Shown piece after piece: positions 1 to 64,000 of a DNA stretch of 64,000 nucleotides. Both the position numbers and the translations under genes were made by a program. The number at the start of each line of letters is the position of its first letter. Position 1 is the stretch's first letter. The notes beneath the pieces were generated by a model that saw nothing but the letters and a program-made list of their open reading frames with translations, was not told the origin of the DNA and ran no database searches. Source of the stretch: Branchiostoma floridae (Eukaryota > Chordata > Leptocardii > Amphioxiformes > Branchiostomatidae); contig NC_049980.1 in the NCBI RefSeq assembly GCF_000003815.2, positions 11,347,816 through 11,411,815 of the forward strand, given 5' to 3'.

Positions 1-13
1 ATGTCATGTAAAC

Positions 14-566
14 CCGTTTTTTTGGGAGGGGGGCGAAATCGCTAAAGGGGGCGAGGTAGGGGGGCGAGATCACTAGCCGGGGAGGGCGAGATCGCTAGTG
101 ATTTCGCCCCGGGGGGGGGGGGGGGGCGAGATCGCTGTCACACCGGTACAAAACTGGTTTTTCTTATTAGACCGGTCCAGAAAACCCGGACCTGAAAAAA
201 TTCGATGGACCGGGTGTTGGAGTGTGTGAGAGTGAGGGTGTTGGACCTATTAGAAAACGAACAGATTATATGATCAGGCAGTCACGCACACGTTTTGGGG
301 TTTACCGGTCAAGGAAAATACAAGAGCGAAGTAGAGTAGAGTCTATAGTTATTTCAACCATGTTTTACAGTCAGAGGCAGTTAGCCTTGTTGGAGTTTAA
401 AACGCCACTGGGAGTCGAATACTCCACAAAACCGATTACTTTGTTGCGAAATTGTTTTGAGTATTGTTCATTCACAAGTTCTCACACACTGAATCAGGTC
501 CAGGTCCAAACCTAGACCTGACCCTCTGGACCTGAACTGGACCTGAATTTTCTGCGCCGTAACGTA
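14..566 (+). mobile_element. Repeat element copy A with G-rich palindromic head
   Basis: The head (14-130) is a G-rich satellite built on GGGGCGARATCGCTAG. The body starts CGCTGTCACACCGGTAC, contains AACCCGGACCTGAAAAAATT and GGAGTTTAAAACGCCA, and ends in a run of CAGGTCC/GACCTG words and GAACTGGACCTGAATTTTCT. It aligns along its whole length with 4441-5085 in the same orientation, apart from a 24-bp tandem duplication (AGTGTGTGAGAG... near 220). No protein domain is visible. Confidence 0.7.
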
Positions 567-970
567 AAGACAGGTGGATTGAAATGTATGGCTGTGGGCA
601 GAGATTGTATCTGGCAGATTCGCCCATTTTGTCGGTATAGATTCCGATAGGAGTCTGTAAATATAAAGATATTCCATTAAAGGGTACTAACGTATTTTTT
701 AAAGCATACTGCTGTATTTCAAATATATACCAAAAGTCCTGTCTTACATGTTTTATAGTCGGAGCATTTTAACTTCGATTCATGTCAATTGAGACCATGT
801 CATATGGGTTGGTTTCACATTTAGGATTTATAAATGGGAGACCACCCTGACATATTCCCAGCATCCTTACTGGATTCTCTGTCGAAAGAGACTTCCAATC
901 GTGAATTCTACCGACAGAATCGCAGGTGACAAATTCCTACCCTGGCATGTGTATATATATATGTGTCACG

Positions 971-1078
971 ATTCATCCTCTGCTAGCGGCCAATATTGAT
1001 GAAACAGAAATTGTAACAAGAAAAATTCATCCTCTGCTAGCGGCTAATATTGATGAAACAGAAATTGTAACAAGAAAT
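971..1078. repeat. Two 54-bp tandem copies
   Basis: ATTCATCCTCTGCTAGCGGC starts at 971 and again at 1025; the copies differ at about one base. Confidence 0.9.
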
Positions 1079-2974
1079 ATATACACACCATGATGTCCTT
1101 TTACCAAACAACAATTTAATTCTTAGTCGTCTGGCTCGTGCTGGGCAAAGGCGTAGTTCAGCAATAGACGTAGCACATGAGAGTACTACACTTAAGATAA
1201 GACTGTGATATTGGTTTTCTCCACTATTTTAGTACTAGAATGCTGGGAAGGTCGCTTTGCCCCCACCCTCCTTCCCTTAGCCTCCTGATTCCACTAATCC
1301 AGCACGTTCATGCAGCTGCCATTGCTGAGTACACCGCGGTTGTAGGGAATTTTCCGCTTGAAATCTTTCAATGAGCGGGGCAAGGCGTTAACTTTTAATT
1401 CATGAATTTTCCCCGGCCAGATCCTCCTAGCCTGTTGCGTCCGGACATACGATGTACAGTGTACACAGTTCGCGAGAGGGGCCCTATGGGGGATACCGGT
1501 GGTCCTTATTTTGTGCTCTCACTTATCATCCGACCTGTAGTAAAATGCAGAGATTTTCCACCAATCTGTTCCTGTTCTTCCTCACGTGCACCCGTGATGT
1601 TTCCGCCATGTTGCACCTATATGAAGTGCACGTAGTTTCTTCGCATATTCTACACCACTGCGGAGGTAGTCAGCCTCTTTCTAAACGCATCCGGCGCTGA
1701 CAGGGTTTAAAGGCTTACCATACGCAAGCACTCAGAAAGCGGTTTATTACATGGTTGAAGAAAATGCAGACGGTCTAGTAATCTGTGGTGTTCAGGCGTT
1801 TTGGAGTTTTTTTAAAACGTACACAATGTTTTATCATCGTGATTTCAATATCACAATCATTCCCTTCGGTTTTCGGAAATATGATTTTTGTGCTCGATCA
1901 AAATCCGTCGCTGCTACTTTTTGTAACTTAATGACTCACACTCACATGGCGTGTGTGTTCCGTGTGCGTGCGTACGCGTGTGTATACACGTGTGTGTGTG
2001 TTCTGTGTGTGCGTGTATGTGTACACAATGTATCTGTGTGTATATAAGGCTTGTACTTGTTCTTGTTTCCAGACATCAGGAAACAAATCCATTGAGCGGC
2101 AATGCTGAGTGACTGAGGGTGAATTGGCTCACGCCCCCGCACTCCGGCTATATACGTCATTCACTTATTAACTACAAAGTAGCATCGGGACAGTGACGTC
2201 AGAGACGGCCAAAGCGACGGGTTTGATATTAACGAAGAGAAGAAAACAAACTGGGGTCCCAAATGGACGGACCTCATGCAACGTTCCTCTTAATTCCTCT
2301 CGTTACCACAGGCAAGCCTGTATAAAGTGTTGGTCCAATCTGTAGCAGGCTGCACCAGGCAGCACTTTTGCTCATTTCCTGTGGATTCTATTCTCAGTCT
2401 AACGGGTTTTCAGGCCGCTTCTAATGTGGAACATATATAGTTCTGCAGACATTTTTATGAGGCGGACTACGTTTCTCGTGTGCTTAACGCTGGAAATTAT
2501 CCATCCTCTTCTTATACGCCACTGACTGTACATGTGGTTTGGGCACGTGCTGTGCTATCGTGATTTCGTACACGGATTACGTTTGGTGACGTACCTTTTG
2601 TCCTTATGTTCTGGTTACTGGACGACTAAATCTCTAGATAGTTCCTGATTACCGCATGGAAGTCATATAATTCCATTTCTAAATGTTTCCTTCGCCCCAA
2701 ATCCCATTTATGCTTTTGATTCTTTGCATATGACGACATTTGAATTCAGCACAGAATGTTTTAGTTTCTTATCCGTGGTAAAAGATAGCAAAAGCTCTGG
2801 ATCTTGGTGGTAAAAATGATATACTGAGAATTAGAATACTTTCAGTCAAACCACCTGTCAAATCTGGCCAATTTTAGTCTATTAGTCTAACCTGACCAAT
2901 GTGACCACGTTTTGGTGGTCGGTCGATAATTTTTCCCATTGACACTGTTTAAGCAATATGCCAATGCTGGCTAT
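1079..2974. other. No gene recognised; GT-rich microsatellite inside
   Basis: An irregular GTGTGTGCGTG tract occupies about 1945-2045. The rest shows no convincing exon, transposon end or tandem repeat. Confidence 0.5.
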
Positions 2975-2979
2975 TAGGG

Positions 2980-3125
2980 CTAGGTATCGGTACAGCGTAC
3001 CGGTGTGACAGCGATCTCGCCCCCCCCCGCGATCTCGCCCCCCCGGGGGGCGAGATCGCTAGCGTTTTCGCCCCCCTCTGGCGTTTTCGCCCCCCCCCCA
3101 TCCCAGCGTTTTCGCCCCCCCTAGG
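2980..3125 (-). mobile_element. Deletion derivative of the same element, copy C
   Basis: In reverse orientation the left terminus (GGTATCGGTACAG) is joined directly to the right terminus (GTACCGGTGTGACAGCG), with the whole body missing, followed by the G/C-rich satellite (GCGATCTCGCCCCCCCGG and similar). It shows that the satellite travels with this element's 5' end. Confidence 0.65.
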
Positions 3126-3219
3126 AATATCCTTCCCGTTTTCTATAGTGTTCGGTTGAAGCTTAATCCTATTGCTGTGATAATGATTAGCACTGTCTTG
3201 TTACCTACTTTTGTATATA

Positions 3220-3912
3220 TATATATATATACTTTTGTATGTATTTACCTACTTTTTACATAGCCTTAAGATACTTAACTTGCAGCTTGTTACTGCATAT
3301 TAATCGAGCTACCTGGAACAATATATACGTGACACCTTAGTATGTTAAGATGAGATACAGTACCTGTGAAGCCGATCCTACCTGGTTGGGTGCAAGCACA
3401 CTTTGCATTGAAATGAAACAGATACATTTTTGTTGTCATTTTGTGGTGACTTTTATTAACATCACGAACGTATATTAACATATGCATATCAACACACCTG
3501 TTGCTGAGTTGTAACAAAACTGGTAAATATTTGTCAATCAGCACAGAGGTATACACACCTGTCTATGAGTTGAAACAAATTGTGATGTTCAAAACTAACA
3601 GCTAAATACATCCTTATCAACATACATGTACAGGTAAGCACACCTGTTCCTGTGCTGATAATACTAACCGGTGTTCAATACACACCTGTATCCGAATTGA
3701 AACAAAACCAACAGGTAAATACATGCTAATCAACATATAGGTAAACACACCTGTTCCTGTGCTGTTCTGGGCTGTTCATAACTAACAGGTAAATATAGGA
3801 TTATCAATATACAGGTAAACACACCTGTTTCGAGTTGAAAGAAAACTAACAGTTGAATATATGCTAATCACCATAAAGGTATGCGCACCTATTCCTGCAC
3901 CTGTTCAATACA
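3220..3912. repeat. Diverged part of the CACCTGTT/AACAGGTAAA minisatellite
   Basis: Upstream of the regular array, AACAGGTAAATA, ACACACCTGTT and AATCAACATA blocks alternate with irregular spacing from about 3430 on. This is the older, decayed side of the array. A (TA)n tract is at 3218-3231. Confidence 0.7.
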
Positions 3913-4440
3913 AACAGGTAAATACACACTTCTCATTAACAGCTACGCGCACCTGTTCCTCTGCTGTTAGAATACTAACAGGTAAATACACACTTCTCAT
4001 TAACAGCTATGCGCACCTGTTCCTCTGCTGTTAGAATACTAACAGGTAAATACACACTTCTCATTAACAGCTATGCGCACCTGTTCCTCTGCTGTTAGAA
4101 TACTAACAGGTAAATACACACTTCTCATTAACAGCTACGCGCACCTGTTCCTCTGCTGTTAGAATACAAACAGGTAAATACACACTTCTCATTAACAGCT
4201 ATGCGCACCTGTTCCTCTGCTGTTAGAATACTAACAGGTAAATAGACACTTCTCATTAACAGCTATGCGCACCTGTTCCTCTGCTGTTAGAATACGAACA
4301 GGTAAATACACACTTCTCATTAACAGCTATGCGCACCTGTTCCTCTGCTGTTAGAATACTAACAGGTAAATACAGACTTCTCATTAACAGCTATGCGCAC
4401 CTGTTCCTCTGCTGTTAGAATACTAACAGGTAAATACACA
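3913..4440. repeat. 64-bp minisatellite, about 8 copies
   Basis: Units beginning AACAGGTAAATACACACTTC start at 3913, 3977, 4041, 4105, 4169, 4233, 4297, 4361 and 4425 (last one cut). Each unit holds AACAGGTA and CACCTGTT as an inverted pair, and CTGTTAG/CTAACAG as another. Copies are nearly identical. Confidence 0.95.
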
Positions 4441-5085
4441 TGGAAGGGAAGGGGGGGGGGCGAAAACACTAGCGATTTCGCCCCGGGAAGGGGGGGGGGG
4501 CGAAAACACTAGCGATTTCGCCCCGGGAGGGGGGGCGATATCACTAGCGATTTCGCCCCGGGAGGGGGGGCGAAATCACCAGAGGGGGGCGAGATGGGGG
4601 GGCGAAATCCCTAGTGATCCTGCCCCGGGGGGGGCGAAAACACTAGTGATTTTGCCCCCGGGGGGGCGATATCACGGGGGGGCGAGAACGCTGTCACACC
4701 GGTACAAAACCGGTTTTTCGTATTATCCAGAAAAACCGGACCTGAAAAAATTAGGTGAACCGGATGTTGGACCGATTAGAAAATTAACAGATTATTTTAT
4801 CAGGTATTCACACGTTTTGGTGCTTGCAGGTGGAAGAAATAACAAGAGTAGAGTTTATAGTAATTTTTAAAGTCTTACAGCCAATCGTACAGGTGCAGTT
4901 AGCGTTGTAGGATTTTAAAACGCCAGTGTAAGTCTAATACTCCACCAAACAGATTTCTTTGTAGTGAAATGGACCATTGGTATGAGTCATACTGCACCAG
5001 GTCCAGGTTCAGGTTCGGACCTGGACCTGATCCTTTGGACCTGAACCGGACCTGGACCTGAATTTTCTGTACCGGTACCCACCCC
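4441..5085 (+). mobile_element. Repeat element copy B with palindromic G-rich satellite
   Basis: 4448-4690 holds several units of the near-palindrome GGGGCGATATCACTAGCGAT (its other arm ends TTTCGCCCC). The body follows from CGCTGTCACACCGGTAC (4690) to CTGAATTTTCTGTACCGGTAC (about 5078) and matches copy A. The 3' end contains six GACCTG words in both orientations. Confidence 0.75.
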
Positions 5086-7165
5086 TACTGGCTATAGTGA
5101 CAGCCTGTCCACAGGGTGCACGTGGTTTTACTTGTACTTCGTATGTTAAGCCATGTTACGTGTGTGGAGACTACCTACGCTGGCTATATAGAGATTATTG
5201 GCGGGGGATGTTGGTCACCATATAGAGTACATTTGCCCGCGTTTGCGTTATGATTTCCGAGTAGGGAAATGGTACCCTTCCCGCGAACGCACTCTCCTGA
5301 CCAATTAATCATTCATCCTATTTTTGTCGAATTCAACCATAGAAAGTCCTGTTGGAGGCTAATGTGCTATTCCATTGAGAATCACGTCGCTTTCAACCGC
5401 ACCAGGAATAGCACACACTGGCGTCGCCATTTGTTAGACACATTGTTTTGGCACCCAAACTATAACGTTAGCAACACATCCGCCACAGGGACAGAGGAAA
5501 TACATTTCAGAGCCGATGTGCGTAACGGAAGAACACCGCCTTCGTCATCATACAGAATGTCTTCTGGGGGCAGCTATTGACGAAACGTCGCCTTACAAAA
5601 CCTCGCGTTGGTTCCGGGAAGCAGGTCCGTCCCCTTTTATGATCTTGTCAGGAAAGAAATGGTGTCGTGCAGTTCAAGAGAACTGTCTGAGGATCAAACA
5701 AATAACAGATTATAAGCAAACCGGATGTTATGTGTCATTTTATGACTCCCGTCCTTGATAGATTATAAAATTAATACATAAGCCACATAACAACCAGGTT
5801 GAAAGAAAAAAAGGACAAAAAAATGTAGATTTCTCTCGTATTCTTTCATACGGATTGATCAGAAACTCCACCAATATTAAAATAGCTTCAACAAATTCGT
5901 GAAACCAGGTCATTAAAAAATGACCATTCAATGCCAGGGTGTGGCTTGTTATGATGGGTTATGACGTACTACTTAATGTAACTGTTGTTTTGACTTACTT
6001 TGACATTAGCTAAAACTAAAGTTGAACATATACATATATCTGAGTGTGGTGCAGATGTACACATACGATGAGCTACTATGAAATACAACCAATGTTGTCT
6101 ATCATATGAATATTGGCAAATAAAGATTCCCAGTAGACTTGCGTAAAAGTAGAATTCAACCAGCATTATTGTCCTTTCTTCATATTTTCAAAAACGAAAG
6201 GGTTTCTATATCTTTTATCATTCCACCCTCAAATACTCGCACATTGGGCTTCGATTTGTGATGCAAAAATTAGGCCTTGGAAATTTCGTCCTTGGAAACG
6301 CACGTTCGTACAGTCGGCTGACAGAAGCGAAATATTCATAACCGGAAACCACTGCTACGTAACCTACAATTAAGACAGGAAGCAAACGGCGTGAGCTGGG
6401 AATCCCTGTCTCCAGGAAGCGATTAGATATGCATATATTCCTTTCCCGGCATAATAAACCTTAAGGGTCGCAAATCGCCCACCCCCGTCACAACCCTACC
6501 CCCACAACTTACGCCAATGCCCACAGATCTAGAGAGGCTGGTGGAGGAGGCTATCTATCAGGATTGTTATGCAGGCTTTAAGAAGTCTTGATACTTCAAG
6601 GAAAAATGGAGGCATTGTCTGAGACGTATCTCTGAGGGTAGGTCTCGAAGGTCAAGGTCGATTTGAACCTCAAGATGGCTGTCCTTGGTACTATGACAGA
6701 ACTTCCTTTTTTCAAATCTTTTGTCCTGGACTTGCCATGGTTTTAATTTTGTCAGATGTTTTTTTAGAAGTGAAGCAAGTTTTGTCCTCCGAGCTGCTTG
6801 CTCCGGAACTGCACGGGCCTTTTTTTTTCAAAATCTGAATAAAAAATGGAAGAGGAAAACTCACTGAAGCAGCGAGGGATTTTTGCTGTACGTGTAGAAT
6901 CATTATGTGACGCGTATTACATAGCTAAATTTAGCACCCGATAACTGATTTGATGTGAAACGGTAGTAGAAAAATCTAAGATCTGTCATAATGATTCATT
7001 GAGATTTACCCCATTTTTGGAAGGATTGATAACAGATAACTGTCGAAAGATGTCGGAAACCTGACTTTATTTACTTATCCTGGGAAACGCCCCTACTCTG
7101 TTCGATTTTAAAATGTGGTGGGTACTTGAACGTGCTCTAGGTTTGTCTGTCCCCCTGAATCTCCG
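5086..7165. other. No gene recognised
   Basis: Reading frames here are short, lack homology that can be recognised and lack splice-site context. No transposon ends were seen. Confidence 0.5.
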
Positions 7166-7174
7166 GCTTTCCGT

Positions 7175-7250
7175 TAGCCTGGTTACCAAACCCCAGCCCG
7201 ATCTCAAAGCATCAAACTATTTTTGAGGTTGGGGTATGGTACCCAGGCTA
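7175..7250. mobile_element. 76-bp MITE with 9-bp target duplication
   Basis: Ends TAGCCTGGTTACCAAACCCC and TGGGGTATGGTACCCAGGCTA are inverted with few mismatches. The direct repeat GCTTTCCGT flanks both sides (7166-7174 and 7251-7259). Related TAGCCTGG...CCAGGCTA sequences lie at 17114-17156 and near 21640. Confidence 0.8.
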
Positions 7251-7269
7251 GCTTTCCGTCCTATCCGAG

Positions 7270-7420
7270 CGGGCGCCCCTTGCAGAAACTAGGCACTCAC
7301 ATGAGCTGATTGAAAAGAAAATGGTGTAAAACGCCTTTTCCAAGGGTACAAAACTGACGCTGTAGATTCGAACCCAGAACCCTCTGATTTTTAAGGCAAC
7401 AGCCCTAACTCCTTGCCACC
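7270..7420 (-). mobile_element. tRNA-derived SINE, family 2
   Basis: Read on the minus strand, an A-box-like GGTGGCAAGGAGTTAGGG starts at 7420 and a B-box GGGTTCGAATC follows about 45 nt later. The body CCCTTGGAAAAGGCGTTTTA matches the SINE at 50299-50490. Confidence 0.75.
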
Positions 7421-7852
7421 TATACGTAAATATTAAAGAAATAGCATCCGATGTTATGCAATACTCAAGAGACGTGCGGGAATTGATTGAAACTGTAAAT
7501 CATACATTTCGTCCTTCCTAAAGGCGGCATGCAATATTAGATGTGTACAGAAGTACCTGATGTGAGGTCAGCTTTCCGCCGGACTATTTACAGCTCGGAT
7601 AAAAGCACGTATACAAGCACAAGCATGAAGGTGAAAATCACAAGTATGACATTATCGTTCGACACAGGATCGTTCTAATGCATAGATTTCGTGGCGTTGA
7701 GCATTAAAAACGTTTTTAGAAGTCTTGATTTATAGCGCAATGTTCCATTCTGGCGGGCATGTGGTTTTTAACGTCCTCCCACTCAGCTACAGGGTCAGGT
7801 GTGGAGGCGTCAGTCACGACTGTCACGGTGGATTGTTTCTTAACTGTCACCT

Positions 7853-7920
7853 GCGCGCGCGCGCGCGTGTGTGTGTGTGTCTGTGTGTGCGTGTGTGTCT
7901 GTGTGTGTGTGTGTGTGTGG
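7853..7920. repeat. (GC)n/(GT)n microsatellite
   Basis: GCGCGCGCGCGCG is followed by a GTGTGTGT tract, directly upstream of a SINE head. Confidence 0.95.
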
Positions 7921-7937
7921 TGTGTTTGTTGTGGTGT

Positions 7938-8100
7938 TGTCCCTGTAGCTCAACTGGTAGTAACTTCATAGTTAAGCTCCTGGTTCCAATTAGTTGTAAG
8001 GGCTAGCAACCCCTTCTTGTAAAATATACCCTGCACAAGAAAACTTGCTGTCCTTTGTGCCACTAGGCTCTACAAGGTGAAACTTCCAGCTAGCCCTGTG
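7938..8100 (+). mobile_element. tRNA-derived SINE, family 1, internally deleted
   Basis: The head GTAGCTCAACTGGTAGTA (A box) and CTCCTGGTTCCAAT (B box region) matches, inverted, the copy at 56885-57146. It then passes directly to the 3' part GGCTAGCAACCCC and ATATACCCTGC, so the middle (including the tail shared with the 5S SINE) is deleted. Confidence 0.75.
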
Positions 8101-8183
8101 TGTGTAGCTCCGACGTCAACATCCTGATAAAGTATTTTTAAAGAAAAATTGGAAGCATTTTTGAAGAAGCATCTTATTAAGAT

Positions 8184-8230
8184 ACAGTGACACTACTGGC
8201 TTAAGATTATCAATCCAGTAGTGTCACTGT
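8184..8230. repeat. Perfect 16-bp hairpin
   Basis: ACAGTGACACTACTGG (8184-8199) and CCAGTAGTGTCACTGT (8215-8230) are perfect inverted repeats with a 15-nt loop. Flanking ATCTT/AAGAT extends the pairing with a bulge. Confidence 0.9.
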
Positions 8231-8874
8231 AAGATTACTAGGTGTGTACATATAGAATTGCTAAAAGTGATCTGCGATGATGGCAATACCGTGAAAATGT
8301 ATTGGGTGGTAGTTTTAAATTTGGTGTCACCAGCGCCCCCTGTCTATCAATGATCAAACTGCATCTACGGACGGACCTTGCCACCTGCGCTATACTCAAG
8401 GACTAGAAAATTACTTCTTATTGAAGTGGATTTATTCTTATACCTGGTGGATTCCCATAGCCTATATCAATCTGGAAAAGTCATGAGGTGTTTCCTATAC
8501 TATGCGTGGTATTTCCGCAGTGTTTTATGATAGGAGCGTCATACATGTGACATTTGTAATATACATTTTGTAGGTTCGTAAACGAGGTTCTTTGTACACA
8601 ATCCGCACCCCGCCAATTAACGTTAGCATCATTACAAAACACAAATCTGTTTTTAGGCATTCAGTTGTGCTAAAAATATCTAAGCCTAAGGTTATCAACA
8701 ATAATCACCCTCTTGACAACCAACCACTTGACAACTACATGCGCCCTCTTATCACCAATTGGCATTCATTTAATTCAAGTCTTTTCCAAGAAGACTAGTC
8801 CACCAGTGAATTAGATATCACGGGAGCTACGTGCAGTACTTTCTGATCAGCGCCTTTGCCTTCATGAACGTCTG

Positions 8875-9220
8875 ATATACATTTCACCTGTATGATTAGT
8901 GGACTAACCTTATTACGTGTTCCTTCATTCTTTGCGATACTATTGCCCCATGCGACTATAGACCCAACCCAATCTACCATAAGTTTCAAATGGAACAGTC
9001 CAGATACAGAGTGCAACGTTCGAGTTTGAGGTTATTGACCCAAGAAGAGATACATTTCGACTGTATAACAAGTGGACTAACCTTATTACGTTTTCCGTCG
9101 TTCTTTGCAATGCCCATTGCGAATATATTGAACCCAATCTACCACAAGTTTCAAATGGAATAGTCTAGACACAGAGTGCAATGTACGGTTGGAGGTTATT
9201 GACCCAAGAGAAGAGACCTG
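8875..9220. repeat. Two tandem copies of a 172-bp unit
   Basis: GTGGACTAACCTTATTACGT near 8899 and 9071, CAAGTTTCAAATGGAA-type sequence and GGTTATTGACCCAAGA recur 172 bp apart. Copies are about 85-90% alike by eye. Confidence 0.85.
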
Positions 9221-10158
9221 TGAATAATTTTCAGTACCAGCTGGCAGCTCAGAGTCAACGACCTGTGCCTAAATTTGTTGATCGCCAGAGTCCATGAATT
9301 TCAAAGTTGCCCAAGTTGATCATATTTTTTCTATAACAATCAATCATGTTTTACAGGAAGAGAACTATTAATATAACAGAAAGATGAATTGATATTTCTT
9401 CCCAAGGGTTGAATCAACATTTTCCCTGGCCTAATTCTTTGATAATATTTTCAATAGATTGCAAAATGCCTGGTAATTAAACTGGTAACTGTTACGACTA
9501 CATAGATTCTAAATATTACAGCCCAATGAAAAGCTGATGATATTGTGGTGAATATTAATGTTCATGAGCAATGTGGTATATGATATTTATTTGTCCTTCA
9601 TACAAGTTTGCATCTTGTATTGTACAGAAATGTTCAATACATTTATAGGTACTGTACATACAGTGAAGTTCACAGGGATTTAATTTCACAGTAGGGAGAA
9701 AATGGAGTGTTTGCAGTGGTTTTGAATTTGTATTGCCACATAATGTACAGTAATGGACACCCTAGCGGCTTTAAAGACAGCCAGTCAAAAACCAATTACT
9801 ATCAAGTGGGCAAGGGTACTATAGACGGACAGAACTGTTGCTTTTGGCATTGCTGGCATGATCAATTGTCACTGATCTAACAGTATGTACCCTCTGGACA
9901 CATGGATCAATGTTCGCGATTTTCGCGGTGACCACTTCACCACGATTTTAAAACCTCCCTAAACTGTCATACCTGACTTGCCCTGACCTGGGTACTGAAA
10001 GTATATCAAGTAGAGCCAAACGTCCTTCACACTTGACTGTATATTACAGATGCCATACGATGTGCTTGGGACACGAATACATACAGATATACCTTACAAG
10101 GTTACATAAGGTCTTCATCCTGACTACACTCTGTACAACAGTAAGTCCATGATAGTCC
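9221..10158 (-). other. ELP3 3' flank and 3'UTR
   Basis: The sequence downstream of the ELP3 stop codon. Candidate minus-strand polyadenylation hexamers are ATTAAA at 9679-9684 and AATAAA at 9586-9591; which is used cannot be told. A copy of the dispersed TTTTGCAGT-type repeat lies at about 9665-9760. Confidence 0.45.
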
Positions 10159-20168
<10,010 letters not shown>

Positions 20169-21190
20169 TCTTCCTCCACAACAATGCAGGACGAGTGTCC
20201 AATTGAAAGATTATAGTCAACACGTCTGAAATTTTCACCATGCGACAGCCATCTTGCTCATAATAGGGTCAACGACCTCCACAGCAGGTGATGGTACAAG
20301 GACGACATCTTTCAGGTCAGATTAGTACTGCAGCAAAGTACTTGTTGCTAGTCACTGTTTTGTACATTGGTCGTTAACTGTCTGTGGATTGTTATCATTC
20401 TTCTCCGTCTGTGTTTAGGCCTAGAGAAAGGCCTTAGCTTAATTCCCGACCCCACTGGCATGTAAATTTACAAATTCCAAAATCAAAAGTGAGACGACAT
20501 CCCCAGACACACGTTAACGTTACTAATCATCACTAAATCACAAATGGTGACATGTTTCCTTTCAGCTAGCTAGAGGTTCCCAGTAAGCGAAACCTGTTTT
20601 AAAAATCAGTACCTGACGGGCGCCACAATATTGGGACTGAGGCACTCTTGACACCTACACATTTCCATCAACTGAGATGAACAACTTCCGTCCGTTTGCA
20701 GTACCATCGTAGGCTACTAGTCGGCGCTTCTGTACCACCTGTTAAAGTACCGGACATGTGCATGTTCACTACTTCAAATCAAGTCACCTGATTACACCTT
20801 TTTCCGGCCACAAATAACACTAAACCCATACAGTTTGGTTCCATTCTAAAACCTGTATGTGTTTGCTAGCAAGTAAATATTTCTGGGCAAATGTCACTTA
20901 ATTAGAAAATTGCATAATTCATAATGTGTCTTTCGTCTTTGTATTATTGGTCTTGGTATATCTTTTTTCTAAAAACAAAAGAATGTTGCTCATTGTTGAA
21001 TATAATCTTCATCACTATCCCCCCTACACCGATAGTGTAATGAATGTTAGTCAGAACACACCATGTGAAATCTTTCACCAGAAGATTTTATTTCTCAAGA
21101 ATGCCGTCTTCATCAACTGCAATATAATTGCCATCCATTATGACCAATCACAATGCAGATTTATGAAGGCTCTTGCTTTTCTTGTGATGA
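20169..21190. promoter_or_regulatory. Intergenic region between ELP3 start and the MSMB-like gene end
   Basis: About 1 kb separates the ELP3 start codon from the stop codon of the upstream minus-strand gene. It must hold the ELP3 promoter and 5'UTR, and at its high end the 3'UTR of the MSMB-like gene. On the minus strand a polyadenylation hexamer AATAAA lies at 21087-21092, about 100 bp past that stop. No TATA box or other core promoter element could be fixed by eye. Confidence 0.5.
21087..21092 (-). terminator. Polyadenylation signal AATAAA of the MSMB-like gene
   Basis: TTTATT on the plus strand reads AATAAA on the minus strand, about 100 bp after the stop codon at 21191. It is the closest canonical hexamer downstream of this gene. 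Confidence 0.5.
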
Positions 21191-23428
21191 TTACAGTGGA
21201 CCAATCAGCTGGGAGGTGTCGATGTCAGTGTTGATGTCCATACTAGGACAGACCATGGGGAAGTTGCTGCAGTCCTCAGGGTTCTGGTAGATCTGACAGC
21301 CGGGCAGGGCCGGGGGAGGGGTGGTCCTGAGAAGAAAATAAAACGATATGTATTGTCAGCGTGAATGTACCATCCTTGATTTTCAATTCGAGGCGGCAGT
21401 TATTATTCCAATAATCATTTTCATACAGGCAGGCCTTCGCTTTTGATTGAGTAATGACAGGATTTAATGTTTTCATAACTTTTAAATGATGGATTTTACC
21501 TATTACTTTATCAAACATTTTGCACTGATTTTTTTGTTACACAGTATTGTCCTAGTTTTTATAAACTCATTAAGGTAGCAGCAGCAGAAGTAGTAGTAGC
21601 AGTAGTAGTATTAGCAACACCTGTATTGTAACGCATGCTAAGCCTGGTACCCAGTCTTGTATGTGAGTCTTAGTTCGTTACCAACGGTCGTAATTTCTCC
21701 AATAACCCGGGGCCCGGGGAAGCGGACTAAACTTAACAAATCTGGGTTCCAGACTAACTTTTGCCAGGTGGGAAAACAGAACACCAAGCTCTCAACAAAG
21801 AATCTTTTCAACAGAGAGAAGACATCTTACTTCCTGCAGACGATACCGACGTGTCCCTCCAAGCCAGCGTTGATGCAGTCACAGTGGGCGCAGACGTCCT
21901 CGGCGGGATACTTGTCCCAGTGCCATTGGTCGCCGATTCCATACGTCATCTCCTGGTGTACACATTTGTCACCTGCAGGGACGGGGATATTTTCGTGGTT
22001 AGATATAACGTTAGAAGCAATAGACACGCGGTGTTATACAGCAACGTTGGGGTTACACCGCCCCTTACGGGGTGACATACCCTTTCTTTCAGCTGAACAC
22101 AAAGAGATTGTAAATGCTTTACGGAAGAATTAAACTATTTCTGCAACAAATATTTGGCCATATACATGTATCTATGTGGCCTTGAAAGGTCCTGTCAAAG
22201 ATTATATGAGCTTTGGTCGTATCTGTTGATCGCCAGGTCACAGAATTAAGAAATCCGCAGAGCGTATCACTGGGAATCTATCTATCAGCTGATCTAAAAA
22301 AAATCGCGAAAATGTAATTTAGAGCTTGAAGTCTCGTCAGTCGATCGATTTCCTGCTGTGTGACATTATTGGGATTACACAGCCGATTGAAGGCAAGAAA
22401 CATGTATGGCTTAACATTTAGACGATTGAAGGCCAGAAACATGTATGGCTTAACATTAGATTAATTAACCAACTCTTTGTTATTGAATGTCTCCCGTGTA
22501 TGAACAAATGTTATTCACCAACATAGGCGATAGGTTTGTATGTTGCACACATTCCGTGTACTATTTTTGTCCGAGTTTATTTGATGTGACCTTTATTTTG
22601 TTTAAATAACAGGTGCAACCAGTCCCATGGGTACCGTAAAGTAACTTGCTTGTGGATAATTTCGCGAAATCAAATTTCTTCGAGAAAATCAAAATATGTC
22701 GCAGAATAATCCGAATACTTTAAGTGTTAGCATAGTTGAGAACGCATCGTATATTCAAATTTAAAGGAACGGCGACAAAATATAACGCTTTTTTTAAGCC
22801 GGTGTCACACGGCAAGATAGTTACTATAGTCACTCGACTGCTTTCATTAGCTTAGCGACCCTGACATTAGCAAGAAATTGTTCCCGACGTCGGTCATACA
22901 AGCAGTTTTGGCGCTGCCATTTTACGTTTACCTACTTTTAACGTCTTATACTAAAGTAAAGTGCCCAAATATCTGTATCCCAAGATGGGATATCTCCCTA
23001 GATATGTGATAGTCACTCAACTGCTTCGAAAAGCGTATCCCGAAAGAAAGTGTGTCGGAAGTCTGCTATTAAAGTAAAAATCATATATACGGCACAGTAC
23101 ATTAGTAGAAGCGGGTCCGTATGGCCCGTATACCTACCAAACTGGTCCGTATGGGGGTTCTTGAATCTAGAAAATGATTATTGCCGAAAAGAGGTAATTT
23201 AGCCAAAAGACGGTTGAATTATCCCAAAAAATATTATCTATCAGAAAATAACTCTCGCTTCTGGAGTGGAATGCCCTTTTAAATCCTGGTTGATATTTTT
23301 TTCTGTCACTACATCCTTGAAAATCCTAGGACGAATGTGCCCGGGCCGTTACCTGGCATGACTTGGTGGAAGAAGTCCGTCGCCACCACCACCGTCAGCA
23401 AGAGGGGGAACACCAACAGGACCCGCAT
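21191..23428 (-). CDS. Secreted cysteine-rich beta-microseminoprotein-like protein, 117 aa
   Basis: Three coding exons in transcript order: 23353-23428, 21831-21972, 21191-21326; they sum to 354 nt in one frame with good splice sites. Residues 1 to about 17 (MRVLLVFPLLLTVVVAT) are a clear signal peptide. The mature part has eight cysteines: C29 (GDKC), then a CxxCxC cluster in the EDVCAHCDC segment after a Trp-rich stretch (DQWHWDK), a GIVC, and a C-terminal block GCQIYQNPEDCSNFPMVCP. Cysteine order, the W before the CxxCxC cluster and the three-exon layout resemble beta-microseminoprotein (MSMB/PSP94), a small extracellular protein family represented in amphioxus; the vertebrate protein has ten cysteines. 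A generic VWC-like secreted protein is the alternative. Acceptor-like sequence at about 23455 and a donor at 23867 suggest an upstream non-coding exon. Confidence 0.8.
22385..22462. repeat. Two 39-bp tandem copies
   Basis: GATTGAAGGCAAGAAACATG begins at 22385 and again, with one change, at 22424. It lies in intron 1 of the MSMB-like gene. It is a recent small duplication with no visible function. Confidence 0.85.
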
Positions 23429-23866
23429 TTTACTCTCCGAGATCTTGAGACGTCTGAAATGAAATTATCTTAGAGTCGACCATCTTTGGGTTGGACTTCA
23501 TTTTATTTGCATCATAGAATCTAGAACTCTGTTATGATTTTCCATGGTATAAAATTGATGCAGAAATAGCAAATACAACTTTACACGTGAACATCAAACT
23601 AGCTATGCCAAATACGACAGTGACTTTGTAGGATAGGGATCTTGACGCCTTATTTCTGTCAAGGTCTTTTTCAAGGAATTGTTCCGTTTTTTTAAACGTC
23701 CACGTCCATTTACGGCGAAGCTTGGCAAGCTAAGATCACAAACATGCCGATATGATATCGATCTTAGGATTTTATAGTTTTTATAGTTCTATCGTTACCG
23801 ACAGTTGTAACTAACGTTAACATTATAAAAAAAACGACAACACGGAAACATGAAAAGTCAGCTTAC

Positions 23867-23930
23867 CTTGCCTTCAAGTTGAGGAAAATGACCCAATAAT
23901 ACCTTATGTGTTTTTAAAATATAAATCTTG
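23867..23930 (-). other. Possible 5' non-coding exon of the MSMB-like gene
   Basis: On the minus strand a consensus donor AAG|GTAAGCTGA falls at 23867, and a pyrimidine-rich acceptor (TTTCATTTCAG) lies near 23455, 27 bp upstream of the start codon at 23428. This fits a 5'UTR intron of about 0.4 kb. The upstream limit of the exon is a guess. Confidence 0.4.
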
Positions 23931-24102
23931 TCATTATTTGTTCCTTCAGAATGTCTAACATCCGTGGCCAGGAAGAGGATACTGCCGATATCTAACGTTA
24001 CACCTGTTGTTTCTCAGATTTCGACCTTTTCCCGCCTCCTACCGCATGGTAAACTATGGCTAACGTAATAATTTTGTCATAAACACTTCAAATTGCGTGG
24101 AT

Positions 24103-24234
24103 GAAGGTTAGACATCTTGGTTTACTTAATAGGATACGCCAAAAAGCAGTTACTAAAGCAACTGGATATCATTTTGGAAATGGTCCGTTTTCAAAAACAT
24201 ATCAAGTTGCCTTAGTAACTGCTTTTTGACACTT
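24103..24234. mobile_element. Foldback MITE, GCCAAAAAGCAGTTACT family, copy 1
   Basis: The arms GCCAAAAAGCAGTTACTAAA (from 24137) and AGTAACTGCTTTTTGAC (to 24230) pair along almost the whole element, including the inner TTTGGAAATGGTCCG part, so it would fold into one long hairpin. The outer sequence GAAGGTTAGACATC also occurs beside copy 2 at 44798-45190, so the real element is longer than the hairpin core. Confidence 0.75.
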
Positions 24235-25417
24235 CAAAATATTCTATTTCGGATGAGAGACACGAGTCTCTTGCTGTGACCTAGCAGTGACCCCGCACCT
24301 GCGACGGCAGTCGGCTTGCACCTGTTGATTAAATCATCAGGGCCAACAAATCAGCGAAGAGGAAACGTTTCTATATTTAGATCTGTCTTTGCGAAATTGA
24401 TATAAACGAGTCTGCGATTGGTCACCGAAGAAAACCCAAAGTTACCCGCGAGATTGTTTTCCCGCCGAAGACTGAGGCTACTTAATATTCATGAGCACCC
24501 GGTGTCTGCACCTGCAAGTAACCTGGAGTCCGCACCAGGGAAGCACAATCAGCACCAGGGACAGGGAAATGAAGTCAGCCATTCCGGTGCCAGATTTCAA
24601 CTGCTTGTTCTAGTTGTGTGTACTGTACTGTTGTTGATAAAAGCTGTACTAGACACAGAAACAATGCCCATACCTTTACAATGACAGGGAGCATAACAAA
24701 CTCTATGTAATGTATTGATACAGATGTATAGGTAATGAAGTTATATTTTGTTCAAGAAGGGATAATAGTGATCGGCTTATAGCAGTCGAAAAGTCCTCAA
24801 ATCAGTTACCAATCAAAAAGTGTTAAGATTTTACCATTAAATCAGTGTTTTAATGTTGCTTAATTATAGCCCTCTTACCGACTGGCTATTGTACTCGCTA
24901 CAGCCTTCAATTTCAAATGGCTGCCTGGAGGTATGTAACGTTAAGTCTTGGTGTTTTGAATAAACCAGTCTACTACATGTACTACCACATGTCACATATC
25001 AACCATCCTCTAGGCATTAACTCCCTTATCACAGTGTGGAAAAAGGAAGAGGCATGGTGATTTTTGCATTAATTACAACCCTTGTCAGATTTACTGGTAA
25101 TTTGGTACACTGAATAACTAATGATGAGAAAACTCTAATAACCTTTATCATAACATCATGGTTATAAACAAAACCCAGATATCTTTTCAAATATCTTTGG
25201 TTTCTGATAACACAGTGTTGTCTTGTGTTGACATGTTCTAAAATCCACACACACACACATCTACAGTACAGGTGTGTCAGTAGCACATTGTTTTCTATAC
25301 AAGTTGCTTCTCTGATACTTGTCAATAGATCTGGTAGACTTAATACAAACTCCATACAAATGCTATGAAATAAGAAATCAAAGATCGCATACCTCATACA
25401 AATATACAGTTTGTTAA

Positions 25418-25942
25418 AGGGGCATTCCACTCCAGAAGGGAGTCTTGTTTTCCAATAAATGATGTGTCAATGAATACATAATCAGCCGAATTTTGTGAAA
25501 TTCACCTTGGGATGAATTGCGTGATGTGTGTTTTATAAAACAATAATGACACTCACTAAACCCATGCAGACCCTACCCATGCATTCCCTATACGCATAGA
25601 CACTTTGTTTATCGTACATATTTTCGGAATAAATGAGGTACGCTAAGCACACCGAGAAGGCAAATTGCTCATAAGATAGCAAAGAATACAAGAACAAGAC
25701 GAAATTTCTTAGCGAACCTGAAATTAGTTTGGTAACCTTACCTAAAAGTTTTGCATTGTATTCAGCCATAGGATTAATTCAATTAGAGGGTACTTGAGGA
25801 GTTTAGTAGAAGACTGAATGCTTTAGAGGCATGTGGAGCAACTGGGTACTTTATCGTATAATGTGAAGTAGTATGCAGTTATCACTTCCAAAAATGAATA
25901 TCTATCGGAAAATAACACTCCCGTGTGGAGTGGAATGCGCCT
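25418..25942. mobile_element. TTAA-flanked MITE (piggyBac-like ends)
   Basis: Ends AGGGGCATTCCACTCC and GGAGTGGAATGCGCCT are inverted repeats with one mismatch. TTAA flanks both sides (25414-25417 and 25943-25946). TTAA target duplication is the hallmark of piggyBac-type insertion. At 525 bp there is no transposase, so it is non-autonomous. A second terminus of the same family (CTGGAGTGGAATGCCCTTTT) occurs near 23260-23285. Confidence 0.8.
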
Positions 25943-26483
25943 TTAACTTCCTAATACTCTAGCCTATCATGCACTGTAACTGTTTGTGGGCAACAAGCCC
26001 CAAGCCAACCAGGTGTGAAACACGAGGTCATTGACCTCATCAGACAGACTGTTAATGGATATACCACTGTCAGGAAGGAGATGTTGTCCACTAGTGTTGT
26101 AATACCTGCAAATACTGCCAGGAGTCACTGGGACTGCTAACATAACAACACACATACCAAAATTTATACAAATCCATCAAAAGGATCTTGAGTAATACAT
26201 GTCTGCGCAAACACATGTATGCAACCAAAAACAATACCCCTTGAGGTAATATGTTGGGGAGGCTTCTCCAAAAAGGTTAGCATGATTCAAGGATTTGTAA
26301 TTTTCACACTGTCTCTCAGGCTACAATACTCCCATATTACCAAAGTCCAAATTTTCACAGAAATAAGAAACATACCATCCAAAATAAGAATGGACTACCA
26401 GGACAGTAATAAGGATATGTAAGTAAGTTAGTACCAGGACAGAGGTGGATTTTGAGGCTAAAAAAACTAAACGTAAGAGTACG

Positions 26484-26489
26484 TTTATT
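26484..26489 (-). terminator. Polyadenylation signal AATAAA of LTV1
   Basis: TTTATT on the plus strand (AATAAA on the minus strand) lies 42 bp after the LTV1 stop codon, implying a very short 3'UTR. Confidence 0.6.
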
Positions 26490-26530
26490 CAGGAAACTAG
26501 AGTACTAGTTCAGAGATTTTGGGGTATGTC

Positions 26531-29500
26531 TTAAGCTAATTTGATGCCCTTAAGGTTCTTCTGGTTCATGACAACCTTCTCTTGTCTGGAGACTTCCTCC
26601 TTGAAGGCCAGTTTGTTGGCCTTTTTCTCCATTCTTCTCTCCTGGTAAAGTATCAGAAGAAACAAAGTTAGTATATCATGCTGCACATGATAATTTCTTG
26701 CTCTTTTCTGAGCTTGGTAACACTTGGTACCAACGTGTAAAAACAAAACAAAAATATACGAAATTGGCACCCACCCTCCTTTCTGCCTTTACAGCCTGTT
26801 TCCTTTGTTTCTTTTCTTCAGCTGTTTCCCCTTTTCTTCTGGCTGGAGTAGGTCTACTTTCACTTTCTTCTTCATCTTCTGAACTTTCCAGTTCTTCATC
26901 CATGTTATCCAGCTCCTCCAGCTGTTTCTTGGTGAGACCTTTACCCCCGAGCACACCAATGGGAATGCCACTTTTCTGGGACAGGATGATCTGTTTCCCC
27001 TGAACATCAAAAACAGACAATCAGTTCTCTGTACCTGTACAATAGGCCGGAATTGGACCTCAAAAATAGCAACATATTTGATGTGAGAATTTGAAATACC
27101 TTTTTGGGTTTAGGAGGGTCCTTAATCACTGTTGGGTGGTTGTATAAGGTGGAGTATGTACCTGGAAAAGAATAAAAACTAGACTCACAAAAACCTTAGT
27201 CATAGGGAGTTAGTTTGATGTTAATACAATCTCAATATCCACAAGTACACCTATAAGGTGGCACTTTAATTATTAACCACTTATTGCCTACAACACAGGA
27301 AATTGAAAATCTCATACCCCTGTGAAATATATGTATACATGTGTACTAGTTTTTAAAAAAAATATCTTGTTTTATTTTCAATTGTGCGTTTATCACCAAT
27401 TTTTCCGACATATTTTCCTTGTGAGGTAACAGACATGCATATAGCAGGAAAGAATTGAAGACAGTACATGAGATAACCTACTGTGGGATCATTGACCTAA
27501 CTTCTTGTCAGGCTCCCCTACATGCCTAGCATGTGGAAATCAGACCTTCTACTGCATCCATATAGCTACAAGAACACAGACAAATACATAGAAAACAAAA
27601 CCTCCATGCATGTCATTCACACTTACTGAGGATGGATTCACAGTCCCACTTTTCTTTGGGCTGCTCTGTGACCATCTTCACTAGGTCCTCTTCCTCAGAC
27701 TCTGATTCTGATGACACATCTTCTTCTCCTTCCTCCTCAAGGATCTTCTCAGGATCAAGTCTTCTGATGATACTGCAATCAACACGTTTTGAAAAACATT
27801 TAAAAAAACATAATCAAAGAAAAAAAAGAAAGCAAAGATAAATATTTCCATGGGTTCATCTGATTAGTTAATCAACTGATATGATGGTACATTATAAATG
27901 ACACAGATACATGGCCATAGATACAAAAAACGTGTTACTGCTACAGCAAAGATTAAATTTAACACTACAAAAAACAACAACGAAACCTTGGTATGGGTAT
28001 TGAAATTAGAGGACTTCATGTCAAAAGCACATATGGTAATGGAAACACCGGCATCTTTACAGCTAAACGTGTAAGTTTGCAGTGGAGCATAAGGAAAAGT
28101 TTCGCAATTACAGTACAAGTCTAAAAAATTCTGTTTGATGTTGATTCATGTTTCTGTCATAATTGAAGACCATACGTAGGTACCTTTCTTCTTTCTTCTT
28201 CTCATATTCCTGTAGGATGTTGTTCAGCACGAGGCTGTCCTGCTGCACAGTGCCTGTCAGCTCCTCATGGTCCAGAGGCCCCATCTCATCATCATCATAC
28301 TCTTCATACAGCTGAACAGGCACAACAACAGTTCCATGAGCTCATGCCTCCATGGACTAGCTGCAAGTTCTCAAATGTCTCAGTTAATTGTAGTTCATAA
28401 ACTATGAACGTAATTATTCAACATAAGGCCTTCATTAACATTGATCTCTTCCTGTCAGGATATGGTGAACAGGACTATCATATGGAAAATAAAATTGCAA
28501 AAACAATCTCCCCATAAATTAGTAGTCTCTCCCATTGACCCCAAGACCTGTCAAGTCTGACACTTCCTGTCACTTTCAAAAAGCTGAATTTGTGACTTCA
28601 CCATATTCCTACTCACCTCCTGCTACTCTACTGACATTGTATTGAAATAAATTTGGACACGCCAACAAAGCACATGAAGGGAACAAAGTTTTTTCTTAAC
28701 ATTTACACAGCTGAGAAAGTAAAAAAAAAAAAAAAAAAACTTTGTTGAAGAGGTTCATCAGTCACGTATGCAAACAGTTACAACAATTTTCATCAATCAA
28801 TGACTGTTTTTGTAAAGGTACAGCACATACCTCCCAAATTTTTCGATGTCTACCAGTACATCATTGTCAGAGGAATGACCTAGTCTCAGTTCTCGCGAGG
28901 TCAGGTTTAAAAAAAACTAAAACGTTTAAAACGTTTACATGTACATACAAAAAAAAAAGAGAGAATTCCTTAGAAAGGAAAAGACAGACTGTCTCCTACC
29001 TTTTCAAACCTGTCATCTAGAAGAGTCAAGCCTTCATTTCTCCTCATGACGGAGGATGTGATGGAGTATTCAGTGAACCTGGATTTGGTGGTTCTGTAAG
29101 TCAGCCCCTCATCAGAGCCCTCCTCCTCTGATTCCATCTCACACTCGTCAGACGGGTATTCCCCATCAGTGTCTACTTCTTCTTCCTCCTCATCTTGGGG
29201 GGCTGCGGTTGCCATGGAGATGAAATCATCCTCAAGGACGTTGTCAGGGTCATCGTAGTTGAAGTCTTCATCAAGAGCTGCTACAATATCTGGGTCCCAG
29301 TCTAGCTGTGGGCCTATATGGGAGGGAAAAGTGCGATCAAAGTTAACTTCACAAAGAGAAATTCCAAACAAAATGTTTGAAACAAGGCCTAACCCTAACA
29401 CAAGTCAAAAATCTCTCTGACCAGTGAAAATTCTACTTAAAGCTAAAGCTGCAGCTACCAGACTAAAAGTGTGCATACATATCAATATGGAGGTACCTAA

Positions 29501-32285
29501 TAGTATCAAAAAAGGTTAAACTTTGAAAGGGACTGATATATAGATGTAGGCTTATATACCAAGTATAATTACAATTATGGCTCTTTGAAAACTTGTCCTT
29601 ACAGGTACAGATCTCAGTCTACTTTAAAGTCACAATACATACATGTACAGCACGATCACTGCTGTAAATTCATTTATCTTTGTGAGTATGTAACTTTGTG
29701 GCAGAAATGAAAAAGATTTTTTTGCAGTCAAAACAATACTATAGCACAAAAATACATATCTGCATTCCCATAACATTACCGTGGAGAGGAACCTTGAAAA
29801 TAAAACCACTGCAAACGTTTCAAGATTTACAGTACCTATGGATTAGAGATAAACGTCATCTTCAAGTTGCTACATGTAAATGTTCTCCCTTACCCACGAG
29901 AGGTACTGCCTTGTTGAGCATGCCCACATCCTCCTCCTGCTCAGATGGGAAGACTGATGCAGGAAGCTGTAGTCTGGGAGTCTCCTCTGTAGCTGGCTGG
30001 GGCTGTGGTCAAGGGGAAATATAAAGGAGAGAAAACATGTGTCATACAAACTCTGCTGTCTACATACATACATATAAATTTTGTTCTTGGTCTATGAAAT
30101 TTGATAAGTGATCTGTCAAATGTTTGTTATTCATTGGTCGCTAAAAAAATATAAACACTAGTAGAGATGGTGTAAAAGAAGACACAATCTAATGATGAAC
30201 CAGTGCACAGAATGTAGAGTCAATTCCACATTACCAAGAGGGTGCTTCTTGCCTTTTGTTCCAACATTTTGGAAATCTTTATAACATTCTAATTGTGAAT
30301 AGTAACTGTTTAGAACTGTTTATAACAGAATTGTGATGTTCTGAATATTTTCTACAGTATTCAAACATGTTAGAAACATTTCTAACATCAAAGTCATTAT
30401 TTCTGATAGTTTCTAAACTGTTCCAACATAGATTCATCATTTGTGATCACAAAAGACCGAGCTTAGCAGCTTGGTTTATGGGGGTAATAAAAGATTTTAT
30501 GGAGGGAAAAAATGACACAAATTGTTGGAACATTTGAGAACATGTTCCAACAATAACAAAAACACATAGATGTTTCTAAATTTTTCTAAATAAAGAGATA
30601 TTTGTACCATTAATTCCCCAATGTTTCCAACATATATAGATAGGTTCAAACATGTTAAAACTTTCATTTTCAATTGTTTGAACAATTTAGAACTTTAGTG
30701 AGATATTCTTTTATTTAGAATAGTTCAAACTTATGACAAATATTGTTTCAAAACCCTCTCAATGACTCGGAATCGACTCTAAACAGGAGTGATTGACATA
30801 CAATGATTTACAGAACTGTTTAGTACTGACCTCATCAGTAACCTCTACCCTTTTGATGTTGACCTTTGACACGCTGGGTTCCAGTACTGCCTGCCCTGGT
30901 TCCTTCAGGTGCTGCAGGTAATCATACTCATCCTCAAAGTACACTCCGTACTTCCTCTGCTCCTCCCTTCTCTTCTCACTACTGGCCGAGACCTTGAATT
31001 GTAACAAAGAACAAACAAGTTAAAAAACAGTCCTGAATCACAATGAAGAGGAAGAGAATGTAAATTCATTTTCATAGGGACCTAATTTTGTAAAGGGAAA
31101 AGGAGATTTTGCAGTGTTTTAAGCCTGCGATAGAAACTATTCTGTAGTACAGTTGGTATTCAAAAAGCGCATATTCACAGTGTTCTGAATTTGCAATGAA
31201 GAGGTCACGGTAAAAAACACAAAAAGACAACCAAGTCGCAAACACTTTAAGATTCACAGTGCCATGACCAGGAGTTAGTTCATCTGTAGTAGGTAGGCAA
31301 CGTTGCCAACTACTACTACGTAGTCTATATAAGAGAATGATAAGACACATGTAAAGAATGATCACACACATGTGAAGTGACTCTACAAAAGAATGCATGA
31401 CTATGTAGAGAAGTGAAGAAGATGGAGTGCCTAATGTGTGCTTAGTGCTGACCAATTGGAAAAAAGCAGCGAGAGATGAACACGTGAGAAATACGCAGAG
31501 AGAGAGAGAGAAACAACAGCACATGTGACCATCATCCGACGAATCCGACGGCGGATATAGACTATATATAGAGACAACAACAAGATATCTATTAATCTAG
31601 ATCGGTCATGATCTTGCTCACCTCTTGTAGGACATGTTGAGGTTTGTCCTCATCAGCCTGCAGGGGGTCCCTCTGACTTCTGTGGACCAGGTGAAAGGTC
31701 ACGGCATTCTTGTTGTCAATAAACTTCTTCTTCTTCCTCGGCTGTGGAACAAAGATATCATGTTGTAAGAGCAGTGACCTTTGACATATACAGTCTTTCC
31801 CAAGTGTTATGACCTGTTCAATTGTTACAAGGCCAGGGTATCAATATCAACTTAACTGACAGATCTACTACAAAGGAAAGATATCCAATATCAAATAAGG
31901 GTGTACACAGAACATGTAACGTTACACATACTATAAGTTAGCGTGTTAATTATATACTTTAATATACAGGAAGCATGAATACTTGTCACATCATGCAAAT
32001 GTTGTAAATAATATGTACGACATGTAAATTACAAGCAATTACAATATATCTATTCATGTTTCCTAACCAGATAAAAACTTCTGTTCATGCGTTAGTTCTT
32101 AGTACTCATATACCTACAATTTGTACAAAGTGTTCATATAATTTATTTGTGATAAAAAGCACAAGGCTACCACCCCCCTCCCCACACAGTTCGAAATATC
32201 GTTTAACTGTCACCGTTTCTTGTTGTTGATGCCGTCCTTGTACCAAATGGAAACCATGGAGTTATAAAGAACAAATCTTTACCAT
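26531..32285 (-). CDS. LTV1: LTV1 ribosome biogenesis factor, 10 exons, 459 aa
   Basis: LTV1 is a non-ribosomal assembly factor for the small (40S) subunit and travels with the pre-40S particle. Coding exons in transcript order: 32283-32285, 31622-31741, 30831-30992, 29894-30002, 29000-29313, 28184-28311, 27627-27772, 27100-27161, 26775-26999, 26531-26641; they sum to 1380 nt in frame. Recognisable segments: PRKKKKFIDNKNAVTFHLVH at the N-terminus, EEQRKYGVYFEDEYDYLQHL near residue 60, LDWDPDIVAALDEDF near 135, RFTEYSITSSVMRRNE near 210, the acidic SSESESEEED tract and the basic C-terminus EKKANKLAFKEEVSRQEK. Human LTV1 is 475 aa. The first coding exon contributes only the ATG. A minus-strand AATAAA at 26484-26489 is 42 bp past the stop. 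The gene is divergent from the SLC17A9-like gene, 316 bp away. Identity is secure. Confidence 0.95.
29690..29836. repeat. Dispersed TTTTGCAGT / GATTTACAGT repeat in LTV1 intron
   Basis: A short element begins TGTAACTTTGTGGCAGAAATG...TTTTTTTGCAGTC and ends ACCACTGCAAACGTTTCAAG followed by ATTTACAGTACC. Related copies recur across the window (see the finding on this family). It carries no coding potential. Confidence 0.6.
30256..30725. repeat. Foldback-rich AT element in LTV1 intron 3
   Basis: This stretch is packed with variants of GTTCCAACAT, GTTGGAACAT, TTTCTAA and CAAACATGTT in both orientations. A perfect 13-bp inverted repeat ATTGTTGGAACAT (30521-30533) / ATGTTCCAACAAT (30542-30554) has only an 8-bp spacer. 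It looks like an old palindromic MITE; no gene is seen. Confidence 0.55.
31080..31262. repeat. Dispersed TTTTGCAGT / GATTTACAGT-type repeat, best copy
   Basis: The copy in LTV1 intron 2 runs from GGAGATTTTGCAGTGTTTTA through CTATTCTGTAGTACAG and GAATTTGCAATGAAGAGGTC to AACACTTTAAGATTCACAGT. The same succession of blocks, in whole or part, recurs in introns of all three large genes. Confidence 0.65.
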
Positions 32286-32601
32286 TCTCTTGTTCCAAAA
32301 ATGCGGGAAACGGCAGAAATCACACTTCTCCTGGCCTTGGTCACAAGTTGGTGCTCGTCTGCTAGGTCTGCTACACTTGGATTATACCAATACCGTTTAA
32401 GGGGGTGGCAGTATTTCAGTCAACTAGATTCACCGCCCCAAAAAATAAATGATTAAATTTTATGAATATTTAAGTGCCATTTATCAATCAGATAGTATTG
32501 TTTCTTTGGCATTTTTGTTTGTTTCAGTTATCTTAAGTTATTTATCCACGTTCCCCAATGTGTTGAATGGACTAGCCCTTGATGACCTTTGTCCCGGAAA
32601 C
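32286..32601. promoter_or_regulatory. Bidirectional promoter between LTV1 and the SLC17A9-like gene
   Basis: Only 316 bp separate the two start codons, which point away from each other. The segment must contain both transcription starts unless far-upstream non-coding exons exist. No TATA box is evident in either direction. The region downstream of the LTV1 ATG in transcript sense is the 541-nt first intron. Confidence 0.7.
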
Positions 32602-35600
32602 ATGGCTGCCGCAGGTGCGGAAGGATTGTTGATTGACGTGGCCGGTGCGCGATCTGCTTCTGCTGTGAAGGAACATGATCAGGGCAGTCAGAGATACTGG
32701 AAGAGGTGAGAACTTGTCTGCTGTACCATTTTATTTTGACATTTTATAACATTCGCGGGAGAAAAGGTAGCGAGATTTGTGCCAACCTCGTCGCAATGTG
32801 CCCCCCTCCCACATAACTTTGTGGCATACTGGAAGTTCCAGTTGGTACACCTTTGTAGACAATTTCTTATAAAATCAACATTTAATTATCCTACCCAAGT
32901 CTATTACAAACCCCGCAGCCCCATAAGGTATGAATAAATCTTTTAAAAGTATAATCTTTATCATTATTTGCCAACAACAATTAACGCTAGTTAACCTTTA
33001 TTCGCTCAGTTACCTTAATTCGGTTTTNNNNNNNNNNNNNNNNNNNNNNNNNNNNNNNNNNNNNNNNNNNNNNNNNNNNNNNNNNNNNNNNNNNNNNNNN
33101 NNNNNNNNNNNNNNNNNNNNNNNNNNNNNNNNNNNNNNNNNNNNNNNNNTGAAAACAGCGAGGTCATAATTTGTAAGCTTATTATCTAATAGCCTACCGC
33201 TCTATGGGAGGATTGCGTCACCGTGTTGTTCGCCGGAATGGCAGAGATCTATCACATTCGCTTCCAGTTCACATTTATCATGCACAAGACAACTCAATAA
33301 AGTTTGTGTTGCTAACCAGTAACTGGACTCAAAGTGTGATCAATTGTCGAAAACCGTCTCTTTGTTGCCACAACCTCCCGCACTTGTGGCGCACTCGATC
33401 GAACGTCGCCATGTTTTTCCCCAGAAACCTACGGTCGCAACCGCGGGAAAAAGATTGGATGACGACATTAAAAGGCATTTATTAAACTTACCTTTAATAA
33501 CTCACTAACTCGCCTAGCCTTTTTCTCTTAGATTATTAAGCAGCCATCTATTAAACAATTTATGCACCACCAAAAGTGGAAATGATATGGAACATCGACA
33601 AATTAATTGATTTTACTCTGGTCCCCTTTTTTTAAAAATGTGAAAGTCCCAAGCCAGATCATGTAAACTGTTGCAAATACGGCCTTGAAGACGATACCAA
33701 CTGTCTCAGTACGGGTATGTTACACCGATAACAAGATTTGCACTGCATATTTGTCGACCACAAGTCTGACAGCAATGTTTTATATCATTTATTGTGGAAT
33801 CTTTCGTTCTTTGATCCAGGGCATTGACAACAGCGGCATATCAGACTTCACACCCCTTCATCTTTAGTGTTGTTGGCCGCCGGAATAGACCTTTGACACA
33901 AATATATCGGGTAACATTTTGCCGCGTGGAGGATGCAAAACACTGTACAGATGGTTGTACTGCAAACTGATGATTACCCGCTTGGAAATAGCCACAGCAC
34001 GCCGTTCAAGTTGCAACGAAAGGTGCATAAGTTTCATGGAACGGTATGGCGCCAGGATCGATTCTACGTCACGGTCTACTGACCCAACAACCTCATTTTT
34101 TTACCAACGCGCTACTGCGTGTGACGGTAAATACTCAGCGGTAGTTGTCGGGATTTTTTTGTTGCCTGAATAAGTTTGTAATCTACAGCGCTCCATTCAT
34201 GTCAAGAAAGGAACAATAGCTTCAGCATAAAGTAATTAGCAGCGGACAAACATAACGAGTCTCGTCAGAACGAATAAAGGTCACGCCCTCCGGGAGCGCC
34301 GTCGTTCTCAACGCAACGCGACGGTGTTTTCAAATTGAGACATTTTCATATTAGCATGGTAGGAGAGAAAATACATCGTGGATGGGATGAATGACAAAGG
34401 TAAACAACAATATCACCATGTTGAATACAGAAATTATGCTTTGTTCTTCTGCCAGATTGGAATAAGCTGACTCTTGGTGAAAAACGCAACGAATAAAGGT
34501 TAACTAGCGTTAATCAAATTATAGATAAATATGAGAACAAAATAAATCAAGATTGAAGAAAACACGTTGCCAACAAATTGTTCACTGTGCTATAGTACTA
34601 GCAAATTAAAGTATTCTTTGAGAATTCTGGAGAAGAAAGGAAGAGATTGTCAGTGTTGCACCAATATGTACTTTGGTGGGTATCAATAATCACCAGGTGT
34701 ATTTTGCCCAAATTATGAGTAATGTGGTCGAGGCATCTCCTCGAGCACGGGACCCCCATCTTACGTCCCTACCGGAAGACGATTTCGTGGAAAGCTTTGT
34801 GAGGCTACAGCAATCTGGTCGTTCTTGGTTGGGGGTCTCCCATCCAAGCACTGTCCGGACCGCGGGTTGCTTAACTTCCAAGATCAAGGGATCGGGTGTA
34901 CCAGTGTACAATTGCAGTAAATAGTTTTGGGACAATAATTCCAGCTAAACCTGATGTTACCTTTCTTGTTGACAGAACTGAGAAGAGACAATGGGTGTTG
35001 GCATATTTCATCGGCAATGCAATCCTGTACGCCTCCCGGGCCGCCATGCCTGTCTGTGTACCCGCCATAGCCAAGGAGTTCAGCTGGGACAAAACTGTGT
35101 CTGTGAGTAAATAGAAGTACTTTTCTAGAGTGTGCATGATTTAATTTTTTACACACATAACTTTTGTGTACAATTACAGTAGTATAGTACAGAATTCACA
35201 GGACAGAGGTTGATGATGATAAATGAATTGATTGATACAAGAGAATTGACAGACTCCCTTCATTGTTTTGAACAGGGCAGTGTTCTATCAGTGTTTTTCT
35301 GGGGCTATGCATCAACTCAGGTGTTAGGAGGCTACCTGAGTGACAGGTGAGTGTACAACTCTTGCTTTCTCTATCTGGTTTAGCGTCCGCTGTTCCCCAT
35401 CTTGTGAGGGTTGGACATTGCAGGATGTTGCTCAGGTCTGCTTGCTGATCTCCAGGAGATCAGACAAAAGCAACATGTCAATTTAGAGGACACACACATA
35501 GATATACAACAAATGTACAATACCTTTTGAATTATTATTATTTTTTCAAAATCATTTTTTGATAGATTAAATGCTCTTTTCTTCCACCTTCTCTCCAGGT

Positions 35601-38600
35601 TTGGAGGTGAGGTAATCTCCATGGTTGCTGCTGTTGGCTGGTCCACGATCACCCTGCTCTACCCACAGCTCCTGTACCTCTTCAGTTCACATGACACATG
35701 CATCAGGTTTGTCATCCTGTGCAGAATCCTACACGGGGCATGTCAAGGTAAGGCACTACCAGTGACTATAGTCTACATGCAATTTTCTTTCTTTTCAAGT
35801 TCATTTTGTATGGGTATAAGGTAAACATGTCTTGATATTCATTGATTCAATTCTAAGTAATATTGCATCATGCATGCTTTCTCCCTTTTTTTGTGCTCTG
35901 ACTTACTCCTTCATAGTCACTCTTGCAAAACTACGAAAGCTTCACCCTCCTTTTTCAGCACTGGAAACCAGTGCTGAAGATGGCTTCAGCACTGGAAACC
36001 GAGTGCTGAATGTTCGTCAGCACTGGAAAACCAGTGCTGACGCGCTCTCAGCACTGGAGACGCCGGCTTCAGCACTGGAAACCGAGTGCTGAATGTTCGT
36101 CAGCACTGGAAACCGAGTGCTGACGCTCTCAGCACTGGAAACGCCGGCTTCAGCACTGGAAACCGAGTGCTGACGAACATTCAGCACTGGAAACCCAGTG
36201 CTGATGAACATTCAGCACTGGAAACCGAGTGCTGAGAGAGCGGGAGACTAGAAGTCTCACAGCACCCCGGCCCTTTTCAGGGCCCCCCCCAAATCTTTCC
36301 CAAAAGGGCTATATCTATCACAAATTGACACAATAAAGTTGTTTGCAATCCCGTTTTAATGATATCCATTCCTTATACATTTCAATTATACAAAACAACA
36401 CAAATTCAGGCTTTTTTGCATCTGTATCTATCTTACGTTATATCAAAACCGCCGTTCGGGGTAACACACCAGCTAAAACTGCATAAACTTGAAAAACCAT
36501 CTTTATTAGTACCGTATATAGTACCGCTTTCAGTACTTTGTATCTATACTCTATACATACACCAAGTTACACAGTCATTAAATTGAATAGCACAACCAAA
36601 AGTTAGCCTGTTTAGGCTATAGGCACACTCAGTGTGTCAATAGCCACAGCGTTATTTTTAATCAGTATACGTCAAGTACCGCTCTCAGCACTAGGACACT
36701 CCAGTGCTCGAACTGAGACTTCGGCACTGGTTTGAAGAACGTTCCAGTGCTGAAAAGACGTCAGCACTCGTTTTCCTGTGCTGAAGATTGCTCAGCACTG
36801 GTGTTCCAGTGCTGAAGTGCCCCTGAGCACTGGAAAATCGAGTGCGGAAGGCGAAGCTTTTGTATATCAGCACTCGGTTCCAGTGCTGACGGCGGTTTCA
36901 GCACTGGGTAACCAGTGCTGAGTGACCTTTGACCTGACCCGTCGCCGCCCGGGCCGCGAGTTCAGCACTGGAGCCGAGTGCTGACGAACATTCAGCACTG
37001 GAAAACGTCTTTTCAGCACTGGAAAACGAGTGCTGACGTCTTTTCAGCACTGGAAAACGAGTGCTGAGGGAGCTTCAGCACTGGAGAAAGGCCGATCAGC
37101 ACTGGAAAACGAGTGCTGAACATTCTTCAGCACTGGGCGCCGAGTGCTGAGTCCGATTCGACCATTGTTTTCAGCACTCGGTTCCAGTGCGGAAGGTGAA
37201 GCTTTCGTAGACTTGCGTCACTCTTGAATTTATTAAACTTTAAAGTTGTAGCTCAGGACACACTCTGTTTCTTGAGATAACACCATAGGATCCTGCTGAA
37301 TTCTTCCTGCAAAACTGCAAGAAATTATCCCAAATTAACAACTTAAGCCCTTTTGTGTGGTGACTCTCAAACGTCAATCTAAACAGGGTTCTCCCCAGAG
37401 AGTGGAATAAGGGAGGCCCTCCACTATACTCTCAGCCAGCTCCACTACACTATTTTTCAAATTTAGTGTGTTTCTTCCCTATTTTCTTTGTTAGTTTTGC
37501 TTAGATTAATGACAATTCACAGATTTTTGTACCAGGTGGCATCACTTTTCTAGTCAGCATTGTCTGCAAAAACTTGTGAATGAGCAATGATCAAAACAAT
37601 AGTAGTTTTGCCACTTCACAACAAAGGAATAACAACAGTATATTATACTTGTAGTATTTGACACCCTCTGTCATTGCAAAATGAACGGTGATGGTGGCAT
37701 TTTCATGAAAGTGCAGCGCGTTGGTGCGGGTTATTTTTGCCAGCCCCTCCACTATACTAAAAAATTCTGGGGAGAACCCTGCTAAAGTATTAATATTTTA
37801 ACGGCTGGGCATGAGAATACAATAATTGTATTCAAGCTGCTTGTCACAAGAATGCTGGTTGCACAGATATAGAAATATCAACGTATACGTTTTCTATATG
37901 TGTTCCAGATTAAAATCCAATTATACTAAATTCACCCCCCTTCCCCTTCCATGTACCCTCCAGGTATGCACTATCCATCCTTTACTAGTCTTCTGGCCCA
38001 CCGCATCAGAGATACAGAGCGTGCCCTGGCATACAGCATAGTTAGTGCAGGCTCACTTTTCGGGTAGGTTTATTTTTTTACCTATACATGTAACTCATGT
38101 CTTACCTTCTTATGGCGTTAGGTGTGGCTTTCCCTGCTGAGTCCAGCCTTGTTGCCCAAAATGTGAAAACTGACAGAACAGCCACGTATACTATCATGCA
38201 TTCTGGAATCAAATTTGGGTGAGTGCCCAACCTAGTCTTTAGTATCATTGATAGAATGTCTGTATGATGAAAACAAACGTTACATTTCTACACATCTAAG
38301 TATAATGACAATTTACAAGTGCACAACAAACCATTACTGATTGCTTGATTTACATGTATTTACACCCATTGTCTATCTTCCTGGTATCGTATTAAAAGGG
38401 ATATAAATAATTACAATTCTGGTTCAGAATACTGTGAACTCATTTGCAAGGACATAATTTTCAAGTGGAAGCAAAGAATTAAGTTTTCAGTTCATTCTAA
38501 GTTCACAGTTATGCTGTTCAGCAGTAATGCATGTTTGTGGTATCATGAATTAAATGGAAGCTAGGGGTCTTTGCAAAAACACAAAATTTTAAGATTTACA

Positions 38601-41600
38601 GTTTGGAATTTGGGCTTGCAGTTTTGAATTATTATTTCTTAAAATGCTTTAACTTCTTTAATTTCCTTCATTCTTTCTGCCCAGGGCCCTGTTGATGGGT
38701 TGTTTTGGCTCCATAGTGCTGGTGCATTTGGGGTGGCACACCGTCTTCTACGTAACGGGTGTGGTAGGTCTACTGTGGGCGGCTGTCATGAGAATATTCT
38801 TTGTGAGCAGGAGAAACATTGTGTCCATAAAATCCCTCAATGGTTCCAATGAGGAGAAGAAGAGGCCACACATGCCCTGGAGAATACTCTGTAGGAAAAC
38901 AGCATTTCTGTGAGTAGTAGCTATGGGACTTGAGGTTTTACTTCTAGCTGATCATGATGGAGGTGTCACAGTCTTTCTCTTGTGATTTATCTGCATATGT
39001 GTGAATCACTGTTTTATAATAAGTTTTTCAAATAGGATACAAACATAGTAAACGTTAACAATATATCTATGAAGGTTAGACATCAAGGTAGAACATTATT
39101 AAGTAATACAAAATCAATAAATCAATCAATCAATCAACTAGTTTCTAGTTTCTCAAAAGAGTCAGATGTTTCAGAAAACATGAACTGTCTGACTGTCTGT
39201 CTTCAGTCACAGAGAGTGTAACAGAGAATGATAAGATTTCTGTTTTTTTTTGTCTGCAGCTCTGCAATTGTTGCCCATGTCTGTAACAACAACCTGTTCT
39301 TCATCATGTTCTCCTGGATGCCAACATACTTCCATGAGACATACCCAGACCAGAAGGTAGGTTCCAAGATATGTCTACACACAATCAGTTGCTAGGCAGA
39401 CAAAAAGACAGGTAGGCAGACAGACAGACAGATAGGTAGGTAGGCAGGCAGACAGACAGACAGATAGGTAGGCAGGCAGACAGACACTTACACGTTCTAT
39501 CAAAGCGTGTCTGAGATGCGTCAAAGAAGTTGTGTCATGGTACAGTAGCACAATGTTGCCTTGTGATCTTGTGATCATTGTATTGATAGTACATGTACAG
39601 TTAATGGGTGAAAGTTGCTATGTAAAGTACTCCTAGCAGATAAGTGTAGTTGTTCCTGGTATAACATGTAGTATTTTCTTTTTACCTTTTAGTGCAATGT
39701 ACACGACATTCAAAATTTACTTACTTTGTTCATTGAATCATCAGGTATGTACCATTTCTAAATGTACAAAATGTTTATATGTTTGATTCCAGGGTTGGAT
39801 CTTTAATGTAGTGCCATGGTTGGTGTCCATGCCTGGCAGTGTGCTCTCAGGATGGATTGCTGATTCTTTGATAAGAAAAGGTACATTGAATTCTAGAATT
39901 TGAGTGATTTGTTTTATAATGGGTAGGGTCTTCAGTTGATTAAGTGTAATGGTACCAAGTTAGCTTATGAGTAAAAGTTAGGACAATCATTGCAGTTGTG
40001 ATGGCTTCATGCAGTTTGTATCCAACCTGCCAGGTGGTGCTGTTACTGTATTGGAAAATAAAGCATGTCTGTTGTGTTGGTATTTCACTGTTTTACCTCT
40101 TTCATATCTTATTTCAGGAACAAATGTCACACTAACAAGAAAGATGGTTGAGGTAGGTTAAGTTTACACTTCCAAAGTTACTTGCATGTACCCTATTACA
40201 ATGTTAAAGTTATCCCTATACTAAGTTCCAGTTTATTTGAGTTTTGTTAAAATGACACAGGAGCCCAAATATTAAAGTACACTTCCTTCAATCTGATGTT
40301 AGTGAACATTAAACTTTTAATTCCATTCATTATGCCTTCATGAACAGATGTGATAACATACAACTGCTGGTTACAATAACGGAAATGCTTTATTCTCAAA
40401 AGAACATTTCATTTTAGTTGTATTTCAGTTTCATCAAGTGATGTCAACTCCAAGCACTTAATTACATGCATGTTCATGTACAATGTACAATGTACAATGC
40501 ACCATCATTGAGAAATATGTCATCATTTTGTTTTCTTGTACTGGCATTGTTGCTAACACCAAGTGAGCAGCAAGTCATAAAAAACTGGGCATATGATTAG
40601 TACATCCTCCCTGAGCAGAAATACATGCTTATAACATTTGTGTTATTTTGTTATTCTGTGGATTGTAGGTATTGGAGGCCCAGTTATTTGTTTACTCCTG
40701 ACAGACTATTATTTTGTTGTCCTGTAGATTGTAGGTATGGGAGGACCAGTTGTTTGTTTACTCCTGACAGACTACACGAACAGTTTTGTGATGGCGCTGA
40801 TGGCTGTTTCCATGGGGATGTTCAGCCAGGCCTTCCACAACAGTGGGGTGCTTGTCATACCTCAGGATATCGCTCCTTCGTTTGCTGGTGCCGTCTTTGG
40901 TAAGTTTAGCATTCCCACTATCGTGACTGTGCAGTTTAGGCTATATAAGTGTACAAAAAATATACATGTACAAATGTACATATATCTTGTTTGGTTATCT
41001 GATTTGTACTACCATTCTGTGGCTTTCTATTTGCAATTAGTCATTGTGTTGGTACTCAAACTTTTTGTTTGGGAATAGATAACGTGATGCACCTAGAGTA
41101 GATATTTAGGTGTACAAAAAATGTGCTGGGTGCACAGCATGAAATAAAGTAGAATGTCTGCAAAATGTAATTACAAATATTGCTGCCTATCTTTAGAGCC
41201 TGAAGCTGAAATTCTATAGCTAACTTAAAAAAATATTAGCTATTACATCATTGTACTGCATCCTGGATTTGGTATTCTTAAGTGTCCGTTTTTTTAAATT
41301 TCAAAACAAAGGAAATAGCTTACCCTTTGGATAAAGGTGAACTAACATTACATACATTGTACATGTACAATGCAGGACTGACTCAGTGTGTTTGCCTTGC
41401 AGGTGTCATGAATATGCTGGGTGCCATACCAGGTAAGAAACTTGCTACACCCTTTGGGGTCTTCTTGTCTTGTCGTTGCTAAGGAAGATTTATGAATGGT
41501 GGTGTCATACATGTAGATAGGGCAGGGTAAGGTGTCATAGATGGCTATGTTAACATGTGTGTCAACAACAGGGAACATATACAAATGTACATGTATAGAA

Positions 41601-44600
41601 ATAGTAGAGTTGGAGAAGGAAACAAAGGGAGATTTACACATAGTGACTAGTGAGTATACCATTATTAATTAGGAGAATATTAATTAAGAATGAAATTAAG
41701 GGAGAGGGAAATACTCTCTAATTAATTGGAGTTGGAATATTTGATAATTGGTTCATTAACTGCACTCATTAGTCTGTCTCTGGGGTGATTGGTTCTGTAG
41801 AATGTTTGCGGTGTTATTATTTAAGCTGAACTCTTCATCCCAAAATTATCACACCGCAAATATGCACTTCCAATGTACTACTTCTACTGTGTGGCAGAAT
41901 TACTTAAAATGTGAACTATAAAAAAACACCGCAAAAAAACTTTGTTCCATTTCTAAGCTTTTTGAAAATAAATTAATTTACAGTAAAACCACAATCCTAT
42001 AGAAACCTTAAGCCAAAGCTGACACAGTGCTGTGAGGATGTATGTAAGGCCACAGCAAGTAAATTTTATGGATGACATCCTCTGCAGACTGCAAAAATAA
42101 GAAGAAATGGCAAAAAAAAAAAAGATGGGTAAAAAAAAGCAAGATGGCAAATTTTCAAAATAGACATTGTAACAAGACTTGAAGTGACAAAATATGGCAT
42201 CACAGCCAACAAGGCATTCATTCCTGTATTTAATAAGTGCACCAGTGTAGTTAAAGTGACACTAGTGTGGTAGACTGGTAACTACACTCATAGCTTCCAT
42301 AGTTCTGCCACTCTTACAACTATCTATCAAGTTTCACTTCTGCAACTACAGTCAATGCTACAGAGTCTCTAGTGTCAATTCTACATTCAATAATTTGGTT
42401 ACAACACAACCTTTACCCATTTTCGTCTATTCGGCCTTCCCTGAAGAAGAAAAAAATTCTTGTTTTTTTTCTGAAATCAGGCGAAAGTTAATGAGTGCGC
42501 GGATGTCATCCATAAAATTTACTTGCTGTGGCCTAACATACATAAATTGCAAAGAACATGACCCACAGCATTTTCCATAGTCCTCCATCATAAACCACAA
42601 CTGTATCATCTGTTGGCATTGTCAGCAAAACAGATAGAAACAAATTAAATGCACACGTGAAGCAAATTGTTGTGCAATAAAGTTATATATCATAATTATA
42701 TACTGTAGACTTTACTCTTGCAAATATCAATGAAAAAAGGCATCAAGAGTTTCCTTCTGGTGTCTAATTCTTTTCAAAGTTCGATTTTTCCTTCTCAACT
42801 CATTTGTCTTCATGTATCAAAAGTCGTGTGAAGGATCTCATTACACTAATGCATTCTTTGGGGTCTCTCACATGTAAGACATCACTTTGTATTACTCATT
42901 TCATCACACAAACATGATTGGTGACAAATCCTTTATCTGTGTGATGCATAGATCTTCTGAAACCATTCACTCAATCGACATGTTCTCCATTTAATTTACT
43001 GTGTATGTGTGCATACCAGCAGTTGTGACTTGCCAAGTCATTATGAGTGAAATTAGGGTTTGTAAAGAAATTTGGATATACATGTACATGTACAAAGCTC
43101 TGTTGCCATTACATAAGGGCTTAGAAATGCAGATATGAGTTGTTGGTAATGAGTTTAGTTATGATAACATTAACTAAAGATATCTACTTGATTAGTGCAT
43201 ATATACACTGTAGGTTGGTCCATTAGTGTTATATTTTATATTCTTAGACAAAACTTTTTTGGTAATGTAACTGCAATAACATAGACAACTATACAGACCC
43301 AAAATGATACCTCCCCGTGAGTTATTAGTAGCCTCTTCCATGGATATTGTCCATCATATCTGTTGTACCAACTCTTAACTGTACCTACTACCACTCTGGC
43401 AAGTCTGGCCCATGTCCCATGTAGTCATCTTGCCACTCACTTAATACCATCATCACACATGACAATGTATTCAACTAAATGTGTACACACACACACCTGC
43501 ACAAACACACACACACACACACACACCAAAAGCAAAGACTATGTACACTGAGTCAAAAATGTACATTCTCCAATAGCTGTGTATCATCTTTCTATCTATG
43601 GCTAGTGACATGTATGTTATACATTGATACTCTTGTACCAAGAAACTTGGCACAGGAAGCTCCAGTTCTTATCTTTTTCTGAACTAATCCTGGTCATCCT
43701 TCATCATAATACTCCATAGGCCTTGCTGTCATGTCTATTGCAGGGCTCAAGATGATGACCCAGAAACTTGAAAGATGATCGCGATTTCCTTTCCCAGTTA
43801 TCTCCCTTTATTACATCTTAAGTCCCCGTGGACTGGTGACGTCCTGTTGGGAAGCCCTGTGGATCTGACCCAGTGGCACGGAGAATGTATCGTCAAATCC
43901 CACAGAGTGCTGTCACAGTTGCTTTATCCTTGCACAAAAGTTCTTAGATTACATCCGGAGAAAAAGAGTTGATCAAACTTTTATCGGCTGATCTAGTTCT
44001 TAAATGCTTTGTGATAGGAGGTATTCTAAAGCAATAAAAGGAAAGCCACTCCCAATTGCAGAAGGGATAAGAAGGTTGCCGTGAGGTTAATTGGTCATGT
44101 GGCACAAAGCCTTTGGCCAAACCAAAAGGAATTATTTGATGGGACCCTGTCATTATGCAAGGTGCACTAGAGGCTGTGCCACCATATATGTCACAGATCA
44201 CTTAATGAATTTCATAGATATATAAAGACTTTTTTTTTACATTTTGTGTGTTTTGTTATCATTTATATCATACTTTAACATCTGCCATCATACTCCAAAT
44301 ATGAAATCAAGGATCACACAAATCCAATTTTGGTCACTGTCCAGGGCGCTCAAAAATTGCCATCTAGTGGAAAATTGTCCCAACTGTGTAAAGATATGGA
44401 TCTGAGGACTGATGTGCACAGTAAAAAAGCCATATAGTGCTAAGCTTGCATGGGATACTGCCAAGCTTTGAGTGTTGAACAAAAATGTACCTACGTTTTC
44501 TTCCTTATCTTAGTGCTTAAAATCTGCTGCATCAAATTTTATGTCTGACTCAGTAAGTTTTATAGATTTGAGTGGGTGTCGAGGAAAGATACCAAAAGCT

Positions 44601-45404
44601 TACAACAAGTCTTTGCTCCTTGGCAATATGATACCCTATAGGACACATTTTCAAAGATTGCCAGTCTGGTACTTGAATTAAAACTGAATTGGTGTTGCAT
44701 GTCTCTTGTTGTGCCCTGTGAAATCTCTGTTATTATGAGCCCTGAAACTGAAAATCTGCAAAGTGCCTGCAACACTAAAGTACAACATGTCCTGTATATG
44801 CCAAAAAGCAGTTACTCAGGCAACTGGTTATGACATTGAAAACAGTCAGACAATGCAGACAGCCTTTTGGCATCGTTCTTTTGCCTGTGAGATAGTTTTT
44901 ATATCCGAGCTGTGAATGGATATGCAAAAGAGATCCAGTTGGACAACAGGTTTATCCTAGCTGTGATATAATATGCAGCAAAGGGAGGAAGACAAATTTT
45001 TAGATTTTTTACATATCTATTTACATGTACAGCTAGGGTATAAAAACTATCCTCAATAAGATTTCTCCAGTGTTACTCACGGAAGACACTGGACGGCTAT
45101 CTGAAAAGTCTGACTGTTTCTGAAATCATACCCAGTTGCTTGAGTAACTGCTTTTTGACATATCTTATTACATAGATGTCTAACCTTCATCGACAACGCT
45201 TCCTGTAATTCTGTATTTTGGTGTCAAAACCACTTACGACTGCACTGTGAATGTTTCTGTGCAGGTGTGGTGGGTGTGTACCTGGCAGGGCACATTCTGG
45301 AGCTGACAGGCAGCTGGGCAGCTGTCTTCCACCTGACAGCTGCCATCAACACCTTCGGACTGCTCGTGTTCCTAGTCTACGGATCAGCTGAGAGAATAGT
45401 GTGA
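32602..45404 (+). CDS. SLC17A9: SLC17A9-like MFS transporter (vesicular nucleotide transporter family), 445 aa
   Basis: The SLC17 anion transporter family member SLC17A9 loads nucleotides into secretory vesicles using the membrane potential. Exons: 32602-32705, 34976-35102, 35276-35346, 35599-35747, 37964-38063 (or 38122-38218), 38685-38909, 39260-39356, 39793-39880, 40118-40152, 40728-40899, 41403-41432, 45265-45404; the total is 1338 nt in frame. TM1 is about residues 40-62 (WVLAYFIGNAILYASRAAMP) followed by a short loop, as in SLC17A9 and unlike other SLC17 members. The MFS loop motif is GYLSDRFGGE (about 94-103), and a TM4 arginine is in ILCRILHGACQG. C-terminal landmarks are GWIFNVVPWLVSMPGSVLSG and QAFHNSGVLVIPQDIAPSFAG. 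About 12 membrane segments fit the 436-aa human protein. Intron 1 holds an assembly gap; intron 11 is 3.8 kb. Substrate is inferred from the family only. Confidence 0.9.
33028..33149. other. Assembly gap (122 N)
   Basis: A run of unknown bases lies inside intron 1 of the SLC17A9-like gene. The recorded length may be nominal. Confidence 0.99.
33150..34719. other. Intron 1 sequence, no feature recognised
   Basis: The sequence from the gap to the 5S-derived SINE lies in intron 1 of the SLC17A9-like gene. No coding exon with matching family sequence, no clear transposon ends and no tandem repeat were seen. Confidence 0.5.
34720..34925 (-). mobile_element. 5S-rRNA-derived SINE
   Basis: Read on the minus strand, the head resembles 5S rRNA: CCCGATC..., TTGGAAGTTAAGCAACC, GTGCTTGGATGGGAGACC and TTGCTGTAGCCT follow in 5S order, covering the internal promoter. 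The tail (rc of CATCTTACGTCCCTACCGGAAGACG) is shared with the tRNA-derived SINE at 56885-57146. It is a degenerate SINE and not a functional 5S gene. Confidence 0.75.
35956..36235. repeat. Hairpin array, block 1 (TCAGCACTGG...AGTGCTGA)
   Basis: Ten units of TCAGCACTGGAAACC follow one another; in eight the half is matched by AGTGCTGA, giving 8-bp stems with a loop of about 8 nt. A higher-order repeat of about 80 bp is visible (the two units ending in GACGCCGG or AACGCCGG). It lies in intron 4 of the SLC17A9-like gene. Confidence 0.85.
36685..37196. repeat. Hairpin array, block 2 (TCAGCACTGG...AGTGCTGA)
   Basis: A second, more diverged block of the same TCAGCACT/AGTGCTGA hairpins, with variable loops (GGTTCC, GGAAAACG, GGAGCCG), is separated from block 1 by about 450 bp of unrelated sequence. 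Both strands carry it equally because each unit is a palindrome. Confidence 0.8.
37384..37781. mobile_element. hAT-type MITE in SLC17A9-like intron 4
   Basis: The 398-bp element has 16-bp terminal inverted repeats CAGGGTTCTCCCCAGA / TCTGGGGAGAACCCTG and an inner repeat CCTCCACTATACT near both ends (the right copy direct, not inverted). CTAAA occurs immediately outside both ends (37379-37383, 37782-37786), a partly decayed target duplication. No transposase is present. Confidence 0.8.
37964..38063 (+). CDS. SLC17A9: SLC17A9-like exon 5a
   Basis: Encodes MHYPSFTSLLAHRIRDTERA then LAYSIVSAGSLFG: the end of TM4, the cytosolic loop and the start of TM5. The acceptor is ACCCTCCAG and the donor CGG|GTAGGT. 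Length 100 nt; it enters at phase 1 and leaves at phase 2. It resembles the human SLC17A9 sequence in this region slightly better than exon 5b does. Confidence 0.88.
38122..38218 (+). CDS. SLC17A9: SLC17A9-like exon 5b (alternative to 5a)
   Basis: Encodes VAFPAESSLVAQNVKTDRTA then TYTIMHSGIKFG, homologous to exon 5a with one residue fewer. The acceptor is GGCGTTAG and the donor TGG|GTGAGT. Length 97 nt; phases are the same as 5a (1 in, 2 out), so 5a and 5b cannot be joined in frame and skipping both also breaks the frame. It begins only 58 nt after exon 5a ends. Confidence 0.8.
39408..39486. repeat. Tetranucleotide microsatellite (CAGA/TAGG)
   Basis: Imperfect CAGA, GATA and GGTA repeats follow the donor of exon 7 in the SLC17A9-like gene. 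Confidence 0.85.
40655..40727 (+). pseudogene. Decayed tandem copy of exon 10 start
   Basis: ATTGTAGGTATTGGAGGCCC at 40662 repeats ATTGTAGGTATGGGAGGACC at 40728, a 66-bp period that includes the upstream acceptor region. In the first copy the acceptor CTGTAG has become CTGTGG, and read as coding it hits an in-frame TAG just before the true exon. It is therefore a dead partial exon duplicate. Confidence 0.8.
42040..42543. repeat. Inverted repeat pair with 34-bp perfect arms in intron 11
   Basis: AGGCCACAGCAAGTAAATTT and the following ...TATGGATGACATCC (42047-42080) recur as the perfect reverse complement at 42501-42534. The similarity continues imperfectly outward (TGTATGT, GTGCTGTG). Either it is one transposon with long termini or two copies of one short element in opposite orientation. 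Confidence 0.75.
43486..43526. repeat. (CA)n microsatellite
   Basis: An ACAC tract with a CTGCACAA interruption in intron 11 of the SLC17A9-like gene. Confidence 0.9.
44798..45190. mobile_element. Foldback MITE, GCCAAAAAGCAGTTACT family, copy 2
   Basis: Left arm GCCAAAAAGCAGTTACTCAG (from 44800) is followed by GCAACTGG and AACAGTCAGAC. The right arm is the inverted equivalent, AGTCTGACTGTTTC through CAGTTGCTTGAGTAACTG to CTTTTTGACATA. Outside the right arm GATGTCTAACCTTCATC matches, inverted, the left flank of copy 1 at 24103. The internal spacer is about 250 bp. Confidence 0.75.
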
Positions 45405-46345
45405 GGGACAGACAAGCCTGGAGAAGGACAAACAAACACTGCCATTCTACTCATCATCATCATCATATCTTGTGCATGGCAGTAGATATGCCATTCTACT
45501 GTAAACCTTGAAATGTACTAGGTTGTTGTATTTTCACAATCATGGTGACCTCTTATTGCAAAATTTCTAATGAATTACAGAATTTCCAACCAAGATCTTC
45601 AGACACAGAGAAAACCCCATTTGCCCTTCTACCGCAAAATGACTGATATTATTACAGTTTAAATCTATCATCAGTGTTCTTCTCACCCCTCATAGACTTG
45701 TACATGTACTACACTTAGAAAAGATCCATGTACTGGTATACTGTACAAAAAATGTACCTCTACACATTCCAGTCTTTGTACATGTAAGTGCAATAAGTGT
45801 GACACATTGCACAGTAATTGCACACTGCCTAAAAGGAAATTCTCTTACATTTTAAACCGAATGCTTGCCACAATGTTTAGTCTTGTATCTTATCATCTTT
45901 GTTTTAGAAAGGTGGTCATAAATGTATATATTTGGTAATTTTGTAGCTGATATTATACTTAAAGTGGTATTGATAATGAAAATATTATGGTGATGGGTTG
46001 TTGCTATTGCTAACAAAACCTTTTGAAATCTATTTATGTAATACCATATAAAATGTATGTACCATAATACCATGTAAAAACCTTCATGCTACAAATGTAT
46101 GAACGAGTATTACAGATGACATCACAACATATCTAGACATTAGGGACAAATGCAATCAACTTCTTATTTATTGATGGCATTGTAAACAAAATTAGGTACT
46201 TTTTGAAAAATAATGTACATGTCTTTGATTTTATGTGGGTGTTGGATGGTCCAGAGATTATGTGTCATAACTTGAATACTTGGCATTCAAACTCACATCA
46301 AAAGATAAAGTGCAATTTTTGTAAAAGACACAAATAAAATTTGCA
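45405..46345 (+). other. 3'UTR of the SLC17A9-like gene
   Basis: The sequence after the stop codon runs about 930 bp to a polyadenylation hexamer AATAAA at 46333-46338. It includes a copy of the dispersed TTTTGCAGT-type repeat (about 45505-45665) and several ACATGTA palindromes. Confidence 0.6.
46333..46338 (+). terminator. Polyadenylation signal AATAAA of the SLC17A9-like gene
   Basis: A canonical hexamer in CACAAATAAAATTTGC about 930 bp after the stop codon at 45404. Confidence 0.5.
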
Positions 46346-49300
46346 AAGAGGATACTTGCTTCACAGTTATGTGTTCTGTAATGTGTTCATCATAAGGTAC
46401 ATATGAATACAGGTGGCCACTCCAGGTAGAAGTACATTGTGATGAGACATAGCGGACAAAATCTCCTGTTTTTTTTAAACATTTTTGTCCAGGTCAGGTC
46501 CTTTTTTTACCTTCACCAGGAATTTTATATTTTAGGAAGAATTTCTGTGTTTGTGCATAGTCACTAGGATAACTCAAGACTGGCTGCGTAGATTGGTCAT
46601 TTATTTGGTGAGCTGGTAGGTTATAATAAAAACCTAAGTAAGTTAATGGTATCCAAAGATGTGAATATTCGCTACTCATTTGCATAACTCATGATGAAGT
46701 TTAAACATGGAATTCTGCCAAAGAAAATGACTTTTACTGGCGTTCACATGTGTTCACACGTTGTGATTTTGGTAGAGACCATGATTTGGAATAGGTTATG
46801 CTGATTATAGCCGCATTGGAATAACCCATGAGATACGATGAAATCTACAAATGCTCTAAAATATTTCATGGAGGTATGAGGTCTCTGAACTCTTGTTGGA
46901 ATGGTGAAAATTGTCCAGAAAGGTTGTGACTAATTTTCCTCTTGAGTTGGTTGCAAATGGTAACCACCAATTTCGCTCGGCTAACTCCTCTGGCACATTG
47001 TTCAACTTGTATGTCTAATTTCTATTCCAGCTACCGACGGAGTATAGAGATTATGTTTAAGACACGCGTTGAAGTTATACATCATAAACATTTACATTTC
47101 TTTCTCCATGTATAAAACATGCCAGGTACGTAGTTGTTTGAGAAGACCCAGAGCTCACACAGAACGCACGTAGGGTTAGCTCATACCGACTTTGCCCCGG
47201 ACCTATCCTATCTGTCACCTGCACATGCACATTTGTAGGCAGTTAGCATTGCCATGCCTGAAGCTGCATCTGGTGATAGGTCGTCCCGACTTTGTCCTGA
47301 TGGAGGTCTTACGTACACGTACATCTGCCCTGCCCTCTGGAGCATTTAGCCTCACTTCCCAATTATTAGAACAACATTTTTTATGGTTACGTATCAATTA
47401 CATTTACACACTGGCAATTTCTATGGTAACAGGCTAAAAGTGTCATCTTAAGTTCTTCACATATGGAGGAAAATGTAAGATGCTACAATTTACGAATCCC
47501 GTACGAATGTCGTAAAATTCGTACAAATTTCGTAACAAAGGATGCTACATTTATTCCAACATACAGTAATAGTACATGTATGTAGATCTTCAGATGTATA
47601 TGAGAAGATCTGATTATTATTTTTTTTCTTCAAAAATTTCGAAACTATACATGTGAGGAACCCTCTCTATGACCACCTGTTGCATTCAGCGCACTTTCGC
47701 TATTTCTCTAAAAAGATAATCCTTTGGTAAGTGTCATTTTAGAGTTCTTTGCATATCGATGTGGAACATGTATAATACAGTACATTACTACATTTTTAAA
47801 AACATTTATCCATCGTAGATCTTCAGGCTTAGATGACAAGCTCCACCACAAAAACGCATATCCTTTAATTGAATTAACTGAACTTTAATAATGAAATCTG
47901 CAGGCATGGCAATCCAAGAAAAAGGAAACCACTAATAAGATTATTTCCAGTAGAGACGTCTTTCGAAGTTCACAATTGGATTTTAGGAAAGTTGATAGGT
48001 ACGAGTCAAGCCATACGTTCTGGTTAAGAATCAACGCGGAAGTTATGCATTTATTCATTGCATATGCGTCGGTCGAAAATGTCACTGCAGATAACCATAA
48101 TTTTTATCCACGTGCGATCTATCTGAAAAGTCAACGTGTCCTGTTATGGTGCGGTTACATCCGTCGTGGGCCTCTGTGCGATTTTATGAAGCAAACAGGA
48201 ATAGACAAATACGACGCAAGTTGAGTCAGCTTGTATCAGTGCCGCTATCAGACAAGAAAAGAATCAAACTAACAAAGATACATTGATACATGGACGGAAA
48301 TGTAAATGTTTGCAAGAAAACATTAGATTAAGGGTCCTATTTTGCTTTCTGACAGCGCGAATATCAAATCCACCTCCCTAGGTGTTTCTGGTAGAAAAGG
48401 TAAAATAATTCTGTAATTCATCAAGGTACAAAACGTCCATGAAATCCTTAACTAGGCACATTATTTTCATATTGATGTCGTAAAATTTCCAAGCAGGCTG
48501 TGACAGAACCAACCGCCCACAAGTGTCTAAGACAACCATTTCCGTACAAATCTGTCGACAATTGAATTTTGGAACATCTTTGCGATTGTAAGGCGATCGT
48601 ATGACGATCGTGCGACATATGTGACCGGGCCCTCTTGGGACAGTGACGCCTTTACCAGCCTTAGCAGCCTACAGCTGGCATTCGGCATGTTTAAGGTCAC
48701 CAGAGTCTATCTTCTTCACATGCTGTGCGGTCCATGCATACACCAATGTACATATCTCAAGTGCACTCAAGATAATAAACAAAGGCTGAAACAAACAAAC
48801 AAACAAGCAAACAAGCAAGCAAACAAAACATCAGCATGTATTTCCAAAATGGGAAATGCTGTGAAGCAGAGTATTGAAGCATGAGCAAACTAAAAAAAAT
48901 CGGACTCAATCACTACATTTTTTTACTCTAAGCCTTGTATAAATTTGATCATTTTGTGCTGATCGTACTTCGCAGTCACCAACAGATTATTCTCCTGTAA
49001 ACAGGTCTACGCATTAAAATTTGTATTTCGTGTACCAAAGTAGTTGGATGTGAAATATCGCGTATGATTGTTGAAGCTTTTAGAATGATAACTTCAAGGT
49101 ATCTTCATATGATCAAAAGAGGTATGACTTCTTATTCTAGTGTGATGAATCACATTGTTCATGAGATGAAGATGCCAAAGAAATAACTATCATATAAGTG
49201 GACGGCAACAGTACAGGATATCAAGAAGTTTTACAATGTAGCCATTTGAAGTCGGCTTTCAAATTGATAACGATACAAGTGTCCATTTACCTACCGGTAT

Positions 49301-50298
49301 CAGAAACAAGGTTTAGTGAAGTTATGAACAGACGAGTAGCATGAGTAGTAAATGTATAATGTACCTTCAACAACAAAACGAGTTGAAAAGTAGGTGGACA
49401 ATGTACAGGGAACAAAATCCATTCGTTTGATATACATGATATCTACATAGCAGAAACATTCAAGAAGACTAGTACAGGTTAAGGCGAATGGCCACAGTCT
49501 ACGAACATTCTAGTGCATAACACGTAAAAACCCCCATTCGCGCTCACCCAATAGTAGTACAAAAGCATCATAAATGGATGAAAGAGATTATGAAAATGGA
49601 TCCATAAAGGTAAGCGATGAGTATCTGCTGGTACTGAACACTGGCCTGCAGGCAGACATGCGTAACTCCGGGGGTTTCCGTTCTATCTAATACAATCAAT
49701 GGCTCGCTGAAACATGGGGTACCCTGAGGCGGATGGTGACTAATGCGTCGGTGTAGTATGGAAGATCAATAATGTAATACATCAGAAAGATAGCTTGATT
49801 TCTGTACTATTGATATGTGCGTACGTCAAGCAGAACATCGTGTTGTTTGCCGCTTATATTTAGCATATATAAGAAACGTTGAATTTTGAATTTTCTATTG
49901 TTTTTCTTATTTGATGAGTCGAGCAGAACATGCTTTGTTGTCAACCAACCAAAACTGACATTCCTATTTTTTTTATCACAAGACCGTTAAGGAATTCCAA
50001 AGCGAAACTAAAAATCGGAAACATTAATAACGTTGCGTTTTTAAGCATCTAGGGACAAAAAAGGATGACAAATCCTTCGTTCAAAGATTGCTCCGTGTAG
50101 CATTGGTTGCAACAAGAGGCCTCCTAAAAGCATTTAAATGTTTGAAGAGTTGCTTCTTGGTATCTCTTTGATACAGAGGTGGTATACATAAATCTTTTGC
50201 ATTTTAACGTTGCTAAAAAGTAGGTACTCTGTGTAGCTCTTTGGAGATTTCTCTGTCCTCTTGGACGTCATAAGATGTTTCTGCATATATGATGTTTG
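46346..50298. other. Intergenic, no gene recognised
   Basis: No exon chain could be built. Visible items are a (CAAA)n tract at about 48788-48828 and a palindromic run CGATCGTATGACGATCG at 48595-48611 that looks like one transposon terminus without a partner. Confidence 0.5.
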
Positions 50299-50490
50299 GC
50301 ACGGTGGCCATGGTTAGGTTTGTTGACGGAAAACCTGGAGGTACTGAGTTTGAGTCCCTGACGGCCTCGATTCTGTTCCCCTGGGAAAGCACTTTTCACT
50401 ATTTTTCCTCAATCGACTCAGGTAAACAAGAATATCTAACTTCGGCTATGACCGTGCCTCAAATATGACATTAAATGGAGGTCCCATCAC
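50299..50490 (+). mobile_element. tRNA-derived SINE, family 2
   Basis: The A-box region GGTGGCCATGGTTAGG and B-box GAGTTTGAGTCCC are followed by the body CCCCTGGGAAAGCACTTTTC and a tail AAATGGAGGTCCC. The body aligns with the SINE at 7270-7420. Confidence 0.75.
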
Positions 50491-51060
50491 GTTTGTTGTT
50501 GCAATTGTCGATTAAGGTTAGGGGTCCACTCGGTGTATAGTGGATCAAATTATGCAGGATATGCATCTTGTATACTTCAGTACAAACCTGGTGTGAAGTG
50601 GTTTACCGGGTTTGTAATACAAACAGACAACAACAGTTGAACATTTGGCACTGTAATGTGTTGTGAAGGGTTCCAAAGTTGAGTGGATAAGATTGTCACA
50701 CGGTGTTTGCTCAGCTGTCTGTCGTAGACTAACTATCATTACTACATAATGATCAGGTGCATATGTCTCTTCCTGAGATATGGTTCTCAAGCTACCTGGG
50801 GTTAATTACTCCTCCACGCAATCATTAGCGGTATCAACTCCAGCTTACAGCTCAATTATAAGGTATATGTTGCCATAGCTACCGAAAATATGTTTGTGAT
50901 TAATGTTTGGAATGTGTAAATGGACAATAATTATGAGCTGTTTTTTTTACTGGTGGTTTAGTTCTTAGTATGTATTCTTCTGCCCAGTAAAACATGCTAA
51001 GGTTAACGACCGCATAAAGCATCATGTATTGTTTTATGTGGGTATGATAAGCCACGCTAA

Positions 51061-52001
51061 CCCTATTCAGACCGGGCTTTTGGTCATCCCTTGACCGGGG
51101 GGGGGGGGGCTTTTGAGGCCCTCCACTTCTAAGTCCTATAACTCTAAGACGACGTGCTGTAGGGCCACCAAATTTTTGGGACATGATGTCGATATAATAC
51201 CTGACAAGTGTTTGACGTTTGACGTTACGTTGACGTAAGATGACGTAATTATGATGTCAGCAATTTCATTATATTGGCCGGACCCATGAAAAAAGGGTAT
51301 TCTCAGAAAACTTCAAGTTATGTTACAGAAATGTAACAACAAGTGTAGATAACAGAATAACAATGTTTATTACGACTTGCGTTGACAATAGCAACATCAA
51401 TGACGTCAAAATGACGTCATAAAATGGACATCTAAGATAAGAGTTGGGCTCCGCCATATTATATCCACCACCTTGAATTTTTAAAAATCCTTTTTTTGCA
51501 ACAAATAATCACAAAGAGCAAAGGAAATAGACTAAATTCATTCATTTAGATGGCTTTTGCTGAAAAAATACCAGATAGTTAAAAATTTTAAGGGATAATT
51601 AGCTTGTTATTTTTGATCTGGCCATACGGTCCGCCATCTTGGATTTTGGGCTGATTACGTCATCAAATTAGCATAATTTATGCATGTATGATTATGAAAG
51701 ATATGCTAAATAATATAAGATTTTATTTATGTAACAAAATAGCAGTAATATAGCAAATAAATGTGAAAAAATACATTGTCAGAACCAAAAATTTTGATTT
51801 TTGGCAAAACTGCCTGTCAACAAACGGTTGCCATGGCAACACGAAAAAATGGAAAATTTGTCAAACTTCGTAAAATTGTTGCCAACAATATATTAGGAAA
51901 ACTCACCAAATTTGGTGGCTCTAGAGTAAGCCGTTCTGGCGTTATAGGACATCAAAGTTGGCGCAGGCCTCAAAAGCTCCCCCCCCCCCGTCTGAATAGG
52001 G
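51061..52001. mobile_element. 941-bp element with long terminal inverted repeats (CCCTATTCAGAC)
   Basis: Ends CCCTATTCAGAC and GTCTGAATAGGG are perfect inverted repeats; similarity continues inward about 120 bp (poly-G, CTTTTGAGGCC, TCCTATAAC, GCCACCAAATTT). Flanks are CTAA on the left and TTTAA on the right, compatible with a decayed TTAA site, so piggyBac-like ancestry is possible. No transposase frame exists. The left half carries at least five TGACGT words. Confidence 0.75.
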
Positions 52002-54174
52002 TTTAAGTACTGCTTTAAACTTAACATCACTTTATACCTTGCTGTTAGAGAATTTACGGTCTATATCGGTACCGTAAGGTCAATTTCCCTAAAATCAGAA
52101 AGGGCAGACAATCTTATGATAAACCAGGGTTAATAAAAAACATACGTCAAGATCAAATGGTTGACGTCTTTTGAGGAAGTAGCACTTTCTGTAATAGATT
52201 GGAAGATTGGAGGGAAAGTTGATAAAAATCAACCGAAATCATTTTCTGACAATGATGAAAGCTGTGTGCATCGTTGGTAAACCTTAGTAAATCCGCGGAT
52301 ATGTGTACGACAGTAACAGAGGGGGATATTGTCCTTAGGCGAACTGTTCTGTAGGAGCTAAGCATATTCATGAGTGTACTGAGTTCACCAAAACGAGTTG
52401 TAAAGTTCGATCGGAGTGTTTTAGGCGAGTTGCATCGACTCATCCATGGTAACGTGAACAACTAGCGGCTCCTAGGTTAATTGATATCACTACGAATCTT
52501 GCTATGTTCACTAAAAAGGCCGCAAGTTTGTTTTGTAGTTCTTTAATACTATCGTACTGTTTCAGCAGCAAAATTTCCGCAAAGATAACTAAAGCTAAAG
52601 TTACTGGCACAAAGTTTCATAAATCATTCTGATATGTAAAGATAGCTTATCTTTCATACTTATGAACTGAACGGTAGACATGAGCCGGGACAAAATTGTA
52701 GTCATACTTTAATTAATGAAAAATAATCTACTGAGTCTCACGAAAATATGCGGCGCTCTCCCCCACACAAGTGTCATGTGTTGTTATTGTGTGTGCATAT
52801 TGGGGAGGGGGTAACTAGTGTGATGCAGAAAGTGACGAGCCGTGTGTACTTCAAACTATGTAGGAATTATGCCGCCTTCATCTACGTTACTTTTACCACA
52901 TCGTACCTGTCACCAATAAACAGTCACCCTGTCGACACTGACCTATAAACTGAAATCAGATGGCGCTCGCCTGCCATCTTATGATCCTAGCTATTCTTCA
53001 CTGCCATCTCTCAATGGATTCAAAATTCCAGAAGATAAAATATCTTGACCTAAAAACTTGAATACTGCCCTTATGGGTCATTCAATTCATAAAACTCAAT
53101 CACCACGAGACAGCCATATTGTACTCTGTTGAAACGCCCTGGCTTGGAGAAATCAGTGGCCAGTTGTCCTGTGGTTCGGTTTCATCCTCCCTTGTGATAC
53201 ACACACAACATGTCGCATCTCATCGATGGACTAGAGAGTGATAAAATATTCATCCGTTAGGTTTGTGTTTCCTGGAACATGAGGCGTTAGCTGTAGGCCG
53301 TGAGGAAGGCACGGGAGCGGCGATTGCCGGAGGGATTAGCGGGGTCGGTGCGGGGTTAATTGAGCGGGTGGGAGAGATTTACCGGTCTGTCCGGGGATTT
53401 AGGAGGGGGGAGGGGGTGATCATCACACAGGGCTTACGTGACCGAAAAAGGGTCTACAAGAAAAAAAAGAAGAAATTTGGAGAAAAATACCGAGTAAAGA
53501 CAAACGCAGACTTACTTTTTGATATCCATGTTTGAGATGTAGTATTTCAAAAAGAGCTATCTACCATTGAAAATACTCAGAACACTATCCAAATCGGAAG
53601 TTCCACTGCAGTATCCTAGGAAGCCGCCAGGGGGCCCATGATCAAACTTAACCTTTTTTTCCTGAACCTGAAAAGACAAAGACATACCAATTTTTGGTCG
53701 CTTGAAAGTGTTAAATATGCACTCAAAATCACTCAATAACGTGCTATATGCTAAAGCAACAGGGCGGTACGATTCCCACCCTTACTGCAATTATTGTTCT
53801 CACGGCCGTAATGGTAATTATGCAGTCCTCTGCAAATGGTCCAAATCTAGGCTAGTCCCACTGTCGCATAAAATTCATACAAAAACCCACCTGTGGTTCC
53901 AGAGTCTACCCACACGACACCGTTAATCACCTCCGGTGAGAGTTTATATTTTCTCCCGTGTTAATTTGTGGGAATAATAACTTTAGAGGTTTCGACTGAT
54001 TTCCATTAATGTTTGTATCTCCATAAGTCTGGGCCCTAGGAAGAAATAATCAACATTCGACATTCGGAAAGATATTTCCACACCCATTTCAAGACACAGT
54101 TTTTGCAAGAAATGGGATATTGTGCAAGGAAAATCTGATACAATTCTGACCGAGAGAAAGATACCATGACAGCC
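52002..54174. other. Intergenic, no gene recognised
   Basis: Only short frames without splice context or recognisable motifs. An ORF at 53263-53535 with a Gly/Arg/Lys-rich product was considered and not accepted. Confidence 0.5.
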
Positions 54175-54342
54175 TCTAACCCTAACCCTAACCCTAACCC
54201 TAACACTAACACTAACCCTAACCCTAACCCTAACCCTAACCCTAACCCTAACCCTAACACTAACACTAACACTAACACTAACACTAACCCTAACCCTAAC
54301 CCTAACACTACCCCTAACACTAACCCTGAACCTAAACCTAAC
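54175..54342. repeat. Interstitial telomeric repeat (CCCTAA)n
   Basis: About 28 units of CCCTAA on the plus strand (TTAGGG on the minus strand), with two blocks of the variant CACTAA and a degenerate right edge. This is the vertebrate-type telomere unit, also expected for cephalochordates. Confidence 0.97.
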
Positions 54343-56484
54343 ATATGCACGACTAGTCCAATAAAGACTGTCCGCAGTTTGTAATTGTACGACGATCACA
54401 CTACAAATGCCACCGGGTCGTTAGGAAGGAATACTAGTATTACAAATGTGTCACCGTACCAAGAAGTAGACTTGACTATTTATAAGTTATCTTCCAGATT
54501 TAGGAATGTTTAAAAAGTTTGTTATCCTTACAAGCTAAGGCGACATGCAGGCAGGTTGTTCCAGTTCACTAGATTTTATATCAATAGCTTTATGCTGTGT
54601 TCCCTGATAAAACTAGTCTTCCCGTAGGTTCCCACGTACGATATATAGCTCCTCGTTAATGTACGAAGCTATTAGGCAGACCACCCTTAAGTGTGATCAA
54701 TTGGGACCTGGAGTTTATATACTGAATCACAAGCGTTTTACTACTTATGATTCATAGGGTGGGAGCTAATTAACGGGTTTTTGGAGTTGTCGTAAAGCAC
54801 AAATAATGCGTCTACATTTGCTACATTCCAGAAGCTCATATAAGAGATGAATGCCACATTTATCATAATATTTTTTGTTCTAGAGAGGCTGAAGTATCAA
54901 AGATTTAAGAACCAACTTCTTACAATATGTCATAGCGAAGAAGATGCCATGTTCAGAAAAGCTCTATAGCTCTATATACAACATATACGGGAATGACAGG
55001 ACATTGGTGTCCCTGTTAAGTCAACGTAATTCAAAACATAGAAAAAGGAGTCACCCATAATCTATGAACAAAAATAACGTTGAAAATTAGATGAAAATTC
55101 TTGATTTTAGAAAGCCATTGCAAGCCATAGAAGAATAATGACGTTTTTTCAGCGTTACGACTGAGCTATTGGTGGCAACCTTAAACTGTTGCTACTTGGA
55201 GATAAAGTTTTATCGGCATTTTCTGTGATGTAACCTGCATTACATTGCTACTATCCAACCCCTCGGAAAATCTCTCTCAAAGAGGTTGCAAAGTCCATGG
55301 CTCTATGTGGCTGTCCTGAAGCCTTTTGATCTGAATGATTACTATACAACTGTTGTACTGGGCAAAGTTGTTCTTGACCTAGACAAATTGGTACCTGGCG
55401 ATCTTTTAATAAATTTCTACCAGGCTAAATCTGTTCCTATCCGAGCTGTGGTAGTTAATATGGGATTACGTTTACTCCAAAGTAGAAAGTAATCTTGGCT
55501 GCTCTCACCCAAAAGTTTCGTCTCTGATGTTTATCACCTGTGTCTCCGATTCTGGCATGCTCGACCGCAGGGGATCTACACATGAGACGCTGGAGGGATA
55601 TTAAAGCTTTGAGTGATGATATCTATAGCACATTTCGCCTACAAAAGAATACGGGTAGTGGTTAGGAACACAAAAAAGATCAACCTAACATAAATTCATT
55701 ACCGTCGATGGTCCTTTGTATTTTACAGAAAACTTGAGAGAGAAAAATACCTCCGGGCATTGTTTATGACTGCCAAGCCCATTAGATCAAACTGATGCTG
55801 TATATCCTGACATTTCCTTCACGTGTAATGAAACCTTTATGTTGCAGTTGTTTTTGTGGCTGACTCGTTAAGTATAGTCCCATATGGCCAACGATCAAGG
55901 AACAACATTTTTATCGGAGGTAGGAACGCAGGTGCTTTTACGTTGCAAGATATCCCAAGGCGAACAGCCTCTGGGAAAAACTATATTTGGAGATGTACGA
56001 TATTCTATAAGCCAGTATGCTGAGGAAATGTTTATCGCAATTCTCTCTCCTTTTTCTGCAAGTGAGTGTAGTGTGTTCAAAAGGAAAGTTTCTTCCGATG
56101 ATGGTAGAAAAAGATTCGTGACGTAAGCTGGATTGAAGCTCAAAATAAGTCAACAGCTAAACCGGATATCATCATCGTAGTCTCCTTTGATGGAACGGTA
56201 ATCACTCTAGAATGACTTCATTTCTTCTCTCACGCTTTGCCTTTCGCTGTACCCTATCAAAGAGGACTGCAGATCGGAATGTATGCGGTCATTATGTATA
56301 CAATAATTTTGAAGCTACAACTTCTCTTATATTTGTGGAAGATTCACAGATAAAATTCGGATGAGCGGTCGGTTTACTGCATGCATGTATCGATCTCTTG
56401 AAAACCCTATTCCCCGACGAACGTCTCTTGCAGCATCAAGAAAGGACAATGTTTAGTTCCACATATCATGCATTGTCACACATT
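54343..56484. other. Intergenic, no gene recognised
   Basis: An 82-codon minus-strand frame (55895-56143) and an 80-codon plus-strand frame overlap here; neither has recognisable domains or splice context. Confidence 0.45.
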
Positions 56485-56792
56485 AACACTCCTGTCACAC
56501 ATTCCCAGGACTTTGCTCCCGACCAGTCTCCAACCAAGGTCAGTGCTGGGTTGGCAATAGCTTGGTGTCCAATATTAGCTCCACTTTGCTCCTGAATGTC
56601 GATCGCATCCAAAGACTTTCCCGATTTTGGTTTTTCAAATACATAGAAGGCTGGCGCAGGCAGATTTCAAAGACTAGTAGACAACCTGGCCGACTGACCT
56701 CCAACCGTAATATGACCTTGCTCATGACTAACTCCAAGCCACTGTCTGTAGAAGGTCGGGAGGCCATGGTCGGGTATGTGACAGAAACTTAA
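56485..56792. mobile_element. MITE of the CTGTCACACATTC family, copy 2
   Basis: Left end CTCCTGTCACACATTCCCAG, right end GGGAGGCCATGGTCGGGTAT then GTGACAG. Inverted ends CTGTCACA / TGTGACAG enclose about 300 bp. Confidence 0.65.
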
Positions 56793-56884
56793 GTAGACAA
56801 CCGCCTCCACGCTATACTCACGCACGGATCCATCAAAACGTTCTAGGTTACTTATGATTCATTCACACCCTTGTAGTGCATAGT

Positions 56885-57146
56885 AGTACATGCATAGGGC
56901 TTGATTTCTTGCTGTTTCAGTAGCAGGGTAAATTTACTGAGAGGGTTGCTAGCCTTTCTGATTTAACGTGCCCGAGGCACCTCCCCGAACATGGAACACA
57001 CATTTTACGTCCCTTCTGAAAGACGATGCAGCTCCAACCGGGATGTTTGCACCCAAGGATCCCCGGACTTGACAGAATCTCTCAGATACTTTGGAACCAG
57101 GAGCTCAAGTATTTGTAGCTACCAGTTGAGCCACAAGGACATCCCA
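56885..57146 (-). mobile_element. tRNA-derived SINE, family 1, with tail shared with the 5S SINE
   Basis: On the minus strand: GTGGCTCAACTGGTAGCTA (A box), GAGCTCCTGGTTCCAAAG, then a middle region containing GAAGGGACGTAAAATG and GGAGGTGCCTCGGGCACG that matches the 5S-derived SINE, then GGCTAGCAACCC and TTTACCCTGC as in the copy at 7938. Confidence 0.75.
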
Positions 57147-57506
57147 GGCAACTTATGATAAAAAGAAAAATCTCACTCAGGAAGTCCGATACACATCTTC
57201 CTTTTATTCACAGGTTTACTAGGTCCTCCATCTGTCCTACTGGACAGGACGCAGCTGTCATAACGTTATACTTAGTTCACTTCAAGTATAAGAGATAAAT
57301 CTACTTGAGCGACTGAAGTTTCTGCCAAACGATCCGCTCAAGACAATAAGATCAGTAAAATCATTGCACTCTGTGACACATGGCAAGCTCATATCACCAA
57401 TTCTCAATCGTTACTTTTGTCCATAGCGTATAGATTACATTCTACATTTATATGTTATAGTGTACAATGAAAGTCGAAGGACGAATCTAGAGAGTACGCC
57501 TTTTGC

Positions 57507-57742
57507 ATTCTCCTACGCAGGCCCTCGCCTGTGGCCCATACAATATACCTTGGATAATCTCTGCTACACCGGACTGAGGCTTCTACTTTTGTGGGCTTGG
57601 GCTCTAACCAACTGTCAGCCAATCAGAAACGCCCAAAAGTTTTCTTTAGGTAAAACTGCTTCTCTGATTGGCTGACAACTCAGCCTCGGTTGAGCAGAGC
57701 CTATCACGCATGTAGGCAGATGGCAGGTTCTGCGTAGGGGAA
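57507..57742. mobile_element. Foldback element with CATTCYCCTACGCAG ends
   Basis: CATTCTCCTACGCAG at the left and CTGCGTAGGGGAATG at the right are inverted repeats with one mismatch. Inside, GTCAGCCAATCAGA and TCTGATTGGCTGAC form a second perfect 14-bp inverted pair, so much of the element can fold on itself. Confidence 0.7.
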
Positions 57743-58093
57743 TGTTTCCGCGAAAATGACATACAAGACAATTTGGACTCCCGGATTATTGATATCGCTT
57801 TGTTTCAGAGTGGTTCGCCATCCAAGAAAGTCCACAGGTGATCCTCATCCCAACAATATTATCATCACACTCGCTGCTACTTTAACAACCAATTTACAGT
57901 AAGTGTGTGTCGGTATGCCACAGAGCTTCATCTACTTAATGGTCTCTAAAGTACAACCGTCTGCTTTGTTATATTACACAGGAGCCAAAAGGCGTTATCC
58001 GTCACGCTATGCCAGTCCAGTGTAAAACTCTCTCAGCTGGATTGGGAAACATTCCTGGTTAAGAAACAGACTGTGGCCGTGGATCACCGGATG

Positions 58094-59011
58094 TCATTCT
58101 TGTTCAGGTTTCATCTGTGAAAAACATCAGATTTATGAGTCAAAACTTACTTTTTTGCTTTAATAGTGTTTGTTGCACAAGTGATGACCATTACCATAAA
58201 GATAATAATGATACGCAAGAAGGATGATAATGATAGGCTATAGTCGCTATACCAGTTATATCGCATCAAGTAGTGTAATGAACACGAGGGAACTTGATCA
58301 ATACATAATAGTTAGAACATCATAAAAAAAATTTACGTACCAGCCAACCGACCAACAGTCTTAACCAAAAACGTATCACAAACTTATGCTGCTCTCCACT
58401 ATAATGAAACTTGCGACATACCTAAGAACACATTTCAATTTTTATCGAAGAGCTTTCCCTTTGATATGTCAATCTTCGATCATTCTTTCAGAGATCAGAT
58501 CGCTGACTCCAGTTCACACACAGCAACTCTCCAGTAACGAGTTCATCTCATATATATGACCTCCGGCTATACCACGATTCCAATGAAATCTAAGATGTGT
58601 TAATGATGCGAATTTCGTGACAATCTATTCTAAAGCCCTTATCCATTGGGTCAAGGCCTGCAAATCATTTACTGTCAACTTCTTGTAGTTTCCAACGTTA
58701 ACAAACACCATCAGATGACAGGCCTTTTGACCCAATAAATATTATACATCTTTTGTTAGTAGACTGATGCTGACATGAAGTAGATTGATAAAGATGTAGG
58801 TTTTTTTTTCATAACTACAAAGAAATCCGATCGAGATTTTTGGCAGCACATATCTTTCTTTCTTCCATTCATGCGTACAATATAGTTCTGAGTTCTGACA
58901 CAAGTGTGGTCAACTTACATAATGCTGTTCCAGAAATCTTCGTATCGTCGGCCAGAGACGCTCAAACTTTGCTGCCACCTCATTTTCCAGCTGCGACTCC
59001 TCTTCGGTCCT
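58094..59011 (-). other. Possible two 3'-terminal exons of an unidentified gene
   Basis: On the minus strand, 58919-59011 is a 93-nt open segment bounded by TTATTCCAG and a strong GTAAGT donor; it would encode RTEEESQLENEVAAKFERL then WPTIRRFLEQHY, a charged helix-like peptide. In the same phase, 58094-58114 follows TTTTTCACAG and encodes MKPEQE then a stop. No upstream exon was found and the family is not recognised. One other frame of the 93-nt segment is also open, which weakens the case. Confidence 0.3.
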
Positions 59012-59112
59012 CTGGAATAAGAGAAGACATGGAATGTTTGTCAATTGTGACAATTGTGTGTGTCAAATGTTAGCTCTTTATTTACAAGCAGAGACATAAC
59101 AATATATAAGAT

Positions 59113-59172
59113 ATGCAGTTACGCAAACAACTGGATATGACTTTACTTTGGAAACGGTCAGACATTTCAGAC
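59113..59172. repeat. Solo arm of the GCCAAAAAGCAGTTACT foldback family
   Basis: ATATGCAGTTACGCAAACAACTGGATATG...GGAAACGGTCAGACATTTCAG resembles one arm of the elements at 24103 and 44798; the partner arm is not clear. Confidence 0.5.
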
Positions 59173-59789
59173 AACAATATGGTATCTTTCGTCAGTTACA
59201 CTAACTGATCACATTTTCAATATCTTCTCCTTTTCTTCATCCTGAACAGTACATGCATCTTTGCGTCGATACGAGTCAGTTGCAAACTTTTATCAAAGCA
59301 GCCAGACTCTACTTTTTGTACAAATGTGCAAATAGAAATCACCAAAAGTAGTCTAAGTTATTGGAACGCCGTTGGTAAGTATCCTCAGGGGGCCGACAGT
59401 CTTTTAAAAAAAGCCTCTAATGTTCACAGAACAAGGCAGAAATTAAAAGTAATTGATCCATATGCTTTACATGTAGCTAAAGGATACGTTTCCGTCACAG
59501 GTCGCGGGCGGGCAATCCAAACCAGACCGCAATCAAGATAGAATCTCACGGCTTTAATGACACCGAGACATCATGGCTCCAGTCTTTATCTTACAAACAG
59601 TCATAACACTTCAATCGATGGGAATTAATCGAGGGGGGGGGGGGTGATGTTCGTCAATCAAAGTCAGTCGGCGTTTTATTTTCCAGTCTCATCTCCTAAA
59701 AGTCTAGATTTTGCGTCAATAAACTACCGTTCGACAAGTACAAGTGCGGAGATGTACATTTGCAACATGCTAAATTATGCATATGATAA

Positions 59790-60073
59790 AGCCCCTGTCA
59801 AATTTGGTCGACCATGTTCTCCCGACCTTCTCCAGACCATGGTTAGGAATCGGGCAATATCATCTGTGGTTGACAGTTAGTCGGCGAAGATACCTACTGG
59901 TCTTTAAAGGTAGACTGGGCCAGTCAACTGTAAATTCCGTAAAGCCATAGTCTTCTTAGATGCGTAAAGCCATAGTCTTCTCCACGCTACCCCCAACCCA
60001 GCGCCTACCTTGGTCGGGGAGTGGTCAGGAACAAAGTCGTGAGAAGGTCCTGAATGTGTGACAGGGGCTTACG
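59790..60073. mobile_element. MITE of the CTGTCACACATTC family, copy 3 (inverse orientation)
   Basis: Ends AAGCCCCTGTCA and TGACAGGGGCTT are perfect inverted repeats. Inside, CTCCAGACCATGGTTAGG near the left end matches, inverted, the right part of copies 1 and 2. Confidence 0.75.
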
Positions 60074-63000
60074 GCAAACCTTTCAGACCTGTACACGTTT
60101 ACTTTCTCGGTCGATACAACGAAAATTATGATGCACAATTGTATTGCTTGACTTGTGACTTGTGTGGGAAGTACAAATTGGAGCATTGTTTCAAGTTCAT
60201 TACAACCCCATCGATCATTTACGGATCCTGATCAATTAACACATGCAACAGCTGAATAGCCACCGACTCCCGGTAGGTAACAATACACGGTTGAAGTCAC
60301 AAAATAATCTTCGCCCTGGCGCCAGACATGGTGAGGTGGACGGTCAATGGGTTAATGCGCATCAAACATAGTTAGGTAGAAGTAGTTGGGTGCGGTTTTG
60401 CGTGATGGTATCATCTTCCATGTTGTCTAGAGCCACATGAGTTTTTCTATGGTTGTACGGAGGTGGAGGAAATTTGAGTTAGTGAGTGGCGTTTATGAAA
60501 GGAAAACACTGAGTTTCCGTATGGTATACTCAAAAGGTATAGATTGTGTAAAGATTGGCTAACAGTTCTTAGTAGAATAGTTTATTTTTCCACTAGTCAC
60601 TATTGTTATCTTGCAACGTCTGCACATTTTATACACTGCAATTAGCCCTTTGGCAAGATAAAACGTGCAGATAGAACTCACTTCTGATTTCGGCAAACGT
60701 CTATTTGTAAATGATATCGTTTAGATTTAAAACGTACAGGCATAAAAGAGTAGGTGACCAAAACATACCCGTATATGGCCTTGTGGATACTCGCAAAAAG
60801 TCGCAGGTGGTCCACAATAACCATTGATCTTTCTTACCGGCAATTAGCGCCCGGTAATGTGTTCCACTATAGCGCCTCTCAGCGGAGAAATTCGTCCGTT
60901 AAATTCGTTGGTAGTAAACTCACGACCTTGCGGCAGGCGAGCGCCTATCAGTTATGGCCTATCATCTGCTGTGGGGTAGTGTGCTCAACAGCTAGCTCCC
61001 CCCTAGGACGCAACATTTACCGTACATGGGAGCCCCATCGGGACACCGGGGATTTTATCATATAAAGTGATTTCAAATCCTGATGAACGGTTGGTGCATA
61101 CCGCTGAGTGTGTCTCTTCGGGTTAGGCAGTGGGCGAACAGTTATGTGCTTTGGTAGTAAATTTTATATTTTGTATCATAATGCCCTGATGCGCTGCTGA
61201 TTTGGACAGGTTAATAAAAAGGCCCGTTAAAATAATAGCTGGAGTATGATATACTAAGGTAGCGGGTCTATTTCACTAACGTATCCCGAGGTATTGCTTT
61301 TGGAGTGTCTGTTTATCTGACTGTGTGTGTGTGTGTGTTTTCATGCTTATTCTCCAATGCTAGGCACGTTGGGGCACTGACAGGAAGTTAGGCAAATGGT
61401 CCCAGAAAGGTATTCGAGTAAGTTATCAAAGGTTATCTCCTTTCCTGTTTTTAATATCCTGTTGTATGTTGCCTTTTAGGAGCCAGTTGGAAGATGCGTA
61501 GACAGAGTAGACAGCGAGGAAATGCACCATAATGATTAAAGTAAAAAAAAAGATCACAAAAACTCATATTTGACATGGAATGAGGTCTTCAATTTCTTGT
61601 TTTTCTTTTGATTAAATTCTTTCTTAATCAATCTCACAACTCAAATTGTTGGTGTACGTGAGCCAAGGGTCACGAATCTCCTTCGCGAAAGAATACGATA
61701 AAAAAGGTGTACTATTTCCTCAATTGCAGATCTGCTATCGTGTCGTTCATTTTGACTGGTGTCTTTACTGCCGTGTGGTTCGTGCCCCGAAAAGGTTGAC
61801 AAGGCAAAATCGTCACGTAAGTGCGATGAAAACGGCAATAATTTGTACTACTTTTGATGACAGCACCTGACAGGACACATGGACATAGGCCATTGGATTC
61901 TGCCATTTTACAAACATCTCTTAAATACTTACGTGCTTGTCTACCAATGGCGAATGTCTTATGTCACGGAAATACCATCCATGCAGCAGTTTGGGCCTTT
62001 TGCACAGAAAATGTTCGTCCAAACATATGGTAATGACATTTTGATGGACCAAACTTGATGCAAATAATTTCAAGGCACGTGAAAGGCAACTGATCCTGTT
62101 ATTTCGTATTCACTTCATAGACTTATTGTCTGACGGAAGTTTGATCGCAGTCAGTACAATTATTCTTTACTGCCGTAAAAGAGAAAGTAAAAAATGAAAT
62201 AGGGTTAGAATAAATGTGCACCTTTTGTTTTGATCATCACGGACGAGTTGCCCGAACCAGGTCCACTATCTCCTTCCAGACATCTCTTTTGTTTCAAGTT
62301 TGAGAAAAAATCTTTTGCACATAGAAATCGGTTCAAATTGCATGAGATGGCCAAATAGTTATCTACCCTACATATTCTCTGGAGATTGTCAGACATAAGT
62401 CCGCAAAAGATGCCAATGTTGCTTTGTTTGGCTCATTAGAAATTTAACGTTAGTTGTAAAGAAAGGGCATGTCTCTGCCTAATTTGTTTTTCAACACTGA
62501 ATAACCTCACACACCCCAAGACGCTTTAATCAAAAGGGTTCGCTCCGTCAATTTCCATCTAAGCATCCATCTATTGAGAAGAAAGCCCGACGTTCCATTG
62601 CCTTCTGGCATTTCCCTACATGGTACACTCAGGCAGAGTGTTATTTGTGCTGTCAGAATCAAGGTAAGAACAATTCGTTAGACATGGCGCCTAGCCTCGT
62701 ATGAAAAGATTCATTGCTTTTTTCGGTTCATGAGTAAATGCTCTATTTTATATTGCTCTTGTTTACAGTGTTAAATGTCAACCCTGGTTGGCAAAGTCAA
62801 ACACAGGTACTCCGAACTGCCAAAGGAATCTAAATCATTGAGGATCACCTTTTCTCTCAAACGGGACGGGGCCGATATTGACTTCCAACGACCTTTGATG
62901 CATTGCTGACGTCACATGAGTATAAAGTCACGTGTTCAGAATGATTTGGTTAGGCAGCTGAGGGGGACTTAGTGATTCAGTTGGAAATTCTGTTGAGTCC

Positions 63001-63760
63001 AAAATTGCAGTTGGAGAGTAGTTTATTTCTTCGCAGTAGCCAATTGACCGTTTGCATGACTAATTAGGACTTTCAGAAGCTCGAGGGTAGTTACACATTT
63101 TGCTTTGAGGCGCAGCTGAAACTCGCCTGAAAGCTCATTCTCCCTAGCATCTCAAGACGCCTAAGATTAAACAGCGGTAGAATGTTCTTTTTATCTGCAT
63201 CGATACAGCATCTACGACGGTGATGTGCCCAAGTGGAACTTCGCAGATTTGTGGTTGATGAAGCCTTACAGGAAACATCGTTCCAATAAAGATTACCCAT
63301 GCCCATGGTGTAGAAAAAGAATTTAATCCTAAGTTTAATGTCTTTCTGGTCTCAGTTTCTTAAAATCTGGCGTAAACTTTATGGTGCAGATGGCAAAACA
63401 AATGTAAAGGTCCTTGAAAGATAAATATCAAGACTTCGCTTCGAAATTGCGAACATACAATATCTTATCTTGATCATTTACTTCCTGTCCTTAATAGCAT
63501 ACTGCAAAATAAAACAGTTGGGGAGTAAATGACATATTGTTGGCCCGTTAGCATTCAAATATTTACATTTAAAATCCAAGCGAATCGAAGCCCGTTGCTA
63601 CAGTAAACAAGACATTGCTGCTAGTTTTACATTTACTTTCTTGTGTCGTAGCATTTAAAACTGAAGATTCTTATTTATAACTTTGAATAGAAACTGCAAA
63701 TTCTACTCTCTTTAACGTATTTCAATGTTATCAACTTCTAAATATACGCAATCGTGTGAG
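60074..63760. other. Intergenic, no gene established
   Basis: A (TG)n tract lies at about 61322-61339. A weak plus-strand exon pair (about 62570-62664 and 62770-62832) is described in the findings. Nothing else could be supported. Confidence 0.45.
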
Positions 63761-63763
63761 AAA

Positions 63764-64000
63764 CGATGTGAAGATATTTACGGACGTTTGCGAAAAAAGA
63801 TGTGAAGATATTTACAGACGCTTACGGAAAAGATATGAAGATATTTACAGACGCGTACGGAAAAGATGTGAAGATATTTACGGAAAAGATGTGAAGATAT
63901 TTACAGAAAAGATGTGAAGATATTTACAGAAAAGATGTAAAGATATTTACAGACGTACGCTTACGGAAAAGATGTGAAGATATTTACAGAAAAGACGTGA
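63764..64000. repeat. VNTR of GATGTGAAGATATTTACAG, 23/33-bp units
   Basis: Units GATGTGAAGATATTTACAG followed by AAAA (23 bp) or by ACGCTTACGGAAAA (33 bp) run to the end of the window. The array continues beyond it. Confidence 0.9.

Follow-up and report, generated by a model that had tools for sequence, protein, structure and literature searches.

Two similar exons stand next to each other in a putative transporter gene of Branchiostoma floridae, and the locus raises the question of whether a single gene makes two carriers by choosing between them and, if so, in what property the two carriers would differ. The exons, here called 5a and 5b, lie in a window of 64,000 nucleotides (NC_049980.1, positions 11,347,816 to 11,411,815 of the forward strand), and all coordinates below are those of this window. 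The original prediction, made from the letters of the window, held that exactly one of the two exons must be chosen and that the products differ in the substrate path or in coupling. The product with exon 5a is referred to as isoform A and the product with exon 5b as isoform B.

Gene structure and family assignment

The gene lies on the plus strand and covers 34976-45404 or more. By sequence, exons 2 to 12 could be placed, all on the plus strand and with GT...AG introns. The conserved part begins in exon 2 (34976..35102), in the TM1 region, and is followed by exon 3 (35276..35346) and exon 4 (35599..35747), which ends in RILHGACQ/G and contains the TM4 arginine at the position of sialin Arg168. 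Next come exon 5a (37964..38063), exon 5b (38122..38218) and exon 6 (38685..38909), the downstream partner common to both. The remaining exons are exon 7 (39260..39356), exon 8 (39793..39880), exon 9 (40118..40152), exon 10 (40728..40899), the 30-nt exon 11 (41403..41432) and exon 12 (45265..45404), which is the last coding exon and ends in SAERIV followed by the stop codon. A search with Rfam at gathering scores gave no matches over 34900-45500. Upstream of the gene there is a run of 122 N bases (33028-33149) that could affect the first exon or the promoter, and an LTV1-like gene is represented by two pieces on the minus strand at 28973-31016 (Pfam LTV, PF04180, 80.7 and 50.3 bits).

The gene product is an MFS protein, with scores against PF07690 (MFS_1) of 173.2 bits for isoform A and 165.4 bits for isoform B. 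The top PDB sequence matches are alike for isoforms A and B, and comprise sialin (SLC17A5), VGLUT2 (SLC17A6), VGLUT3 and the bacterial D-galactonate transporter DgoT. With the protein in the MFS family and its closest PDB sequences within SLC17, the transporter is a member of the SLC17 family as judged from sequence, and is probably of the SLC17A9/VNUT-like kind. Compared with a 34-residue segment that we take to be that of human VNUT, identity was 19/34 for 5a and 16/33 for 5b; for both exons the corresponding count was 9 with sialin and 8 with VGLUT2. A single scan of contigs for bacterial relatives yielded two loci at 23% identity, too few for a deep alignment. The B. floridae Slc17a9 has been described as carrying lineage-specific changes and as basal within its clade (PMC2824716), and the words 'exon' and 'splice' do not occur in the main text of that paper.

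Anatomy of the exon pair

Exon 5a is 100 nt long and exon 5b 97 nt, and they are separated by an intron of 58 nt (38064..38121). Both have GT-AG ends and the same phases, 1 on entry and 2 on exit, and they encode the peptides (G)MHYPSFTSLLAHRIRDTERALAYSIVSAGSLF(G) and (G)VAFPAESSLVAQNVKTDRTATYTIMHSGIKF(G), respectively. These features had been claimed and were recovered when coordinates and sequence were rechecked. The further claim that joining both exons or skipping both breaks the frame was borne out by early stops in either reading. When 5a is joined to 5b, a stop is reached at the sixth whole codon of 5b, and when both are skipped, at the third whole codon past the junction codon.

The two peptides are homologous, as had been proposed, with 12/33 positions identical, 23/33 positive and one gap. 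Their Smith-Waterman score was 59; the maximum among 20000 shuffles was 42, and none reached 59. The window was also divided into 2989 segments (at least 15 aa, stop-to-stop, six frames), among which only 5a itself matches 5a better than 5b does, and the segment that follows in rank scores 37. The exon boundaries of 5a and 5b fall at homologous residues. A tblastn search of the window with isoform A at E values up to 1 did not list 5b, probably since neither ungapped half is strong enough to reach BLAST's gapped step; full Smith-Waterman alignment does find it. Exons 5a and 5b are adjacent, tandem and homologous in sequence. Each is nearer to the presumed human VNUT segment (19/34 and 16/33) than to the other (12/33), which would suit an old duplication.

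Position of the swapped segment in the SLC17 fold

Exon 5 had been assigned to the end of TM4, the loop and the start of TM5, and alignment to sialin supports the assignment. The exon aligns to sialin Gly176-Gly209, which comprises the cytosolic halves of TM4 and TM5 together with the TM4-5 loop between them. No gap is needed for 5a and one for 5b (at 192, or near 189 in the alignment made by HMMER), and both exons are gap-free from 194 to 209. The TM4 arginine, to which the segment was said to be near, lies eight residues before exon 5, but it is within constant exon 4 and not in the swapped segment. The positions of sialin Arg168, Glu171 and Glu175 are Arg, His and Gln here, all three in exon 4. 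The TM4 glutamate Glu133 is essential in DgoT (PMC6532931); it corresponds to sialin Glu175 by our own reading, and this position is Gln in both isoforms.

Within the swapped segment are the positions of sialin Phe179, His183, Tyr203 and Gln207. Residues kept in both 5a and 5b are the aromatic at 179 (Tyr/Phe), Pro180, an acid at 194, Arg195, Ile201, Gly205 and Gly209. The most radical changes between 5a and 5b (sialin numbering) are Phe/Glu at 182, Ser/His at 203 and Leu/Lys at 207. In addition, 5b is one loop residue shorter, and positions 196/197 also differ. In sialin, Phe179 and Tyr203 are reported to line the inhibitor cavity and Gln207 to contact NAAG, and the Q207A mutant lost NAAG transport and retained glutamate transport (PMC11116495). 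In DgoT, the substrate is in hydrogen-bonding contact with Gln164 of TM5 and has Phe137 of TM4 packed against it, and the sialin disease mutation H183R falls in the TM4 stretch of DgoT Phe137 (PMC6532931). DgoT Gln164 is compared here with sialin Gln207 as a TM5 glutamine that also binds substrate.

The original prediction named the substrate path or coupling as the property in which the two transporters differ. Its first half can be narrowed, in that the ligand-cavity positions 203 and 207 differ between 5a and 5b; its second half is less favoured, in that the TM4 positions linked to coupling sit in constant exon 4. Substrate is favoured over coupling because the positions of Arg168, Glu171 and Glu175 all belong to that constant exon. 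In the mechanism we propose, residue 207 and its neighbours would be swapped and the TM4 aromatic, the proline, the gate arginine and the TM5 hinge glycine would be kept. The two carriers would then differ in the anions that they accept, or in how tightly they accept them, and not in fold or basic coupling. We put the chance that the choice between 5a and 5b switches substrate handling at close to even.

A variant of this explanation, which does not exclude it, is that the alternative exons tune the cytosolic gate, the pH or chloride dependence or the trafficking of the carrier, and not its substrate. The segment does include the cytosolic gate and hinge: sialin Arg195-Lys197 seal the gate (PMC11116495), Gly205 is the TM5 pivot in simulations, and Leu199 also belongs to the gate and hinge region (PMC13207226). 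The differences in loop length and at 196/197 would agree with such tuning. However, of the radical changes at 182, 203 and 207, the sialin ligand cavity is reported to hold 203 and 207, and tuning in place of a change of substrate appears possible but rather unlikely.

Retention of exon 5b

A swap of this kind presupposes that 5b is a working exon. Identity between 5a and 5b by codon position is 16/33 at first, 23/33 at second and 7/33 at third positions. Third positions are thus randomised and second positions kept, which argues for selection at the protein level. The fit to sialin was 145.5 bits for isoform A and 147.0 bits for isoform B, and 127.0 and 119.3 bits for two control isoforms with a shuffled 5b. 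Against VGLUT2, isoform B scored 110.7 bits vs 112.4 bits for isoform A, and against DgoT 97.4 vs 100.8 bits. For MFS_1, isoform B loses 7.8 bits relative to isoform A, whereas eight shuffled controls lose 32 to 46 bits (scores of 126.9 to 141.4).

Neutral drift from 5a was simulated under the Jukes-Cantor model without indels, with 20000 runs per branch length. At 0.7 substitutions/site, a fraction of 0.0001 of the runs retained both an open frame and 23 or more positives, and at 1.0 and 1.4 no run did so. Under the softer requirement of an open frame and 12 or more identities, the share of runs was 6.3% at 0.7, 0.4% at 1.0 and 0.005% at 1.4 substitutions/site. Exon 5b has probably been under selection for most of its life.

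At the shorter branch length of 0.35 neutral substitutions/site, 50% of the runs kept an open frame; 48% combined it with 12 or more identities and 9% with 23 or more positives. Recent decay of 5b after long service is compatible with these values. Exon 5b would then be a relic, a once-used alternative exon that is losing its acceptor, and the gene would effectively make one transporter. The splice sites bear on this explanation. Of the 12 acceptors examined, that of 5b, GGCGTTAG (TTACCTTCTTATGGCGTTAG), scores lowest, at 4.3 bits vs 5.5 to 13.1 bits. Among AG sites of the window it is at the 92nd percentile in a pooled model, and at the 55th in a cruder position matrix in which the start of exon 2 was one base off. 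Donors were scored with a matrix trained on the gene's other nine donors, 5a and 5b being left out. The donors of 5a and 5b are at the 98.5th and 98.8th percentiles of window GT sites, respectively; with scores of 7.7 and 8.1 they rank second and third from the bottom among all 11 in the gene, whose scores run from 6.9 to 11.3. In sum, 5a has a good acceptor and a good donor, and 5b a good donor and the weakest acceptor. Regulated exons often have weak acceptors too, and that of 5b suits a regulated exon as well as a dying one. What speaks against a relic is that 5b contains neither stop nor frameshift, that its donor TGGGTGAGT ranks so high among the GT sites of the window, and that isoform B fits sialin as well as isoform A does. 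We consider the relic improbable.

An alternative in-frame acceptor for 5b was sought and rejected, as use of the first two internal AGs, 20 and 25 nt into the exon, would shorten it to 77 and 72 nt, both out of frame. Elsewhere in the gene, a tandem duplication with an offset of 66 occupies 40640-40727, just 5' of exon 10 (40728), with 61/70 compared positions identical. It repeats the 3' splice site and the start of the exon; its upstream copy has GG for AG and no evident donor. This partial duplication of exon 10 is apparently recent and dead, in contrast to 5b.

Enforcement of the exclusive choice

The original prediction suggested that the short distance between the exons may itself prevent the splicing of 5a to 5b. 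The size of 58 nt was as given. By consensus prediction the intron contains five yUnAy branch-point candidates, with adenines at +9, +17, +34, +41 and +49 from the donor, and all five are less than 50 nt from it, which fits a steric block of 5a-to-5b joining. A donor-to-branch-point distance below 50 nt is the criterion given for steric interference (PMC5740500). A 56-nt intron of a human gene serves as a splicing model (PMC8363638), so that a length of 58 nt alone is no proof of a block. In B. floridae, 91% of introns exceed 200 bp according to a table in PMC2397502, the text of which gives a cassette-exon fraction of 95%; an intron of 58 nt would therefore be out of the ordinary there.

Complementary intronic sequences had been suggested as a second means of enforcing the choice. 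Pairing of the 58-nt intron was checked against the last 400 nt of intron 4 and against the 466-nt intron after 5b, and was no better than that of shuffles, 48/60 and 46/60 of which were as strong or stronger. RNA pairing as an enforcing device is unsupported in these three stretches. Incompatibility of U12 and U2 splice sites was rejected as well, the intron ends being ordinary GT and AG by eye. A single UGCAUG, which we take to be an Rbfox-type motif, is found at 38528, 310 nt 3' of 5b. About 0.26 copies are expected in the 1050 nt scanned, assuming equal base frequencies, so the one copy observed carries little weight. Intron 4 contains clustered short palindromic units of the TTCAGCACTGGAAACCGAGTGCTGA type at 35954-37151, with periods of about 31 nt and 83 nt, and rows reported by Tandem Repeats Finder cover about 550 of its 2216 nt.

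The mechanism that we propose is as follows. The spliceosome would be unable to connect 5a with 5b across an intron of 58 nt, because every yUnAy branch point is less than 50 nt from the donor. Exons 5a and 5b would compete for exons 4 and 6, with 5a the default through its stronger acceptor and 5b, with its weak one, in need of an activator or a cell-type factor. Any product that contained both exons or had skipped them would meet an early stop and be subject to nonsense-mediated decay, as a back-up to the steric block. A short donor-to-branch-point distance and frameshift with nonsense-mediated decay are both named as enforcing means in PMC7969005. Backed by the anatomy of the pair and by the constraint on 5b, mutual exclusion of 5a and 5b is well supported as a prediction.

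The same early stop in 5b could be read in another way, with 5b as a regulated poison exon that, when included beside 5a, throws the transcript out of frame and reduces the output of transporter, its peptide being a by-product. The 58-nt intron disfavours the 5a-5b joining on which this depends, and an SLC17-like peptide would be superfluous in a poison exon, whereas 5b retains one with its third positions randomised; we regard the explanation as very improbable. It is harder still to believe that 5b was wrongly joined in from a paralogous gene or allele, since, although assemblies of polymorphic animals can be mosaic and the N gap at 33028-33149 is 4.8 kb upstream of 5a, that gap is the sole N run of the window, 5b lies 58 nt from 5a with matching phase, and no tblastn hit outside the gene has an E value better than 0.017.

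Discussion

We conclude that 5a and 5b are likely to be working, tandem-duplicated, mutually exclusive exons of an SLC17-family transporter. Tandem mutually exclusive exons are a known kind, and what is new here, within the literature searched, is their occurrence in SLC17. Among the matches listed in searches on amphioxus exons, SLC17A9/VNUT splicing and solute-carrier exclusive exons, neither an earlier SLC17 instance nor this pair was found. Mutually exclusive exons are described in the solute carriers SLC25A3, SLC39A14 and SLC12A1, which resemble the present gene in this respect and belong to other families (PMC5740500, PMC9741552); the term 'SLC17' does not occur in the main text of either source. 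In the excerpted text of the structure papers on sialin, VGLUT2, VGLUT3 and DgoT, exon choice in the exon 5 segment is not described.

With respect to mechanism, exons 4a and 4b of OGDH are comparable, in that a short donor-to-branch-point distance is credited with their exclusive use and their combined length is not a multiple of three (PMC7969005). They differ in that OGDH is a soluble enzyme and its branch points were investigated experimentally, whereas those of the present intron are consensus predictions. The nearest functional parallel is NALCN, with exons 15a/15b and also 31a/31b. As would be the case for 5a and 5b, a choice between tandem exclusive exons exchanges the selectivity segment in a protein of membrane transport, with E at the selectivity site encoded by the upstream exon and lysine by the downstream one (PMC3557258); here too the lysine is in the downstream exon. 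Unlike the present gene, NALCN encodes an ion channel and not an MFS carrier, and its exons are known from several phyla of invertebrates, their expression by tissue having been measured in a snail; for amphioxus only the EEEE form is reported in the excerpted text of that paper (PMC3557258). By this analogy, Leu/Lys at the TM5 207 position might switch cargo by splicing and be the carrier counterpart of the E/K selectivity-filter exons of NALCN, a tentative proposal to which we give somewhat less than an even chance.

The residues that set substrate choice in vesicular SLC17 carriers are only partly understood. As the exon swap changes just the TM4-TM5 ligand-cavity segment, the gene would provide a ready-made chimera, with two isoforms in one background. 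Should 5b prove to be expressed in specific cells, splicing in place of gene duplication may be a way for the animal to broaden its vesicular cargo. If this is true in a VNUT-like gene, a single locus would allow cells to fill their vesicles with different nucleotides or anions.
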